Source: Arcobacter sp. LA11
Lineage (GTDB): Bacteria; Campylobacterota; Campylobacteria; Campylobacterales; Arcobacteraceae
Length of the DNA: 64,000 bases
NCBI RefSeq assembly: GCF_001895145.1
Contig: NZ_BDIR01000005.1
Coordinates: 248,001-312,000, forward strand
Reading direction: 5' to 3'
This document shows, piece by piece, positions 1 to 64,000 of this stretch; the first letter of the stretch is position 1; the number at the start of each line of letters is the position of its first letter. Under the pieces are notes generated by a model, which saw nothing but the letters and a program-made list of their open reading frames with translations, searched no databases and was not told the DNA's origin. The translations under genes and the position numbers were made by a program.

Positions 1-20
1 ATAAAATTAAACAATACCAA

Positions 21-58
21 ATGTACATTTTTAGTACAAAATGAACATACTTAGTACA
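21..58. repeat. Two imperfect 18-bp tandem repeats
   Basis: Two copies of ATGTACATTTTTAGTACA-like sequence lie at 21-38 and 41-58 with a 20-bp period; 15 of 18 bases match. Each copy contains a partial dyad (TGTAC/GTACA in the first). The rest of 1-171 is AT-rich and has no gene I can support. The repeats could be operator sites for a gene that begins outside the window, but that is inference. Confidence 0.45.
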
Positions 59-171
59 TACTTAAAATTACTAAAGTAGATAAATTTGTTTCAAATTTAA
101 AAATATATTTATCTAATCATAAAATTTTTATAATATAAACCCTAAATATAAAATCACAGATATAAAACTTG

Positions 172-1353
172 CTATTTTCTTTCAGATTTTTTATTCTTCT
201 TCACCCATCTTTTAAACAATCTATGGGTTTTAATCTCTTCATCTAAAAAATTATTTTTGAAAATCTGATCAGTTAATTTTTTTGCTAAATAAGGAGACAA
301 AACAAAACCTCTTCCCCCTACACCATTTATTAAATATAAATTATCAATAGTTTCTAACATATCATCTTTTACATGAGAGCCATTTACTAAATGTGGAAAT
401 TTTTCTAAGGTTATTTTTGAGTCAATTAAATTACCAACCATAGGAAAATAATCTACACTAGAAGCCCGTGCTCCAATTTTTATATCACAAACTTCAACAT
501 CATCAAGAGTTTTTATCTCATTTGCCAACTTTAAAAGTTTTTCTGTATCACTATTAACACTATTTTCACCATAACTATGAGAAAACATTTTATTTATATT
601 TGCAGTTTTTATACAATGATTACATACATCTAAATCACATTCAAAGCGATGATGTGTTGCACCAATAGAAATTAAATTTTTCTTTTTATCTTTATTAAAC
701 TTTGAAACTGATACAGAACACTCTTTATGGTAGTTTTTATTTATACAAGTTGTAGAATAAATATCTATTTTTTGTCCCCAAACTGCTCTAATATTAAAAT
801 ATTTCTCTTCCACTAAAGATATATCTGCACCTGTAGTAAGTATTAGATTTTTAGCTTTTATTTCATCATTTATTAGCCAATAATTATCTAATTTTTTTAT
901 ATCCCCTACTTCATAATTAAATCTTTTTTCTACATCCTTAGATAAATTTTTACATATTTCATAAGGATTTACTTGAGAACCTATTCCAAAGAAATATCCA
1001 TCTTCTTCCTCTTTAAAAGGAAAATCCATATATGGAATATAAGAGTTAAATTTTTCTCTATCTTTATTATTTTTTGGAATTCTAACAACTCCACAATTTA
1101 TAATATCTTCTGGCATATTCTTTAAATAAAACTCTGTAGAAAATTTTAAAGCTTCAGTTACTAAACTTTTAAACTTGTTTGCTTTTCCTAAAAGTGGAGA
1201 TAAAAATGCACCTGCTGCTCCACTTGCACCTTGTGCAATATCACAGTTTCTATCTACTAACAAAATAGATTTTGATTCTTTTGATAAGAAATAAGAAGTG
1301 CTACAGCCTGCAATTCCTGCTCCAATTATTACAAAGTCATACTCTTTAGACAT
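172..1353 (-). CDS. mnmC: MnmC-type FAD-dependent tRNA wobble-uridine oxidoreductase (stand-alone)
   Basis: This resembles the C-terminal oxidoreductase domain of MnmC, which removes the carboxymethyl group from cmnm5(s2)U34 in tRNA. The N-terminus has the dinucleotide-binding pattern GAGIAGCSTSYFL, followed by GASGAAGAFLSPLLGKANKFK, typical of MnmC. A second FAD-contact region sits near the C-terminus (NGVGGRGFVLSP). The methyltransferase half of the E. coli fusion is absent, so methylation would need another enzyme. I start it at the ATG at 1351-1353 (MSKEYDF), not five codons upstream, because this gives an 8-base overlap (ATGTCTAA) with the stop of the upstream rhodanese-like gene. Length is about 393 residues. 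Confidence 0.85.
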   Translation of the reverse strand: MSKEYDFVIIGAGIAGCSTSYFLSKESKSILLVDRNCDIAQGASGAAGAFLSPLLGKANKFKSLVTEALKFSTEFYLKNMPEDIINCGVVRIPKNNKDREKFNSYIPYMDFPFKEEEDGYFFGIGSQVNPYEICKNLSKDVEKRFNYEVGDIKKLDNYWLINDEIKAKNLILTTGADISLVEEKYFNIRAVWGQKIDIYSTTCINKNYHKECSVSVSKFNKDKKKNLISIGATHHRFECDLDVCNHCIKTANINKMFSHSYGENSVNSDTEKLLKLANEIKTLDDVEVCDIKIGARASSVDYFPMVGNLIDSKITLEKFPHLVNGSHVKDDMLETIDNLYLINGVGGRGFVLSPYLAKKLTDQIFKNNFLDEEIKTHRLFKRWVKKNKKSERK

Positions 1354-1672
1354 TTTTATCAATCTCATCTAAAAGCTGATAGTTTGGTCTCCAATATCCT
1401 CTTCCACCTCTTAAACTTATGCATCTATAATTTGGAAACTTTTTTCTATAATAATTTAATCTCTCTTTTGTAACTTTTCCAGTATCACAATAAAAAACAA
1501 ATACCGTACTTTCTGGTAGTTCTAACATTTCGTAAGGATTGTATGTAATTGTTTCTATATTTTCAATTGGTTTTAAAATAGTATCTACTAATACTACTTT
1601 TACACCTTCTTTATCTAAAATCTTTGTATATTTATAAAGCTCTTGTTGTGTCCATTCATCTTTTTCAAACAT
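1346..1672 (-). CDS. Rhodanese-like single-domain protein
   Basis: A small protein of about 108 residues that ends like a rhodanese fold: FYCDTGKVTKER places Cys62 in the position of the catalytic loop, followed by the strand and turn ISLRGGRGYW typical of rhodanese C-termini. The substrate is unknown. It is translationally coupled to mnmC by an 8-base overlap, so a role in sulfur handling for thiolated wobble uridine is possible, but that is inference. An ATG at 1670-1672 and a TTG at 1685-1687 are both possible starts; neither has a good Shine-Dalgarno sequence. Confidence 0.6.
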   Translation of the reverse strand: MFEKDEWTQQELYKYTKILDKEGVKVVLVDTILKPIENIETITYNPYEMLELPESTVFVFYCDTGKVTKERLNYYRKKFPNYRCISLRGGRGYWRPNYQLLDEIDKNV

Positions 1673-1799
1673 AATTGAAATTAGCAAAAAATTGATTAAA
1701 TATAGTTAAAGAGAACTTTAGTAATTTAGTTATAAAGACTCAACTATTAAATTCTTTTTTTTCAGATATTGATTCTAATTGCTAACATATCATTTTAAA

Positions 1800-1820
1800 C
1801 TTGATTGACATTGACTCAAG
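1800..1820 (+). promoter_or_regulatory. HAIR-type HspR operator upstream of cbpA
   Basis: The inverted repeat CTTGATT-N7-ACTCAAG matches 13 of 14 bases of the HAIR element CTTGAGT-N7-ACTCAAG, known as the HspR binding site. It overlaps the -35 element of the cbpA promoter, and hspR is the second gene downstream, which fits negative autoregulation. Confidence 0.8.
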
Positions 1821-1833
1821 TTTTTGATAAAAT
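1805..1833 (+). promoter_or_regulatory. Sigma70-type promoter of cbpA-hspR
   Basis: A perfect -35 TTGACA (1805-1810) is separated by 17 bp from TAAAAT (1828-1833). The -35 lies inside the HAIR operator, so bound HspR would block RNA polymerase. The cbpA start codon is 34 bases downstream of the -10. Confidence 0.7.
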
Positions 1834-1866
1834 ATATATAAATATAAGAAAATTTTAGGAAAATAA

Positions 1867-2754
1867 ATGGCAAAAAGTTTATATGAAACATTAGAAGTAA
1901 GTGAAAATGCATCAACAGATGAAATAAAAAAAGCATATAGAAAATTAGCAAGAAAATATCATCCTGATGTAAATAAAGAAAAAGATGCAGAAGAAAAATT
2001 TAAAGAAATAAATGCAGCCTACGAAGTTTTAAGTGATGCACAAAAAAAACAACAGTATGACCAATATGGTGATTCTATGTTTGGTGGTCAAAACTTCCAT
2101 GATTTTGCACGTGGTCAAGGTCAAGGTGTTGATTTAGATGATATTTTAAGACAAATGTTTGGTGGAGGAGGAGCTGGTTTTGGTTCATCTTCTTTTGGTG
2201 GTCAAGGTGGTTTTGGCGGATTTGGAGGACAAGGTGGATTTGCTGAACCTGATTTAGATACACAAGCACAAATTACAATTGCATTTGATGTATCAATTCT
2301 TGGAGGAAAACAACATATCTCTTTAAACAATGACTCTTTTGATATCAAAATTCCAGAAGGGATAAAAGATGGTCAAAAAATTAGAGCAAAAGGTAAAGGA
2401 AAATCTTATCAAGGACAAAGAGGAGATTTAATCATCAAAGTTAATATATCTGATAGTCCAGAATATGAAAGAGATGAATTTACATTAACTAAATCATTTG
2501 ATATTCCATTAAAAACTGCATTATTTGGTGGAAAAGTAGAGATAAAAACTATTCATAAAGATATTACGCTAAAAGTACCACAAAATACTAAGCAAAATCA
2601 AAAGTTTAGAGTAAAAGAATTAGGAGTACTAAATAGAAAAGCTGGTTCAAAAGGTGATTTATATTTAAAAGCAAATATTGTATTGCCAAAAATAGATGAA
2701 CTTGATGAAGCTTTAATAGCAGAGCTTCAAGAAAAACTACCAGAAACAATCTAA
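1867..2754 (+). CDS. cbpA: DnaJ-family co-chaperone CbpA
   Basis: A 295-residue J-domain protein that should stimulate a DnaK ATPase in the cytoplasm. The J domain occupies about residues 4-70 with the essential HPD at 32-34. A long Gly/Phe-rich linker follows (about 75-130, repeated GGFGG). The rest is the two-part DnaJ C-terminal substrate-binding region. The four CxxCxGxG zinc-finger motifs of true DnaJ are missing, which marks it as the CbpA type. A good ribosome site (TTTTAGGAAAATAA) precedes the ATG. It is followed 11 bases later by hspR, the pair seen in Campylobacter and Helicobacter. Confidence 0.9.
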
Positions 2755-2765
2755 AGGGTTAATAC

Positions 2766-3146
2766 ATGGATACTAATGCCTACAATGAACCTGTCTATTT
2801 AATCTCTGCTGTTGCAGATATTTTAAGTATACATCCTCAAACTTTAAGACAATACGAAAGAGAGGGTTTAATAAAACCCTCTAGAACAAATGGAAAAATA
2901 AGACTATATTCACAAAAAGATATTGATCATATTAAATATGTTCTTACACTTACAAGAGAACTTGGTATAAATTTAGCTGGTGTTGATTTAATATTACAGT
3001 TAAATGACAAAATAAGCTCTCTAGAAGAAGAAGTAGAATCGTATAAGGTAAAACTAAAAGATATAAACAAATTTGGCATAGTGCCAAATTCTAAAGCATT
3101 AGTGATTAAAAAAAGCTCTTATGATGTAGTTATTTTTGAAGAGTAA
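2766..3146 (+). CDS. hspR: Heat-shock repressor HspR (MerR family)
   Basis: A 126-residue DNA-binding protein with an N-terminal MerR-type winged helix: ISAVADILSIHPQTLRQYEREGLIKPSR and the wing IRLYSQKDI. A short coiled-coil dimerisation segment follows (SSLEEEVESYKVKL). The family represses chaperone genes through HAIR elements, and one is present upstream of cbpA. It lacks a metal- or ligand-sensing domain, as expected for HspR. The start is supported by AAAGGG eight bases before the ATG. Confidence 0.9.
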   Translation: MDTNAYNEPVYLISAVADILSIHPQTLRQYEREGLIKPSRTNGKIRLYSQKDIDHIKYVLTLTRELGINLAGVDLILQLNDKISSLEEEVESYKVKLKDINKFGIVPNSKALVIKKSSYDVVIFEE

Positions 3147-3176
3147 AGAAGAGTTGTAAAAAATTACTCTTCTTTA
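3144..3176. terminator. Bidirectional terminator between hspR and ftsZ
   Basis: A perfect 11-bp stem (3144-3154 with 3166-3176) encloses an 11-base A/T-rich loop. It sits between the converging hspR and ftsZ genes, and its right arm contains the ftsZ stop codon. The flanks are A/T-rich on each side, so it could serve both directions. Confidence 0.65.
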
Positions 3177-4307
3177 TAGTTGATATTGTACTTTATAATC
3201 TCTCATTAGAGGTGGAATATCTAAATAGTTTTCATCATCAGAAGATAGTTTCTGACTTCCATCATCAATATTTTCTTTTGTCTCAACTTCAGCAGAATCA
3301 TTTTTAGACTCAAAACCAGTTGCTACAATAGTAATTTTAACTTCATCTGTTTCAAGTGTACTATCAGAAGTTGTACCAAATATGATTTCAGCATTTGAAT
3401 CAATAGTATCATGAATACTTGACATAACATCATTGATAGCGAATAATGATACTTGAGGATGAATATTGAAATGAATTAAAATACCTTTTGCACCACCAAG
3501 AGATACTTTATCAAGTAAAGGAGAATCTATAGCGTCTTCTAAGGCTCTTTGCGCTGCATTTTCACCTTTTGCTTTACCAATACCCATTAAAGCCATACCT
3601 CTGTGTTGCATGATTGTTTTAACATCAGCAAAGTCAGTATTAATATCAGAGTTACCTGGAGTTAAAATAACTTCAGTCATTCCATTTACTGCTTGGTATA
3701 AAATATTATCAATAATTCTAAAGGCATCTTTCATACCTACATTTTCGTCAATTATTTCTAATAATCTATCATTAGGAACAACGATAATTGAATCAGATAC
3801 TTTTTTTATCTCTTCAAGACCAAGATTTGCCAATCCTGCTCTTTTTTTACCTTCCCAAGTAAAAGGTTTAGTTACAACTGAAACAGTAAGTGCTCCAATC
3901 TCTTTTGCAGCTTTTGCAATAATTGCAGCGGCTCCAGTACCAGTTCCACCACCAAGACCAGCAGCTATAAATACAATATCTGCACCTTTTAGTGAATTTT
4001 TAATATCATCATAACTCTCAACAGCAGAATCTCTACCAATTTCTGGTTTCATTCCTGCACCTAAACCTTTAGTAAGTTTAAGTCCTAATTGAATCTTTTT
4101 AGGAGCTTTTGAGATATGAAGTACTTGTAAATCAGTATTTGCTGCGATTAAATCAATTTTATGAGAACCTTCATTAATCATATGATTGACCATATTACAA
4201 CCACCACCACCAACACCTATTACAGCAATTTTAGCTACATTATCAGATAGCGCTTGATTTGGCATTTCCACTTTTATATCGTCCACCTTAAATAGATTCT
4301 CATTCAT
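3174..4307 (-). CDS. ftsZ: Cell division GTPase FtsZ
   Basis: A tubulin-like GTPase that forms the division ring. The tubulin signature GGGTGTGAA follows VFIAAGLGG at about residues 105-115; the early GGGGCNMV loop and NTDLQVL are also present. The C-terminus carries the conserved tail LDIPPLMRDYK that binds FtsA and other partners. I use the ATG at 4305-4307 (377 residues): it overlaps the ftsA stop by one base (TAATG) and has GGAG eight bases upstream, whereas the GTG three codons earlier lies too close to that site. Cotranscribed with ftsA. Confidence 0.97.
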   Translation of the reverse strand: MNENLFKVDDIKVEMPNQALSDNVAKIAVIGVGGGGCNMVNHMINEGSHKIDLIAANTDLQVLHISKAPKKIQLGLKLTKGLGAGMKPEIGRDSAVESYDDIKNSLKGADIVFIAAGLGGGTGTGAAAIIAKAAKEIGALTVSVVTKPFTWEGKKRAGLANLGLEEIKKVSDSIIVVPNDRLLEIIDENVGMKDAFRIIDNILYQAVNGMTEVILTPGNSDINTDFADVKTIMQHRGMALMGIGKAKGENAAQRALEDAIDSPLLDKVSLGGAKGILIHFNIHPQVSLFAINDVMSSIHDTIDSNAEIIFGTTSDSTLETDEVKITIVATGFESKNDSAEVETKENIDDGSQKLSSDDENYLDIPPLMRDYKVQYQL

Positions 4308-5704
4308 TAAAACCACTCCGTAATAACATTCCAGAATTTTGACATTCCTTTACCTTTTTTATCTTTTGAGATAGTTGGTAGTATTGTTGTATTAGGATCA
4401 CCCTTAATTATATATTCTTCACTTTTTATTTTTTCTTCTTTTTCAATTGGCTTAGCTTTTTGTGTTGGAGTAGAAATAGGTTCTTCAATTCGTTGAGGAG
4501 CTTCTTCTATTTTTACTTTTTTTATTAGATTCTTATTTGAATCTAATTCAAAATTTCTATTTGGTTCTAAAGAATAAAGTAATAATCCAACAATTGTTGC
4601 CATTTTAGGATCTTCAAAACTCATATATCCATTTTTAATATTTATAGGATTAGAAATTTTAACTGGTAAATTATCAAATACCAATGTAGCTAACTCTTTT
4701 ATCCCTTCTAATTTACTCATACCACCAGTAATAACTATCCCCGTTCCTAGGTTCTCGTGAATACCACTCTTTTTTAAATTATTTCTAACTAAAGAAAGAA
4801 CTTCTTCAACCCTTGCATGAATAATAGTTTGAACATGTTCTAAAGAGACTTCTGAAGAATTTTTCTCATCACCTATTCTTGGTGTTCTAACTTTTTTATT
4901 AGCTAGTTCTTCATTTGTTTTTAGTAAATCTCCATATTCTGTTTTAATCTTTTCAGCAGCAATAGGAGGAGTATGAAGCATAACAGATAAATCATTTGTA
5001 ATATGATTTGAACCAACAGGAATAAAACCATTATAAATAACAGATGTCCCTTTATAACAAATAAACTCAGTTGTTGTTGCACCAATATTTATAACTGTTG
5101 CACCAAATTTCTTTTGTTGCTCATCTAAAACAGATATCGCAGTTGCATATGAATCTAATACAAAATTATTTACTGAAATTCCTGCTATTTTAAGTGCAGA
5201 TTGTACATTTGTAAGTGCAGTTTTCTTTGCAGTTACTACAAATACAGAAACTTCTAATCTCGAACCATTCATATTTAATGGATTTTCAACATCTGCTGAA
5301 TCATCAATCTTAAAAAAGATAGGAATTACATGAACTACTTCATATTCAGGAATAATCGTAGCATTGTATAAAGCCATTTGAAGAACTTGATTAATCTCAT
5401 TTTCTGTAATTAATCCATTTGGAATATTCACACTACCAGAACTTCTAATTCCTTTTGTATAAGCTCCAGAAATAGATACAACAGTTGAATCAATCTGTTC
5501 AGTTGTATTTCTCTTCGCAAGTAAAACAGCTTCTTTTATGCATTTTGAAGCAACTTCAATATTAGAAATAACCCCTTTATTAATACCATCACTTTTATAT
5601 GAACCCGTTCCTAAGATATTGATTTTATAGTCTAAATTATTTCGTGCAATAACTGCAGTTATATTTGCTGACCCAATATCAATTGCTAAAAGAGTTTTAT
5701 TCAA
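4307..5704 (-). CDS. ftsA: Cell division protein FtsA
   Basis: An actin-like ATPase that tethers FtsZ to the membrane. The N-terminus LLAIDIGSANITAVIA is the phosphate-1 motif of the actin fold, and GIVITGGMSKLEGI the adenosine motif. After a charged linker the last residues (MSKFWNVITEWF) form the usual amphipathic membrane-targeting helix. Start is TTG at 5702-5704 with AAGGAG six bases upstream. Length is 465 residues, slightly long for the family because of the linker. Confidence 0.96.
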   Translation of the reverse strand: MNKTLLAIDIGSANITAVIARNNLDYKINILGTGSYKSDGINKGVISNIEVASKCIKEAVLLAKRNTTEQIDSTVVSISGAYTKGIRSSGSVNIPNGLITENEINQVLQMALYNATIIPEYEVVHVIPIFFKIDDSADVENPLNMNGSRLEVSVFVVTAKKTALTNVQSALKIAGISVNNFVLDSYATAISVLDEQQKKFGATVINIGATTTEFICYKGTSVIYNGFIPVGSNHITNDLSVMLHTPPIAAEKIKTEYGDLLKTNEELANKKVRTPRIGDEKNSSEVSLEHVQTIIHARVEEVLSLVRNNLKKSGIHENLGTGIVITGGMSKLEGIKELATLVFDNLPVKISNPINIKNGYMSFEDPKMATIVGLLLYSLEPNRNFELDSNKNLIKKVKIEEAPQRIEEPISTPTQKAKPIEKEEKIKSEEYIIKGDPNTTILPTISKDKKGKGMSKFWNVITEWF

Positions 5705-5707
5705 CTA

Positions 5708-7168
5708 TTACTCCTTAATTTCCGTAGATTGAACTTCATATCTATTTTCTAAACTTTTTACTAAGTTATTCATCATCTCTTGATTATATAAATTATTAAT
5801 TGTCGTTTTTACTGCTTCATCTTTTGATTTATCATATGAAGCTAATCTTGTATCATTTATCTTATAAAGAACAATTTTATTTCCAACATTAATTTTACCC
5901 ATTTTTTCAGCAGATGCAAAAAGTTTATTTAAAAATCCTAATGCCTCTTCTTTATTTAAGCCTTCAAGTTTATCAAAAGAGTCTCTAGCAACATAACCAA
6001 TATTTGTACCAGTAAAGTTTTTTAATGCCAAAGTAGCTTCTGTTTCTAATTTTTCAGCTTTAGCTACTTTTGCATAATCAGCAGAAGCTAAATCTTTTGC
6101 TTTTTCATAAGATAAAGTTTTAGGGAAAATTTTATTCACTACTTTTACAATAATATACTTGTCACCTTCTAAGAAAGGCTTTAATAAATCACCAGGAATA
6201 GATTTTTGAATTCTTCCATTATTTTCAGTAGAATAAGATAGTTTATCTTCAGAAACTGTTTTCTTATTATCAAAATTTTCTTCACCTTTTTTTATTTTAA
6301 GGTATTTTTTAAGAGCTACTTTTTTTGTCGCTTTTAAATTTAAAGCTTTGATAATATCTTCTCTGGCTTCTTCTAATGACTTAATTTTTCCATCTTCTTT
6401 TTTATAGTCAATTTTAAATTTACTATAGTTATTAGCAATATCTTCATCAGAAAAAGTTTCAGATACTAAAGGTACTTCATTAAACTCTAAATCGTATGCT
6501 GTTTGAGACTTATAGTTATTTTTATTTGCTTCCCAGTATTTTTTAACATCTTCATCTTTTACATCTACAGTTATTTCATCTTGATTTAATATTTTAATTG
6601 AAATATCATCTTCTGAAAAAAGTAACTTGTTTAAGTTTTCAATCTCATTTTTATTTGCTTGAACTCTAAATAGTGATTCTACTTTTTGTAATAAGATATC
6701 TCTCTTCATTGATGCTTCAAACTCAGTTGGATTTGTTCTATTTTGATTTAAAACTCTAATATAAGTATCTTTGTCAAACTTTCCATCTTTTATAAATCCC
6801 GGAATTTGAACTAGTTGTTTAGCAATTTCTTCATTTGTAACATCAAAACCTAATTCATCTGCATAAGAAAGAATAAGATTCTTTTGAACTGTTAACTCAT
6901 ATGCAGCTTTTCTTAAATTCATTTTATCAGCCATCTCTTGATTAAACTGTTCTCCAAAGATTCTTGCATATTGTTCATATAACGATGAGTATTCTCTTTG
7001 ATATTCGTCTACACTAATTTCTCTATCGCCTACAACCGCTACTGCTCCACCTTTTGAACCGTAATCATAAGAACCCCAGCCGACGAATCCAGCCCCAACA
7101 AATGCTATTGTACTTATCCAAATCGTTATAACAAGCCATTTCTTGTGTTTCTGCATCCAAGTTATCAT
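5708..7168 (-). CDS. PpiD/SurA-like membrane-anchored periplasmic chaperone
   Basis: A 486-residue protein with one N-terminal membrane anchor (about residues 11-33, WLVITIWISTIAFVGAGFVGW) followed by a SurA_N/PpiD-type helical domain (VVGDREISVDEYQREY..., KNLILSYADELGFDVTNEEI). I cannot identify a well-conserved parvulin core in the middle, so it may act as a chaperone without isomerase activity. It sits three bases upstream of ftsA; a PpiD-like gene next to ftsA-ftsZ is the arrangement I recall from Campylobacter jejuni (Cj0694). It likely helps fold secreted and outer-membrane proteins. Confidence 0.8.
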   Translation of the reverse strand: MITWMQKHKKWLVITIWISTIAFVGAGFVGWGSYDYGSKGGAVAVVGDREISVDEYQREYSSLYEQYARIFGEQFNQEMADKMNLRKAAYELTVQKNLILSYADELGFDVTNEEIAKQLVQIPGFIKDGKFDKDTYIRVLNQNRTNPTEFEASMKRDILLQKVESLFRVQANKNEIENLNKLLFSEDDISIKILNQDEITVDVKDEDVKKYWEANKNNYKSQTAYDLEFNEVPLVSETFSDEDIANNYSKFKIDYKKEDGKIKSLEEAREDIIKALNLKATKKVALKKYLKIKKGEENFDNKKTVSEDKLSYSTENNGRIQKSIPGDLLKPFLEGDKYIIVKVVNKIFPKTLSYEKAKDLASADYAKVAKAEKLETEATLALKNFTGTNIGYVARDSFDKLEGLNKEEALGFLNKLFASAEKMGKINVGNKIVLYKINDTRLASYDKSKDEAVKTTINNLYNQEMMNNLVKSLENRYEVQSTEIKE

Positions 7169-7249
7169 AAAATATTATCCTCTAAAAAATTTTAGATATA
7201 TTACAAAAAAGTTGCTTTTAAGTAGGTAAAGAAGTAGTAAATATTTTTT

Positions 7250-9565
7250 CTAAGTATTTTTTGATAATAAATCGTTTATTACAGATTCTCTTTTTGTAGT
7301 TTCTATTCTTTTACAAGCACTTTTAAAAGCATCTTCTTCTCCAACTATAAAACACATTTTTTTAGCCCTTGTAATTGCAGTATATAAAAGCTTTGTGTTA
7401 TGCATTATATAATGTGAAAAAGTCATAGGAATAAGAGCATTTTCATACTCCATACCTTGTGTTTTATGGATAGTTAAACAGTATGCCAAAGAAAGAAGAG
7501 AAGATAACTCATCAAACTCATAAAAAACAACCATATCATCATTTGGATATAAAACAATACATCGATTTTCTTCAAAATCAAGTTTTATTATAAGTCCTAA
7601 TTGACCATTAAAAACTCTTTTTTCTAAAAATTCTGTTGAACCAGTTTTATACATTTGCATAGTTTGAGCTTTCATATTTTCATTTTTTATATGAATTACT
7701 TTATCAGTCATTTTATACTCATAAAGCTTTGATTTATAGGCTTTACCTTTAGTATGATTAAACAGAGTTTGAAGTTGCATATTTATATTTTCAACTCCTA
7801 AAGGTCCTGCTTTCATAGGAGTAATTACTTGAAAAAGAGTCAAAGCTTTTGATATATCTTTTTCTTTTATAAAATCATAATAGCTTTGTATATAGTGTGA
7901 AGAAATATTTAAAATTGTATTTAAAATACTTTCACTAATTTGTGCTCTTACATTTGAGAATTCATTTTGATTTAGACTATTTTTTACAGCATAGTAGTTA
8001 TCAATAGAGACATTTACAAATTTAAAATCTTGATATTCTTCATTATACTCTGGAATATTTCCTTGTCTAATATCATTTGCAATTACAGCAATTGCTTGAT
8101 CATCACTTTGTCTATAAATTTTTGTAAGTTTACAAATAGGTGCCAACTCAAATTTAATTGCATCACCCAATATATTCCCTGCACCTATTGCCGGTAACTG
8201 TCCATCATCTCCAACTATTATAAAAATTGTATCATCTGAAACTTTTTTAATAAGATTATAAAACATAACAGAGTTTACCATTGATGCTTCATCAAGTAAA
8301 ATTACTTTATGAGGGAAAAAGTCTTTATCTTCATGTTTTACAAAAAGTGATTGAATAGTTGAACTATTATATCCTGTAGTATCAGAAATACGCTGTGAAG
8401 CAATTCCACTTAAAGCTATAGTAATAATATCATCATAAGAGACAATCTCTTCAAGAAGCTCTAACACTGCCCTACTTGAAGTTGATTTACCTGTTCCTGC
8501 ATAACCTATCAAAAACAGAGTTTTATGCCCTTCATTTATAATTTCAACTGCTTTTTTCTGTTCAGGACTTAATTCAAAACCTAAAGACTTTTGTTTTTTT
8601 TCTAAATATTCATCAAAAGCTTTTATAATCTTTTTATTCTGCTCGCCTTCTCGTCTTTGAAAAAATTCCATAATACGACGTTCTGCAAAATATAACATAG
8701 CAGGAGAGAGTCTATATTCATTTGTTTGAAAGATATCTTCTTCTACAAGCATTTTTGTAACTACTTGCTCATATAATTCTTCTTCATTTTTAAAATGTAA
8801 AGATTCATCAAGAAGTTTATAAAGATGGGATTTATCTATTGATGAATTTCCATTGTTATCACAAAACTCTCTTAAAGTATAGTTGATACAAGCATTTATT
8901 CTAAACTCAGACATAGGATCAATTCCTAAAGATTTAGCAATCTCATCTGCTCTTTTAAATCCTATGCCTTTTATATGAATTAAAATATATGGATTTTTTT
9001 TGATTTTATCTATTAAGTTATCAACTTCACTAAAATGTGAGTATATTTTTGTTATAAGATTTGAAGTTACACCAAATTGTGCTAAAAAAGCTCCAAGCTC
9101 TCTTAAATGCTTAAATTTTTGCCAAGAACTAACTATTTTTTCTAGTTTTTTCTCTTTTATTCCTTTAAACTGTAAAAGTTCTCCTGGTCTTTCATTTAGT
9201 ATTTCTACTAATTCTTCCTCATCATATTTTTCAAGTAAATCATGGGCAAACTTTTTACCAATGCCTTTTACAATTTTTGTTAGAAAAAAGAACATCTCAG
9301 CTTCTTTAAGCTCTAAAGTTTCAAATTCAAATTGGACTCCATACTTTTTATGAGTTGTCCAATTTCCTTTTAAAATAACTTCTTCACCAACTATTTTTTC
9401 AATATCTGTATCAAAATATGTTCCACAAATTTTTTGATTATTTTCAAGTACAGCTATAGTATATTTTGTCTCATCATTTTTATAAAGTACTTTTTTTAAA
9501 ACACCACTTAGATTAAAAGTTTTGTGTTCATCAATTACTTCTGTAGATTTTTTATCTTTGGCCAT
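7250..9565 (-). CDS. RecD2-like superfamily 1 DNA helicase
   Basis: A 771-residue ATP-dependent helicase of the RecD2/TraA type, which lacks RecBC partners. An N-terminal OB-like region and helix-hairpin-helix segments (VKGIGKKFAHDLLEKY, IKGIGFKRADEIAKSLGI) precede the Walker A motif GYAGTGKST at about residue 357. DEASMV (motif II), GDDGQLPAIGAG (motif III) and the C-terminal LAYCLTIHKTQGMEYENALIP and LLYTAITRAKK (motifs V and VI) are all clear. It overlaps the preceding gene by one base (TAATG), so the two are cotranslated. Likely role is DNA repair or recombination. Confidence 0.85.
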   Translation of the reverse strand: MAKDKKSTEVIDEHKTFNLSGVLKKVLYKNDETKYTIAVLENNQKICGTYFDTDIEKIVGEEVILKGNWTTHKKYGVQFEFETLELKEAEMFFFLTKIVKGIGKKFAHDLLEKYDEEELVEILNERPGELLQFKGIKEKKLEKIVSSWQKFKHLRELGAFLAQFGVTSNLITKIYSHFSEVDNLIDKIKKNPYILIHIKGIGFKRADEIAKSLGIDPMSEFRINACINYTLREFCDNNGNSSIDKSHLYKLLDESLHFKNEEELYEQVVTKMLVEEDIFQTNEYRLSPAMLYFAERRIMEFFQRREGEQNKKIIKAFDEYLEKKQKSLGFELSPEQKKAVEIINEGHKTLFLIGYAGTGKSTSSRAVLELLEEIVSYDDIITIALSGIASQRISDTTGYNSSTIQSLFVKHEDKDFFPHKVILLDEASMVNSVMFYNLIKKVSDDTIFIIVGDDGQLPAIGAGNILGDAIKFELAPICKLTKIYRQSDDQAIAVIANDIRQGNIPEYNEEYQDFKFVNVSIDNYYAVKNSLNQNEFSNVRAQISESILNTILNISSHYIQSYYDFIKEKDISKALTLFQVITPMKAGPLGVENINMQLQTLFNHTKGKAYKSKLYEYKMTDKVIHIKNENMKAQTMQMYKTGSTEFLEKRVFNGQLGLIIKLDFEENRCIVLYPNDDMVVFYEFDELSSLLSLAYCLTIHKTQGMEYENALIPMTFSHYIMHNTKLLYTAITRAKKMCFIVGEEDAFKSACKRIETTKRESVINDLLSKNT

Positions 9566-9927
9566 TAATATCCATCATCAAATTTTGACTTTTTATGTTT
9601 ATCTTTTCTATATGAATTTCGATTTCTCTCTTTTTGTAAAAGATTCGCATCTTTTAAAAGAGTATTTCTTTCATCTTCAAAACTATCTGTATGATTTTCT
9701 AAGTAAGATAAAGTTTTATTTATAAAAGCTATTAAATCTACTAAATATTTAGAATTTAAATCGACAGCCTTTACTCTTTTTATATCTTCATAATTTTTTA
9801 AAGTTCTTTCTTTAAAAAGCTCAGTATCAAAGTTTTCAAGTTTAAGTAAGGAAACAGTTCTAGTAAAGAACTTCTCTAGAACTCGAATATATCTTATTCT
9901 TAACTGTTTTTCATGTATCTCAGCCAT
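9565..9927 (-). CDS. Conserved hypothetical protein, cotranslated with recD2-like gene
   Basis: A 120-residue, highly charged and mostly helical protein with no signal peptide or membrane segment. The basic C-terminal tail (QKERNRNSYRKDKHKKSKFDD) suggests nucleic-acid contact, but I do not recognise a family. It lies two bases downstream of the arsC-like gene, and its stop overlaps the start of the helicase gene, so a DNA-related role is possible by context only. Confidence 0.65.
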   Translation of the reverse strand: MAEIHEKQLRIRYIRVLEKFFTRTVSLLKLENFDTELFKERTLKNYEDIKRVKAVDLNSKYLVDLIAFINKTLSYLENHTDSFEDERNTLLKDANLLQKERNRNSYRKDKHKKSKFDDGY

Positions 9928-9929
9928 TA

Positions 9930-10277
9930 TTATAAAATTGTATCAATATTTTCTAATGGTCTTGCAATAACTGCTTTGTCTTTATTTATTACAACTGGTC
10001 TTTCAATTAATTTTGGATTATTAGCCATAGCTTCTAATAACTCATTCTCATCTTCAATATCTTTTAAATTTAATTGTTTATAAATATCTTCTTTTGTTCT
10101 CATCCATTTTTTAACATCAACATTTAAAAGTTTTAATATCTCTTTTAATTCATCAACACTTGGGTTTTCGTCCATATATTTATAAATAGTAGGGATTATT
10201 CCTTTTTCATCTAAATAAGTTAATGCATTTCTAGATTTTGAACATCTTGGATTGTGCCAAACTATTATATCTTGCAT
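9930..10277 (-). CDS. arsC: ArsC-family arsenate reductase (glutaredoxin type)
   Basis: A 115-residue thioredoxin-fold protein. HNPRCSKSR places the catalytic Cys at residue 12. Three arginines that bind arsenate in the E. coli plasmid enzyme (R60, R94, R107) have counterparts here at R60 (WMRTKED), R93 (ERPVVI) and R106 (ARPLE). That supports true arsenate reductase rather than the Spx or YffB branch. No arsenite exporter or ArsR regulator is adjacent, so it is not part of an ars operon here. The spacing to the next gene is two bases. Confidence 0.85.
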   Translation of the reverse strand: MQDIIVWHNPRCSKSRNALTYLDEKGIIPTIYKYMDENPSVDELKEILKLLNVDVKKWMRTKEDIYKQLNLKDIEDENELLEAMANNPKLIERPVVINKDKAVIARPLENIDTIL

Positions 10278-10340
10278 ATAAATCCTTCATTAAAATTTAA
10301 AAGATTATATCTAAAAAAGCTTATAAAATTTAGTTTACTA

Positions 10341-10715
10341 TTAGAAATTTGGAAGTATATCATTAAGACTTTCAAGTCCTAATTCTGAAAGATTCAAGTG
10401 GATTTGTCCCATTTTCAGGGATTTATTATTCATTATTACAGGAGCAAAAATATCCATTGATGAATCAGACACATGTGATTGAAGTACAAATATATAAAAA
10501 ATTGAAATATCTTCTATACTTTCTATTTCTAGTTTTTGTTTAAAGTCTTCAGGAAGTTCAAAAGCAAGAGATTTTAAAGCACCAAAACTCATTAGTCTTA
10601 ATGCAACACCCGTTTCAACTCCTTTTATTACCGAAAAAAAGTCATCTAACCTTGACAATTCAAACTCTTTTTCATTTTCGCACCCATCAATTGGGATTAC
10701 TACTTCAAACTTCAT
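10341..10715 (-). CDS. fliW: Flagellar assembly factor FliW
   Basis: About 124 residues matching FliW: IPIDGCENEKEFELSRLDDFF at the start, IFYIFVLQ in the centre, and FAPVIMNNKSLKMGQIHL near the end. FliW binds flagellin and sequesters the translational repressor CsrA. The ATG at 10713-10715 is chosen over a GTG seven codons upstream because AAGG lies six bases before it and the sigma70 promoter then gives a normal leader. It is transcribed away from a FliK-like gene. Confidence 0.85.
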   Translation of the reverse strand: MKFEVVIPIDGCENEKEFELSRLDDFFSVIKGVETGVALRLMSFGALKSLAFELPEDFKQKLEIESIEDISIFYIFVLQSHVSDSSMDIFAPVIMNNKSLKMGQIHLNLSELGLESLNDILPNF

Positions 10716-10739
10716 TTTCAACCTTATGTTAATCACGAA

Positions 10740-10768
10740 ATTCTACACAAAATTACTTATTATGTCAA
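10740..10768 (-). promoter_or_regulatory. Sigma70-type promoter of fliW
   Basis: On the minus strand TTGACA (10763-10768) is followed after exactly 17 bp by TAGAAT (10740-10745). The fliW start codon lies 25 bases downstream of the -10. The match suggests housekeeping rather than sigma28 or sigma54 control. Confidence 0.7.
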
Positions 10769-10781
10769 TTAGAATACTTAC

Positions 10782-10799
10782 TAATATTTAAAAATATTA
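10782..10799. repeat. 18-bp inverted repeat between fliW and fliK-like gene
   Basis: TAATATTT-AA-AAATATTA is a perfect palindrome with a two-base centre in the divergent promoter region, just upstream of the fliW -35. It may be a regulator site, but such AT-rich palindromes also arise by chance in this base composition. Confidence 0.35.
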
Positions 10800-10839
10800 T
10801 TTAATAGTCACCATTCCATATTTATGATATACTTTAATT

Positions 10840-12828
10840 ATGTTAGTTTCAAACAATAGCTTATTAAATATTTTATTGCCAAATGAAAATAAAGTTCTAA
10901 AAGACGTATTAAAAGAGGCAGATGCAAAAACTCTAAATAGTCTAAAAGGTGGTAATACTACAGTTGGAGATATATTAAAAAATCTATTTTCTGATTTGAA
11001 AACTGGTGACAAAAATAAAGCTACTATAGAAAATATGTTAAAGAATTCAAATCTATTTAAAGATTTAGGTACCTTTTCAAAATCCATTACAACACTATTA
11101 AATCAAATAGACAGTGACTCAAATTTATCTAAGTATAAATCACTATTACAAAGTTTTTTAAAAGATATATCAACTATGGATGAGAAGTCTTTAAAAGATT
11201 TAATTTCTAAATCAGGTGTTTTTTTAGAATCAAAAGTATTAGAACAAGCTAAAGGAAATACATCTTTACCTAAAAACTTAGAAAATATCTTAAATCAAAT
11301 AAGAGATATTATTAAAAATATTCCAGGATTAGATGCAAAAAAAGTAGAAAGTCTAATAGATAAACTATTAACAAACAATGCTAAAACATTAGGTTCGGCA
11401 GCTCAAAATAATGCGGATCTAAAATCCATAGTAAGTTTGTTACAAACATTATCCAAAAATACAGGAGATAAACAATTAGCTAATCTATCAGTGCTTACTA
11501 ATTCACTGAAAGATTTATCATCAAAAGCTGATCTTTTGGAATCAAAAGTGACTAATAACCCACAAGTAAACCTTGCTCAATCAAAAGAAGCTATTTCAAC
11601 TAAAGCTCATGAAGTATTATCACAATTAAAAAATGAATTGATTTTAAATAAGAATATACCCAATAACCAAACAATTTTAAAACAAATAGATAACTTGTTA
11701 CAAACAAATAATTTATTTGCAAAAAATAGTTCAACAATAGAACCAAGAAACCTTTTAAATATGTTAACAAATTTAATTGATACAAAAAATATTTCTGCAC
11801 AAAGTAGTAATATTTCAACTATTGTTTCAAATTTAAAAAATTTAACTGAAAATATTTCAGGTTTAGAAAATAAAATTTTATCAAACCAAAATATACAAAG
11901 TGAAAAAGTACAAATAACACAAGATATAAAACAAAATTTGGCATCATTAAAAGCTGAGCTCATAAATATTAAAAATATAGACGTAAAACAAATTAATCAA
12001 ATAATAGATAAATTACAAAGTTTTCAAAATATATTTTCAAAAATAGATATTCCAAATGATTTGAAAATGCTAGGACAAACTATTTTGAATCAAACAACAA
12101 ATTTAAACAGTTTTCAAAGTAATTTCTCATCAAATATAAATAATCTAATTTTGAACCTAAAAGAGAGTATCTTAAATCTGTCTACAAATCCAGCTAATAA
12201 TCTACAACAAACAATTATAAAAACTGTAGAGAAACTAGAAGGTATAGTTAATAACTTTATTCAAAACCCATCAATATTAAATGAAAAAGCTATTTCACAA
12301 AATCCTATACAAAATGATATGAAAGCAATGTTACTTCAAATACAAGAAGAATTAATAGGAAAAACAGATGTAAAATCTCAAGATACTCTAAAACAAATAG
12401 ATAAGATGTTAATGCAAGTTGAGTACTATCAACTTTTATCTATTAGTTCTAATAGTAATAGCGTTTATATCCCATTTATTTGGGATATGTTAGATGATGG
12501 TTCAATTTCGATGAAAAAATTAAATGAAGACAAGTTTTATTGTGAAATAAATTTATCACTAAAAGAATTTGGACAAACGCAATTATTATTGTCTTTATAT
12601 GATAAAAACAAATTAGATTTGACAATCTATGCATCTAAAGATAGCTTTAAACAATCAATAAGAGAAAACTCTTCTAAACTAAAACAGGCTTTAAATTCTG
12701 TTGATTTAATTCCTGTAAATATTAAGATAATTGATTTAAAGAAAGAAGAAGAGAGCAAAGAAGTAAATCAAACAAATTTATATAACCAAAATATTGACCT
12801 TGGTTTTGGAATAGATATTAAGGCATAA
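10840..12828 (+). CDS. FliK-like flagellar hook-length control protein
   Basis: A 662-residue Asn/Leu/Lys/Ser-rich, predominantly helical protein. Residues about 200-533 look like three diverged tandem units of 100-120 residues, each containing a segment of the type SQLKNELI...QTILKQIDNLLQ, ASLKAELI...QINQIIDKLQ or LQIQEELI...TLKQIDKMLM. The C-terminal part (FYCEINLSLKEFGQTQLLLSLYDKNKLDLTIYA) resembles the FliK C-terminal substrate-switch domain. The next gene is the export-switch homologue flhX, which supports the flagellar role. No Shine-Dalgarno sequence is visible; TATACT at 10828-10833 leaves almost no leader, so the mRNA may be leaderless. Confidence 0.7.
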   Translation: MLVSNNSLLNILLPNENKVLKDVLKEADAKTLNSLKGGNTTVGDILKNLFSDLKTGDKNKATIENMLKNSNLFKDLGTFSKSITTLLNQIDSDSNLSKYKSLLQSFLKDISTMDEKSLKDLISKSGVFLESKVLEQAKGNTSLPKNLENILNQIRDIIKNIPGLDAKKVESLIDKLLTNNAKTLGSAAQNNADLKSIVSLLQTLSKNTGDKQLANLSVLTNSLKDLSSKADLLESKVTNNPQVNLAQSKEAISTKAHEVLSQLKNELILNKNIPNNQTILKQIDNLLQTNNLFAKNSSTIEPRNLLNMLTNLIDTKNISAQSSNISTIVSNLKNLTENISGLENKILSNQNIQSEKVQITQDIKQNLASLKAELINIKNIDVKQINQIIDKLQSFQNIFSKIDIPNDLKMLGQTILNQTTNLNSFQSNFSSNINNLILNLKESILNLSTNPANNLQQTIIKTVEKLEGIVNNFIQNPSILNEKAISQNPIQNDMKAMLLQIQEELIGKTDVKSQDTLKQIDKMLMQVEYYQLLSISSNSNSVYIPFIWDMLDDGSISMKKLNEDKFYCEINLSLKEFGQTQLLLSLYDKNKLDLTIYASKDSFKQSIRENSSKLKQALNSVDLIPVNIKIIDLKKEEESKEVNQTNLYNQNIDLGFGIDIKA

Positions 12829-12829
12829 A

Positions 12830-13129
12830 ATGAGAGAAAGAGATATTAAAAAAGCTGTTGCCCTAAATTATGATATAGATATAGATAAAGCTCCAAAAGT
12901 AACTGCAAAAGGAAAAGGTGAACTTGCAAAAAATATAATAAAGATTGCTGAAAAAAATGAAGTTCCAATAAAAAAAGATGAAGACTTAGTAGAACTTTTA
13001 TCTGCAATTGATATTGATAAAGAGATTCCAGATAGTATGTATAAAGCAGTTTCAGAGATATTCTCCTTTATTTATGATTTAACTACAATAGAACGTAAAA
13101 AACGTGACCTCGAATCAAGAAATTTTTGA
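12830..13129 (+). CDS. flhX: FlhX: FlhB C-terminal-domain homologue
   Basis: A 99-residue protein equivalent to the cytoplasmic export-switch fragment of FlhB that is left after autocleavage. It begins where the FlhB sequence resumes after the NPTH cleavage site (KKAVALNYD) and keeps KGKGELAKNIIKIAEKNEVPI and the SAIDIDKEIPDSMYKAVSEIFSFIYD segment. It has no membrane domain. In Campylobacterota such proteins can substitute for the cleaved FlhB tail. One base separates it from the FliK-like gene, its likely functional partner in switching from hook to filament export. Confidence 0.8.
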   Translation: MRERDIKKAVALNYDIDIDKAPKVTAKGKGELAKNIIKIAEKNEVPIKKDEDLVELLSAIDIDKEIPDSMYKAVSEIFSFIYDLTTIERKKRDLESRNF

Positions 13130-13186
13130 TAGTAGTGTAAGTATTATTATAATATAATCCAAAAAAAAATAAAGAACTAGCATCTT

Positions 13187-13627
13187 ATGAAAATCAATAA
13201 TCTTGACAATCCAATTTTTATATTTTTACTATTTTTAACAACTATTATTGTAAATACTATTTCTTCTATATATTTTTTCCCTATAATGCTTTTAGGAATA
13301 TTATTTATGGGCTTTTTTGTATGTTTAAAAAATAGATACTATTATTCTTTATTATTTATAATAATGGGTTTTTTATTTATCGAACTAAATAATGGCTTTA
13401 AGGCATTTTCTATAACCTTATTAGCTTCATTTGTTTATATTTTTATTGCACCATATATTAAAAGAGTTTTGTCCTTTAACACCCTAAATCCATATATCTA
13501 TATTAGTATATTCTATATTGGTGTTTATGTATTATGGTTAATAAATAATGACTATTCAAATGAATTAGCAGTTACTTTATTTACCAACCTTATAATTGAT
13601 TTTATACTTTTTGGAGTTTTAATTTGA
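13187..13627 (+). CDS. MreD-like integral membrane protein
   Basis: A 146-residue, extremely hydrophobic protein with about five membrane segments and few charges. Sequence alone gives only weak resemblance to MreD, but its size, topology and 4-base overlap with the PBP2 gene match the mreD-mrdA arrangement of rod-shape operons. Two overlapping TATAAT sequences (13148-13158) lie upstream and could give it its own promoter. The assignment is by context. Confidence 0.6.
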   Translation: MKINNLDNPIFIFLLFLTTIIVNTISSIYFFPIMLLGILFMGFFVCLKNRYYYSLLFIIMGFLFIELNNGFKAFSITLLASFVYIFIAPYIKRVLSFNTLNPYIYISIFYIGVYVLWLINNDYSNELAVTLFTNLIIDFILFGVLI

Positions 13628-15399
13628 AACGTTTAAATTTTATACTTATATTTATATTTATTATTCTTTTAACTCTTCTTTCAAGAGTATATTTTTTAAG
13701 TATTAAGTCAAATACATACTATGAAGAGCTTTCAAAAAGAAATTATATTAAAAGAGTTTATAAAGTACCTAATAGAGGGATAATAAAAGATAGACATGGA
13801 CAAGCACTTGCTATGAATAAGTTAGGCTTTTCTATTAATATTAAACCACATCTTAGATCATATAAAAATAAACACATTTTAGATGAATTAGTAGTGCTAA
13901 TAAATGAACACTTTCCACATATAAAGAAAGAAGATTTATATAAAAGATATAAAAAACTAGACTCTTCATATAAACATGATTTTGTAAAGATTGTTGATTA
14001 TATACCATACGATGATTTTTTTGATAAATATACTTTATTTAATTCATTAGATACGATAAAAATAGAATCAGAAGTAAAAAGAGTTTATCCTCATGGTAAA
14101 AATGCTTCACACATTATTGGATATGTAGGAAAATCATCTAAAATAGACATAGAAAATAACGATTTCTCAAAATATAGTGGAATAATAGGTAAAAATGGTT
14201 TAGAAAAGTTTTATAACAATAAACTTCAAGGTGAACTTTCATACAAAGATATAAAAGTAAATGCATTAAATAAAGAGATAGAGTTACTAAAAGAACATGA
14301 ACCAAAAGTAGATAATAATATTAATATTTCACTTGATATTAAACTACAAAAATACATTCAAGAGATATTTAAAGGTAAAAGTGGTGCCGTAATTGTAATG
14401 GATGCAAAAAACGGTGAGCTTTTAGCTGCAGGTTCTTATCCAGAGTTTGATAACAATATCTTTGTTGATGGAATTTCAGTAAAAGATTGGAATGTAATGA
14501 AAAATGATTTCAATCATCCATTTACAAATAAATTAGTAAATGGTCTTTACCCTCCAGGCTCTGTAATAAAAATGGGTATTGCACTCTCATTTTTGGAAAA
14601 TGATGTAAAACCAAACTTTAAAGTATATGATAGTGGTTCTATAAAACTTGGAAAACGAAAATTTAGATGTTGGAAGCATTCAGGTCATGGAGAAGTAGGT
14701 TTTAGAAAAGCGATTAGGGAAAGTTGTGATGACTTTTTCTATAAAGGAAGTCTAAAAGTTGGAATAAATAAAATTTCAAAAACTCTTGCTAAATATGGTA
14801 TTGGAGCAAAAACAGGAATAGACCAAACAAACGAATATTTTGGTACAAACCCAAATAAAGCTTGGAAACAAAAAAAATATAAACAACCATGGTATATAGG
14901 AGAAACAGTAATCACTTCAATAGGACAAGGTCAGATGTTAGTTACACCTATGCAAATAGCAAGATATACAGCATTTTTGGCAACTGGGAAACTTCCTAAA
15001 CCTCATTTTGCAAAAGAAAATTATGAAGAACCTTTAGAAATTGAATATAATAAAAAACACATGAATATTATGAGACAGGGAATGTATGATGTTGCCCATC
15101 ATAAAAAAGGAACAGCAACAAAATATATAAATTCAAAAGTTTCAATAGCAGCAAAAACAGGTACAGCTCAAGTTGTTACTATACCTCAATCTGAAAAAGT
15201 AAGGATGAAAGAAAGCGAACTTGAATATTATCATAGATCACATGCTTGGTTAACAACTTATGGTCCATATAAAAAACCTAAATATGTCGTAACAGTAATA
15301 CAAGAACATGGTGGACATGGTGGTCATGCAGTAGGTGAAGTTGTAAGTAAAATTTATGATAAACTTGAAGAACTTGGATATATAAAAAATAAGAAATAA
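13624..15399 (+). CDS. mrdA: Penicillin-binding protein 2 (peptidoglycan D,D-transpeptidase)
   Basis: A 591-residue class B PBP required for cell elongation. One N-terminal membrane anchor (about residues 4-21) is followed by the dimerisation or pedestal domain (NRGIIKDRHGQALA) and the transpeptidase domain. Active-site motifs are SVIK (about residue 310, in PPGSVIKMG), SCD (about 367, the SxD variant usual for PBP2) and KTGT (about 510). The start is TTG, overlapping the MreD-like gene by four bases. It should cross-link septum-independent peptidoglycan together with RodA and MreBCD. Confidence 0.95.
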   Translation: MKRLNFILIFIFIILLTLLSRVYFLSIKSNTYYEELSKRNYIKRVYKVPNRGIIKDRHGQALAMNKLGFSINIKPHLRSYKNKHILDELVVLINEHFPHIKKEDLYKRYKKLDSSYKHDFVKIVDYIPYDDFFDKYTLFNSLDTIKIESEVKRVYPHGKNASHIIGYVGKSSKIDIENNDFSKYSGIIGKNGLEKFYNNKLQGELSYKDIKVNALNKEIELLKEHEPKVDNNINISLDIKLQKYIQEIFKGKSGAVIVMDAKNGELLAAGSYPEFDNNIFVDGISVKDWNVMKNDFNHPFTNKLVNGLYPPGSVIKMGIALSFLENDVKPNFKVYDSGSIKLGKRKFRCWKHSGHGEVGFRKAIRESCDDFFYKGSLKVGINKISKTLAKYGIGAKTGIDQTNEYFGTNPNKAWKQKKYKQPWYIGETVITSIGQGQMLVTPMQIARYTAFLATGKLPKPHFAKENYEEPLEIEYNKKHMNIMRQGMYDVAHHKKGTATKYINSKVSIAAKTGTAQVVTIPQSEKVRMKESELEYYHRSHAWLTTYGPYKKPKYVVTVIQEHGGHGGHAVGEVVSKIYDKLEELGYIKNKK

Positions 15400-15472
15400 A
15401 GAGAAAATTCAATTTCTTTAGATTTAATAATATTTTAGATATTATAACCGCTAATTTACATGAGGATTATAT

Positions 15473-16207
15473 TTGAAACTACTTATTAGTTTATTGATTT
15501 TTTCTATCTCTTTATTTGCACAAGAAGAAGCTTCTGCACCAATAATTAACCTTTCAGTAGCAGCACTAGAGGAACCTGCACAATTTGTAAAAACTATAAA
15601 TATTGCTTTAATTTTAGCACTACTAGTACTTGCCCCTACTTTACTTTTAATGGTTACAAGTTTTACAAGACTTATGATTGTATTTTCACTTCTTAGACAA
15701 GCTTTAGGATTACAACAAACACCTCCAAATCAGATTATTGTTTCACTTTCACTTATATTAACAATTTTTATTATGGAACCATATGCTAAAAAATCATGGG
15801 AATTAGGTATCAAACCCTATATGGATGAAACAATTGGTTATGAAGTAGCTTTTGAAAGAGGAGTAAAACCTTTCAAAGAATTTATGATAAAAAATACAAG
15901 AGAGAAAGATTTAGCTCTATTTTATAGAATCAAAAAAGAAGAAAATCCAAAAAATATAGATGATGTTCCATTAACATTATTGATGCCAGCATTTATTGTA
16001 AGTGAATTAAAAACTGCTTTTGAAATAGGCTTCTTAATATTTTTACCGTTTTTAGTTATTGATATTATTGTAGCTTCCATACTTATGTCTTTAGGTATGA
16101 TGATGCTTCCTCCAGTTATGATATCCTTGCCTATTAAAATTATATTTTTTATTGTAATTGATGGATGGGCTCTAATTATAGGAAATTTAGCACAATCCTT
16201 TAAGTGA
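15473..16207 (+). CDS. fliP: Flagellar type III export protein FliP
   Basis: A 244-residue FliP with a cleavable signal peptide (about residues 1-17) and four membrane segments. VLAPTLLLMVTSFTRLMIVFSLLRQALGLQQTPPNQIIVSLSLILT is the family signature, and the C-terminal MMLPPVMISLPIKIIFFIVIDGWALI is equally typical. FliP forms the core of the export gate with FliQ and FliR, which are not in this window. The start is TTG at 15473 with GAGGA upstream. It stands alone after mrdA with its own short leader. Confidence 0.96.
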   Translation: MKLLISLLIFSISLFAQEEASAPIINLSVAALEEPAQFVKTINIALILALLVLAPTLLLMVTSFTRLMIVFSLLRQALGLQQTPPNQIIVSLSLILTIFIMEPYAKKSWELGIKPYMDETIGYEVAFERGVKPFKEFMIKNTREKDLALFYRIKKEENPKNIDDVPLTLLMPAFIVSELKTAFEIGFLIFLPFLVIDIIVASILMSLGMMMLPPVMISLPIKIIFFIVIDGWALIIGNLAQSFK

Positions 16208-16223
16208 CGTAACCGTCACTTTT
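16202..16223. terminator. Terminator after fliP
   Basis: A perfect 8-bp stem AAGTGACG / CGTCACTT with a four-base loop overlaps the fliP stop codon and is followed by T residues. It lies between the converging fliP and cupin genes. Confidence 0.7.
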
Positions 16224-16238
16224 CATAATATATTAAAG

Positions 16239-16586
16239 TTAAACTAATTTAATTTCATCCTCTTTTGTATTAATCATACATAAAAATTCATATTCACTAT
16301 CATAACAGGCTTCATAATAATGTGCAACTCCTGCTGGTATATATAAAAAATCACCCTGCTTTGCATGATACTCTTCATCACCAATAACTACTTTTGCCTC
16401 ACCTTTTAAAACATATTGTTGGTGTTGTATCTCATTTGTATGATTTGGCATAGAACCACCACTTTCTAAGCTAACTTTTCTAACTATAAAATCTTTATCC
16501 TCATTAGGTGTTAATACTGCAATTTTTGCATTTACTGTTTTTGGGATTTCATTTGTTTCAAAATCTCTTGAATTCTTACAATACAT
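16239..16586 (-). CDS. Small cupin-domain protein
   Basis: A 115-residue single beta-barrel cupin. Motif 1 is visible as SMPNHTNEIQHQQYVLKGEAKVVIG and motif 2 as GDFLYIPAGVAHYYEA; histidines in both would bind a metal. The substrate or effector is not recognisable from sequence. The start is supported by AAAGGATA before the ATG at 16586. Monocistronic, convergent with fliP. Confidence 0.8.
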   Translation of the reverse strand: MYCKNSRDFETNEIPKTVNAKIAVLTPNEDKDFIVRKVSLESGGSMPNHTNEIQHQQYVLKGEAKVVIGDEEYHAKQGDFLYIPAGVAHYYEACYDSEYEFLCMINTKEDEIKLV

Positions 16587-16661
16587 ACTTATCCTTTAAA
16601 AAAATTGCATAATTATAGCTTTTTTTACTAGAATACAAAATATTAAAATAAAAAGGAACAT

Positions 16662-16763
16662 ATGGAAACTTTTCAAAACGAAATAATCAGCTTTACAGTT
16701 ATTACTATTGTTGTTATATTTCTAGCATACATTTCTAAAAAAACAGAAGATAAATATAAGTAA
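16662..16763 (+). CDS. Small single-pass membrane protein, 33 codons
   Basis: An ORF of 33 codons with a strong ribosome site (AAAAGGAA, three bases before the ATG's preceding T). It encodes a short polar N-terminus (METFQNEI), a hydrophobic stretch of about 18 residues (FTVITIVVIFLAYI) and a Lys/Asp-rich tail, so it looks like a one-pass inner-membrane peptide with a basic cytoplasmic end. The function is unknown. It is the only coding possibility I see between the cupin gene and the efflux operon. Confidence 0.5.
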   Translation: METFQNEIISFTVITIVVIFLAYISKKTEDKYK

Positions 16764-16798
16764 TAATTCTTTTTATACTAATATTTAATATTTTTTTG

Positions 16799-16804
16799 TA
16801 TAAT
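16799..16804 (+). promoter_or_regulatory. -10 element of the efflux operon
   Basis: A perfect TATAAT preceded directly by TTG lies 27 bases upstream of the TolC-family start codon. No clear -35 is present, as is common in this phylum. Confidence 0.5.
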
Positions 16805-16831
16805 CCCAATATTATTACCATAGGATAGATT

Positions 16832-18190
16832 ATGCATAAGTTTTTATTATATTTATTATTACTTTTAAGTACTTCATTCTCACAAACAATTAATTTTGAA
16901 GATGCCTTAAATTTAACTCTAAAAAATAATAATAAAATTAAATCTCAAAAATTAAATATTGAGTCTTCAAAAATTGATATTAAAAAAATCGAATCTTACT
17001 CTTATGGAAAAATAGATTTATCACATGAAATGACAAGAACAAATCATGCTGGACACGTATTTAACTCCAAATTGTCTTCAAGAGAAGCTACTTTTGATGA
17101 TTTTGGAGCAGGAGAATTTATAGGGCCTAGTAGTTTAAATGTTGAACCAGATAATCTAAACCATCCAAAAAGTAGAAATAATTTCAATACTAAAATAACT
17201 TATGATATTCCTCTTTTTACAGGTTTTAAATTATCAAATCAAAAAGACATATTAAAATTACAATTAAAAGCTCAAAATATAAAACTAAATCAAAATAAAA
17301 AATCTTTAGAATATGAAGTGTTATCTGCTTATAATGCAGCAGTTGTAGCTAAGGAATTTATAAAAGCTACAAAAAAAGCAAAAGAAGCAATCTCTTTTTT
17401 TGTAAAATCAGCTAATGAATTTTATAAAGAGGGTTTAGTTACTAAAATTGATAAAAAGCAAGCTAGAGTATATGAACTAAATGTTCAAAGTAAAATAATT
17501 GAAGCAGAAAATAAATTTGATATAGCTATTGCATATCTTAAATTTTTAACATCAGATAAAAATATAATAGATGTAAAAGAACTAAAACTTTTTGAACAAG
17601 AAAATAAAAATTTAAACCAACTATATAAATTCGCTTTAAAAAATAGAGATGATTTAAAAATGCTTGAAGAAAATAAAAAAGGTATGAAAAAAAATATAGA
17701 GATAAGTAATAGCTCTTATCTACCTACAGTTTATTCACACTTAGAATATGGGGTAAATGATAATAGTATAAGTTTTGATTCCGAAAAAGACTATTATTTA
17801 GCAAGTTTAGGAATTAAATATACACTATTTGATAATACAAGAAAATATCAAAGTCAAAAAAGTAAAATTGCATTTAATAAAACTTCATTAAATTTAAACC
17901 AATTAAAAGATGCTATAAAATTACAAGTGGAAAAAGCAACTTTAGATCTAGATGCAAAACACAAAATCTTCAAAGAAAAAAAAGAAGCTAAAGAATTAGC
18001 TTTTGAAGTATTAGAACAATCAAAACTTATGTACAAAAATCAATTAATTTCAATGACAGAATTATTAAAACAAGAGGCAATCTTTAGGGAAAATGAAGCT
18101 TCATTAATCATGGCAAAATACCAAAAGTCTCTTGCCTTAGCAAAATTAAATCTATCAATTGGAAAAAGTTTAAAAGAAGAAAAAAGGTAA
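16832..18190 (+). CDS. TolC-family outer-membrane efflux protein
   Basis: A 452-residue protein with a signal peptide (about residues 1-17, LLLLLSTSFS) and the repeated helical hairpins of the OEP family (INFEDALNLTLKNNNKIKSQ, and the second repeat from about residue 255). It would form the outer-membrane duct of the tripartite pump encoded by the next three genes, five bases downstream. The substrate is unknown. Confidence 0.88.
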   Translation: MHKFLLYLLLLLSTSFSQTINFEDALNLTLKNNNKIKSQKLNIESSKIDIKKIESYSYGKIDLSHEMTRTNHAGHVFNSKLSSREATFDDFGAGEFIGPSSLNVEPDNLNHPKSRNNFNTKITYDIPLFTGFKLSNQKDILKLQLKAQNIKLNQNKKSLEYEVLSAYNAAVVAKEFIKATKKAKEAISFFVKSANEFYKEGLVTKIDKKQARVYELNVQSKIIEAENKFDIAIAYLKFLTSDKNIIDVKELKLFEQENKNLNQLYKFALKNRDDLKMLEENKKGMKKNIEISNSSYLPTVYSHLEYGVNDNSISFDSEKDYYLASLGIKYTLFDNTRKYQSQKSKIAFNKTSLNLNQLKDAIKLQVEKATLDLDAKHKIFKEKKEAKELAFEVLEQSKLMYKNQLISMTELLKQEAIFRENEASLIMAKYQKSLALAKLNLSIGKSLKEEKR

Positions 18191-18195
18191 TTTAA

Positions 18196-18963
18196 ATGAA
18201 AAGATATATATTTAGTTTAATAATAACATTATCCTCTATTATGAATCTTCAAGCCCTAGAACTAAGCGGTACTGTAATATCGGATAATGAAAAGATAATA
18301 ACTAGCCGATATATAGGCTATATTAAAAAAGTTCATGTAAATGAAGGAGACTTTGTAAAAAAAGGTCAACTATTATATGAAATAGATTCATCTAGCATTG
18401 ACAGTAAGACAGAAGAAGCTAAATTAAGTCTTCAAATACAACAAAATAATCTAAGTAACATCCAAACTAACTATGACAGATATAAAAGACTATATGAGAA
18501 AGACTTAGTTCCTAAGTATGATGTTGAACAATTAGAATTAAAACTAAAAAATATAAAAAATATGATTTCAATTGCAAAAGCAAAATTAAATGAAGTAAAT
18601 AATCAATATAGATACCTAAAAATTGTGGCTCCCAATAATGGACTTGTTATCAAAAAAAGTATAAAAAGTGGAGAAATGGCAATGCCTTCAAATCCAGCAA
18701 TTATATTATCAGATTTAAATAGTTTAAAAATTAAAACAAATATATCAGAAAGTAATCTAAATAAAATAAAAATTGGTCAAAAAGCAGATATATTTATAGA
18801 ATCAATAGATTTAAAAACAACAGGAAAAATTGCTTCAATTATTCCAAATACTCAAAAAATGACTCATTCATTTATTTTAAAATTATCATTTGATACACAA
18901 GATAAAAATATCTATCCAGGCATGTATAGTAAAATAGTTTTAGGAATGCAAACGAATGAATAA
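18196..18963 (+). CDS. Periplasmic adaptor (membrane fusion) protein of RND pump
   Basis: A 255-residue HlyD/AcrA-type adaptor, short for the family (AcrA is near 400), with a signal peptide (IITLSSIMNLQA). A lipoyl-like half motif GYIKKVHVNEGDFVKKGQLLYEID, a short coiled-coil hairpin (about residues 70-130) and the second lipoyl half YLKIVAPNNGLVIKKSIKSGE are visible, followed by a beta-barrel domain. The membrane-proximal domain seems minimal. It overlaps the pump gene by eight bases. Confidence 0.85.
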   Translation: MKRYIFSLIITLSSIMNLQALELSGTVISDNEKIITSRYIGYIKKVHVNEGDFVKKGQLLYEIDSSSIDSKTEEAKLSLQIQQNNLSNIQTNYDRYKRLYEKDLVPKYDVEQLELKLKNIKNMISIAKAKLNEVNNQYRYLKIVAPNNGLVIKKSIKSGEMAMPSNPAIILSDLNSLKIKTNISESNLNKIKIGQKADIFIESIDLKTTGKIASIIPNTQKMTHSFILKLSFDTQDKNIYPGMYSKIVLGMQTNE

Positions 18964-20488
18964 CCAAGAAAATATTGCGGGGAAACTAGCTAAGACATTT
19001 ATTGATCATCCTTTAACATTTATTCTAAGTATCTTTATACTTTCTCTTGGTTTGATATCTCTAGAGTTTATGCCAAGAGAAGAGAATCCACAAATAAAAG
19101 TTAGTGGAGGAGCAGTTGTAGTTGCACTTCCAGGGGCAAGACCTAGTGAAATTAAAAAAGTCATAATAGAACCTTTAGAACGTAAAATTAGAGAAATCAA
19201 AGGTGTTGAACATATCTTTTCTTATGCAAAAGATTCTGTAGGAATTGTTCAAGTTCAATACTATATTGGAGAAGATAAAGAAGAATCAAACTTAAAACTC
19301 TATGACCAAGTTATGAGAAATATGGATTTACTTCCAAAAGGTGCTATGCAACCAATTATTAAAACAATGGATATTGACACAGATATTCCAATTGCAACAA
19401 TTGCATTTTACACAAAAGATAACACTACTTCACAAACTTCTCTTTATAATGAAGTGAGCAAAATAGCTTATGAAATAAATAAAATAGAAAAAGTAGCCTT
19501 GGTAGATTTAAAAGGTGAAAAAAAGGAACAATACAATATTCAAGTAGATGCAAGTAAATTATCCGCATATAATCTATCATTAGGACAAATTGCAAAACAA
19601 ATAAAAGCATTATCTCTTACAACACCAAATATAAATACAGACAATAAAGCAGGTGATTTAACAATACTTAGTATAAAAAATGCTATTGAATCAAAAAAAG
19701 ATTTAGAAAATATCATTATTTCATATAATTTTAATACTCCTGTATATTTAAAAGATATTGCAAAAATATCTAGAAGCTATGATATTCAAAATAAAAAAGA
19801 AGCTTTTCTTTATAAAAAAGAGACTTTAGATAAGCCAATTGAACAGTTAACACTTACCATTTCAAAGTTAAAAGGTGCAAACTCAGTTACTATAAACGAA
19901 AATATCTTTAAATATATAGATTCTATAAAACAAGATTTAGAAAATAAAAATATCAAATTTGTAATTACAAGAGATGATGGATACACTGCAAACAATGCAG
20001 TAAACTCTTTAGTTCAAAATCTTTTAATATCTATTGTTATTATTGCTATTTTACTTATATTTTCATTAGGGTTTAAAGAAGCTATGATTGTATCACTTCT
20101 TGTACCTATGATTTTATCCCTTACCTTATTTGTTGGTTTTATGATGGATGAAACAATAAATAGGATTACTCTATTTGCCTTAATAGTAAGTTTAGGGATG
20201 TTAGTAGATGCAGCAATTATTGTAATTGAAAATATTGTAAGACATAAAAAAGAAGACAAAAATAAATTAGATATAAAAACCCTTTCTATAAATGCTACAA
20301 ATGAAATAGGAAATGCAACAAATATTGCAACAATTGCAATTATTATGACTTTTATTCCTATGTTCTTTGTAGGAGGAATGATGGGTCAATTCATGCATCC
20401 TCTTCCTGTTTTTGTACCTATTGCACTTATAGTTTCACTTTTTGTTGCATACGTATTTACACCATATTTAGTAAGAAAATTTTTATAA
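18956..20488 (+). CDS. RND efflux permease, N-terminal half
   Basis: 510 residues equivalent to the first half of an AcrB-like pump: TM1 (about 18-36), the PN1/PN2 porter region, and TM2-TM6 ending at VAYVFTPYLVRKFL. TM4 has GMLVDAAIIVIENI, keeping only one of the two proton-relay aspartates of AcrB (D407 D408). The stop TAA (20486-20488) is followed in the same frame by GGG CAA AAA and then the ATG of the second half. The product is either a natural two-subunit pump or a recently interrupted gene. Confidence 0.85.
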   Translation: MNNQENIAGKLAKTFIDHPLTFILSIFILSLGLISLEFMPREENPQIKVSGGAVVVALPGARPSEIKKVIIEPLERKIREIKGVEHIFSYAKDSVGIVQVQYYIGEDKEESNLKLYDQVMRNMDLLPKGAMQPIIKTMDIDTDIPIATIAFYTKDNTTSQTSLYNEVSKIAYEINKIEKVALVDLKGEKKEQYNIQVDASKLSAYNLSLGQIAKQIKALSLTTPNINTDNKAGDLTILSIKNAIESKKDLENIIISYNFNTPVYLKDIAKISRSYDIQNKKEAFLYKKETLDKPIEQLTLTISKLKGANSVTINENIFKYIDSIKQDLENKNIKFVITRDDGYTANNAVNSLVQNLLISIVIIAILLIFSLGFKEAMIVSLLVPMILSLTLFVGFMMDETINRITLFALIVSLGMLVDAAIIVIENIVRHKKEDKNKLDIKTLSINATNEIGNATNIATIAIIMTFIPMFFVGGMMGQFMHPLPVFVPIALIVSLFVAYVFTPYLVRKFL

Positions 20489-20497
20489 GGGCAAAAA

Positions 20498-22162
20498 ATG
20501 AAATTAGAAAAATTTATATACTCAACTTTACAAAGCCCTACTAAATCTTTATTTGTATATGCTATAACATTAGGATTATTCATTTTATCAGTGGCTACTT
20601 TTCCAACAGAAATTGTAAAAGCAAAAATGTTACCAAGTAAAGACTCAAATACTTTTTCTGTATATGTAGATTTAAAAGATGGATCTTCAACTTCGCAGAC
20701 AAAAGAAGTAACCTCATGTATTTCAAAAATTTTAATAAAAAAAGATTTAGTTACTAATATTTCTGTATTTATAGCAGAAGGTCAACCTTTAGATTTTGCT
20801 GCACTAGTAAAACAAAGTGCTCTAAAAGATAAAGAATCCCAAGCAGAGATTATGGTAAATATAAAAAAAGCTACAAATAGAGATATCTCAAGTTATAACT
20901 TTGTAAGCAATGTAAGAGAAGAACTTCAACAATGTAATAGATATGAAGCAAATATAAAACTAATCGAACTTCCTGCAGGTCCACCAGTACTTGCATCTAT
21001 TGTTGCAGAAATTTATGGAGGAAATGATTTTGAAAGTAGACGTGATTTTGCAAACAAAATTGCTTCTGTACTTAAAAATCAAAAAACACTCGTAGATGTT
21101 GATGTAATGGCAGATAAAAAACAAGAAAAGTTTGAAATTGAATTAAACAATAACAAAATTATAAAAACTGGTATCTCTTTAGAACAAATAAAAAATATTC
21201 TTTTTATCGCATATAAAGGAATTGAACTATCAGTTGTAAATGAAAAAGGTTCACAAAGTCAAGTTCCTATTTTTTTAAGACTTGATAATCAAAGAGTCTT
21301 CAAATCAAATAAAAAAGATGATATTGTAGATAAACTCTCTTCTTTAAAACTTATAAACAAGAACGGTTTTACAATACCTCTAAATGAATTAATAGAAGTT
21401 AAAAAGCTTACAAAAGAGCCAACTCTAACTTCAAAAAATCTAACACCTATGATAAATGTTATTGCTGAAACAAATAAAGATAGTCAAATCTACCCTTTAC
21501 TTGATGCAAGAAAAGAGTTTTTAGAAAACTTTTCAAAAGATTTTGAAGTTATAAAATCAGATATGTTAAATCTTGAGTTTAAAAATATAAAAACAGGTGA
21601 GAAATTCAAATTAATTTGGGATGGTGAATTAAAAGTAACTATAGATACCTTCATAGACTTAGGTGGTGCCTTTATTATTACTTTAGTATTAATATTCTTT
21701 TTGATGGTTATTTATTATAAAAGTTTTGCTCTTTCAGGAGGCATTGTACTTGCAAGTTTTGTGTCTATTATAGGGGTTATATTTGCCCATGTAATCATGG
21801 ATTTATTTACAAGTGATACTTTTTATTTAACAGCAACATCTTTAATAGGATTTATTGGACTAATAGGTATTAATTCAAGAAACTCTACATTGATAATTGA
21901 TTTTACAAAACAATTAGTGGAAGAAAAAAACTTGAGTATAAATGAAGCAATTGCAAGAGCTACTGCAACACGTTCTAAGCCAATTATTTTAACAGTCCTT
22001 ACCATGGTATTCGCTTCATCACTTTTAGCTACTGATGCAGTTTTTGGAGGTCTTGGTGTTGCACTTATAGGTGGAACATTGATTTCATATATAGTATCAA
22101 TGTTTTTTGTACCAGTAATTATAAAAAATCAAATAAAAAAGATATTAAAAAATCAATCTTAA
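20498..22162 (+). CDS. RND efflux permease, C-terminal half
   Basis: 554 residues equivalent to the second half of an RND pump: TM7 (about residues 17-36), the PC1/PC2 porter region and TM8-TM12. TM10 has LIGINSRNSTLIIDF, with Arg at the position of the essential Lys940 of AcrB, a variant common in other RND subfamilies. The reading frame is the same as that of the upstream half, and AAGGG lies six bases before the ATG, so independent initiation is plausible. Together the halves make about 1064 residues, the normal pump size. Confidence 0.85.
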   Translation: MKLEKFIYSTLQSPTKSLFVYAITLGLFILSVATFPTEIVKAKMLPSKDSNTFSVYVDLKDGSSTSQTKEVTSCISKILIKKDLVTNISVFIAEGQPLDFAALVKQSALKDKESQAEIMVNIKKATNRDISSYNFVSNVREELQQCNRYEANIKLIELPAGPPVLASIVAEIYGGNDFESRRDFANKIASVLKNQKTLVDVDVMADKKQEKFEIELNNNKIIKTGISLEQIKNILFIAYKGIELSVVNEKGSQSQVPIFLRLDNQRVFKSNKKDDIVDKLSSLKLINKNGFTIPLNELIEVKKLTKEPTLTSKNLTPMINVIAETNKDSQIYPLLDARKEFLENFSKDFEVIKSDMLNLEFKNIKTGEKFKLIWDGELKVTIDTFIDLGGAFIITLVLIFFLMVIYYKSFALSGGIVLASFVSIIGVIFAHVIMDLFTSDTFYLTATSLIGFIGLIGINSRNSTLIIDFTKQLVEEKNLSINEAIARATATRSKPIILTVLTMVFASSLLATDAVFGGLGVALIGGTLISYIVSMFFVPVIIKNQIKKILKNQS

Positions 22163-22178
22163 AATAAAGGGAAAAAAA

Positions 22179-22676
22179 ATGAAAATATTAAAGAGAATTC
22201 TACTAACAGCTATTTTAGCTTTAGGGTTAACAACTATCTCTAATGCAAAAGAGATAAATGATTCTGTTGCATTAAATGGAATAAAAGAAACAAAAAGTGT
22301 TTTTCTAATCGATTTTACAAATGTTAAAAAAACAGCATTTTATATGAATATTATAGAAGGAACTCATAAAGGTTTAGTATCACAAGGTGTTAAACCAAAT
22401 ATGGTATTAGTATTTATTGGTGAGACTGTAAAATTTTTAAGTACAGAACCAGATGAGGCCTTTGAAATGGAAAATGAAGAGTATTTAGTATCTATTCAAA
22501 ATTCAATCAAAAACCTTAAAAAAGCTGGAGTTAGGATGGAAGTATGTGCAGTTGCAACAAAAGTATTTAATGTTAAGAATAGTACTATTCCTAAAGAGAT
22601 GGATATAGTTGCTGATGGATTTATTTCTTTAATTGGATGGCAAACACAAGGTCATAAACTAGTTCCAATTTTTTAA
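22179..22676 (+). CDS. Periplasmic DsrE-family protein
   Basis: A 165-residue protein with a signal peptide (cleavage likely after about residue 23, ISNAKE). The mature part has the DsrE/DsrF-like alpha/beta pattern, NMVLVFIGETVKFL and the conserved cysteine in RMEVCAVATKVFNV. Cytoplasmic relatives relay sulfur, but the role of exported ones is unknown. It is the last gene of the efflux operon, 16 bases after the pump and before a strong terminator. Confidence 0.75.
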   Translation: MKILKRILLTAILALGLTTISNAKEINDSVALNGIKETKSVFLIDFTNVKKTAFYMNIIEGTHKGLVSQGVKPNMVLVFIGETVKFLSTEPDEAFEMENEEYLVSIQNSIKNLKKAGVRMEVCAVATKVFNVKNSTIPKEMDIVADGFISLIGWQTQGHKLVPIF

Positions 22677-22686
22677 AGAGTTAAAT

Positions 22687-22723
22687 AAAATACCTTTTGA
22701 AAACTTTATTCAAAAGGTATTTT
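22687..22723. terminator. Bidirectional terminator (15-bp perfect stem)
   Basis: AAAATACCTTTTGAA (22687-22701) pairs perfectly with 22709-22723 around a 7-base loop. A-tract on one side and T-tract on the other suit both the efflux operon and the long minus-strand operon, whose last stop codon starts in the last bases before the loop's end. Confidence 0.85.
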
Positions 22724-25546
22724 TACTTTAAAAGTTGCTCCATCACTACTGTTTTCTACACTTAAAACACCATTACAATGATCATTTATAATGATTTTAC
22801 TCATATAGAGCCCTAATCCTGTTCCATCTTTATTCTTCTTTGTAGAAAAATAAGGATCAAAGATTTTTTCTAATATATCTTCTGGTATTCCATTTGCATT
22901 GTCACTTATTTCTACAATGGAATATTTCTCTTCACAATACGTTTTTATAACTATTTTTGGTTCAAGTATAAGATTATCAACTAAAGCATCTTCAGCATTT
23001 TTTATTAAATTAAGTATTACTTGATTAACTTCTGTTGCAAAAATATTTAGATTTTCATTACATTGAAAATCTGTAGTAAGTATTATATTATTTGATTGTA
23101 AAGAGTTTCTAACAATTGAAATAGAATTTTCAATGATACTTTCTAATGTTGCATCTGTTTTATCTTTATCAGTTTTAAAAAAGTTTCTAAAATCATCTAT
23201 TGTCATAGATAAATGTTGAGAATAGTCAGATATAAGATTTATCTCTTTTTGTAAATCTTTTTTTTCAATTTTATCATCAATAATCATTCTAATTAATAAG
23301 TTATTTGTAGTTGCAGAAATTGCTGTTAAAGGTTGTCGCCATTGATGTGCAATCATTGAAATCATTTCACCCATTTGTGCAAGTCTACTTTGTTGAAGAA
23401 GTTGTTTCGTTTTCTCTTCATTCTTTTTTACTTCTTTTTTTACTTTATCTTCTAGATTATGAGTTAAGATACTTAATTCATTTTCCATATGCTTTCTTTT
23501 GTCTATATTTCTCCAAACTACATGTAATAAAGACTCTTCATCTATATTAATTGGAGTTAATACTACTTCAAGCCATATCTTCTTATCATCTTTTGTTCTA
23601 TGAAGAAACTCAAAAGTATTTGAACCTTTTTCAATTGCAATATTTATCATTTTATGTATATTTTCAATAGAATTTAAACCATCTAATTGATATAAAGGGA
23701 AAAGGTCATCTTCTTTTAGATTTATAAACTCTTCTTTTTTATCATAAGATAATAGTTTAAAAGCAACATCATTACAATCTATAATCTTTTTATCATTTAT
23801 ACTCATAAGAAAAATACCATCAGAAGATTCATAATAAATCTTTTCAAAAAGTTCTTTTTGTTTTGCTAACTGTCGAGATTTTCGTTGAAGTTCAATGGTT
23901 TTAATTTCGATTTCATGGTTTGCTTCTTGTAATTTCTTATTATGCTTATTCAAAATATACTGTCTATAAAAAAGTATAAGTAAAATAATTAAAATAATTA
24001 CTCCAATTTCCCATAACTTAGAATAATTAACTAGATTCTCAAACTTAACAGAAAGCCATCTATTCTTAATATCTTGGGATTCATTTTTACTAATGGCATT
24101 TATACCTTTATTAATTATTGGAATAAGCTCTTCATAATCATTTCTAACCATGATTCTAACATCAAAGTCAAATTCTGTAGTACCTGAAATTTTTAAGTTT
24201 TTAAAACCATAATTACCAATAAGATGGGAGAGAACAGGTAAGATATCTACAACAGCATAAACATCACCCTTTGAAAGTAAACGTAATGCCTCAAAATTAT
24301 CATCTACTTCAACAAAATCTATATCAGGATATTTATCTTTTAAAATTTGATATGCACTATAAGATCTTCCTACAGCTACTTTTTTGTTATTTAAAGATTT
24401 AGTATCAGATATATATCTTTTATCCAATGTAGTAGCAATAGCAATAGGATATGAGACATAAGGAATAGAAAACCTTCCATATAACAATTTATCATCTGTA
24501 ATTGCAGTAGAAAGTGTTAAATCTACTTCTTTATTTTTAATTAATTCCAATACTTCATGAAAAGTATCCACTGATTTACAATTAGAGCTTATTAATGTTT
24601 TTTCTTTTATTAAATTCCAAAAATCATATGAAATTCCATTTAATTTTCCTGATTCTTTAAAATTAAATGGAGCCCAAGAGTTTGTTGTAACACATCTTAG
24701 ATTATTTTTTATAAGAAAAGATCTTTCAGAACCAGTCAAATTTACTATTGATGATTTATATGAGCTATCATTAGGAGTGTAAATACTAATCCACTTTGAA
24801 TGTAATAAGTCCCATTCTTTGTTTGTCAAAGAAGAGAATACTTTGTTTATAATAGAGTATAAAACCTTATCATCTTTTACTATACCAAATCGTAAATCAG
24901 TTTTTTTTAAATTCGGTAAATTTAATTTATCTAATACTTTCATATTAGTATATTTACTGTTTTTTATAGCTATTTGAGTACTTAATAAATGTCCAAATAT
25001 AACATCTACTTTACCAAAAGCAAGAGCTTTTAGTTTATCTTGAAAACTATCATATTCTACAAGTTCAAATATACCTAAATCTTTTATCTGTTGTTTATAA
25101 AATATATTTTTTGTAATACCTAGCTTTTTACCTTTTAAAGAATCTAATCCCACATAAGAATTTAAATCTTTTCTTGAAAATATTACAAGAGGTACTTCAT
25201 AATATGGTTTTGTATAATTAGTAAAAGCTAACCTACTCTCTCTAAAAGAAATCGCATCTATAATATCAACTTCTTTTTCTTTAAACTTTTTAAGGTTAAC
25301 TGGCCAATTGTCTATTTCATATTTTATATTCAAACCACTTTTTTGAGTAATTAATTCTAAAATATCGTGAGAATAACCTTCAAGTTTTTCATTTTCATAT
25401 ATACTAAAAGGGGGAAAGTCAGGAAGCATTGCAACTTTAACTTCCCTAGTATTTATATAGTTTTTTTCTTCTAAAGTAAAATTTAATTCAGCATGAGCGT
25501 TTAAAATAAAAAATGTTAAAAAAACAAATTTTAATAAACTTCTCAT
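22706..25546 (-). CDS. Hybrid-input sensor histidine kinase with two periplasmic solute-binding domains
   Basis: 946 residues. After a signal peptide (about 1-18) come two SBP_bac_3 domains (about 28-255 and 270-490), one membrane segment (about 513-533), a coiled coil, a PAS domain (about 575-690), HisKA with the phospho-acceptor in IAHQWRQPL (His about 733), and a HATPase domain (DNANGIPEDILEKIFDPYFSTK, GTGLGLYMSK). There is no receiver domain and no response regulator next door. The second binding domain closely resembles that of the diguanylate cyclase at 49673-51052. It is probably an amino-acid or similar ligand sensor, inferred from the fold. Confidence 0.9.
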   Translation of the reverse strand: MRSLLKFVFLTFFILNAHAELNFTLEEKNYINTREVKVAMLPDFPPFSIYENEKLEGYSHDILELITQKSGLNIKYEIDNWPVNLKKFKEKEVDIIDAISFRESRLAFTNYTKPYYEVPLVIFSRKDLNSYVGLDSLKGKKLGITKNIFYKQQIKDLGIFELVEYDSFQDKLKALAFGKVDVIFGHLLSTQIAIKNSKYTNMKVLDKLNLPNLKKTDLRFGIVKDDKVLYSIINKVFSSLTNKEWDLLHSKWISIYTPNDSSYKSSIVNLTGSERSFLIKNNLRCVTTNSWAPFNFKESGKLNGISYDFWNLIKEKTLISSNCKSVDTFHEVLELIKNKEVDLTLSTAITDDKLLYGRFSIPYVSYPIAIATTLDKRYISDTKSLNNKKVAVGRSYSAYQILKDKYPDIDFVEVDDNFEALRLLSKGDVYAVVDILPVLSHLIGNYGFKNLKISGTTEFDFDVRIMVRNDYEELIPIINKGINAISKNESQDIKNRWLSVKFENLVNYSKLWEIGVIILIILLILFYRQYILNKHNKKLQEANHEIEIKTIELQRKSRQLAKQKELFEKIYYESSDGIFLMSINDKKIIDCNDVAFKLLSYDKKEEFINLKEDDLFPLYQLDGLNSIENIHKMINIAIEKGSNTFEFLHRTKDDKKIWLEVVLTPINIDEESLLHVVWRNIDKRKHMENELSILTHNLEDKVKKEVKKNEEKTKQLLQQSRLAQMGEMISMIAHQWRQPLTAISATTNNLLIRMIIDDKIEKKDLQKEINLISDYSQHLSMTIDDFRNFFKTDKDKTDATLESIIENSISIVRNSLQSNNIILTTDFQCNENLNIFATEVNQVILNLIKNAEDALVDNLILEPKIVIKTYCEEKYSIVEISDNANGIPEDILEKIFDPYFSTKKNKDGTGLGLYMSKIIINDHCNGVLSVENSSDGATFKVKIPFE

Positions 25547-26004
25547 AAATCATAGACCATAGCTATTTCATCACATTTGGGGAAATATTTACATCTAATA
25601 CAATCTGCCCAAATCTTATGTTCAGGTATTTGTTCTTTTTCAATTTCATCAAAGCCTAACTTTTCGAAAAATTCTTTTTGATATGTTAAAGATAAAATTT
25701 GATTTAATCCTAAGTTTTTACCTTCTTCTATACACGATTCAACAAGTTTTTTTCCTAAACTAAGCCCTCTAAATTTCTTTGATACAACAAGGCTCCTAAC
25801 CTCTGAAAGTCTTGCAGAATGAATATGTAAAGCGGTAAAACCAGCAATTTCACCATCTACTTCAACAACAGTATAAGATCTAATTGTATTTGCCATTTCA
25901 TCTTCAGTTCGTAAAAGAATAGTACCATTATCAACTTCTTCTTTTACTACTTCTTGCATCTTTTTTATATGTGTTACATTAGGCTTAAAAAAATTAATTT
26001 CCAA
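25543..26004 (-). CDS. GNAT-family N-acetyltransferase, possibly N-acetylglutamate synthase-like
   Basis: A 153-residue GNAT enzyme. The acetyl-CoA site is VRSLVVSKKFRGLSLGKKLVESC; the C-terminus has FFEKLGFDEIEKEQIPEHKIWADCIRCKYFPKCDEIAM, a cysteine-containing tail seen in short ArgA-like acetyltransferases. That tail makes glutamate acetylation plausible but unproven. Start is TTG at 26002-26004 with AGGA seven bases upstream, inside the end of engB. It overlaps the kinase gene by four bases. Confidence 0.75.
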   Translation of the reverse strand: MEINFFKPNVTHIKKMQEVVKEEVDNGTILLRTEDEMANTIRSYTVVEVDGEIAGFTALHIHSARLSEVRSLVVSKKFRGLSLGKKLVESCIEEGKNLGLNQILSLTYQKEFFEKLGFDEIEKEQIPEHKIWADCIRCKYFPKCDEIAMVYDL

Positions 26005-26596
26005 ATAAATATCCTGTTATAGCATTTTGTAAATCAATCATTCCTCTCTTTTTAAGATTAGAAATAAATATTCCATTTGGATTTTCTCTTTTTAGCTTTT
26101 GTAAATCATTTTGCTTTAATTTATCAATTTTTGTAAAAGCATTAATAATAATCTGGTCACCTCTTTTGTGTTGTTTTAAAAACTCATCAACATTTTTATC
26201 AATTGCCAAATCAGTATGTCTTGCATCAATTAAATGAACAAAAATTTGTAAACATGGTCTCTCTTCTAAGTAACCAGTTAAGTTTCTATTCCAATCTTTT
26301 TTTAAACTTTTTGAAACTCTTGCATAACCAAATCCAGGTAAATCAACAAATCTAGCAAAAAGATAAGGAAGTTCCTCATTTTCAGTCTTAAATTTAATAT
26401 CAAAATAGTTAATCAACTGTGTTTTACCAGGAGTTGAAGATGATTTAGCTAAACCTTTTCTATTAACAAGAGTGTTTAACAAAGATGATTTTCCAACATT
26501 ACTACGCCCTAAAAAAGCCACTTCAGCTCTATCAGGACTAGGAGAATCTACAATACTTTGAGCAGAAGTCAAAAATTGCGCATCAACAATTTTCAT
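25994..26596 (-). CDS. engB: Ribosome biogenesis GTPase EngB/YsxC
   Basis: A 200-residue TRAFAC GTPase. Motifs are G1 GRSNVGKSSLLN, G3 DLPGFGYA, G4 TKID and the switch region SSTPGKTQLINYF. The family is required for 50S subunit assembly. It overlaps lptA by one base and sits in the envelope operon in an order I recall from Campylobacter (lptC-lptA-engB). Confidence 0.95.
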   Translation of the reverse strand: MKIVDAQFLTSAQSIVDSPSPDRAEVAFLGRSNVGKSSLLNTLVNRKGLAKSSSTPGKTQLINYFDIKFKTENEELPYLFARFVDLPGFGYARVSKSLKKDWNRNLTGYLEERPCLQIFVHLIDARHTDLAIDKNVDEFLKQHKRGDQIIINAFTKIDKLKQNDLQKLKRENPNGIFISNLKKRGMIDLQNAITGYLFGN

Positions 26597-27078
26597 TATT
26601 TATCCCCATTTTCAATATTTAAGATAAATCTAACAGGTTTTTTCTTACTACCACTAACTTTTGCACTTCCAGTCAATTGATTAATAAAAATCTTTTCTCC
26701 AAACAATTCTCTATCTTCTGTCACTTCTTTTAAATAACCATTTCCAATAACTGTATATTCTTGCTTATCAGGGTTATAAATTACTTTATTACCTTTACCT
26801 TTATAATGCTTTTCATTTGAAACAATTTCAAAATCTACATTTCCTGTAGCAATATATTTTAAAGGTTTTTTAGCTTTACCTTTAGTTTGTGGTTTTACAT
26901 AAATTTCTAGTTTGTCAGAATTTAATTTATCTTTAGCCATTTTTAATTTTACATCACCTGTAAATATAGAAAGACCTTTTGCATCGTTTGTTTCAAAATT
27001 GCTTGCATCTATTATTAATTTTTGTGTATCTGCAAAAATTGACGTTACACAAATTAAAAAACCTATTAAAAATTTCAT
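26596..27078 (-). CDS. lptA: Lipopolysaccharide transport periplasmic protein LptA
   Basis: A 160-residue periplasmic protein with a signal peptide (FLIGFLICVTSIFA) and the OstA-like beta-jellyroll pattern (VKLKMAKDKLNSDKLEIYVKP..., YIATGNVDFEIVSNEKHYKGKGNKVIYNPDKQEYTVIGNGYL). It bridges LPS from LptC to LptD. It is preceded by lptC and followed by engB with a one-base overlap. Confidence 0.88.
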   Translation of the reverse strand: MKFLIGFLICVTSIFADTQKLIIDASNFETNDAKGLSIFTGDVKLKMAKDKLNSDKLEIYVKPQTKGKAKKPLKYIATGNVDFEIVSNEKHYKGKGNKVIYNPDKQEYTVIGNGYLKEVTEDRELFGEKIFINQLTGSAKVSGSKKKPVRFILNIENGDK

Positions 27079-27090
27079 AATATAATTCCT

Positions 27091-27621
27091 TTATTTTTTT
27101 TCAACTTCAACTTCAAAATGAGTTTTGTTTGCCTTCATATGATATTTATTCAAATTTAAATATATATTCTGCCCTTTAATATAATTATTAAAGTAAGTGC
27201 CTTCAAATGGTAATGTATTTGTAGCAATACCTGTTTTATCATTATAAAATAACTCATTTGTATTTAATGTAATATAATTATCTCTTCTATATTTAACATT
27301 ATTTAAAAATTTGAAATCATCACCTCTTTTTATAATAACATCAGAAAATAAAACATCTGTAATTTCTTTATTATTTTTATCTTTACCTTTTAAAGTTAGA
27401 ACACCATCATACATAACATCTCGATTTTTATATCTCAATGCTTCTTTAGAATCTACAATTCTATGCATACTATCTGTAGTAAGTGTATACATTGTGGAAT
27501 CTTTAAAAGTCAAAAGTGCAATATCTTCATTTGCACCTTTTTTTGTTTTATCTTCTACTGGAATGAAATAACTTAATATTGACAAACCCAAAAGAGCAAA
27601 GATAAAAATTCTTATAACCAT
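27091..27621 (-). CDS. lptC: LPS export ABC transporter periplasmic protein LptC
   Basis: A 176-residue single-pass protein: an N-terminal anchor (VIRIFIFALLGLSILSYFIPV) followed by a beta-jellyroll region with low sequence conservation (ALRYKNRDVMYDGVLTLKGKD, VKYRRDNYITLNTNELFYND). Position between kdsC and lptA and topology fit LptC better than any other family. The gene overlaps kdsC by ten bases. Confidence 0.82.
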   Translation of the reverse strand: MVIRIFIFALLGLSILSYFIPVEDKTKKGANEDIALLTFKDSTMYTLTTDSMHRIVDSKEALRYKNRDVMYDGVLTLKGKDKNNKEITDVLFSDVIIKRGDDFKFLNNVKYRRDNYITLNTNELFYNDKTGIATNTLPFEGTYFNNYIKGQNIYLNLNKYHMKANKTHFEVEVEKK

Positions 27622-28109
27622 GCGTTTATAAAATCCTCTTCTATACCATCTTCTTTAATGATATATTCAATCATTTCTCTCACTGCTCCACTTCCACCAT
27701 AAGAGTTACATTGTACATTTACAATCTCTTTTATATATTTAGAACCATTAGCAGGAGTAAATGATATTCCTGCTTTTTTAAGCATTTTATAATCATTTAA
27801 ATCATCACCAATAGCTGCAACTTCATGCCAAGAAAGATTTTCTTCTTTTAGAATATTTTCTATAATTTCATCTTTATTATGAACACCTTGATAAAGATGT
27901 TCGATTTTTAAATCTTTAGCTCGTTTTTCTACTATTAAAGAAGTACGTCCAGTAATTATTGCAGCTTTTTTCCCAAGTTTTTTTGTCCATGTTGCAATTG
28001 CTAAACCATCTGATACATCAAATGTTTTTAATTCATCTCCATTATTAGAGTATGTAATTCCACCATCTGTTAATGTACCATCAACATCAAGTACTAAAAG
28101 CTTAATCAT
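27612..28109 (-). CDS. kdsC: 3-deoxy-D-manno-octulosonate 8-phosphate phosphatase KdsC
   Basis: A 165-residue HAD-family phosphatase of the cap-less C0 type that makes KDO for LPS. The HAD motifs are LLVLDVDGTLTDG (nucleophile DVD), ITGRTS and AAIGDDLNDYKML. Size and motifs match KdsC. It overlaps hisB by four bases and leads directly into the LPS transport genes lptC and lptA, coupling KDO supply with LPS export. Confidence 0.93.
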   Translation of the reverse strand: MIKLLVLDVDGTLTDGGITYSNNGDELKTFDVSDGLAIATWTKKLGKKAAIITGRTSLIVEKRAKDLKIEHLYQGVHNKDEIIENILKEENLSWHEVAAIGDDLNDYKMLKKAGISFTPANGSKYIKEIVNVQCNSYGGSGAVREMIEYIIKEDGIEEDFINAWL

Positions 28110-28678
28110 AAAACACCTTTAGTACTTGGTATTCCTAACTTCTCATTTTTAGCCATTGCACGTCTTAAAGCAACAGCAAAGGCTTTAAAGCTAGCTTCGA
28201 TAATATGGTGCTTATTTCTTCCTCTATCTTGGATAATATGTACTGTTAATCCTGCATTTCCAGCAATTGCATGAAAAAACTCTTCAACTAACTCAGTATC
28301 AAATTCCCCAACCTTTCCTGAAACATTAACTTCATAAACTAAAAAAGGTCTATTAGATAAATCTAAAGCACATGTAGAAGAAGCTTCATCCATTACTACA
28401 GTTGCATTTCCATATCTTTCAACTTTTTCAATTGGGAATATTTCATCTTTTAAAGCTTTTCCTAATACTATTCCACAATCTTCAACAGTATGGTGAGCAT
28501 CTACATGTAAATCACCATTACATGATAAATCAATATCAATACCACTATGCTTAGAAAAAGCTTCTAGCATATGGTCAAAAAAACCTACACCGGTACTAAT
28601 ATTTGATGTACCATTACCATTGATATCAATTTTACACTTGATATCTGTTTCTTTTGTTTTTCTATTAAGTTCTGTCAT
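28106..28678 (-). CDS. hisB: Imidazoleglycerol-phosphate dehydratase HisB
   Basis: A 190-residue monofunctional enzyme of histidine synthesis that converts imidazole glycerol phosphate to imidazole acetol phosphate. The manganese-binding histidine clusters are visible: FFDHMLEAFSKHSG, DLHVDAHHTVEDCGI, FFHAIAGNAGLTVHI and GRNKHHIIEASFKAF. The E. coli phosphatase domain is absent, as expected outside enterobacteria. It is the only his gene here, embedded in an envelope operon, with TAGGAA before the ATG. Confidence 0.97.
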   Translation of the reverse strand: MTELNRKTKETDIKCKIDINGNGTSNISTGVGFFDHMLEAFSKHSGIDIDLSCNGDLHVDAHHTVEDCGIVLGKALKDEIFPIEKVERYGNATVVMDEASSTCALDLSNRPFLVYEVNVSGKVGEFDTELVEEFFHAIAGNAGLTVHIIQDRGRNKHHIIEASFKAFAVALRRAMAKNEKLGIPSTKGVL

Positions 28679-28686
28679 AAATATTC

Positions 28687-29475
28687 CTATTCAGCAATAA
28701 TCATTGCACTATTTAAATCGTGATTAGCTTTAAAATCTCTAGCTTCAGCCTCTGACCTAAATCCACTAATCCAAACTCTATTTAAATCTGTACTTTTAAT
28801 TACAACTTTATATCTATTTTCAAGTGCCATTTCAAATTTTCTTTTTGTAATTTTCGCACCCTCTAATCTACTAAATGCTCCAACTTGAACATAATATTTT
28901 CCTACTGTCGCAACTTCAGCTTTTTCTGCTTTTGTTTTTGCAATTTTTGCATGGAATCCAAGAACAGTAACACTAACTCTTGCAGTACCTTTTCTTACCA
29001 TTCCAATATCATGTGCAGCTTTATTTGAAAGATCAATTATTCTACCAGAGACAAAAGGTCCTCTATCATTTATTCTTACAATAACAGATTTCCCATTATC
29101 TTTATTATCAACTCTAACCATTGTATTCATTGGTAAGGTTTTATGTGCTGCTGTGTCTGCATACATATTATAAATTTCACCATTAGATGTTTTTTTAGAA
29201 TGAAAATTTGGTCCATACCAAGAAGCAATACCTCTTTGAACATCACCTATTTTTGCCAGTGTAGGATAATATCTTTTACCAGCAATAGTATAAGGTCTCA
29301 TCGTTGCTCTATGCATTGCTTTAGAGTTTCTTATTTTCTCTTTTGGAATATCTTTATAAACTCTTTTCCCAATATAAGGGCCACTACTAGATTTAGAAGA
29401 ACATCCAGTAAAAATGAAACTTGCACTTACAATAGCAAGAAAAGAAAATTTAATTGTTTTTTTATCTAAGAACAA
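28687..29475 (-). CDS. rlpA: RlpA-like septal lytic transglycosylase lipoprotein
   Basis: About 262 residues. A lipoprotein signal ends in FTGC, the double-psi barrel domain (GIASWYGPNFHSKKTSNGEIYNM, VIVRINDRGPFVSGRIIDLS) carries the RlpA active residues, and a C-terminal SPOR domain (KYYVQVGAFSRLEGA) binds denuded peptidoglycan at the septum. I place the start at TTG 29473-29475, with GGAG six bases upstream, rather than four codons earlier where no ribosome site exists. It overlaps mltD by 14 bases. Confidence 0.88.
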   Translation of the reverse strand: MFLDKKTIKFSFLAIVSASFIFTGCSSKSSSGPYIGKRVYKDIPKEKIRNSKAMHRATMRPYTIAGKRYYPTLAKIGDVQRGIASWYGPNFHSKKTSNGEIYNMYADTAAHKTLPMNTMVRVDNKDNGKSVIVRINDRGPFVSGRIIDLSNKAAHDIGMVRKGTARVSVTVLGFHAKIAKTKAEKAEVATVGKYYVQVGAFSRLEGAKITKRKFEMALENRYKVVIKSTDLNRVWISGFRSEAEARDFKANHDLNSAMIIAE

Positions 29476-30868
29476 GTCTATCTCCAATTTTTAATAATGT
29501 ATTCTTCATTTTATTATCTTTCATAAGCTTTTTAACACCTATTTTGTGTTTTCTAGCAATTGAATATAAAGAATCACCACTTTTTACAGTATATTTTTTA
29601 ACTCTTTTTTTAGATCTTTTCTCTTCAACAAATTTTATTTTTCCAATCATATCACTAGGAATTGGTAAAACTATTTTTTGTTTTAGTGATAATCTACTTG
29701 ATTTAAAATTATTATAATCTTTTATCAATTTAGTTGGAACTTTATACTTTCTAGAAATTCCAGAAAGAGTATCTCCTCTTTTTACAATATGAATTGCAAA
29801 TTTTGTATCTTGAATATCATCTCTGTTTTCGTTAAATCTTGTTAGCCTACTATATGGAATATTAATAGTATAGTATTTATCTGTAGGGGGAATAATAGAC
29901 TGTTTTATGTGTTTATTAAGTTTTAATAAATCAATATAAGTCATACCAATAGAGTTTGCAACATTTTTTAAATGTAATCCACCTTTTACTGGCACAGTAG
30001 CAATAGTTTGAGAGATTCCCATATTTAGTAAATGTGAATTTTCATCATGCTTAATAAAATTTTGAGAATTCATCATAGCTAAAGAGATGATCTTTCGAAT
30101 ATATCTTCTACTCTCTTTTGGTAAATATTGTCTATCTAAACCTTTTTGAACAATTAATAAATCTTCAACATCAGGTTTAATATCCCATTTTGAAACTTCT
30201 TTATAAATTCGTCCTAATTTAAAAAAAGGAACTTTTCTTTGTTGATAAGCTTTAATTGTTTTTCTATAATCTTGTATTTTCTTACTATTTTTTTCTTCAG
30301 GGTGCTTTTCAACATACATATCTAAAGTAGCTCTTGTAATTGCTTCAATTACTCTACCTTCACCACAGTTATAAGAAATTGCTGCTAAATACCATTTTCC
30401 AAATCTATCATGAAGTGCATTAAGATATTTTGCCGCTGAAAATGTAGATTTAACTAAATCCATTCTTTCATCAACATACATATCATTTCTTAATCCATAT
30501 CTTTTCGCTGTTCCAGACATAAATTGCCAAAGACCAGTAGCTCTTACATGAGATCTTGCATCAATAGAAAAATTTGATTCTGCCATTGCCATATATATAA
30601 AAACATCAGGAATTCCTTCTTGTCTTAATATATCTTTTACTCTAGGCACAAAAAGCGATGCCTCGTTTAAGTTTTCCACATATTTATGAGAATTTCTTCT
30701 ATTTTGAAACTGTTCGTACACTTCTTGTAACTTATAATCAGTAATAAAAGAAGATTTAATATCTAAATCTTCAAGTATCTGAATATCTCTTTGAGAAAAA
30801 TTTGAACCTATTAATGAAGCGTGTGAATAGATAGAAAAAATCATAATTAATATAATAAATTTTTTCAA
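29462..30868 (-). CDS. mltD: MltD-like membrane-bound lytic murein transglycosylase
   Basis: About 468 residues: signal peptide, an SLT goose-lysozyme-like domain (MAMAESNFSIDARSHVRATGLWQFMSGTAKRYGL with the catalytic Glu in AMAESNF; AISYNCGEGRV) and two LysM repeats (FAIHIVKRGDTLSGISRKYKV, KKYTVKSGDSLYSIARKHKIG). The start TTG at 30866-30868 has AGGA five bases upstream, better than the TTG two codons before. It sits next to rlpA, so the two glycan-strand cleaving enzymes are coexpressed. Confidence 0.9.
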   Translation of the reverse strand: MKKFIILIMIFSIYSHASLIGSNFSQRDIQILEDLDIKSSFITDYKLQEVYEQFQNRRNSHKYVENLNEASLFVPRVKDILRQEGIPDVFIYMAMAESNFSIDARSHVRATGLWQFMSGTAKRYGLRNDMYVDERMDLVKSTFSAAKYLNALHDRFGKWYLAAISYNCGEGRVIEAITRATLDMYVEKHPEEKNSKKIQDYRKTIKAYQQRKVPFFKLGRIYKEVSKWDIKPDVEDLLIVQKGLDRQYLPKESRRYIRKIISLAMMNSQNFIKHDENSHLLNMGISQTIATVPVKGGLHLKNVANSIGMTYIDLLKLNKHIKQSIIPPTDKYYTINIPYSRLTRFNENRDDIQDTKFAIHIVKRGDTLSGISRKYKVPTKLIKDYNNFKSSRLSLKQKIVLPIPSDMIGKIKFVEEKRSKKRVKKYTVKSGDSLYSIARKHKIGVKKLMKDNKMKNTLLKIGDRLVLR

Positions 30869-30904
30869 ATACAATCCTATTTTTTAAAATAGGTAATATT
30901 TTAT

Positions 30905-31693
30905 CTAAATTATTGTAGAAAACTGCTTAAATAACGAGATAGTGTTATTTACAGTAATTTTTTCAACCTCTTCTTTACTGATTTCAAGTAGCTCAGAAAT
31001 TTTATCTGCCACATAGTTTGTATAAGCAGGTTCATTTCTTTTTCCTCTAAAAGGATGAGGAGTTAAATAAGGACCATCAGTTTCTAATAATAATTTATCT
31101 TGTGGAATTTTAGGAAGTATTTCTACGAGTTTTTTTGCATTTTTAAAAGTTAAAACCCCACCTATTCCAAAATAAAAATTATGTTCTGATAAAGGAAGAA
31201 GATGCTCACTTGCATTATAGCAATGTAAAACACCTCCAACTTCTTTTGCATTATAATCTATTAAAATCTGTTTTGAATCATCTGAAGCATCTCTAATGTG
31301 TATAATTAAAGGTTTTTTAACTTTTTTTGCAAATTCTACTTGAGAAATAAAAACTTCTTTTTGTTTTGCAATATTTTCTTTTTTTTCTTCTTCATCTTCT
31401 GGAAGCCGATAATAATCTAAACCACACTCTCCAACTGCAATACATTTTGGATGATTAATATATTTTTCCATAATAGATTCATCATATTGTTCTATATCGT
31501 AAGGATGAATTCCTACTGCAAAAAATACTTCATCATACTTTTCAGCCAATTTAATTGCTTGTGGTAAATCTTCAAAGTCTGCACCAGGAATTAAAAAACC
31601 TTTAACTCCATCTTCAAGTGCACGTTGTATAACAATATCAATATCATCATAATATTGTTTGTTGTCTAAGTGACAATGTGTATCAATGATTAT
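30905..31693 (-). CDS. tatD: TatD-family metal-dependent DNase, apparent ATA start codon
   Basis: 262 residues if read from 31693. The stretch 31550-31693 continues the frame upstream of the first usual start (TTG 31547-31549) and encodes the conserved TatD N-terminus IIDTHCHLD with the metal-binding HxH. Only AAA AAG GTC TTT CTC ATA ATC ATT separate this from an in-frame stop at 31709-31711, so there is no ATG, GTG or TTG. ATA at 31691-31693 has AAGG eight bases upstream and overlaps the previous gene's stop as ATAA. Other motifs are VGECGLDYYR, LIIHIRDA, LHCYNA and LLLETDGPYL. Confidence 0.85.
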   Translation of the reverse strand: MIIDTHCHLDNKQYYDDIDIVIQRALEDGVKGFLIPGADFEDLPQAIKLAEKYDEVFFAVGIHPYDIEQYDESIMEKYINHPKCIAVGECGLDYYRLPEDEEEKKENIAKQKEVFISQVEFAKKVKKPLIIHIRDASDDSKQILIDYNAKEVGGVLHCYNASEHLLPLSEHNFYFGIGGVLTFKNAKKLVEILPKIPQDKLLLETDGPYLTPHPFRGKRNEPAYTNYVADKISELLEISKEEVEKITVNNTISLFKQFSTII

Positions 31694-31995
31694 GAGAAAG
31701 ACCTTTTTTCAATTAAGTTTAATAAACCATTAATTTCACCTAAATCATCTGCTTTAATCCATGCATCAATTCCAAAGTTCTTAAAAGCTTCATAATCACT
31801 ATCATCATCAATCACTGCAATTGAAACAAATTTATCTTCGCATGCATTTGATTTATTTTCTTCAAAATCAAAAATTGTGTTAATATCAATTATCGCAACA
31901 ACTGCATCACCATCAGAACCACTATTATAATGTTCTACAGTATGTTTACTGTCAATTAAAGATTCATCGAATTCATTAAAAGTTACTATCTTCAT
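31690..31995 (-). CDS. Uncharacterised small acidic protein upstream of tatD
   Basis: 101 residues, acidic, with alternating strands and helices (VVAIIDINTIFDF, FVSIAVIDDDSDYEAFKNFGIDAWIKADDLGEINGLL). The pattern vaguely resembles a receiver-like alpha/beta fold, but the phospho-acceptor cannot be assigned, so I do not name a function. GGGAG precedes the ATG, and a TAGAAT -10-like sequence lies upstream, making it the probable first gene of the long operon ending at 22706. Confidence 0.6.
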   Translation of the reverse strand: MKIVTFNEFDESLIDSKHTVEHYNSGSDGDAVVAIIDINTIFDFEENKSNACEDKFVSIAVIDDDSDYEAFKNFGIDAWIKADDLGEINGLLNLIEKRSFS

Positions 31996-32048
31996 ATATT
32001 ACTCCCAATTGCTAATTTATTAATTCTATCAAAAAAATAATTAAAATA

Positions 32049-33377
32049 CTACAAGATATATCTTGCTGTATCCTCATCATCTATAATATCATCTAACTTT
32101 TCTTTTACTAATTCGTTTGTGATAATAATTTTTTCACCACTCTTCTCATCTGCTTCATAAGAAATATCTTCTATTACTTTCTCTATAACAGTATGAAGTC
32201 TTCTAGCACCAATATCTTCTGTTTTCTCATTTGCAGTAACTGAATATTTTGCAAAAGCATGAATAGCTTCATCATCAAACTCTAATTCAACTTCTTCAAC
32301 AGCTAGTAAAGCTTGATACTGTCTTAAAAGAGAATTCTTTGTATTTGTTAAAATTTTATATAAAGCTTCTTCATCTAAATTATCTAACTCAACTCTTAAA
32401 GGAAACCTTCCTTGTAATTCAGGTAATAAATCACTAGGTTTAGAAACATGAAATGCACCCGCAGCTATAAATAAAATATGATCAGTTTTTATTTGTCCAA
32501 ATTTAGTATGAACAGAACTTCCTTCAACTATTGGAAGTAAATCCCTTTGAACACCCTCTTTTGATGGATCTTGATTTTGATTTTTTGAACCAGTTGCAAT
32601 TTTATCTATTTCATCTAAGAAAATTATACCACCATTTTCAGCTCTCTTAACTGCTTCTACTTTTATAGCCTCTTGGTCTAAAAGTTTATCACTTGCAACA
32701 TCTCTTAAAAGAACTCTTGCATCTTTAATTGTTACTTCTTTTTTGATTTTTTCTTTATTAAGTCCACCAAGCATCTTATTAAGACTCTCTTGCATTGAAG
32801 TCATATCCATTGGCATTGAAGAGTCTAAAATTTCCACATGGGCTTTTTTAGGAATCTCTATCTCAATTTTTCTATCATCAATCTCGCCACTTAATAACTT
32901 CTCTTCCATCTTATTATATGTTTTAATAAAAGACTCTCTAGCACTATCTGTAGCACCTTCAGGTAAAGAAGGTACAAGTTTTTCAATAATTTGTTTATTA
33001 ATCTCTTCTTCTAGTTTATCTTTTATTTTATTTTCATACTCTTTTGTAACAAGATTAATAGATTCATAAACTAAATCTCTAATCATAGATTCAACATCTC
33101 GACCAACAAAACCCACTTCTGTATATTTTGAAGCTTCTACTTTTATAAAAGGTAATCCCATCATCTTTGCAAGTCTTCTTGCAATCTCTGTTTTACCAAC
33201 TCCAGTACTACCAATCATCAAAATATTTTTTGGCATAATCTCTTCACGTAATTCTGGTTCTACATTCATTCTTCTATATCTATTTCTCAAAGCAAGAGCA
33301 ATAGTTTTTTTAGCATCATTTTGCCCAATAATATAATCATCTAAATATTTAACAATTTGCTTAGGTGTCATATCCAT
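32049..33377 (-). CDS. hslU: HslU, ATPase subunit of the HslUV protease
   Basis: A 442-residue AAA+ unfoldase. Walker A is MIGSTGVGKTEIARRLAKM and Walker B IIFLDEID; the GYVG-type substrate pore loop appears as EVGFVGRDVES. A variable I-domain lies between about residues 105 and 235. The C-terminal ARYIL tail matches the segment that docks into HslV. Eight bases separate it from hslV. Confidence 0.97.
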   Translation of the reverse strand: MDMTPKQIVKYLDDYIIGQNDAKKTIALALRNRYRRMNVEPELREEIMPKNILMIGSTGVGKTEIARRLAKMMGLPFIKVEASKYTEVGFVGRDVESMIRDLVYESINLVTKEYENKIKDKLEEEINKQIIEKLVPSLPEGATDSARESFIKTYNKMEEKLLSGEIDDRKIEIEIPKKAHVEILDSSMPMDMTSMQESLNKMLGGLNKEKIKKEVTIKDARVLLRDVASDKLLDQEAIKVEAVKRAENGGIIFLDEIDKIATGSKNQNQDPSKEGVQRDLLPIVEGSSVHTKFGQIKTDHILFIAAGAFHVSKPSDLLPELQGRFPLRVELDNLDEEALYKILTNTKNSLLRQYQALLAVEEVELEFDDEAIHAFAKYSVTANEKTEDIGARRLHTVIEKVIEDISYEADEKSGEKIIITNELVKEKLDDIIDDEDTARYIL

Positions 33378-33384
33378 AAGTTTA

Positions 33385-33921
33385 TTAATCCTCTATCTCT
33401 AATATTTTAATATTTTGGTTTGTATAAATACAAAGTTCTCCTGCAATCATAAGTGATTCTTTTACCAAATCAACAGGCTTAAGTTCAGAATGTTTAGCAA
33501 GTGCACGTGCTGCTGAAATAGCAAAATTTCCACCAGAACCAATTGAAGCTATACTTCCATCTTCTGGTTCAACAACATCACCAGTTCCACTTAAAATAAA
33601 AATATGTTCTTTATTTAAAACTATCATCATAGCTTCTAAACGTCTTAAAACTTTATCTTTTCTCCACTCTTTTGAGAAATTTACTACTGCTTTTAATAAA
33701 TCACCTTTAGTATTTTCTAGATGACCTTCAAACATATCAAAAAGGTTAAAAGCATCTGCAGTACTTCCAGCAAATCCAGCTAGTATTTGGTCTTTATAAA
33801 GTCTTCTAATTTTTGTAGCATTACCTTTTAGAACAGTATTTCCAAAAGTAACTTGTCCATCTCCACCAATTACTGCTTGTCCTTGTCCTTTATAGGCAAG
33901 TATCGTAGTAGCATCAAACAT
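33385..33921 (-). CDS. hslV: HslV, peptidase subunit of the HslUV protease
   Basis: A 178-residue proteasome beta-like peptidase. The N-terminus is [12 protein letters not shown], then [25 protein letters not shown], a family signature. The catalytic nucleophile should be the first Thr of TTIL (residue 5), so a four-residue propeptide must be removed rather than only Met. It overlaps no neighbour but lies three bases after rplI, and hslU follows. Confidence 0.96.
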
Positions 33922-33924
33922 TGA

Positions 33925-34371
33925 TTATTCTCCAATAACTACTATAGATAAATTTGCATGAATACCATGACCTAATTTACAATCAGCTTCAAAAGTACCT
34001 TCTGCTTTGATTTTAGTTTTTAATGCAATAGCTTTTTTATCAATTTCTATAGAAAATTGTTCTTTTAATGCTTCACTAACTTCTTTGTTTGTAACAGAAC
34101 CAATTAAATGTCCATTTGCACCAATTTTATGTTTTATTGTTAATTTTGTAGCATTTAATTTTTCAGAAAGTTCTTTTGCATCAGCAATTTCTTGAGCTTC
34201 TTTTTCAGCTTTTCTTTTTTGTTCTGCTTTATATTTTGCTAATACGTCATTTGTTGCATGTAAAGCTAAACCTTTTCCAATAAGGAAATTTTTTCCATAG
34301 CCGTCTTTTACTTCTTTAACTTCACCAGCTTTTCCTGTACCTTGTACATCTTTTAATAATAATACTTTCAT
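33925..34371 (-). CDS. rplI: 50S ribosomal protein L9
   Basis: A 148-residue L9 with the N-terminal rRNA-binding domain ([36 protein letters not shown]), a long connecting helix rich in Lys, Glu and Ala, and the C-terminal domain ending in [16 protein letters not shown]. It is the first gene of an rplI-hslV-hslU set, with TTGGAGAAA before the ATG. Confidence 0.98.
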
Positions 34372-34493
34372 AATTTCTCCAATTCTTTTAAAAGTTGGAT
34401 ATTTTACTATAAGTTGTTTGAAGTGAGTATTAATAATATATAATAATTTATTTTAGGATTTTAAAATTATTATTAGAATCTGAATATTCATAT

Positions 34494-34649
34494 TCAAAAT
34501 TCATTTGGATTAAAAAACATTTTAGAACTATTTGAATAATAAGTATTTTGACCAGTATTGACTATAGAATAAGTTGGCTTCTCAAAAGAGAAACCAACAA
34601 CTGAAAAAGTTAAAAAAAGTGTTGTAGAAGAAATTAATTGTTTGTTCAT
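34494..34649 (-). pseudogene. Truncated N-terminus of a secreted DUF1566-like protein
   Basis: A 51-codon ORF with AAGGA before its ATG and an apparent signal peptide (MNKQLISSTTLFLTFSVVGFS). The next residues, KPTYSIVNTGQNTYYSN, resemble the start of exported DUF1566 (Lcl) proteins, which typically read YPIVDTGQTKCYDN before a long domain. Here a TGA ends the frame and the following bases give no continuation in any frame. The rest of 34372-34728 holds the rplI promoter region and an inverted repeat. It may be a remnant or a genuine small secreted peptide. Confidence 0.5.
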
Positions 34650-34692
34650 GCTAATCCTTTTTGATTGAAACTGAACAATTATAAAATCAAAA

Positions 34693-34710
34693 ATTTAACT
34701 AGAGTTAAAT
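34693..34710. terminator. 18-bp inverted repeat after the recombinase-like gene
   Basis: ATTTAACT-AG-AGTTAAAT is a perfect palindrome 19 bases after the stop of the recombinase-like gene. On the minus strand it reads as a stem with a short loop followed by TTTTTG, so it is most simply the terminator of that gene. The two-base centre also resembles the crossover geometry of serine recombinases, which is why I note the alternative. Confidence 0.5.
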
Positions 34711-34728
34711 ATAAAGTAAATTAACTAC

Positions 34729-35370
34729 CTAACTTGCAATATCTAAAGTATTTGGCAGGTTATGTCTAATATTTCTCTTTTTTACATAATTATTTAAACC
34801 TATATGATTATTATATCCTAGTAGTTTTGCAATTTTTCTAACTGATAAACCAACAGCTAAAAGTTCTTCAATCTTATCTCTTTGTTTATCAAACTTAGAT
34901 TTTTGAATAGTACCTTTTGGTTTTCCTAAAACTTCGCCTTTTAACTTTTTAGCAGTTAAAGCTTCTTTTGTTCTTAAACTCATTAACTCTTTTTCTAATC
35001 CGATTGTCATAGAAATTACACCAAGAATCATCTGAGTTAACATGTCTTTATCATCAACTAAATCCAAGTTTTGTTTTACAACAACTATTCTAATTTTATT
35101 TGAAAGTAAAAATTTAACTATCTCTAAAATAGTTTCAATTGTTCTTCCAAAAACATTTAAATCATAAACTAAAAGAGTAGAAGATGATTGACAGTTTTTT
35201 AGAAAATCTAAGATATTTCTTTCATCGTCTGGAGTATTTATTTGTACTTCAATTGCTTGATAAATAGAGAAATTATTCTTATTTATATAAGTCTCTAAAC
35301 CTTTCTTTTGTTCTTTTGTATAGACCTCGTTATTATTATTTACTCTAACAAAACTAAAAATTTTAGACAT
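34729..35370 (-). CDS. Serine recombinase homologue lacking the catalytic serine
   Basis: 213 residues with resolvase/invertase architecture: an N-terminal catalytic fold (FVRVNNNN..., LLVYDLNVFGRTIETILEIVKFLLSNKIRIVVVKQNLDL), the long helix E region (GLEKELMSLRTKEALTAKKLKGEVLGKPKG) and a C-terminal helix-turn-helix (LSVRKIAKLLGYNNHIGLNNYVKKR). The motif YxRVS reads FVRVN: residue 11 is Asn (codon AAT at 35338-35340), one base change from AGT Ser. The conserved early arginine of the SR motif also seems absent. It is probably unable to cut DNA and may act as a DNA-binding protein. Confidence 0.8.
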   Translation of the reverse strand: MSKIFSFVRVNNNNEVYTKEQKKGLETYINKNNFSIYQAIEVQINTPDDERNILDFLKNCQSSSTLLVYDLNVFGRTIETILEIVKFLLSNKIRIVVVKQNLDLVDDKDMLTQMILGVISMTIGLEKELMSLRTKEALTAKKLKGEVLGKPKGTIQKSKFDKQRDKIEELLAVGLSVRKIAKLLGYNNHIGLNNYVKKRNIRHNLPNTLDIAS

Positions 35371-35606
35371 GATTATTCCTTAGACAAAAAGTTTAATTAT
35401 ATATTTAATAATAAACAATATGTTTAAATAAAAATATATAAATGTTATACAAAATGATAATACATATTGACTTAACTTTTACTTAATTTTAAGTTTTCAC
35501 AGTCTCTTTTTATTATTATTTATAAGATTCTTTCTTTCTGATTTGAAAATAAAGTGATTTTTAGCTAATATCTATCTCTTATTAAACATCATAAAGGTTT
35601 TAAAAA

Positions 35607-36161
35607 TTGAAATTAGTTGTTGCTATTACAGGGGCTAGTGGTGCGAGGCTTGGGTTAAAATTTGTTGAAAATTTACCAAAAGAAATTGAAGCATTTATTA
35701 TAGTTTCAAAAAGTGCTAAAAAATCACTAAAACTTGAAGAAAATCTTGATATTAACAAGGTATTAAAAAAAAGAGAAAATACCTATGTATTTAAAGAATC
35801 TCAAATAGAAGCACCTATTTCATCGGGTTCTTTTAAAACTGATAAAATGATAATTCTTCCTTGTTCAATGAATACCCTTGCTAAATGCGCAGTTGGTATT
35901 TCTGATAATCTAATTACTAGAGCTTTTACAGTTATGCTAAAAGAAAAAAGAGAAGTAGTACTAGCTCCTAGAGAGATGCCTTTATCTACCATTGCTTTAG
36001 AAAATATGTTAAAGCTTTCAAACTTAGGTATTACTATTGCACCTCCAACATTAGCCTATTATTCAGAACAAAGCTCTTTAGAGCAGATGGAAGATTTTCT
36101 AATTGGTAAGTGGTTTGATTTATTGAAAATAGAACATAATTTATATAAAAGATGGAAATAA
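35607..36161 (+). CDS. ubiX: UbiX-family flavin prenyltransferase
   Basis: A 184-residue flavoprotein that makes prenylated FMN, the cofactor of UbiD decarboxylases. The N-terminus LVVAITGASGARLGLKFVENL and the segments MIILPCSMNTLAKCAVGISDNLITRA and APREMPLSTIALENMLKLSNLGITIAPP are diagnostic. Start is TTG at 35607 after AAAGG. The upstream 236 bases (35371-35606) hold no gene I can support. It leads an operon with coaD, tmk, hisS, speA and cysE. Confidence 0.95.
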   Translation: MKLVVAITGASGARLGLKFVENLPKEIEAFIIVSKSAKKSLKLEENLDINKVLKKRENTYVFKESQIEAPISSGSFKTDKMIILPCSMNTLAKCAVGISDNLITRAFTVMLKEKREVVLAPREMPLSTIALENMLKLSNLGITIAPPTLAYYSEQSSLEQMEDFLIGKWFDLLKIEHNLYKRWK

Positions 36162-36163
36162 AA

Positions 36164-36667
36164 ATGGCAAAGAAAAAAAAAGATAAAGAAGTAATGGCAT
36201 CTTATAAAAAAGCTATTTATAGTGGAACATTCGATCCTATTACTAACGGTCATATGGATATTATCACAAGGGCAGCAAAAATCTTTGATGAAGTAATAAT
36301 TGCAGTAGCGAAAAGTGAGAGAAAAAGTCCAATGTTCTCCCATAAACAAAGAGTAGAATATGCAAAAGCTGCAACAAAGCATATAAAAGGTGTAAAAGTG
36401 ATCGGATTTGATACTCTTCTAGTTGATTTAGCTACAGACTTAAAAGTAAATACAATTATAAGAGGGTTGCGTGCCGTATCTGATTTTGAATATGAGCTAC
36501 AAATGGGATATGCAAACTCATCAATAAATGATGATATAGAAACACTTTACCTAATGCCAACACTTGAAAATGCATTTGTTTCATCAACAATTGTAAGAGA
36601 GATTATAAGATTTGATGGTAAGTTTTGTCATCTAGTTCCAGAAGAGGTTTTAAAATGTATGCAGTAA
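36164..36667 (+). CDS. coaD: Phosphopantetheine adenylyltransferase CoaD
   Basis: About 167 residues; transfers AMP to 4'-phosphopantetheine in coenzyme A synthesis. The nucleotidyltransferase motif GTFDPITNGHMDII and the segment IIRGLRAVSDFEYELQMGYANSSI are diagnostic. Three ATGs are possible (36152, 36164, 36194). I choose 36164 because GGAA lies seven bases before it; this leaves a lysine-rich extension of about ten residues that most CoaD proteins lack. The end overlaps tmk by 13 bases. Confidence 0.93.
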   Translation: MAKKKKDKEVMASYKKAIYSGTFDPITNGHMDIITRAAKIFDEVIIAVAKSERKSPMFSHKQRVEYAKAATKHIKGVKVIGFDTLLVDLATDLKVNTIIRGLRAVSDFEYELQMGYANSSINDDIETLYLMPTLENAFVSSTIVREIIRFDGKFCHLVPEEVLKCMQ

Positions 36668-37221
36668 TAGAAGGGGTTGATACGGCTGGAAAATCGACTC
36701 AATTAGATATTTTAAAAGAAAAATATCAAGAAGCTATTTTTACAAAAGAGCCAGGTGGTACAGAAATTGGATTAAAATTAAGAGAAATGGCTTTAAATGG
36801 TGAAGCAAAAAGTAAAGTAGCAGAGATGTTTTTATTTTTAGCAGATCGTGCAGAGCATATAGAAGAAGTAATTAAACCTAATGAAAACAGAATGGTTATT
36901 AGTGATAGAAGCGTTATTAGCGGTATTGCTTATGCATCTAATTTACCATTAGAAATAGTTACTACTTTAAATTTAATTGCTACAAGTAATATTCTTCCAT
37001 CACATATTATTTTGCTTGAATTAACACCAGAAGAATTAACAAAAAGATTAGCAGGAAAATCTAATGATTCTATTGAATCTAGGGGGATAGACTACCTAAT
37101 TGATATTCAAAACAGAATGAAAAAAACAATTGAAATGTTAAATTTAAATTATATATATATTGATGCTAGTTTAAGTATAGAAGAAATTGCACAAAAAATT
37201 GAGGAATTTATTAATGAGTAA
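36655..37221 (+). CDS. tmk: Thymidylate kinase
   Basis: About 188 residues; phosphorylates dTMP to dTDP. The P-loop IEGVDTAGKSTQ, the DR(S/Y) motif ISDRSVISGIAYAS and the lid region KRLAGKSNDSIESRGIDYL are present. The true start is the ATG at 36655, preceded by GAGG, and it lies inside the end of coaD; the longer frame from 36625 would add ten residues without homology. Its end overlaps hisS by eight bases (ATGAGTAA). Confidence 0.94.
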   Translation: MYAVIEGVDTAGKSTQLDILKEKYQEAIFTKEPGGTEIGLKLREMALNGEAKSKVAEMFLFLADRAEHIEEVIKPNENRMVISDRSVISGIAYASNLPLEIVTTLNLIATSNILPSHIILLELTPEELTKRLAGKSNDSIESRGIDYLIDIQNRMKKTIEMLNLNYIYIDASLSIEEIAQKIEEFINE

Positions 37222-38437
37222 ACAAAATATTCAAAGCCTTAGGGGTATGAATGATATTTTAGGAGACAATAGCGAATTATTTACATATTTTATTGATAAT
37301 GCTTCTAGAATCGCTAAAAACTATGGTTTTAGCTATTTAGAAACACCCATACTAGAAGAAACAGCACTTTTTAAAAGAAGTGTAGGAGAAAGTTCTGATA
37401 TTGTAAATAAAGAGATGTATCAATTTATTGATAAAGGTGAAAATGACGTATGTTTAAGACCTGAAGGTACAGCAGGAGTTGTAAGAAGTTTTGTTCAAAA
37501 TAAATTTGATAGAGCGGGCGGAACATATAGATGGTTTTACTATGGACCAATGTTTAGATATGAAAGACCTCAAAAAGGAAGACTAAGAGAATTCCATCAA
37601 TTTGGTGCAGAAGTTTTTGGTGTAAGTTCAGTTTATGAAGATGCAAATATCATTATGATGTTAAAAGATATATTAGATTTTTTCAAAATTGGATTCAATC
37701 TTCAACTAAATTCTTTAGGATGTCCTGATTGTATGCCAATGTATAGAGATAATCTAGTTAAGCATTTAACAAGTTTTAAAGATGAGCTTTGTGAAGACTG
37801 TAATAGACGTATAGAAACAAATCCTATAAGAGTTTTAGATTGTAAAAATGAAAACTGTCAAAAACTGTTATACAATGCTCCAAAAATCACAAACAATCTT
37901 TGTGAAAGATGTGATACTGATTTTGAAAAACTGAAAAAAATTTTAGACTTTAATGGTATTGAATATGAAATAGATACAAATTTAGTAAGAGGATTAGATT
38001 ACTATTCACAAACTGCTTTTGAATTTACTTCATCAGAGATTGGAGCTCAAAGTGCAATTGCTGGTGGGGGTAGATATGACAGATTAGTTGAATTTTTAGG
38101 TGGAAGACCAACACCTGGAATTGGATTTGCAATTGGTATTGAAAGACTACTTGAATTAGTTAAAATAAATGAATCAAATGAAGATATAATTTATTTAGGA
38201 GCTATGAGTGATGAAGCTTTAAATACATTAACAAAAGTAGCTAGTTCGAAAAGAGGGACAACTAAAACTTTAATCGAATATACTCCAAGAGGATTTGGTA
38301 AACACTTTAAATTAGCAGAAAAACAAGGAGCAACTATTGTGGCACTTGTGGGAGAAAATGAATTAAAAGATGGAACAATTTATACAAAGAATCTTAAAAC
38401 TAGTGTAGAAAGTACAATAAAACTAGAGGACTTTTAA
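37214..38437 (+). CDS. hisS: Histidyl-tRNA synthetase
   Basis: About 407 residues, class II aminoacyl-tRNA synthetase. Motif 2 is seen around RWFYYGPMFRYERPQKGRLREFHQFGAEVFG, the histidine-specific motifs as LVRGLDYYSQTAFEF and GGGRYDRL, and motif 3 as TPGIGFAIGIERL. A Cys-rich insertion (CPDCMPMYRDN, CEDCNRRIE, CKNENCQKLLYN, CERCD) suggests a zinc site. The start ATG at 37214 overlaps the tmk stop; GAGGAA lies upstream. Confidence 0.96.
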   Translation: MSKQNIQSLRGMNDILGDNSELFTYFIDNASRIAKNYGFSYLETPILEETALFKRSVGESSDIVNKEMYQFIDKGENDVCLRPEGTAGVVRSFVQNKFDRAGGTYRWFYYGPMFRYERPQKGRLREFHQFGAEVFGVSSVYEDANIIMMLKDILDFFKIGFNLQLNSLGCPDCMPMYRDNLVKHLTSFKDELCEDCNRRIETNPIRVLDCKNENCQKLLYNAPKITNNLCERCDTDFEKLKKILDFNGIEYEIDTNLVRGLDYYSQTAFEFTSSEIGAQSAIAGGGRYDRLVEFLGGRPTPGIGFAIGIERLLELVKINESNEDIIYLGAMSDEALNTLTKVASSKRGTTKTLIEYTPRGFGKHFKLAEKQGATIVALVGENELKDGTIYTKNLKTSVESTIKLEDF

Positions 38438-38439
38438 TA

Positions 38440-40236
38440 TTGGAAAATTATGGTATTGATATATGGGCAGATGATAATTTTATTATCGAAGATGGTGTAG
38501 TTAAACTAAACTATGCATCTAACCCTGCTCTTATTAATATGGTTAAAGAGATTAGAGAAAAAGATTTTAAAGGACCCTTACTATTTAGATTTCCACATCT
38601 TATACAAAAACAAATAGACAAACTATACTCTTTATACGATAATGCGATAAATGAGTATGAATACAAAGGGAAATTTAATGCAGTTTTTCCTTTAAAAGTA
38701 AATCAGCTTCCAAATTTTTTAAAACCTCTTCTAAAAGCAGGTGAAAAATATAATTACGGATTAGAGGCAGGAAGTAAAGCTGAACTATTTCTTGCTATGA
38801 CTTACAACAAAATTGGTGCTCCTATAACTATAAATGGATTTAAAGATAAAGAGATGGTTCATTTAGCTTTTATTGCACGAAAGATGGGGCATGACATTAC
38901 AGTAATCATTGAAGGGTTAAATGAACTAGAAATGATTCTGGAAGTAGAAAAAGAGACAAGTCTTCCAACTCCAAATGTAGGTCTTAGAGTAAGACTTTTT
39001 AATTCAGGAAGTGGCGCTTGGGCAAAGTCTGGGGGAATTGATTCAAAATTTGGATTGAGTTCAACTGAGATTCTAGAAGCCTTTGAAATGTTAGAAGAGA
39101 ATAATCTAATAAATATTTTAACAATGATTCACTTTCATATTGGCTCAGCTATGAATAGTATTAAGCCTTTAAAAAATGCTCTTAAAGAATCTGGACATAT
39201 ATATGCTGAGCTTAAAAATTTAGGTGCAGATAATTTAAGTGCTATAAATATTGGTGGAGGAATGGCTGTAGAGTATTCACAGTTTCAAAGAACTACACAA
39301 TATAACCTACAAGAGTTTGCAAATGATGTAATATTTACATTAAAAAATATTGCACGTCAAAAAGGGGTTGAAGAGCCAAATATTTTTACAGAATCAGGAA
39401 GATTTATTAGTGCAAGTTCAACTGTATTAATTACTCCTGTTTTAGAGCTATTTTCAGCAGAGTATGATGCTGAAAATTTAAGGTTAAAAGAAAAAAACCC
39501 TCCTTTAATAGAAGAACTAAGAGAGCTATTTAACGATATAAATTCTAAAATGGCATTAGAATTTATGCATGATAGTATTGATCACTTAGAATCTTTACTT
39601 AAACTTTTTGATTTGGGATATATAGATTTAGAAGATAGAAGTAATGCAGAGATTCTTACAAATTTAATTATAAAAAAAGCTATTTGGCTTCTTGAAGTTG
39701 ATGACTATGAAGAGCTAAAAAGAATAGACAATAAAATACAAGAAAAATATTTACTTAATTTTTCAATTTTTCAATCATTACCGGATTTTTGGGGAATCAA
39801 ACAAGAGTTTCCAATAATGCCAATAACACATCTAAATAAAAAACCCACAAGAAGTGCTTCATTATGGGATATAACATGTGATAGTGATGGTGAAATAGAA
39901 TTTAATCCTGAAAAACCTTTATATTTACATGATGTAAATTTAGATAAAGAAGAGTATTATCTTGGTTTCTTTCATGTTGGAGCATATCAAGATATATTAG
40001 GTATGAGGCATAATTTATTTTCTCATCCAACAGAAATAAATGTAGTTTTTGAAAACAACGAAGTGATACTAGAAAAAATTTTGGAGTCTCAAAAAATTAT
40101 AGATATCCTTGAAGATATTGATTATGATACAAAAGAGATAAAAAATATATTGAAAAATAATTTAGATGACAATACTTATAAAATTTTAGAAAAATATTTA
40201 AATGAAAATAGTTATCTAAAGACTGCTTGGAGTTAA
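38440..40236 (+). CDS. speA: Biosynthetic arginine decarboxylase SpeA
   Basis: A 598-residue PLP enzyme of the alanine-racemase-like fold that converts arginine to agmatine for polyamine synthesis. The N-terminal FNAVFPLKVNQ contains the PLP lysine; GLEAGSKAEL, HFHIGSA and NIGGGMAVEY line the cofactor site; and PTRSASLWDITCDSDGE is the conserved C-terminal substrate segment. Start is TTG at 38440 with GAGG upstream. It is two bases after hisS and one before cysE. Confidence 0.94.
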   Translation: MENYGIDIWADDNFIIEDGVVKLNYASNPALINMVKEIREKDFKGPLLFRFPHLIQKQIDKLYSLYDNAINEYEYKGKFNAVFPLKVNQLPNFLKPLLKAGEKYNYGLEAGSKAELFLAMTYNKIGAPITINGFKDKEMVHLAFIARKMGHDITVIIEGLNELEMILEVEKETSLPTPNVGLRVRLFNSGSGAWAKSGGIDSKFGLSSTEILEAFEMLEENNLINILTMIHFHIGSAMNSIKPLKNALKESGHIYAELKNLGADNLSAINIGGGMAVEYSQFQRTTQYNLQEFANDVIFTLKNIARQKGVEEPNIFTESGRFISASSTVLITPVLELFSAEYDAENLRLKEKNPPLIEELRELFNDINSKMALEFMHDSIDHLESLLKLFDLGYIDLEDRSNAEILTNLIIKKAIWLLEVDDYEELKRIDNKIQEKYLLNFSIFQSLPDFWGIKQEFPIMPITHLNKKPTRSASLWDITCDSDGEIEFNPEKPLYLHDVNLDKEEYYLGFFHVGAYQDILGMRHNLFSHPTEINVVFENNEVILEKILESQKIIDILEDIDYDTKEIKNILKNNLDDNTYKILEKYLNENSYLKTAWS

Positions 40237-40237
40237 A

Positions 40238-41020
40238 ATGGGCGAAAATAAAGAAGAAAAAACAGTAGAACAACAAATAGAAGCAATAGAAGAAGCAAAT
40301 AAAGAACTAGGACTATGGAATCAAATAAAAGAAGATTTTTCTGTTCCAAAGCACAATGACCCTGCATTAAATTCAAATATTGAACTTATATTTAACTATC
40401 CTGGTGTTTGGGCAATAATAAATCATAGAGTAGCTCATAGGCTATATACTAAAGGTTTTAAGCTAATTGGTAGAATGATTATGGGATTAACTCAATTTTT
40501 ATGTAATATGGACATTCACCCAGCTGCTACTATAGGAAGACGAGTATTTATTGATCATGGGATTGGTGTCGTTATTGGAGAAACTACTATTATAGAAGAT
40601 GACGTACTTATTTATCAAGGAGTAACTCTAGGTGGAGTTAGTTTAGATAAAGGGAAAAGACATCCTACTATAAAAGCAAATTCTGTAATAGGAAGTGGAG
40701 CAAAAGTCTTAGGAAATATTACTATTGGAAAAAATGGTAAGATTGGAGCAAACTCTGTTGTAGTTTGTAATGTTCCTAAAAACTCTACAGCAGTAGGAGT
40801 TCCAGCAAAAATCATTAAAAGAGATGATAAAAATGGAAAACTAAACCATGCAGATTTACCAGATATTAATAAAGAAATGTTCGAATACTTATTAAAAAGA
40901 GTTGCTCTTTTAGAACACCATATTAAACAATGTGATGGTATAGACTTAAGTAAAGAAGACCATGACTTAGAATGTATATACAAAAAATTCATAAGTGCAA
41001 TGAATTCAATTAAAAAGTAA
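40238..41020 (+). CDS. cysE: Serine O-acetyltransferase CysE
   Basis: 260 residues. The left-handed beta-helix hexapeptide repeats carry the active site DIHPAATIGRRVFIDHGIGVVIGETTIIEDDVLIYQGVTLGG, followed by KRHPTIKANSVIGSGAKVLGNI and GVPAKIIKR. It makes O-acetylserine for cysteine. An N-terminal acidic stretch and a C-terminal extension (EHHIKQCDGIDLSKEDHDLE) go beyond the minimal enzyme. Next to a TauE/SafE exporter, which gives a sulfur-related context. Confidence 0.94.
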   Translation: MGENKEEKTVEQQIEAIEEANKELGLWNQIKEDFSVPKHNDPALNSNIELIFNYPGVWAIINHRVAHRLYTKGFKLIGRMIMGLTQFLCNMDIHPAATIGRRVFIDHGIGVVIGETTIIEDDVLIYQGVTLGGVSLDKGKRHPTIKANSVIGSGAKVLGNITIGKNGKIGANSVVVCNVPKNSTAVGVPAKIIKRDDKNGKLNHADLPDINKEMFEYLLKRVALLEHHIKQCDGIDLSKEDHDLECIYKKFISAMNSIKK

Positions 41021-41027
41021 AAATAGA

Positions 41028-41765
41028 ATGACTGAACTAATACTATTTGGTATGATAACTGGATTTATATCTGGTTTTTTTGGTGTTGGAGGAGGAATGG
41101 TCCTTGTTCCAATGCTAGTAATGACCGGATACTTAATGAAAGAAGCAATTGCAATTTCAATTATGCAAATGGTATTTAGTTCTATTTATGGTTCATTTTT
41201 AAACTCTAAAAAAGCAAAAGGTGTTTTTAAAGAAGGTCTTATTATTGGAATGGGAGGTTTTGTAGGAGGTTTACAAAATAGCTTTGTACATTCTATAGTT
41301 TCAAATGAGGCTTTACAATACTTTTTTATTTTAATTATCATACTATCAATTATCAAAATCTTTGTATCTCCAGCAGAACCTGATTGTGAGCCAAAAAAAC
41401 ACAGTAAATTAACTCTATTTATTATAGGTTTCTTTATTGGGATTATTGCAATGAGTATTGGAGTTGGTGGCTCAATTATGTTAATACCAATTCTAGTTGG
41501 TTTTATGCATTATAATATTAAAACAGCAACTAGTCTTAGTTTATTTTTTGTAATATTTTCATCTATAGCAGGATTTAGCTCTTTAACAATAAATGACCAA
41601 ATGTTATTTAATGAAGGTTTTACAGTAGGAGCTGCTTCTTTAATAGGTGTTTATTTTGGAATAAAAACTAAGAATGCAACTTCATCAGGTTCATACAAAC
41701 AATTTATACTAATACTAAATTTTATAATATTAGCAACAATGATTTATAAAACTTTTTTTAATTAA
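41028..41765 (+). CDS. TauE/SafE-family (TSUP) sulfite or sulfonate exporter
   Basis: A 245-residue membrane protein with about eight membrane segments and the two-fold TSUP pattern (GMITGFISGFFGVGGGMVLVPMLVMTG, GFFIGIIAMSIGVGGSIMLIPILVGF). The family carries anions such as sulfite, sulfonates or carboxylates; the substrate cannot be read from sequence. Only seven bases follow cysE. The stop codon overlaps that of the minus-strand gene that faces it. Confidence 0.85.
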   Translation: MTELILFGMITGFISGFFGVGGGMVLVPMLVMTGYLMKEAIAISIMQMVFSSIYGSFLNSKKAKGVFKEGLIIGMGGFVGGLQNSFVHSIVSNEALQYFFILIIILSIIKIFVSPAEPDCEPKKHSKLTLFIIGFFIGIIAMSIGVGGSIMLIPILVGFMHYNIKTATSLSLFFVIFSSIAGFSSLTINDQMLFNEGFTVGAASLIGVYFGIKTKNATSSGSYKQFILILNFIILATMIYKTFFN

Positions 41766-44290
41766 ATATTCTTAAAAAAATAAGATAAAATTCCACCATT
41801 TTTATAATATTCTACCTCAGCATCATTATCTAATCTACATTTTAAGTCAATTTCAATATCAAAATCTATTTTATGAATAATTACACTTATTTTCGAATCT
41901 GCTTTAATTTCATTACTTAATATAGATACTTTTTCATTCCCTTTTAATTTTAAACTTTGAATATCATCGTTAATAAATTCCAAAGGTAAAACTCCCATAC
42001 TAATCAAACTTTTTCTATAAATTTCTGAAAAAGATTTCGCAATAATAGTTCTTACTCCAAGAAGTCTAATTCCTTTTACTGCCCAGTCTCTTGAATCTCC
42101 TTTACCAAAACCTTCACCTGCAAATATAATAGGTATCTTATCTTCTTGCATAAACTTTTGTGATTTATCATAAATAGATATTATCTCATTTGATTCATAA
42201 TCTATAGTATATCCACCCTCTTTTGATATCATTTGATTTTGAACTTTGATATTATCAAAAATACCTCGAACCATAACCTCAGCATTTCCTCTTCTATTTT
42301 CAAAAGAATCATACTCAAAGGATTTTAAACCTTTTGTTTCTAAAAACTTTGAAGCAGGAGAATGTAAAGATATTTGTCCAAGTGGAGAAATATGTTCAGT
42401 AGTAATAAAATCACCAAATATAGCTAAGATTTCTGCATTTTTTATTTCAATTTTTTCTAATTTTATCTCTTCTAAAAAATTAACTGATTGAATAAAAGTT
42501 GAATTACTATTCCAATTATATGTATCACTATTGTTTACAATTAATTTTTGCCAAAAATCATTGCCTTTAAAAATATTTTTGTATATATCTTTATATAAAG
42601 TATTATCAAGTTTTTCTAGATAATCCCCTACTTCCTTACCTGTAGGCCATAAATCTTTCATCTTAATATCTTTATCATCAATTACACCAATAATATCCTC
42701 AAAGAGATTAAATTTCATACTTCCTATTAAAGAATAAATTACTATTAAAGATGGAGACATTAAGTAATTTGATTTTATTAAAGGATTATTATTGTATTTA
42801 TAATCTTTATCTATAGAACTAATAGCACAGACATTAAGATTATTACTTCTAATATCAGATTCTAAATTTATATCTATTACTTCAGAACCTTTTGAATCTC
42901 CACATCCATAAGAAACAATATTAAAACCTATTTTTTCTAAATAATGCAATAAACCAATTTTTTCTAAATACTCTTTTACTATGATAGAATCAGGTGAAAA
43001 AGTACATTTTATATTTTTATTTACAGTAAGACCAAACTCTAAAGCCTTTTTTGCTATTAATGCAGCATGTATAAGTAAATATGGATTTGAAGTAGATATA
43101 CATGAATTAATAGAAGCTAGAACTATATCTGTATCTTTTAATTCTTTTCCTCTGTTTAAAATAACTAACTCTTTTAAACTATCCAATTCAATTATATTAG
43201 TTGATTTTTTTTGTCCTATTATTATTGGAGTCAATACTGATAAATCAAAATCAATTACTTGGTCATAATCTAATTCTTCATTAGAATAAAAAAAACTTTG
43301 CTTTTCTAAATAAGTTTTTATTAATTTCGAATAATCTTCATTGCCTCGCGTTTTATTAAAATATGAAATTGTCTTATCATCAATTGCGAAAAAAGAACAT
43401 AAAGCTTTATACTCTGACGCCATATTACAAATAATAGATCTATCTTCAAGAGTAAGATGTTTTAATCCCTCACCATAAAACTCAATAAACTTACCTTCTA
43501 CTTCATATTCTTTTAATAGTTTAATCAAAGCTAATACTAAATCAGAAGAAGTAATCCCTGATTTAAGTTCTTTATGAATATTTACACCAACTACTTTAGG
43601 AAAATCTAAAGAGAGTGGAAAACCTAAAATAGTAGATTCAAGTTGCATACCATCACAACCTAAACCTAATACCCCAAGGGAGTTTGTCATACTATTATTT
43701 GAATCAGTTATACATATAGTCTCTGGATATAAAAAAAACCTATCTTCTTTTTTTTCTACATGTAATATAGTAGATAAATACTCTAGGTTTACTTCATGAC
43801 ATATGCCAGAACCAGGAGGTATTACTCTAAAATTTGAAAATGCATTTTCTGCCCATTTTACAAACTCATATTTTTCATAATTTTTCTCATACTCTTTATT
43901 TATATCTAGATTACTTTCATTACTATTTCTCAGAGAATTATCAATTACCATATCAACCATAATCTGAGGATTTATTTTAGATATATCATCTTCTTTTTCT
44001 TTCATTTTATCTCTAATTGAAGCTAAATCAATAAGAGAAGTAATACCTTTAAAGTTTTGCATAATTATACGAGAAGGATGAAAATTGATTTGAGAATTCA
44101 TTCGATTAGAAAAAATATCTACTATTTTATTAAATTCTATTAAATCTTTTGATTTACGAAGATTTGCTTCTAATAATATTTTTAAAACAATTGGAAGTTT
44201 TTTTAATTTTTTACTACTATTTAAAACACTACTTATATCATGATAATAAAATGTTTCATTTTCTATATCAAAACTGTTGATAATATCCAA
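41762..44290 (-). CDS. Degenerate aconitase (AcnA/IRP-type) homologue
   Basis: 842 residues that align over the whole length of AcnA/IRP1: NSFDIENETFYYHDI at the start, PPGSGICHEVNLEYLS, GKFIEFYGEGL, GDFITTEHISPLGQI, ENRRGNAEVMVRGIF and SLISMGVLPLEF. Two cluster ligands remain (Cys397 in INSCISTSNP, Cys463 in SYGCGDSKGS), but the third is Ser466 (canonical GCxxC). The aconitase His residues of VIDHS and TDSHTT are Asn118 and Asn198, and the arginine segment GNRNFEGR reads SIDKDYKYNN. Canonical dehydratase activity is very unlikely. It could be an apo-aconitase-like regulator or a new enzyme. Confidence 0.8.
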   Translation of the reverse strand: MDIINSFDIENETFYYHDISSVLNSSKKLKKLPIVLKILLEANLRKSKDLIEFNKIVDIFSNRMNSQINFHPSRIIMQNFKGITSLIDLASIRDKMKEKEDDISKINPQIMVDMVIDNSLRNSNESNLDINKEYEKNYEKYEFVKWAENAFSNFRVIPPGSGICHEVNLEYLSTILHVEKKEDRFFLYPETICITDSNNSMTNSLGVLGLGCDGMQLESTILGFPLSLDFPKVVGVNIHKELKSGITSSDLVLALIKLLKEYEVEGKFIEFYGEGLKHLTLEDRSIICNMASEYKALCSFFAIDDKTISYFNKTRGNEDYSKLIKTYLEKQSFFYSNEELDYDQVIDFDLSVLTPIIIGQKKSTNIIELDSLKELVILNRGKELKDTDIVLASINSCISTSNPYLLIHAALIAKKALEFGLTVNKNIKCTFSPDSIIVKEYLEKIGLLHYLEKIGFNIVSYGCGDSKGSEVIDINLESDIRSNNLNVCAISSIDKDYKYNNNPLIKSNYLMSPSLIVIYSLIGSMKFNLFEDIIGVIDDKDIKMKDLWPTGKEVGDYLEKLDNTLYKDIYKNIFKGNDFWQKLIVNNSDTYNWNSNSTFIQSVNFLEEIKLEKIEIKNAEILAIFGDFITTEHISPLGQISLHSPASKFLETKGLKSFEYDSFENRRGNAEVMVRGIFDNIKVQNQMISKEGGYTIDYESNEIISIYDKSQKFMQEDKIPIIFAGEGFGKGDSRDWAVKGIRLLGVRTIIAKSFSEIYRKSLISMGVLPLEFINDDIQSLKLKGNEKVSILSNEIKADSKISVIIHKIDFDIEIDLKCRLDNDAEVEYYKNGGILSYFFKNI

Positions 44291-44368
44291 ACTATAATAC
44301 CTTCTTATGGTTATTTAGTTATAAAAATAACAAATGATTAATTAAGACTGGATAAATTATTTATTTCA

Positions 44369-44393
44369 AAGAAGAGTTTAAAAAACTCTTCTT
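44369..44393. terminator. Terminator after katA-ankyrin operon
   Basis: AAGAAGAGTTT pairs perfectly with 44383-44393 over a three-base loop, and the ankyrin gene's stop codon lies in it. The U-tract on the minus strand is weak (TTTGAAATAA), so some read-through into the aconitase-like gene, 78 bases on, is possible. Confidence 0.6.
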
Positions 44394-44851
44394 ATGTAAG
44401 ATATAGTATTTGTAAGGATTGAATAAATTGTGCTTTTTTTATCTTTAGTTAAATATTCTGTAATCTCTTTATGTCCAAAAAGTGCAGAAAAAGTTACAGG
44501 TGTTGTACCCATTCCATTATTTGCATATATATTTGCTTTTCCTTTTTCTACTAATAATTTAACCATTTCAAAATAACCTTTAAAGCAAACACCTGCTAAT
44601 GGTGTTTGCCCTCTATCATTTCTTTTATCAACTTCTGCACCATTTTTAATCAAAAACTCTACAAGCTCTATTTGATTATTATAAGAAGCTAACATCAATA
44701 AGCTATTTCCTTTATGGTCTGATAAGTTTATATTTAGCCCTGAATAAATCATTCTTGATAATTCATCTAAGTTACCTTTTCTTGCAAAATCTAGTGCCAT
44801 ATTTTGAAGTTCGGCATATCTTTCTTCTTCATCTGCTGTAATTGCTATCAT
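44378..44851 (-). CDS. Ankyrin-repeat protein linked to catalase
   Basis: A 157-residue cytoplasmic protein made of about four ankyrin repeats (GNLDELSRMIYSGLNINLSDHKGNSLLMLASYNN, ...NGAEVDKRNDRGQTPLAGVCFKGYFEMVKLLVEKGKANIYANNGMGTTPVTFSALFGHKEI). A gene of this kind follows katA in Campylobacter jejuni (Cj1386), where it is reported to help deliver haem to catalase. The nine-base gap here supports the same partnership. Confidence 0.85.
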   Translation of the reverse strand: MIAITADEEERYAELQNMALDFARKGNLDELSRMIYSGLNINLSDHKGNSLLMLASYNNQIELVEFLIKNGAEVDKRNDRGQTPLAGVCFKGYFEMVKLLVEKGKANIYANNGMGTTPVTFSALFGHKEITEYLTKDKKSTIYSILTNTISYIRRVF

Positions 44852-44860
44852 GATAAATCC

Positions 44861-46288
44861 TTATATTTTTAATGCAGTTCTTACCCCTGCTTCATATTCA
44901 CTTGAAACCTTTTTGAAATGACTTAATTGCCTTTCTATTATCTCTAAAGGAACACCATCCATAGATTCTGCAATATTATTAAACAATTGTTCTTTTTGAT
45001 AATCTGACATTAAATTAAATAAATTTCTTGCCTGTACATAATTATCATTGTTCTTATTATGATCATATCTATTAGCATCACCATTTATAACTAAGTCTGG
45101 TTCTAATAAATCTCTATTTTCTACTGCTCCATTAAAACTATTTGGTTCATAATATGCATCCGTAACTTCTTTCTCTTCAAAATTCATAGAACCTGCAGTA
45201 TGATATGTATTTACATCTACAATTGGTCTATTTACTGGTAACATTTCATAATGAGTCCCTACTCTATATCTATGTGCATCAGGATATGAAAAAATTCTAG
45301 CTTGAAGCATTTTATCAGGAGAGAAACTAATACCTGGAACGACATTTGAAGGAGAGAATGAAGCTTGTTCTATTTCATTAAAATAATTCTTTGGATTTTC
45401 ATTTAAAGTTAATACACCAACATCAATTAGCGGATAATCAGCATGAGGCCATACTTTTGTTAAATCAAAAGGATTAAACTCAAAATCTCTAGCTTGCTCT
45501 TCTGTCATAATCTGAATTTTAAAATCCCATTGTGGGAAATTTCCTTTTTCAATATTTTCAAATAAATCTCTTTGATTACTTTCTCTATCACTAGCTACAA
45601 TTTTTGCAGCTTCTTCATTTGTAATAGTTTCTATTCCTTGTTTTGTTTTAAAATGGAATTTAACCCAAAATCTTTCATTGTTTTCATTTATTAAACTATA
45701 AGTATGAGAACCATAACCATTTACATGTCTATAACTCTTTGGAATACCTCTATCTGACATCAAAATAGTAACTTGATGTAAAGATTCTGGACTTAATGAC
45801 CAAAAATCCCATGCAGCAGTGTTTGAGCGTAAATTACTTTGTGGATGTCTTTTTTGTGTATGAATAAAATCAGGAAATTTCTGAGGGTCTCTTATAAAAA
45901 ATACTGGCGTATTATTACCTACTAAATCCCAATTTCCCTCTTTTGTATAAAATTTCAAAGCAAAACCTCTAACATCTCGTTCTGCATCAGCAGCACCAGC
46001 TTCACCAGCAACTGTTGAAAATCTTAAAAGCATTCTAGTTTTCTCACCTTTTTCAAATACTTTCGCTTTTGTATACTTTGAAATATCATTTGTAATTTCA
46101 AGTTCTCCAAAAGCTCCACTCCCTTTTGCATGAACTACACGTTCAGGTATTCTTTCTCTATTTTGATGTGCAAGCTTCTCTATTAATTGATAATCTTGCA
46201 TCAATACAGGACCGTATTCACCTGCTGTAATTGAATTTTGATTATCTGCAATTGGATTCCCTGCTGTTGTTGTCATTGTTTTTTTCAT
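44861..46288 (-). CDS. katA: Haem catalase KatA
   Basis: A 475-residue small-subunit (clade 3) catalase. The distal haem His sits in [18 protein letters not shown], the Asn in [18 protein letters not shown], and the proximal Tyr in [14 protein letters not shown]; all are intact. AAGGA precedes the ATG. It is divergent from uvrA across 176 bases (46289-46464). I looked there for a PerR-like operator and saw only AT-rich sequence, no convincing box. Confidence 0.97.
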
Positions 46289-46427
46289 AATTTTTCCTTA
46301 ATAATAATTTTTATCCTTTGAGAATTTTATTCCTAAATCTTTTAAAATAAAATTTATTAAAAATTTAGTTTTTAAAATTGATTAAACTTTTATATAAGCC
46401 TTTATCAATAATTATAAAAATCTATCA

Positions 46428-46433
46428 TATAAT
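46428..46433 (+). promoter_or_regulatory. -10 element upstream of uvrA
   Basis: TATAAT lies 31 bases before the uvrA ATG; AAAGG follows as the ribosome site. No good -35 is visible. Confidence 0.45.
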
Positions 46434-46464
46434 ATGAGCTTCAAAATTTAAAGGCTATATTACA

Positions 46465-49275
46465 ATGCAAGATAAAATCAAGATATTTAACGCTAAAGAA
46501 AACAACTTAAAAAATATAAATTTAGAAATTCCAAAAAATAAACTTATTGTATTTACAGGATTATCAGGCTCAGGGAAATCTACACTAGCATTTGACACCT
46601 TGTATGCAGAAGGTCAAAGAAGATATATAGAATCACTTTCAGCGTATGCAAGGCAATTCTTAGACAAAGTTGGGAAACCAGATGTTGAAAGAATTGAAGG
46701 ATTAACTCCTGCAATTGCAATTGATCAGAAAACAACTTCAAAAAATCCACGTTCTACTGTGGGTACCATTACAGAAGTTTATGATTACTTTAGACTTTTA
46801 TATGCAAGAATTGGAAAACAACATTGTCATAAATGTGGAGAACCAATTTCTCAAATGAGCGCTTCTGACGTTATTGATCAAGTATTAAAGCTTCCCGAAA
46901 ATTCTAAGATTGTGATATTAGCTCCTTTAATCAATAGAAAAAAAGGTACCTTTGCAGATTTACTTGAAAGTCTAAGAGGAAAAGGTTATGTAAGAGCTAT
47001 GATAGACGGTGTGATGGTAAGACTTGATGAAGATATTGAGCTTGCAAAAACACAAATGCATACAATCAAAGTGGTTATCGATAGAGTGGTTATTAAAAAT
47101 GACAACAAAGATAGAATAGCTCAAGACGTTGAGAAAGGACTTAAAGAAAGTTTTGGAGAGCTTGAAATTGAGATTTTAAACCATGAAGAAGTGGGTACTG
47201 AAAAACATATTCATTATTCAGAGCATATGGCTTGTTTTGATTGTAAGATTTCATTTGAACCTTTAGAACCCCTTTCTTTCTCATTTAACTCACCAAAAGG
47301 TGCTTGTTCATCTTGTGATGGATTAGGTATAAGATATGCCTTAGACATGAAGAAAGTTATCAATGATGAGTTACCACTTGAAGAAGGTGCCATAAAAGTA
47401 ATATATGGATTTAATAAAGGATATTACTTCAAGATGCTTATGGCTTACTGTGAGGCTGCTAGCATAGATATTAAAATACCATTTAAAGAGTTACCACAAC
47501 ATCAACAAAAAGGTATTTTGCATGGTGGTGTGGAAGAAGCAAAATTCACTTGGAAAAGACATAAGCTTACAAGAAAATGGGAAGGTATTGTAAAAATAGC
47601 CTATGATATGATAAAAGATGAAAAAGAGATGGCTGAATATATGACAGAAAAAGTATGTTCAGATTGTGGAGGAAATAGATTAAAACCCTCTTCTCAATCT
47701 GTTTTTGTAGCACAAAAAACTATATCTGAAATTATAAATAAACCTATTGAAGAAGCACATGCCTTCTTTCAAGATGAAAAAAACTTTAAATATTTAAGTG
47801 AGCAAAATAGAATGATTTCGGCTCCTATTTTAAAAGAGATACGTGAACGAATCTTCTTTTTAAATGACGTAGGACTTGGATACATTACACTTGGACGAGA
47901 TGCTAGAAGTATTTCAGGAGGAGAAGCACAAAGAATTAGAGTAGCTTCACAAATTGGTTCAGGACTTACAGGAGTTATGTATGTTCTTGATGAACCATCT
48001 ATTGGATTACATGAAAGAGATACTAGTAAGCTTATTAAAACACTAAGAGCCTTACAAGAAAAAGGAAACTCTGTAATAGTTGTAGAACATGACAAAGAGA
48101 CTATAGAAGCAGCTGATTATATAGTTGATATAGGACCAAATGCAGGAAAATATGGTGGAGAAATTGTATTTGCAGGAACCTTAGCAAAAATGCATAAAGC
48201 AAAAACATTAACGGCACAATATTTAAATGGTGATAAAAAAATCGATTATGCACATAATCGTCCACAAGAAGATTTTATAGAAATAAAAAATGTTACGATA
48301 AACAATATTGAAAACTTAGATGTAAAAATTCCTTTGAAAAACTTATGTTCTATTACTGGTGTTTCAGGAAGTGGTAAATCTTCACTAATTTTACAAACCC
48401 TACTTCCAGTCGCCAAAGAGCTTCTTAATCACGCAAGAAAAGTAAAAAAAGTAGATGGCGTTGAAATTGAAGGATTAGAAAAACTTGATAAAGTAATTTA
48501 TCTTGACCAATCACCTATTGGGAGAACACCACGATCGAACCCCGCAACATATACAGGATTAATGGATGAATTAAGACTACTTTTTTCTAAAACTAAGGAA
48601 GCAAGTTTAAGAGGATATAAAATTGGTCGTTTCTCATTTAACGTAAAAGGTGGAAGATGTGAAAAATGTCAAGGAGAAGGTGAAATCAAAATTGAAATGC
48701 ACTTCTTACCAGACATTATGGTTAAATGTGATGATTGTCAAGGACAAAGATATAATGCACAAACTCTAGAAATACTTTACAAAGGTAAAAATATTTCTGA
48801 TGTATTAAATATGAGTGTAGACGAAGCTTTAGAGTTCTTCAAAAAAGTACCAAAACTGTATGCAAAACTTCAAACACTTTCAGATGTTGGACTCGGATAT
48901 ATTACACTTGGTCAAAATGCAGTCACACTTTCAGGAGGAGAAGCACAAAGAATAAAACTATCAAAAGAGCTTAGTAAAAAAGATACAGGAAACACACTTT
49001 ATATCTTAGATGAACCTACAACAGGACTTCACTTTGCAGATGTTGATAGATTAACAAAAGTACTTCATCATTTAGTTGATGTTGGTAATTCTGTTCTTGT
49101 AATTGAACATAACCTTGATATAGTTAAAAACTCTGATTGGGTAATAGATATGGGACCAGAAGGTGGAAGTAAAGGTGGACAAATAGTAGCAGTTGGTACA
49201 CCTGAAACACTTGCAAAAAATCATAAAAAAACAGGTTCATATACTGGTTATTATTTAGATAAAGAAATAAATTAA
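46465..49275 (+). CDS. uvrA: UvrABC excision nuclease subunit A
   Basis: A 936-residue tandem ABC ATPase that recognises DNA damage with UvrB. Two Walker A motifs (FTGLSGSGKSTLAFDTLYAEGQRRY at the N-terminus; ITGVSGSGKSSLILQTL in the second half), two signature motifs (SGGEAQRIRVASQIGSGLTGV; LSGGEAQRIKLSKEL) and zinc-binding CxxC pairs (CFDCKISF...CSSC; CEKCQGEGE...CDDC) are present. Full length for the family. Overlaps the next gene by one base. Confidence 0.98.
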   Translation: MQDKIKIFNAKENNLKNINLEIPKNKLIVFTGLSGSGKSTLAFDTLYAEGQRRYIESLSAYARQFLDKVGKPDVERIEGLTPAIAIDQKTTSKNPRSTVGTITEVYDYFRLLYARIGKQHCHKCGEPISQMSASDVIDQVLKLPENSKIVILAPLINRKKGTFADLLESLRGKGYVRAMIDGVMVRLDEDIELAKTQMHTIKVVIDRVVIKNDNKDRIAQDVEKGLKESFGELEIEILNHEEVGTEKHIHYSEHMACFDCKISFEPLEPLSFSFNSPKGACSSCDGLGIRYALDMKKVINDELPLEEGAIKVIYGFNKGYYFKMLMAYCEAASIDIKIPFKELPQHQQKGILHGGVEEAKFTWKRHKLTRKWEGIVKIAYDMIKDEKEMAEYMTEKVCSDCGGNRLKPSSQSVFVAQKTISEIINKPIEEAHAFFQDEKNFKYLSEQNRMISAPILKEIRERIFFLNDVGLGYITLGRDARSISGGEAQRIRVASQIGSGLTGVMYVLDEPSIGLHERDTSKLIKTLRALQEKGNSVIVVEHDKETIEAADYIVDIGPNAGKYGGEIVFAGTLAKMHKAKTLTAQYLNGDKKIDYAHNRPQEDFIEIKNVTINNIENLDVKIPLKNLCSITGVSGSGKSSLILQTLLPVAKELLNHARKVKKVDGVEIEGLEKLDKVIYLDQSPIGRTPRSNPATYTGLMDELRLLFSKTKEASLRGYKIGRFSFNVKGGRCEKCQGEGEIKIEMHFLPDIMVKCDDCQGQRYNAQTLEILYKGKNISDVLNMSVDEALEFFKKVPKLYAKLQTLSDVGLGYITLGQNAVTLSGGEAQRIKLSKELSKKDTGNTLYILDEPTTGLHFADVDRLTKVLHHLVDVGNSVLVIEHNLDIVKNSDWVIDMGPEGGSKGGQIVAVGTPETLAKNHKKTGSYTGYYLDKEIN

Positions 49276-49619
49276 TGTATGATAAAACAATTTTTACACA
49301 ATCATCAGCTATAAAAAGGTTTATTTACGCTTTAGAAAACAGACTTTTTGTAGAAGCTCATGAACTTTTAGAAGATGATTGGAAAAATTATAAAAAAAAT
49401 GGTGAAAAAGAGAAAGCAAAAGCACTTCAAGGTTTGATAAATGGTGCAACTGCTTTAGCTTTATATTATATAAAAAATAGACCCGAAGGATATAAAAAAG
49501 TTTGGCCTGTTTTTGAAAAATATAAACATCTTTTGAATCTAATTGAAATTGAAGAAAAAGAAAAATTCTATGAAGCAAAAGATTTATTGATAAAGATAAA
49601 TAATAATATAAAGTTATAA
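49275..49619 (+). CDS. DUF309 family protein
   Basis: A 114-residue helical protein with the DUF309 signature: LFVEAHELLEDDWKNYKK...KALQGLINGATALALYYIKNRPEGYKKV. The biochemical function of the family is unknown. The one-base overlap with uvrA may reflect only operon packing. Confidence 0.75.
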   Translation: MYDKTIFTQSSAIKRFIYALENRLFVEAHELLEDDWKNYKKNGEKEKAKALQGLINGATALALYYIKNRPEGYKKVWPVFEKYKHLLNLIEIEEKEKFYEAKDLLIKINNNIKL

Positions 49620-49672
49620 ATATAAAGTTGTTATCAGATACAATAACTAAATCAAATTTAAGGTAATTCATC

Positions 49673-51052
49673 TTGCATAAAAGAATTCTTTTTATACTTT
49701 TCGTTTTATTTTCAAATATTCTTTATGCCGATAAAAATCTAATTCAAGATGATTATATAAAACTAACTCCTGAAGAAGCTATATTTCTTAAAAATACAAA
49801 AATCAACGTAATCACTTCAAATACTTGGGCTCCAATTAATATGTATAATGATAATGAAGAACTTTCAGGAATAGCAATAGACTTCTGGAAACTGATTAAA
49901 TCAAGAGCTGAAATTAATTCTAGTATCTCTATTTCTAAAGATTGGAATGATGTACTTACAAAAATAAAAAATAAAGAAGCTGATATTACTTTAGGTACTT
50001 CATTTGATAAAGAAAAATTATCTTATGCAAAATTCTCAACACCTTACATCTCTTTTCCAATAGCTTTTGCAACTTTATTTGACAAGCGTTTTATTCCTGA
50101 TGCTTCTTTTTTACAAGGATTAAAAGTAGCAGTTGGAGAAAACTACAGTTCACACATAGTATTAAAAAATGAATACCCTAGTATTAATTTTATAACTGTT
50201 AAAAATACAGAAGAAGCTTTAAAACGACTTAGTGCAGGTGAAGTTGATGCTGTTATAGATATTTTACCAGTTGTTGCACATTTGATTTCTAAAAATGGTT
50301 ATTCCAATTTAAAAATTTCAGGAACAAGTAGAAATAATATTGAAATTTCTTTTATGGTTAGAAAAGATTATCCTGAATTAGTGCAAGTTATAAATCGTCA
50401 TATATCTTTGCTGACACCAGATGATAAAAATAAAATCATAAGAGAATGGCTAACAGTCAAATTTGATAAAAGAATTATAGATAAACATATGATGATAAAT
50501 ATCATAATAATTATTATTGCACTACTTGTGTTATATATTATAAGACAAAGAAGTGCAAATAAATATAATGAACAACTTGAATTTTTATCAAATACTGATG
50601 CCTTAACTGGCTTAAAAAATAGAAGAAAAATAGATAAAATATTAAATAAAATAAAAAATAAAAAGTTTTCATTGATTCTTATGGATATTGATCACTTTAA
50701 ATTAATAAATGACGATTTTGGACATCTTTTAGGAGATGAAGTTTTAAAAAATGTTGCTCATATTCTAAAATATAATGTAAATCAAAATGATATAATCGGT
50801 AGATGGGGAGGAGAAGAATTTTTAATTATATGTAAAAACACTTCAATCTCTGAAGCTGAAAAATTATCATATAGAATTAAAGATTTAATTGAAAACTATG
50901 ATTTTAAAGTTCGTAAAATCACTGCTTCATTTGGAGTTAGTGAAGCACACAATAATTTAGAATTAAAAGATATTCTTGCTAATGCAGATAAAGCTTTATA
51001 TAAAGCAAAAGAAAATGGTAGAAATCAAGTTATATTATCAACGAAAAACTAA
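49673..51052 (+). CDS. Diguanylate cyclase with periplasmic solute-binding sensor
   Basis: 459 residues: signal peptide (about 1-17, RILFILFVLFSNILYA), one SBP_bac_3 domain (about 35-265), a single membrane segment (about 273-292) and a cytoplasmic GGDEF domain with an intact RWGGEEF active site (about residue 377) and TDALTGLKNRRKI start. No RxxD inhibitory site stands out. It should make cyclic-di-GMP in response to a periplasmic ligand. The sensor domain closely resembles the second one of the kinase at 22706-25546. TTG start with AAGG upstream. Confidence 0.9.
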   Translation: MHKRILFILFVLFSNILYADKNLIQDDYIKLTPEEAIFLKNTKINVITSNTWAPINMYNDNEELSGIAIDFWKLIKSRAEINSSISISKDWNDVLTKIKNKEADITLGTSFDKEKLSYAKFSTPYISFPIAFATLFDKRFIPDASFLQGLKVAVGENYSSHIVLKNEYPSINFITVKNTEEALKRLSAGEVDAVIDILPVVAHLISKNGYSNLKISGTSRNNIEISFMVRKDYPELVQVINRHISLLTPDDKNKIIREWLTVKFDKRIIDKHMMINIIIIIIALLVLYIIRQRSANKYNEQLEFLSNTDALTGLKNRRKIDKILNKIKNKKFSLILMDIDHFKLINDDFGHLLGDEVLKNVAHILKYNVNQNDIIGRWGGEEFLIICKNTSISEAEKLSYRIKDLIENYDFKVRKITASFGVSEAHNNLELKDILANADKALYKAKENGRNQVILSTKN

Positions 51053-51444
51053 ATCTCAGCTGCAGCTTCCGCTTTTGCCTGTGCTATAAAATATGCTTTA
51101 AGTTTCATCATTTCATCTGTAGGAAATTGATTTTGAGCTTCACCACGTACAGCTCTTACAAAAAAATCTTTTGATGAATCATTAAATCCAAAATTTAGGT
51201 TTGTTAATACTACTTCTTGATATTGTGCAACATCTTGAGGTTTGATTTTTTTTGTCTCTTGTACTTCAGAAGTTTTACTAGCAGAAGTTTCATCTACTTT
51301 TTTTAAAAACTTATCCTCTGTAACTTGTCTAGCATCCTCACCATTTTTTAAGTTTGCAATTTCAGATGAAGGTTGTACTTGCTGGATTTGAATCAGATTA
51401 TTATCTGCATATTGATTAACTTTTGGAATTAGTCCATACTCCAT
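51049..51444 (-). CDS. Conserved hypothetical protein
   Basis: 131 residues, no signal peptide or membrane segment. The first half is polar and probably disordered (QQVQPSSEIANLKNGEDARQV), the second half is compact (VVLTNLNFGFNDSSKDFFVRAVRGEAQNQFPTDEMMKLKAYFIAQAKAEAAAE). The latter looks conserved in style, but I do not recognise a family. ATG preceded by AAGGAGG. Its stop overlaps the end of the diguanylate cyclase gene by four bases. Confidence 0.6.
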   Translation of the reverse strand: MEYGLIPKVNQYADNNLIQIQQVQPSSEIANLKNGEDARQVTEDKFLKKVDETSASKTSEVQETKKIKPQDVAQYQEVVLTNLNFGFNDSSKDFFVRAVRGEAQNQFPTDEMMKLKAYFIAQAKAEAAAEI

Positions 51445-51572
51445 GACGACCTCCTTATTGCTTTAATACTAACATTATACAAAAAAAACTAGATTTTTGT
51501 CAAAAAAAATTAATTTAAAGATAAGTTTTGCTATTATATGCCATTAATTTTTTTCAAAATAAGGAGTAATTC

Positions 51573-51635
51573 TTGGAAGACACTTCCCAGAGGCGTAATT
51601 TACAAAAAAGACGAGGTTCAAAATGGAACTTCTAA
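51573..51635 (+). CDS. Short leader ORF overlapping the start of the CNNM-type gene
   Basis: A 20-codon ORF starting at TTG with AAGGAG six bases upstream, the best ribosome site in the area. It encodes a very basic peptide (MEDTSQRRNLQKRRG... then KWNF) and stops at TAA 51633-51635, ten bases inside the following gene. A hairpin GGAAG-ACA-CTTCC (51575-51587) covers its first codons. It could couple or attenuate translation of the downstream transporter-like gene. The evidence is the ribosome site and arrangement only. Confidence 0.4.
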   Translation: MEDTSQRRNLQKRRGSKWNF

Positions 51636-52672
51636 TAATCCTATTTATAGCTGTAATCAGTATATCATTTTTATGTTCAGTATTAGAGTCTATTATTTTA
51701 TCAACAAATTTCACTTATATATCTGTCTTAGAAAATAAAAGTCCAAGTACAGGAAAACTTTTAAAAAAACTTAAAACTGACATTGATAGTTCTATATCTT
51801 CAATTTTAATTTTAAATACTTTTGCAAATACTTTAGGTGCAACAGCAATTGGTGTTCAAGCACAAAACGTTTTTGATGGAAATAAAACATTAGTAATGAT
51901 TGTATCTATTGCATTAACTTTTGCAATTTTATTTTTTGCAGAAATAATTCCAAAAACAATTGGTGCTGTATATTGGAAAGAATTAGCACCTGTAGCTGCT
52001 AAAATAATTCGTTTCTTTGTATTTATAACATATCCTATAATTTTAGTAACTCAATTTGTAACTAAAAAAATAAAAGGTAATGACAGTGGAGATTCTCTTT
52101 CAAGAGAAGAACTTATTCATTCTACATTATTGAGTGAAGAAGAAGGTGTAATTGGAGATTTAGAGTCTGATATTATTGAAAATACTTTAACACTTAATGA
52201 AATAAAAATAAAAGATATTTTAACTCCTAGATCTGTTATGTATGCAGTAGAAAAGAAAACTGCAATAAAAGATATCCTTGAAGATAAAAGAACTTATAAA
52301 TTCTCAAGAGTTCCAATTTATGAAGAAACAATCGATAATATTGTAGGTATAGTACTTACAAAAAAACTTTTTAAACAAGCAGTTAGAGATAAAAGTGCAA
52401 CTATGGAATCTATTATGACTCCGGTTTTCACATTAAATGAAAATATACCAGTTGCAAAAGCACTAAATAAATTTATCCAGAAAAAAGAACACATGTTTAT
52501 TGTTTTAGATAATTATGACCAAACTGAAGGTTTAGTTACTCTAGAAGATTGTATTGAAACACTTTTAGGTCTTGAAATAATGGACGAATCTGACACTACA
52601 GCTGATATGAGAAGATTAGCTCTTAATAAAATGAAAGCAAAAAGAAAAGAAAAAGGTAGTAAAGAAGCTTAA
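51623..52672 (+). CDS. CNNM/CorC-family DUF21-CBS membrane protein
   Basis: 349 residues. The N-terminal DUF21 domain has about four membrane segments (LLIILFIAVISISFLCSVLESIILS, FAILFFAEIIPKTIGAVYW), then a CBS pair (about 205-325: LTPRSVMYAVEKKTAIKDIL, MTPVFTLNENIPVAKALNKFIQ) and a short charged tail. The C-terminal CorC_HlyC domain is missing. Relatives are linked to Mg2+ or Co2+ export. ATG preceded by GAGG at six bases. Confidence 0.85.
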   Translation: MELLIILFIAVISISFLCSVLESIILSTNFTYISVLENKSPSTGKLLKKLKTDIDSSISSILILNTFANTLGATAIGVQAQNVFDGNKTLVMIVSIALTFAILFFAEIIPKTIGAVYWKELAPVAAKIIRFFVFITYPIILVTQFVTKKIKGNDSGDSLSREELIHSTLLSEEEGVIGDLESDIIENTLTLNEIKIKDILTPRSVMYAVEKKTAIKDILEDKRTYKFSRVPIYEETIDNIVGIVLTKKLFKQAVRDKSATMESIMTPVFTLNENIPVAKALNKFIQKKEHMFIVLDNYDQTEGLVTLEDCIETLLGLEIMDESDTTADMRRLALNKMKAKRKEKGSKEA

Positions 52673-52805
52673 GTCTTCTTTCTACTTTTCTATATATTTA
52701 AACTAAAATCTGTAACTATTCTGTAATAAAACAAATTTGATAAGATATTAAATTATTAATTAATAAAAAACTGCTACACTTTTTTTTATTTAAAAAGGAG
52801 AAAAT

Positions 52806-53231
52806 ATGGGATTTTTATCATTTGCAATTGATGCAGGTAAAAAATTATTAGGTTTAGGTAATGATGAAGCTAATGTAAAAAGTGAAATCGAATCAAATAG
52901 TTCAAGTATGCCAATAGAAAACCTTGACGTAAAAGTTGAAGGTGACAAAATTATATTAACAGGAGAAGCAGATGACGAAGCAAAAGAAAAAGCTGCTTTA
53001 ATTGCTGGAAATATAAAAGGAATCAAAAGTGTAGAATTTGACGGAATTACAGAAGATTCAGAAGAAAACTACTATGAAATAAAATCAGGAGATAACCTAT
53101 CAAAAATTTCTAAAAAATTTTATGGAAATGCAAATTTATACAATAAAATTTTTGAAGCAAACAGAGAAGTTATCAAAGATATGAATTTAATCTATCCTGG
53201 ACAAAAAATTAGAATTCCTAAAAATGGCTAG
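52806..53231 (+). CDS. kbp: BON-LysM protein similar to potassium-binding Kbp (YgaU)
   Basis: 141 residues matching E. coli Kbp along its length: MGFLSFAIDAGKKLLG at the start, a BON domain (about 35-80, IENLDVKVEGDKIILTGEADDEAKEKAALIAGNIKGIKSVE), and a LysM domain (about 90-138, YYEIKSGDNLSKISKKFYGNANLYNKIFEANREV...YPGQKIRIP). No signal peptide, so it is probably cytoplasmic, as is Kbp. A strong AAAAAGGAG precedes the ATG. Ten bases separate it from the DUF937 gene. Confidence 0.88.
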   Translation: MGFLSFAIDAGKKLLGLGNDEANVKSEIESNSSSMPIENLDVKVEGDKIILTGEADDEAKEKAALIAGNIKGIKSVEFDGITEDSEENYYEIKSGDNLSKISKKFYGNANLYNKIFEANREVIKDMNLIYPGQKIRIPKNG

Positions 53232-53240
53232 GAATTAAAA

Positions 53241-53771
53241 ATGAATATTTTAAATACGATACTAGAAAATGGTTTAGATGAAAATATTTTAGGTGCTATT
53301 TCTAATAAAACAGGTATTGATACAAATTCTGTTCAATCTTTAGTTTCTCAATTAGCTCCACAATTATTAAATGGAGCTAAACAAAACTTAACAAGCGATA
53401 ATGATTCATCAGATTTAATTAATATGATTTCAAATACAAACTTAGATGAAATTAGTCAAAATCCAGATGCTATAGATAGTATGGATAATTCAAATATGTT
53501 AGGTCAACTTTTTTCTTCATTAAATGAAAATGAAAGTGATATTACAAATGCACTTAGTGCAAAAAGTGGTATTGATACATCTTCAATCGCTTCTCTTTTA
53601 CCAATGGTTGCACCTTTAATAATGGGAGCATTAAATAAACAAACAAATCTAAGTTCGACTGATACTTCAGATACAAATAGTATTACAAGTATGCTAAGTG
53701 ATTTTATTGATCAAGATAATGATGGTTCAGTTGTAGATGATTTAATGGGAATGGCTAAAAAATTCTTCTAG
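53241..53771 (+). CDS. DUF937-like repeat protein with an EF-hand-like loop
   Basis: 176 residues with two copies of a helical unit (ENILGAISNKTGIDTNSVQSLVSQLAPQLLNGA and SDITNALSAKSGIDTSSIASLLPMVAPLIMGAL), matching the style of DUF937. The C-terminus has IDQDNDGSVVDDLMG, a D-x-D-x-D-G-S loop like a calcium site, also typical of that group. Function unknown. Cotranscribed with the Kbp-like gene and followed by a terminator. Confidence 0.75.
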   Translation: MNILNTILENGLDENILGAISNKTGIDTNSVQSLVSQLAPQLLNGAKQNLTSDNDSSDLINMISNTNLDEISQNPDAIDSMDNSNMLGQLFSSLNENESDITNALSAKSGIDTSSIASLLPMVAPLIMGALNKQTNLSSTDTSDTNSITSMLSDFIDQDNDGSVVDDLMGMAKKFF

Positions 53772-53784
53772 ATAAGAATTTTTT
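53758..53784 (+). terminator. Terminator after kbp-DUF937
   Basis: A 10-bp perfect stem AAAAATTCTT / AAGAATTTTT with a six-base loop that contains the TAG stop, ending in a run of T. Confidence 0.75.
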
Positions 53785-53833
53785 AAATTATTTTGCTATA
53801 GAATAGATACAAATTTATTACAAGGAAAGAAAT

Positions 53834-54157
53834 ATGACAATTAACTTAAGAAAAAGTGACGCTAAAGAGCCATTTACATTCGTATTTGTAAATGCTGAAG
53901 GTAAAACAATTGTAAAAAGTGAAAACTATGCTCAAAAAGCTAGTGCAAAAAATGGAATTGAATCTGTAAAGAAAAATTGTCAAGATGATGATAGATATGA
54001 ATTAAAAGAATCATCAAATGGAAAACCTTTCTTCAACATTAAATCAACTAATGGTCAAATTGTTGGAACAAGTGCATTATTTGCAGATGAAGCAGAAAGA
54101 AGTGCAGCTATTGCAGAACTTAAAGCTGATAGTGCAGAGGCAGAAGTTTCTGAATAA
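53834..54157 (+). CDS. YegP-like DUF1508 protein
   Basis: 107 residues with two DUF1508 units: FTFVFVNAEGKTIVKSENYAQKASAKNGIESVKKN and PFFNIKSTNGQIVGTSALFADEAERSAAIAEL. This is the two-repeat YegP architecture; its function is unknown. Monocistronic, with AAGGAAAGA before the ATG and a strong terminator after. Confidence 0.85.
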   Translation: MTINLRKSDAKEPFTFVFVNAEGKTIVKSENYAQKASAKNGIESVKKNCQDDDRYELKESSNGKPFFNIKSTNGQIVGTSALFADEAERSAAIAELKADSAEAEVSE

Positions 54158-54179
54158 TAAAATTAGTTTTTAATTATAT

Positions 54180-54219
54180 AAAAAGTGGATGTCTAGATTT
54201 AGGCATTCACTTTTTTTTT
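54180..54219 (+). terminator. Strong intrinsic terminator after the YegP-like gene
   Basis: A 16-bp stem with two wobble pairs (54180-54195 against 54200-54215) and a four-base loop is followed by a run of nine T ending at 54219. It separates the small stress-type genes from the ATPase gene. Confidence 0.85.
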
Positions 54220-54260
54220 GCTATAATATCCATCAAATTTAATAAAACAAAAGGTCTATT

Positions 54261-56636
54261 ATGAGTAGCACATTTGATTATGAAAAATTAAAACTTTTCT
54301 TTATAGGAAAAGAAAAAATCAATGAAGAAAAATCTATTCCAGTTATATACAAAAATAAACACCTAACTACGCATGCTGCAATTATTGGTATGACAGGAAG
54401 TGGTAAAACTGGACTTGGGATTTCACTTCTAGAAGAAGCTGCTATTGATAATATTCCTTCTATTATTATTGATCCAAAAGGTGATATGGGAAACCTCTTA
54501 CTGACATTTCCAGAACTAAAAGGAAGTGACTTTGAACCTTGGGTTGAAGAGCAAGATGCTATTAATAATAATATGACAAAAAGTGAACTAGCACAAAAAA
54601 CTGCTTCACTATGGGAAAAAGGAATTACAGGAGATTTTCAAAGTAAAGAAAGAATTGCAAAACTAAAAAATAGTGCTGATTTTACAATATATACTCCAGG
54701 AAGTACAGCAGGTGTTCCTATTTCTATATTGCAAACTTTTAAAGCTCCTGCACAAGAAGTTTTAGAAGATAGCGATATTTTAAATCAATTAGTTAGTTCT
54801 ACGGTATCATCATTATTATCTTTAGTTGATATTAAAGATAATAGTTCATCAAAAGAACATATATTAATCTCATCAATTTTTATGAACTATTACTCTCAAG
54901 GAAAAGATTTAAATATTGAAGAATTAATTTCTTGCATTGTTACACCTCCTTTTAAAAAAATTGGAGTATTTGATTTAGAAACTTTCTTTGCTCAAGATGA
55001 TAGATTAAAACTAGCACTAAAACTAAATACAATTATTGCAAATCCATCTTTTAAATCTTGGATAGAAGGTGAGCCTTTAGATATATCAAATCTATTATAT
55101 GATGAGAATGGAAAAGCAAGAGTATCAGTTTTTTCTATTTCGCATTTAAATGATTCTCAAAGAATGTTTTTTGTTTCACTTTTACTAAACCAAATGCTTG
55201 CATGGATGAGAAGACAAGAAGGTACATCATCACTTAAAGCCCTACTTTATATGGATGAAATATTTGGATATTTCCCACCATCAAAGAATCCACCATCAAA
55301 ACAACCTATGTTGACACTATTAAAACAAGCTCGTTCATTTGGTATAGGAGTTATACTTTCTACTCAAAATCCTGTTGATTTAGATTATAAAGGATTAGCA
55401 AATATTGGAACTTGGTTTATAGGACGTCTACAAACTAAGCAAGATAAAGAAAAAGTAATAGATGGATTAGCAACTAGTGGAAACGTTAAATTTGATAAAA
55501 AAGAATTAATGAACTTACTTTCAAATTTAGATAAAAGAAACTTTATCATGAAAAATATCCACGAAGATGCAATTAAAGTATTCAAAACAAGATGGGTTTT
55601 ATCATATTTAAAAGGTCCTATTTCAAAAGATGATATAAAAAAACTTATGTCTGATAAAATTGCAAAAGCTTTAAATAAAGATACAACAAATGAAAGTACA
55701 AATACTCAAACAAGAGTAACACAACCTATTGAAAACTCTTCATCTAAACCCATTTTACCAAATGGTTTAGAAGAGAGTTTTAATTACATTTCACAAAGAG
55801 ACAATTATCAGATGCAACCATACTTATTAGCATCTTGTGAACTAAATTTCTTCAATGCATCAAAAAAAATTGATATAAAAAAATCAATTATTCAAAAAAT
55901 TTATTTAGATGAAACAGATTCAAATGTAAATTGGGAAGATAAAGAAGATTTAGAAGATAATCAATTTTCAAAAAAACAAAGAGCAAACTGTTCCTTTTAT
56001 AATGTTCCTACATTTATGCAAAATGCAAGAAGATTTAAATCTCTTCAAAGAGAATTTACAAATCTTATTTATCAAAATGATAAATTAACACTACACACTA
56101 TCTCTTCTCTAAAACTTACATCAAAACAAAATGAGAGTTTAATTGATTTCAAAATTAGAGTACAAGATAGATTAAATGAAGCTATTGATGAAAATATTGA
56201 TAAACTACAAACAAAGTATGAAAAAGAAGAGAATAGACTAGAAACAAAGTTAGAAAAACTTTACATAAAACTAGAAAAAGAAAAAGACCAAGCAAATGCA
56301 AAGACAACAGATACTCTTATTTCTATAGGCTCTTCTATTTTAGGAGCATTTTTTGGTAAATCAATGCTAAGTAAAACAAATGTAGGCAAAGCAGCCTCTA
56401 GTGTAAAAAATGTTTCAAAAGTTTTAAAAGAGAAAAAAGATGTTAAGTTTGTAGAAGCTGAAATTGAAGAACTTTCATCTGACATTGAAAATTTAAAAGA
56501 AAAACTTGAAAATGAAATTGAAAAGATAAATGAAGAGTATAATATATCAAATTATGATATTGAAGAAACATATATAAAACCAAGAAGAAAAGACATTTAT
56601 AATGTAAAACTATCACTTCTTTGGGAGGAAATTTAA
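54261..56636 (+). CDS. HerA-like DUF87-type ATPase with C-terminal coiled coil
   Basis: 791 residues. The RecA-like core has Walker A GMTGSGKT (residues 43-50), IIDPKGDMGNLL, Walker B ALLYMDEIFGYFPP (about 325-338) and a sensor-like LSTQNPVDLDYKGLANIGTWFIGRLQT, all typical of HerA/FtsK-like pumping ATPases. The C-terminal third has coiled coils (about 640-676 and 720-766) around a Gly/Ser-rich hydrophobic patch (SIGSSILGAFFGKSML), possibly membrane-associating. No nuclease or NurA partner is next to it. Precise role unknown. Confidence 0.78.
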   Translation: MSSTFDYEKLKLFFIGKEKINEEKSIPVIYKNKHLTTHAAIIGMTGSGKTGLGISLLEEAAIDNIPSIIIDPKGDMGNLLLTFPELKGSDFEPWVEEQDAINNNMTKSELAQKTASLWEKGITGDFQSKERIAKLKNSADFTIYTPGSTAGVPISILQTFKAPAQEVLEDSDILNQLVSSTVSSLLSLVDIKDNSSSKEHILISSIFMNYYSQGKDLNIEELISCIVTPPFKKIGVFDLETFFAQDDRLKLALKLNTIIANPSFKSWIEGEPLDISNLLYDENGKARVSVFSISHLNDSQRMFFVSLLLNQMLAWMRRQEGTSSLKALLYMDEIFGYFPPSKNPPSKQPMLTLLKQARSFGIGVILSTQNPVDLDYKGLANIGTWFIGRLQTKQDKEKVIDGLATSGNVKFDKKELMNLLSNLDKRNFIMKNIHEDAIKVFKTRWVLSYLKGPISKDDIKKLMSDKIAKALNKDTTNESTNTQTRVTQPIENSSSKPILPNGLEESFNYISQRDNYQMQPYLLASCELNFFNASKKIDIKKSIIQKIYLDETDSNVNWEDKEDLEDNQFSKKQRANCSFYNVPTFMQNARRFKSLQREFTNLIYQNDKLTLHTISSLKLTSKQNESLIDFKIRVQDRLNEAIDENIDKLQTKYEKEENRLETKLEKLYIKLEKEKDQANAKTTDTLISIGSSILGAFFGKSMLSKTNVGKAASSVKNVSKVLKEKKDVKFVEAEIEELSSDIENLKEKLENEIEKINEEYNISNYDIEETYIKPRRKDIYNVKLSLLWEEI

Positions 56637-57109
56637 TGTTAACAGATTTTTTAAAAGAATTTAAAAGTATAGTATTATCTACAATTGATAAGAATAATAA
56701 TCCATTTACAAGTTATGCACCATATGTAAAAAAAGATGCAAAATATTATGTTTATCTAAGTTCAATGGCAAGACATACACAAAACCTGGATAATAACAAT
56801 AATGTTTCACTATTTTTTATAGAAGATGAAATCTCTTGTGCAAATATTTTTGGAAGAAAAAGAGTAGTTATTCAAGCTAATTCAAAAAAGCTTCCAAGAG
56901 ATACAAAAGAATTCGAAACTCTAATTAGTATGTTTGAAAAAGAGCATGGAGCAACAATGAATATGCTTAAAAGTATGAAAGACTTTTCGATATATGAATT
57001 CAAACCACATGGTGGAGAAGCTATATTTGGTTTTGGAGAAGCTTATAATATAGGTGGAGAAAACTTTGATGAGTTAATACAAAGACAAGGTCAAACAGGA
57101 CACAAATAG
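56636..57109 (+). CDS. HugZ-like pyridoxamine-phosphate-oxidase-fold haem protein
   Basis: About 157 residues with the split-barrel FMN-binding fold: LKEFKSIVLSTIDKNNNPFTSYAPYV, YVYLSSMARHTQNLDNNNNVSLFFIEDE, FGRKRVVIQA. The extreme C-terminus ends GQTGHK, like the haem-binding tail of Helicobacter pylori HugZ. It is shorter than HugZ (about 250) and lacks an N-terminal part. The ATG at 56636 overlaps the ATPase stop (TAATG) and has GGGAGG upstream. Confidence 0.75.
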   Translation: MLTDFLKEFKSIVLSTIDKNNNPFTSYAPYVKKDAKYYVYLSSMARHTQNLDNNNNVSLFFIEDEISCANIFGRKRVVIQANSKKLPRDTKEFETLISMFEKEHGATMNMLKSMKDFSIYEFKPHGGEAIFGFGEAYNIGGENFDELIQRQGQTGHK

Positions 57110-57133
57110 TAGAAGTTATTAAATAATTTCTAC
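57109..57133. terminator. Bidirectional terminator between hugZ-like and merR-like genes
   Basis: An almost perfect 25-bp palindrome, outer arms GTAGAA (57109-57114) and TTCTAC (57128-57133), one G-U pair, then TTATT/AATAA. It lies over both converging stop codons. Confidence 0.55.
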
Positions 57134-57457
57134 ATCTGTAATATCTTTACCTGAAACTTTTTCTAATTTTTGTTCAACTAAGTCTAAAAATTCTGTTTTA
57201 TTCTTTTCATCCATATTATTTTCTAAAATTTCATTTATATATTTAATACCATTTGCATTTATTTTCTTCATACTTGCCAAATAGTGTACAAATGAGATTT
57301 TTTTTACATCATTAATTGAATATAGTTTTTTAGCCTCTTTTTTTAAAGGTAAAAGCCCTTTCTCTTCATACATCTTAAGTGTTCTTACTTTTGCAGTTAA
57401 AAGCTCTGCAATACTACTTAAAGGTAATACATCTTTATCATTATCAAGTAAAGCCAA
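57119..57457 (-). CDS. MerR-family transcriptional regulator
   Basis: 112 residues with an N-terminal MerR winged helix (LPLSSIAELLTAKVRTLKMYEEKGLLPLKK, wing KKLYSINDVKKISFVHYLASMKKINANGIKYINEIL) and a short helical tail; no Cys-rich metal site. Start TTG at 57455-57457 with AAGG upstream. It is divergent from the BCCT transporter across 186 bases containing two perfect inverted repeats, so it is the prime candidate to regulate that gene. Confidence 0.78.
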   Translation of the reverse strand: MALLDNDKDVLPLSSIAELLTAKVRTLKMYEEKGLLPLKKEAKKLYSINDVKKISFVHYLASMKKINANGIKYINEILENNMDEKNKTEFLDLVEQKLEKVSGKDITDVEII

Positions 57458-57579
57458 AAAAATCCTTCTTAATTATTTAAAAAAATTATATCCTAGAAAT
57501 AAATAAATTATAATTAATCCAAAAAGATGTTGATTTTATACACTTAATAACTATAATTTAAGTCAATTTTAGTTATTTT

Positions 57580-57600
57580 AATTACATATATAATGTAATT
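57580..57600. promoter_or_regulatory. Inverted repeat 1 upstream of BCCT transporter
   Basis: AATTACAT-N5-ATGTAATT is a perfect 8-bp-arm palindrome containing a TATAAT (57589-57594). It abuts the second palindrome. Probable operator for a dimeric regulator. Confidence 0.6.
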
Positions 57601-57631
57601 ATTTTACACTATATATGTAAAATTTTATACT
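57601..57631 (+). promoter_or_regulatory. Inverted repeat 2 and candidate promoter of BCCT transporter
   Basis: ATTTTACA-N7-TGTAAAAT (57601-57623) is a second perfect palindrome. Its left arm contains TTTACA (57603-57608), which is 17 bp from TATACT (57626-57631). A regulator bound here would cover the -35 and the spacer. The start codon at 57644 is only 12 bases past that -10, so the TATAAT at 57589 may be the real promoter instead. Confidence 0.5.
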
Positions 57632-57643
57632 AAAGGATGTTAT

Positions 57644-59200
57644 TTGGATTCAAAGAATTCTGAAAATAAACACATACTAGGTCAAAATAATTTACAAAAA
57701 TTTGGTCTAGATATACACAATCCGGTGTTTATTATAAGTGCCATGCTAATATTGGTTTTTGTAATAGGTACCTTAATCTCACCAAAAGAGGCAAAAGAAG
57801 TTTTAGATGGGGCGAAATGGTGGTCAATAAACAATTTTGATTGGCTATTTATGTTATCTGGTAATATTTTCGTAATATTTTGTTTACTATTAATTTTTTT
57901 ACCAATTGGAAAAATACGTCTTGGAGGAGATGATGCAAAACCTGAGTTCACAACTTTTGCATGGTTTTCAATGTTATTTGCAGCAGGAATGGGAATTGGT
58001 CTTATGTACTGGTCTGTAGCAGAACCAGTTGCATATTATACTGCTTGGTGGCATACTCCACTAAATGTTCTACCAAATACGCCTGAAGCAAAAGAACTTG
58101 CTATGGGTGCAACAATGTTTCACTGGGGATTACATCCTTGGGCTATTTATTGTGTAGTTGGTTTATCATTAGCATTTTTTGCATACAGCAAAAAACTTCC
58201 CTTAACTATGAGATCTGCTTTTTATCCAATCTTAAAAGAAAAAGTTTGGGGATGGCCAGGTCATATTATCGATGTACTTGCAGTTTTTGCAACTATTTTT
58301 GGACTTGCTACATCTTTAGGATTGGGAGCACAACAAGTAGCTTCAGGGTTAAACTTTTTATTTGATATTAGTAAAGATGTAAATACTCAAATTATAATTA
58401 TTTTAGGAATCACTTCAATTGCTGTTATTTCTGTAATAAGAGGATTAGAAGGTGGAGTAAAAGTTTTAAGTAAAATAAATATTATTATTGCAATTTTGCT
58501 AGTTTTATCTATTATAATACTAGGACCTACTAGCGATATTTTATTAGGAACAGTAACAACATTAAATGCTTATGCTTCAAATATTTTTGAACTTAGTAAC
58601 TTTATTGGAAGAGAAGATACTGAATGGTTCCATGGTTGGACAGTATTCTATTGGGCTTGGTGGATTGCCTGGTCTCCTTTTGTAGGAATGTTTATTGCAA
58701 GAGTTTCAAAAGGAAGAACTGTAAGAGAGTTTGTCATTGCTGTACTTTTAGTTCCTATGATAGTAACAACAATTTGGATGAGTACTTTTGGATTAACAGC
58801 ACTTGATCAAGTTATTGGAAATATTGGAGCTTTAACAAATGGAATTACAGATAAATCACTTGCAATGTTTCAAATGTTGGAAAATATTCCATTTTCTTCA
58901 ATTACTTCGTTTATAGCTATAATATTAGTTATTGTATTTTTTGTGACATCTTCAGATTCAGGTTCGCTTGTTATTGATAGTATAACAGCAGGTGGAAAAC
59001 TTGATGCACCAGTTGTACAAAGAGTATTTTGGGCTGTAATGGAAGGATTAGTTGCAGTTACACTTTTATATGTAGGTGGTAATGATGCATTAAATGCTCT
59101 ACAAGCAGGTTCGATAACAACCGCACTTCCGTTTACAATTGTTCTTTTATTAATGTGTTATTCATTATATAAAGGTTTAAAAGAAGAACTTTCTAAGTAG
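57644..59200 (+). CDS. BCCT-family betaine/choline/carnitine transporter
   Basis: A 518-residue transporter with twelve membrane segments. The BCCT glycine motif AAGMGIGLMYWSVAEPVAYY and the Trp-rich signature WTVFYWAWWIAWSPFVGMFIARVSKGRTVREF are present. GMGIG (not GMGMG) is found in sodium-coupled members as well as others, so the ion is uncertain. Uptake of a compatible solute such as glycine betaine for osmoprotection is likely. No long osmosensing C-terminal tail. TTG start with AAAGGA upstream. Confidence 0.92.
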   Translation: MDSKNSENKHILGQNNLQKFGLDIHNPVFIISAMLILVFVIGTLISPKEAKEVLDGAKWWSINNFDWLFMLSGNIFVIFCLLLIFLPIGKIRLGGDDAKPEFTTFAWFSMLFAAGMGIGLMYWSVAEPVAYYTAWWHTPLNVLPNTPEAKELAMGATMFHWGLHPWAIYCVVGLSLAFFAYSKKLPLTMRSAFYPILKEKVWGWPGHIIDVLAVFATIFGLATSLGLGAQQVASGLNFLFDISKDVNTQIIIILGITSIAVISVIRGLEGGVKVLSKINIIIAILLVLSIIILGPTSDILLGTVTTLNAYASNIFELSNFIGREDTEWFHGWTVFYWAWWIAWSPFVGMFIARVSKGRTVREFVIAVLLVPMIVTTIWMSTFGLTALDQVIGNIGALTNGITDKSLAMFQMLENIPFSSITSFIAIILVIVFFVTSSDSGSLVIDSITAGGKLDAPVVQRVFWAVMEGLVAVTLLYVGGNDALNALQAGSITTALPFTIVLLLMCYSLYKGLKEELSK

Positions 59201-59219
59201 TAGTTTAAAACTACTACTT
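59195..59219. terminator. Bidirectional terminator after BCCT gene and pdxH
   Basis: A 12-bp perfect inverted repeat AAGTAGTAGTTT / AAACTACTACTT with a one-base centre overlaps the transporter's stop and touches the pdxH stop. Confidence 0.6.
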
Positions 59220-59859
59220 ATGGAGATAAACGCTCTATTTTCCAATTAGATTTACTATCTAAAATATAAACGAATCTATCATGTAATCTATCTGTACCAG
59301 CTTGCCAGAATTCTATTCTCTCTGGCTTTAAAATATAACCACCCCAAAAATCAGGAAAAGGAATTTCACCTTTTACAAATTTATTTTTAATTTCATTAAA
59401 TTTTGCTTCAAGAATTGACCGTGAACTTATAACTTCACTTTGATGAGATACCCACGCTCCAATTTGACTACCTTTAGGACGTGATAAAAAATACTTTAAA
59501 GACTCTTTTGAAGATATTTTTTCAATACTTCCTTCAATCTTAACTTGTCTATCTAAATCTAACCAAGGAAATAAAACTGCTGCTTTTGGATTTTCTATAA
59601 TATCTTGTGCTTTTTTACTTTTATAGTTTGAAAAAAATACAAAACCAGTTTCATCAAATATTTTTAATAAAACTGTACGAACACTTGGCATCATGTCTTT
59701 TCCTGTTGTTGCTAAAACCATTGCATTAGGCTCTCGTAAACCTACTTCAATAGCTTGATTAAACCAAGTTTCAAACTGTTTTATTGGATTTTCATCTAAA
59801 TCTTCTTTATTTAAACCTTTATCCATATATTGTTTTCTCATCTGAGTAATATCTATCAC
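59218..59859 (-). CDS. pdxH: Pyridoxine/pyridoxamine 5'-phosphate oxidase PdxH
   Basis: 213 residues; FMN-dependent oxidation of PNP or PMP to pyridoxal phosphate. Diagnostic segments are NAMVLATTGKDMMPSVRTVLLKIFDETGFVFFSNYKSKKAQDI, SRPKGSQIGAWVSHQSEVI, PFPDFWGGYILKPERIEFWQAGTDRLHDRFVY. The C-terminus ends with the conserved W-K-I-E-R-L-S-P. Monocistronic. Confidence 0.97.
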   Translation of the reverse strand: MIDITQMRKQYMDKGLNKEDLDENPIKQFETWFNQAIEVGLREPNAMVLATTGKDMMPSVRTVLLKIFDETGFVFFSNYKSKKAQDIIENPKAAVLFPWLDLDRQVKIEGSIEKISSKESLKYFLSRPKGSQIGAWVSHQSEVISSRSILEAKFNEIKNKFVKGEIPFPDFWGGYILKPERIEFWQAGTDRLHDRFVYILDSKSNWKIERLSP

Positions 59860-59934
59860 AAAAATTCCTATTTTTTAATCTTGTATTCTAACATCTTTTT
59901 TTATATAATCACATCAAAAAAAAAGTGAAGAATA

Positions 59935-60561
59935 TTGCAAAGAAATACTTGTTATAAATGTTATAGACCAAAAAGTTCATGTATGTGCGAATATATAAAT
60001 CCTATAAAAACAAATACAAAGTTTATCATACTTATGCATCCAAAAGAGTATAGAAAAACAAAAAATGGCACAGGGCATTTCACTAATAAATCACTTCATA
60101 ACTCTGAAATATTCATAGGTATAGATTTTACTGACCATGATAAAATAAATTCGATAATAAATAATCCAAACAACGAATCATACATTTTATACCCTGGAGA
60201 AAAAAGTATAAAGTTAAATAATCAATCAATTAAAACTGGAAAAAACATAGTTCTTTTTCTTATTGATTCGACTTGGCCATGTTCAAAAAAAATGCTAAGA
60301 GTAAGTAAAAATTTAAAAAAATTGAAAAGAGTGAGTTTTCATAGTAGAAAAATATCAGATTTTAAAATAAAAACTCAACCAAATAGTTATTGTTTATCCA
60401 CAATAGAAACAACACAATATATTCTTCAACTACTAAATAAACAAAATATAGAAAGTATAGACAATAAAAAGCTGTTAGAATTTACTAAACCATTTGAAAA
60501 AATGGTCGAATATCAAATAGAGTGTGCAAAAGACTTAAAAAAAATTAGATACAAAGAATAA
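59935..60561 (+). CDS. DTW-domain tRNA-uridine aminocarboxypropyltransferase-like protein
   Basis: 208 residues. The N-terminus has a Cys cluster for zinc (CYKCYRPKSSCMC). The DTW motif appears as DSTWPCSKKML; LYPGEKSIKL and NSYCLSTIETTQYILQ are the other family segments. DTW proteins such as E. coli TapT add an acp group to uridine in tRNA. TTG start with only a weak GAAG upstream, but TATATAAT provides a clear -10. Confidence 0.85.
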   Translation: MQRNTCYKCYRPKSSCMCEYINPIKTNTKFIILMHPKEYRKTKNGTGHFTNKSLHNSEIFIGIDFTDHDKINSIINNPNNESYILYPGEKSIKLNNQSIKTGKNIVLFLIDSTWPCSKKMLRVSKNLKKLKRVSFHSRKISDFKIKTQPNSYCLSTIETTQYILQLLNKQNIESIDNKKLLEFTKPFEKMVEYQIECAKDLKKIRYKE

Positions 60562-60572
60562 AGATAAATTTA

Positions 60573-61217
60573 TTATTCATTTGTATCTGGATTCTCAGCC
60601 TCTAACTGTGCATCTGTTTTAAGTAATTCTGCAATTTTTTCATCTATTATTTTTAATGTTTGTTCTTGTGTTTGATAAGATATTTCAGGTAATGTTCCAC
60701 CCCACATTTTCTCAGCTTCTTCAAAACCTCGAATAATACCTTTTTTAGCTTCTTCTAAAGCTTCAAAACTATCTCCTGCAATATTCATTACAAAAGAACT
60801 AACTCTAAAAGATGTTTGCTCAACACTAAAAAAACCACCATCTGATACTAAACTTTTTGCTTCATCTGAAGATAACTCAGTTATTGGTTTACCATCATAA
60901 CCAATTGATTTTAAACTAAAACCACCATCAATCTCTTTTCCTGATAAAAAATCATAAACCTCAGTATTATTAATAATATTCATCAAAGAATTTTGTGCTG
61001 ATGTATTTTTTTGTGATAACTCAACACTTTTTATATTTAAGAATACCTTTATACTCTCCATAGAAATAGAAACATTAACAGCAGAGTTATGAATCTTACT
61101 TTCATTTGATTTATGAATTGAACTATTTTCAGAATGAGACTTTTGTTCAACCTTTGTATCTTCAGCTTGAAAAGTACCAAAGTATTGATTGTCAACATTT
61201 AAACTTACAGCTTCCAT
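60573..61217 (-). CDS. Conserved hypothetical protein, C-terminus DUF5610-like
   Basis: 214 residues with no signal peptide. A polar N-terminal third is followed by SMESIKVFLNIKSVELSQ and the C-terminal SFVMNIAGDSFEALEEAKKGIIRGFEEAEKMWGGTLPEISYQTQEQTLKIIDEKI. The latter is reminiscent of DUF5610 proteins, but only weakly, so I give no function. Divergent from nothing; faces the DTW gene. The gap to the next gene (61218-61302) shows nothing. Confidence 0.6.
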   Translation of the reverse strand: MEAVSLNVDNQYFGTFQAEDTKVEQKSHSENSSIHKSNESKIHNSAVNVSISMESIKVFLNIKSVELSQKNTSAQNSLMNIINNTEVYDFLSGKEIDGGFSLKSIGYDGKPITELSSDEAKSLVSDGGFFSVEQTSFRVSSFVMNIAGDSFEALEEAKKGIIRGFEEAEKMWGGTLPEISYQTQEQTLKIIDEKIAELLKTDAQLEAENPDTNE

Positions 61218-61302
61218 ATCAAGCTCCTTTTCCCAATTTATAACTAATTATATTAATACAATTCTTAAAATTAGATTAAACATAATACTCATAATTATAA
61301 TT

Positions 61303-61818
61303 TTAAAATTCTATTCTATCTATCCTTACTCCTTTAGAACAGTCATCTGCACAGTTTTTAGGACTATACAAACAATATTTCAATATCTTTTTCTTATCAT
61401 ATCCTATGTAAATATTATTTGTTTTTTTATCTTTTCTTAAAATAGTAACTTTACAAATTTCATATAAATCATCTATTTTTTGAGGTATTATACCTTTTTT
61501 ACTATTACCTAAATTGTTTTTTCTTTCTGTAAATTTTTCTAAAATCTTTCCATTTGAATTCCAAGAAGAATACTCTTTTTTTATTATTTCATCATTTTTT
61601 ACATAGATTTTACTTCTATTTCCAAATCCTATCCAACTTATAAATTCTGAAGTAAAAGTATATGTAGAATTATTATTTATTTTAATTTCTTTCCAAATTA
61701 AAAAACTCTTCTCTAAATCTAAGATTTCATTTGAAAGATTCATTTGCTCAGATTTTTCTGCACTACAAGAAACAAAAAAAACTGTTATAAATGCTAATAA
61801 GACTGATTTTTTTAACAA
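61303..61818 (-). CDS. Uncharacterised lipoprotein
   Basis: 171 residues. A lipoprotein signal peptide ends at FVSCSAEK, so the mature protein would be anchored at Cys18. The rest is a strand-rich domain with two cysteines near the end (YSPKNCADDCSKGV), possibly a disulfide. I do not recognise a family. Divergent from the L,D-transpeptidase gene across 109 bases that hold a 12-bp inverted repeat. Confidence 0.65.
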   Translation of the reverse strand: MLKKSVLLAFITVFFVSCSAEKSEQMNLSNEILDLEKSFLIWKEIKINNNSTYTFTSEFISWIGFGNRSKIYVKNDEIIKKEYSSWNSNGKILEKFTERKNNLGNSKKGIIPQKIDDLYEICKVTILRKDKKTNNIYIGYDKKKILKYCLYSPKNCADDCSKGVRIDRIEF

Positions 61819-61846
61819 ATTTTGTACCTTTTATAAAAAAAACTAA

Positions 61847-61873
61847 AAAATTATAAAATAGTTTTATAATTTT
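61847..61873. promoter_or_regulatory. 12-bp perfect inverted repeat in divergent promoter
   Basis: AAAATTATAAAA-TAG-TTTTATAATTTT lies midway between the lipoprotein and L,D-transpeptidase genes. Each arm contains a -10-like TATAAA or TATAAT, so it may be a shared promoter/operator. Confidence 0.45.
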
Positions 61874-61927
61874 CTGATAATATTAGCTAAATTTAACTAT
61901 AATTCAAAAAATTATTTAGGTTATTAA

Positions 61928-63826
61928 ATGAAAAGATTTAACATTATTTTAGTTTTATTAGGGATTCTTACATTTTCATACGCAGATATAAATGTTGAAA
62001 AAGAAGTAAAAGTATTTGAAGAAAATACAAATGATAAAATAGTTGAAGAGATTATTGATTTAGAAAAAGAGTTTAAAAATAATACTTCTATTATTTTAAA
62101 AAAACTACTTAAAGCTAAGAAAATACCATCTACTCTAAGTAGAAACCTTACCAAGAAATACTATAGAAACTTTGATTATTCTACTTTTTGGGTTAATAAA
62201 GAAGGTATTAAGCCAATGGCTTTTTCTTTAATAAAATCAATAGAAGAAGATGAAGTATTAAAACCATATAATCAAAAACTTTTTAAATTAAATAAAATTA
62301 ATGAAACAATTAATTCTATTCAAACAGATGAAAATATTGACTTAAAAAAATTATTAACTCTAGATATTATGTTAACTAGTACTTACCATGAATATATGAG
62401 ATATCTATCAAGAGGATTTATTGATTGGAAAAAGTTCCAAACAAAATTAAAAAGCTTAAATGAAAAAAAAGAAATAATTGCAAACTGGAAAAAATATAGT
62501 GTTAAAAAGAATATTAGAAAGCTACTATATGAAGCAGTAAAAAATGACAATATTTTTACTGCAATAGATCAAGTAAATTATACTTTCCCAAAAGCAAAAG
62601 AACTATCAAATTTAATTAAAGAATATGAAAAAATTGCACAAGATGGTGGTTATGTAAAAATACCAAAGATTAAAAAATCTTTAAAAAAAGGAAATTATTA
62701 TCCTGAAATTAAAATTTTAAGACAAAGATTACTTCAAAGTAAAGATTTAGAAACTACAAATTGTATAGAAAAAGAAGAAAAAAAAATTAATCTTATAGAA
62801 GAAAATTTATTTAAAAAAGAACCTCAAATTGTTACTACTCAACTTGATAAAGAAACAGCAACAGTAGAAATTAAAAAAGAGCCTGACACTCCAATAAAGG
62901 ATTGTTTAGAGTTATATGATGAAAATGTTTTTCAAGCAGTAAAATCTTTTCAAAAAAATCATGGTCTAGTTCAAGATGGGGTTGTTGGAAGAAATACTGT
63001 TTCTAGATTAAATATCTCTATAGAGAAAAAGATTAAAAAAATGAGAATCAATCTTGAGAGAATGAGATGGATGCCTAGAACTTTGGGAGAAAAATATTTA
63101 ATTGTAAATATTCCTGATTATAAATTAAAAATGTATAATAATGGAGAAAAAAAACTAGATATGGCTGTTGTTGTAGGTGAATATAAAAATCCTACACCTA
63201 TTTTTAGTCATAAAATGTCATCAATTGTTTTAAATCCATATTGGAGAATACCTCAAAGAATTGTAAAAAGAGAAATTATTCCTAAACTTGTTGAAGATCC
63301 AAATTATCTAACAGACAGAGATATCAAAGTATTTGAAAATTGGAGTCATAAATCAATGGAATTTGATATGCAAAATGTTGATTGGAGTATGTATTTAGAT
63401 AATGATTTAATAGGAAACACACAACAAGCACCAATGAGATTTATTCAAATACCTAGTAACCAAAATCCTTTAGGAAGAATGAAGTTTATGTTTCCAAATA
63501 GATACTCTGTTTATTTACATGATACTCCATACAAAAGACTCTTTAAAAACAATAAAAGAGCTTATTCTCATGGTTGTATTAGACTATCAAGACCTCATGA
63601 CTTATTAAAAACAATTGCAGAAGAGGATTCAAGAGTTGATTACACAAAAGCTAAAGAAATTTTAAATGATATAGAAAAAACTGATTTAGATTTAACTAAG
63701 AAGATTCCTGTACATATTGTATATTTAACATCATGGATTGATGATAATGGAAAAGTACAATTTAGAGATGATATTTATAGATATGATAGAATGCAAGGTA
63801 ACCTTTTATATAAAAAGGCCCTTTAA
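61928..63826 (+). CDS. L,D-transpeptidase of the YcbB/LdtD type
   Basis: 632 residues. A signal peptide (about 1-20, LVLLGILTFSYA), a long scaffold domain, a peptidoglycan-binding-1 helix bundle (about 333-362, VFQAVKSFQKNHGLVQDGVVGRNTVSRLN) and the YkuD catalytic domain with RAYSHGCIRLSRP (Cys about 547). The domain order matches YcbB, which makes 3-3 cross-links in peptidoglycan. It is longer than many relatives because of a Lys/Glu-rich insert near residue 300. Confidence 0.88.
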   Translation: MKRFNIILVLLGILTFSYADINVEKEVKVFEENTNDKIVEEIIDLEKEFKNNTSIILKKLLKAKKIPSTLSRNLTKKYYRNFDYSTFWVNKEGIKPMAFSLIKSIEEDEVLKPYNQKLFKLNKINETINSIQTDENIDLKKLLTLDIMLTSTYHEYMRYLSRGFIDWKKFQTKLKSLNEKKEIIANWKKYSVKKNIRKLLYEAVKNDNIFTAIDQVNYTFPKAKELSNLIKEYEKIAQDGGYVKIPKIKKSLKKGNYYPEIKILRQRLLQSKDLETTNCIEKEEKKINLIEENLFKKEPQIVTTQLDKETATVEIKKEPDTPIKDCLELYDENVFQAVKSFQKNHGLVQDGVVGRNTVSRLNISIEKKIKKMRINLERMRWMPRTLGEKYLIVNIPDYKLKMYNNGEKKLDMAVVVGEYKNPTPIFSHKMSSIVLNPYWRIPQRIVKREIIPKLVEDPNYLTDRDIKVFENWSHKSMEFDMQNVDWSMYLDNDLIGNTQQAPMRFIQIPSNQNPLGRMKFMFPNRYSVYLHDTPYKRLFKNNKRAYSHGCIRLSRPHDLLKTIAEEDSRVDYTKAKEILNDIEKTDLDLTKKIPVHIVYLTSWIDDNGKVQFRDDIYRYDRMQGNLLYKKAL

Positions 63827-63828
63827 CT

Positions 63829-64000
63829 TTAATTGAAAGAGAAGTTTTTTAACTTCTTTTTTATGTCATCAACTTCTCTATTTGTAAAGAAATATTTGTC
63901 TTCTACTATATATTTCATAAATCTAACTTCTGCATTTGTAAAACCATCTAATTCTTTCTCTTTTACAGAAGTTTCTTTATTATGAATTCTAACACGTTTT
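63829..64000 (-). CDS. C-terminal part of a gene running off the window
   Basis: Open from the window edge to TAA at 63829-63831: 56 codons, ending ...KRVRIHNKETSVKEKELDGF, then TNAEVRFMKYIVEDKYFFTN and REVDDIKKKLKNFSFN. It is charged and helical, but too short to identify. Confidence 0.55.
   Translation of the reverse strand, partial: KRVRIHNKETSVKEKELDGFTNAEVRFMKYIVEDKYFFTNREVDDIKKKLKNFSFN
63836..63862 (+). terminator. Terminator after the L,D-transpeptidase gene
   Basis: AGAAGTT-TTTT-AACTTCT extended by a G-U and three A-U pairs, then T residues, begins ten bases after the transpeptidase stop. It lies inside the 3' end of the opposing gene. Confidence 0.55.

Follow-up and report, generated by a model that had tools for sequence, protein, structure and literature searches.

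Aconitase-fold proteins of Arcobacteraceae have lost their catalytic residues, stay under purifying selection and may serve as partner-binding proteins

Aconitase is the textbook example of an enzyme that doubles as an RNA regulator. Where this is known from bacteria, a single protein alternates between the two functions. In Mycobacterium tuberculosis, an IRE-like RNA hairpin is bound by apo-AcnA (PMC7527780), and a Cys506Ser exchange renders human IRP1 constitutively RNA-binding (PMC7181819). Here, we describe an AcnA/IRP1 homologue encoded in a 64,000-nt stretch of DNA from Arcobacter sp. LA11 (referred to as the window) and its orthologues, which we call pseudo-aconitases. A literature search of open-access papers retrieved no earlier description of this family.

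The features of the gene are compiled in Table 1. Ranked 27 of the 49 ORFs by codon usage, it is a typical gene of the window in this respect, and the other frames over the same DNA have lower codon-usage scores. Most orthologues share its translation start, M-(D/N)-I-(I/V)-N-S-F. A preliminary description, made from the sequence alone, had called the product a full-length aconitase homologue, and this was confirmed: a single chain contains the Pfam modules Aconitase (PF00330, 5.8e-97) and Aconitase_C (PF00694, 6e-26), and the phmmer alignment with human IRP1 spans residues 28-840. The protein is above the cut-off of NCBIfam NF006757 for the AcnA subfamily (843 vs. 686 bits) and below that of the equivalog TIGR01341 (809.6 vs. 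945 bits). NF006757 is also passed by several cluster-less orthologues, resulting in the automatic name aconitate hydratase AcnA. For these members, the name is likely a misannotation.

Table 1. Features of the pseudo-aconitase gene and its upstream region (window positions; the limits of domains 3 and 4 are approximate, those of domain 3 being set by homology to IRP1)
Feature	Position	Strand	Remarks
Pseudo-aconitase ORF, AcnA/IRP1 family	41762..44290	(-)	842 aa, TTG start
Domain 4, residues about 621-842	41765..42430	(-)	among the best-conserved parts of the family
Former cluster domain (domain 3), residues about 336-560	42611..43285	(-)	with C397, C463 and S466
Shine-Dalgarno sequence AGAAGG	44300..44305	(-)	9 nt before TTG
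Promoter-like element TTAATTAATCATTTGTTATTTT	44324..44345	(-)	conserved in many orthologues, 25-37 nt before the gene
Possible terminator, an AT-rich hairpin following the ankyrin gene	44367..44396	(-)	-11.3 kcal/mol, z -2.4

We mapped 22 active-site positions, which we take to be the set of mitochondrial aconitase, by alignment to Escherichia coli AcnA and other AcnA proteins; numbering of the active site follows mitochondrial aconitase. The window copy keeps 13 of the 22 residues. C397, C463 and S466 occupy the positions of Cys358, Cys421 and Cys424, the third cluster cysteine being replaced by Ser466. Asparagines (N118 and N198) stand at the His101 and His167 positions, and SIDKDYKYN replaces the NRNFEGR segment. 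All these changes had been listed in the preliminary description and were borne out by the alignment. Overlooked at that stage were the positions of the catalytic Ser642, which is Asp732, and of the substrate arginine Arg580, which is Lys653. The substrate arginines Arg447 and Arg452 are also exchanged (to Lys and Asn, respectively), and histidine is still present at the His147 and His569 positions. Judged as an active AcnA, the protein thus has the Pfam modules and lacks the three cysteines, Ser642, Arg447, Arg452, Arg580 and a sufficient TIGR01341 score. It is very probably cluster-free, as had been proposed, and despite its automatic name, aconitase activity would not be expected from such residues.

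The preliminary description had recommended a search for a separate AcnB. The window's genome encodes a full AcnB (1402 bits; NCBIfam cut-off, 1287) and additionally an AcnD, located between prpC-like and prpF-like genes (L002). AcnB was above the cut-off in 23 of the 25 relatives tested, the exceptions being G031, whose AcnB is divided between contigs, and G077, in whose 91% complete assembly no full AcnB was found. The TCA cycle is independent of the pseudo-aconitase gene.

Searches for orthologues covered the relatives, the family Arcobacteraceae and the phylum, and 38 loci were read. Four were set aside: an intact AcnA located elsewhere (G090b), a contig-edge fragment (G114), a truncated copy (G115) and a broken copy (G123). 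The family set therefore comprises 34 ORFs, namely the window's and 33 further intact orthologues. Orthologues were found in Arcobacteraceae only; of the 104 genomes of this family, about one in three has the gene. Nearly all of them are flanked by a TauE-like gene, cysE, speA and hisS on one side and by uvrA on the other; the conserved uvrA-tauE-cysE-speA locus therefore identifies them as true orthologues. The 34 intact orthologues group in a single clade (support 100). Among the intact AcnA proteins sampled, that of G090 (G090b) is closest to this clade in the tree (support 98). This AcnA (L075:6429-9077) belongs to the same bacterial family as the pseudo-aconitases but differs from them in keeping 21 of the 22 active-site residues and all cysteines, and in lying beside nif-like genes, off the uvrA-tauE locus. 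By eye, the intact protein (882 aa) is encoded directly after nifH/nifD/nifK-like genes and before molybdate-transport-like genes (L075:1727-9077), and it looks like an aconitase inside a nitrogen-fixation cluster.

The pseudo-aconitase gene is missing from many relatives. In G009 and G027, uvrA and tauE are directly adjacent, about 120 bp apart. In the G123 copy (L089:6103-7761), the reading frame shifts near residue 160 and domain 4 is gone; of the G115 copy only the C-terminal part remains, beside an inserted gene. The insertion at the G115 truncation point (L088:5671-6213) encodes a TIR-like protein with an FISYHH motif, as judged by eye. Such absences and damaged copies show that the gene, useful though it is, can be dispensed with. 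Errors in metagenome-assembled genomes may have inflated the differences in some members.

Across the family, the active site is eroded to very different degrees, with 2 to 18 of the 22 residues kept per member. Only 1 of the 34 orthologues retains the catalytic Ser; Arg452 is found in 4, Arg580 in 2 and His569 in 2, and parsimony placed the losses of these four residues at or near the family root. All three cluster cysteines are present in G011, G031 and G033 only (3/34). They were lost independently at least 9, 4 and 9 times, respectively, counts that assume no regain on a tree with some weakly supported nodes. Whether Asn118, Asn198 and Ser466 are fixed in the clade had been raised in the preliminary description; they are not, as the orthologues carry different residues at each of these positions. 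To judge from the alignment, the three residues represent one species' version of an active site that erodes differently species by species. The sole member with a serine at the catalytic position is G006 (L046:6150-8681; GIGSARNW), which may reflect reversion, retention or an alignment effect. In our preferred reading of these patterns, catalysis disappeared a single time from an Arcobacteraceae AcnA paralogue, at or near the family root (Ser642, Arg452 and Arg580 positions). Its [4Fe-4S] ligands were given up later, on repeated occasions, with purifying selection continuing to act on the fold.

The commonest residue had a mean frequency of 0.48 at the 22 active-site positions in the family, compared to 0.94 in canonical AcnA. 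At 159 further positions with no variation in canonical AcnA, the family mean was 0.67 (resampling p about 1e-4 for the difference to 0.48). Catalytic and substrate-binding positions are even less conserved than the average site within the family. This bears on the earlier suggestion that the protein is an enzyme with a new substrate, to which cluster-free chemistry in the old cleft may be added. A full-length fold in most members and the three cysteines persisting in G011, G033 and G031 are consistent with such an enzyme. However, each active-site position shows 4-12 different states among the 34 sequences, the family has no replacement active site in common, the cleft is under-conserved, and two members even lack the cluster domain. 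We therefore consider an enzyme with new chemistry very improbable.

In the two members concerned, G003 (622 aa) and G013 (671 aa), about residues 356-565 (window numbering) are deleted in frame, without a stop. Using the gene's own tree, one and two deletions of domain 3 were not separable (AU p 0.53). A tree of five neighbouring genes, in contrast, rejected sisterhood of G003 and G013 (lnL difference 61, AU p 0.025). Since it places them apart, the domain was probably deleted twice independently, unless genes were exchanged. The cluster domain itself is dispensable.

Upstream of the gene, a 22-25 nt element, TTAANNAATCATTTGNTATNTT, was found at a distance of 25-37 nt in the window's relatives, and a variant form was recognized by eye in other clades. 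Apart from the window's element, the 3.1 Mb genome has no perfect match. With a matrix trained on eight sequences, the held-out G007, G090a, G117 and G120 scored beyond every shuffle, and the domain-3-less G013 retains the element at the highest score of all; several clades have other upstream regions. No clear regulon controlled by the element emerged: genome-wide, there was one perfect match and there were seven 2-mismatch matches, compared to three for the reversed control.

The window copy lies next to katA and an ankyrin gene, and the preliminary description had proposed a weak terminator between the genes and a possible co-expression under oxidative stress. The terminator was loosely right: an 11-bp hairpin is present (Table 1), but it lacks a clear U-tract. 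Co-expression with katA was not supported, as the katA-ankyrin pair adjoins the gene in only 3 of the 38 loci (window, G007 and G020), and both the hairpin and the gene's own promoter-like element lie between the pseudo-aconitase and ankyrin genes. In G117, the pair is two genes away; in G120, the ankyrin gene is two genes away and the contig ends there. The adjacency is incidental. Between uvrA and the pseudo-aconitase gene (window 44378-46288; loci L041-L089), the insertions differ between species, as would be the case in an insertion hot spot: in addition to katA-ankyrin, we saw a TetR-like and oxidoreductase-like pair and, in G008, a large oxidoreductase-like set.

Next to loss stands constraint. 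Pairwise dN/dS (Nei-Gojobori; distant pairs have a dS close to 1) was 0.05-0.30 for nearly all orthologue pairs, with the exception of G003/G013 (0.47). Pairs sharing Cys losses had values of 0.055-0.22, and values for pairs with a common loss were 0.125 (G002/G010), 0.055 (G005/G015) and 0.11 (G120/G117). When ten close pairs were pooled, dN/dS of all segments fell between 0.13 and 0.27, the former cluster domain having a value of 0.159. A substitution-only simulation predicted 25-53 stops per close pair under neutrality, and none was observed. Thus, the initial impression that the gene is not decaying at random was upheld, and the family combines lost catalytic residues with purifying selection afterwards, as is characteristic of a pseudoenzyme under selection. 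Compared to most neighbouring genes (0.02-0.13), dN/dS is raised about 2-6 times, and the constraint on the pseudo-aconitase is accordingly moderate.

The faster evolution, together with the idiosyncratic erosion of the active site, the frameshift and domain-4 deletion in G123, the truncation in G115 and the clean absence in G009 and G027, could also be expected of a slowly decaying relic, which lost catalysis and is now being lost itself, its long ORFs being left over. The preliminary description had named orthologues with intact residues alongside prematurely ended ones as a sign of plain decay, and an orthologue with intact cysteines (G011) and broken copies (G115 and G123) do exist. Nevertheless, the dN/dS values across the remaining members, reached after the losses, rule out plain decay as a general explanation. 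The 34 ORFs without stops, the normal codon usage, the promoter-like element kept in many members and the wide vertical retention also argue against a relic, which we regard as improbable.

Our preferred reading, with a probability of roughly 0.6, is that the pseudo-aconitases are pseudoenzymes acting as permanently cluster-free partner-binding proteins, either regulators or scaffolds, the fold of which is under purifying selection. A macromolecular partner (protein or RNA) would be contacted via domain 4 and the N-terminal segment and not via the old cleft. Conservation of the N-terminal 60 residues is higher in the family than in canonical AcnA (0.63 vs. 0.51), that of domain 4 is about equal (0.63 vs. 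0.65), and that of domains 1-3 is lower; the comparison is valid as a relative pattern only, the canonical set being taxonomically broader. From this shift in conservation, we infer a binding role through the N-terminus and domain 4. The raised conservation of both parts could also be a plain folding constraint. Two AlphaFold models, built from only four sequences each (pLDDT 60 and 63), were too poor for surface mapping. Foldseek searches with the models returned aconitase/IRP structures first, with full-length TM-scores of 0.3-0.6, again too low for this purpose.

One specific form of partner binding would be that of a permanently apo, IRP2-like post-transcriptional regulator which binds mRNA hairpins in the manner of IRP1, the loop with the core domains and the bulged C with domain 4. 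RNA binding by apo-AcnA of M. tuberculosis (PMC7527780) speaks for it, as does Ser466, which occupies the position of Cys506Ser in human IRP1 (PMC7181819). We compared the RNA contacts of IRP1 (taken from PMC4184891, PMC4693282 and PMC7181819) with the family. The residues of the C8 pocket are mostly kept (S681 and P682 in 27/34 each, D781 in 19/34 plus 9 Glu, and W782 in 32/34), and all four are present in the window copy; they are, however, nearly invariant in canonical enzymes too, and their retention may be structural. The contacts to the terminal loop are lost (R269 in 1/34, with 23 Lys; S371 in 5/34; K379 in 8/34), the window copy having K, I and I at these positions. Likewise, R536, R541, R713 and R780 are found in only 6, 4, 9 and 10 of the 34 proteins, respectively. 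Moreover, domain 3 is entirely missing from two members, and most of the proteins are acidic (pI 5.2 for that of the window), although this holds for canonical AcnA as well. The apo-aconitase RNA regulator suggested in the preliminary description thus has the correspondence of Ser466 to the Cys506Ser position in its favour, while most IRP1 RNA contacts proved unconserved. Because the domain-4 C8 pocket alone is kept, an IRP1-like two-site RNA reader is disfavoured on sequence grounds, and we consider hairpin binding in the manner of IRP1 unlikely. An RNA contact through domain 4 only, or a protein partner, would be possible.

In 34 species, an aconitase fold is retained without its chemistry. 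The members make up a natural series, from all cysteines kept through one or all of them lost to a deleted domain, and allow the non-enzymatic function of an aconitase to be examined free of catalysis. The family is also a warning that automatic annotation would call many pseudo-aconitases aconitate hydratase.

Compared to AcnA/IRP1-type aconitases, the window protein shares end-to-end homology but lacks the cluster ligand, the catalytic Ser and the substrate arginines. IRP2 resembles it in having an aconitase fold with a substituted active site and no aconitase activity (PMC4693282). A bacterial counterpart of IRP2, a dedicated non-catalytic binder with recognition by domain 4 and the N-terminus and with a dispensable cluster domain (probably lost twice independently), is a tentative proposal, to which we give somewhat less than even odds. 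IRP2 binds RNA, whereas in the pseudo-aconitases most IRP1 RNA-contact residues are unconserved and domain 3 is gone in two members; nothing suggests common descent of the two as non-enzymes. With M. tuberculosis AcnA (PMC7527780), the pseudo-aconitase shares the proposed cluster-free state. However, the apo-AcnA regulators are bifunctional switching enzymes, and the pseudo-aconitase lacks the residues of the enzyme state.
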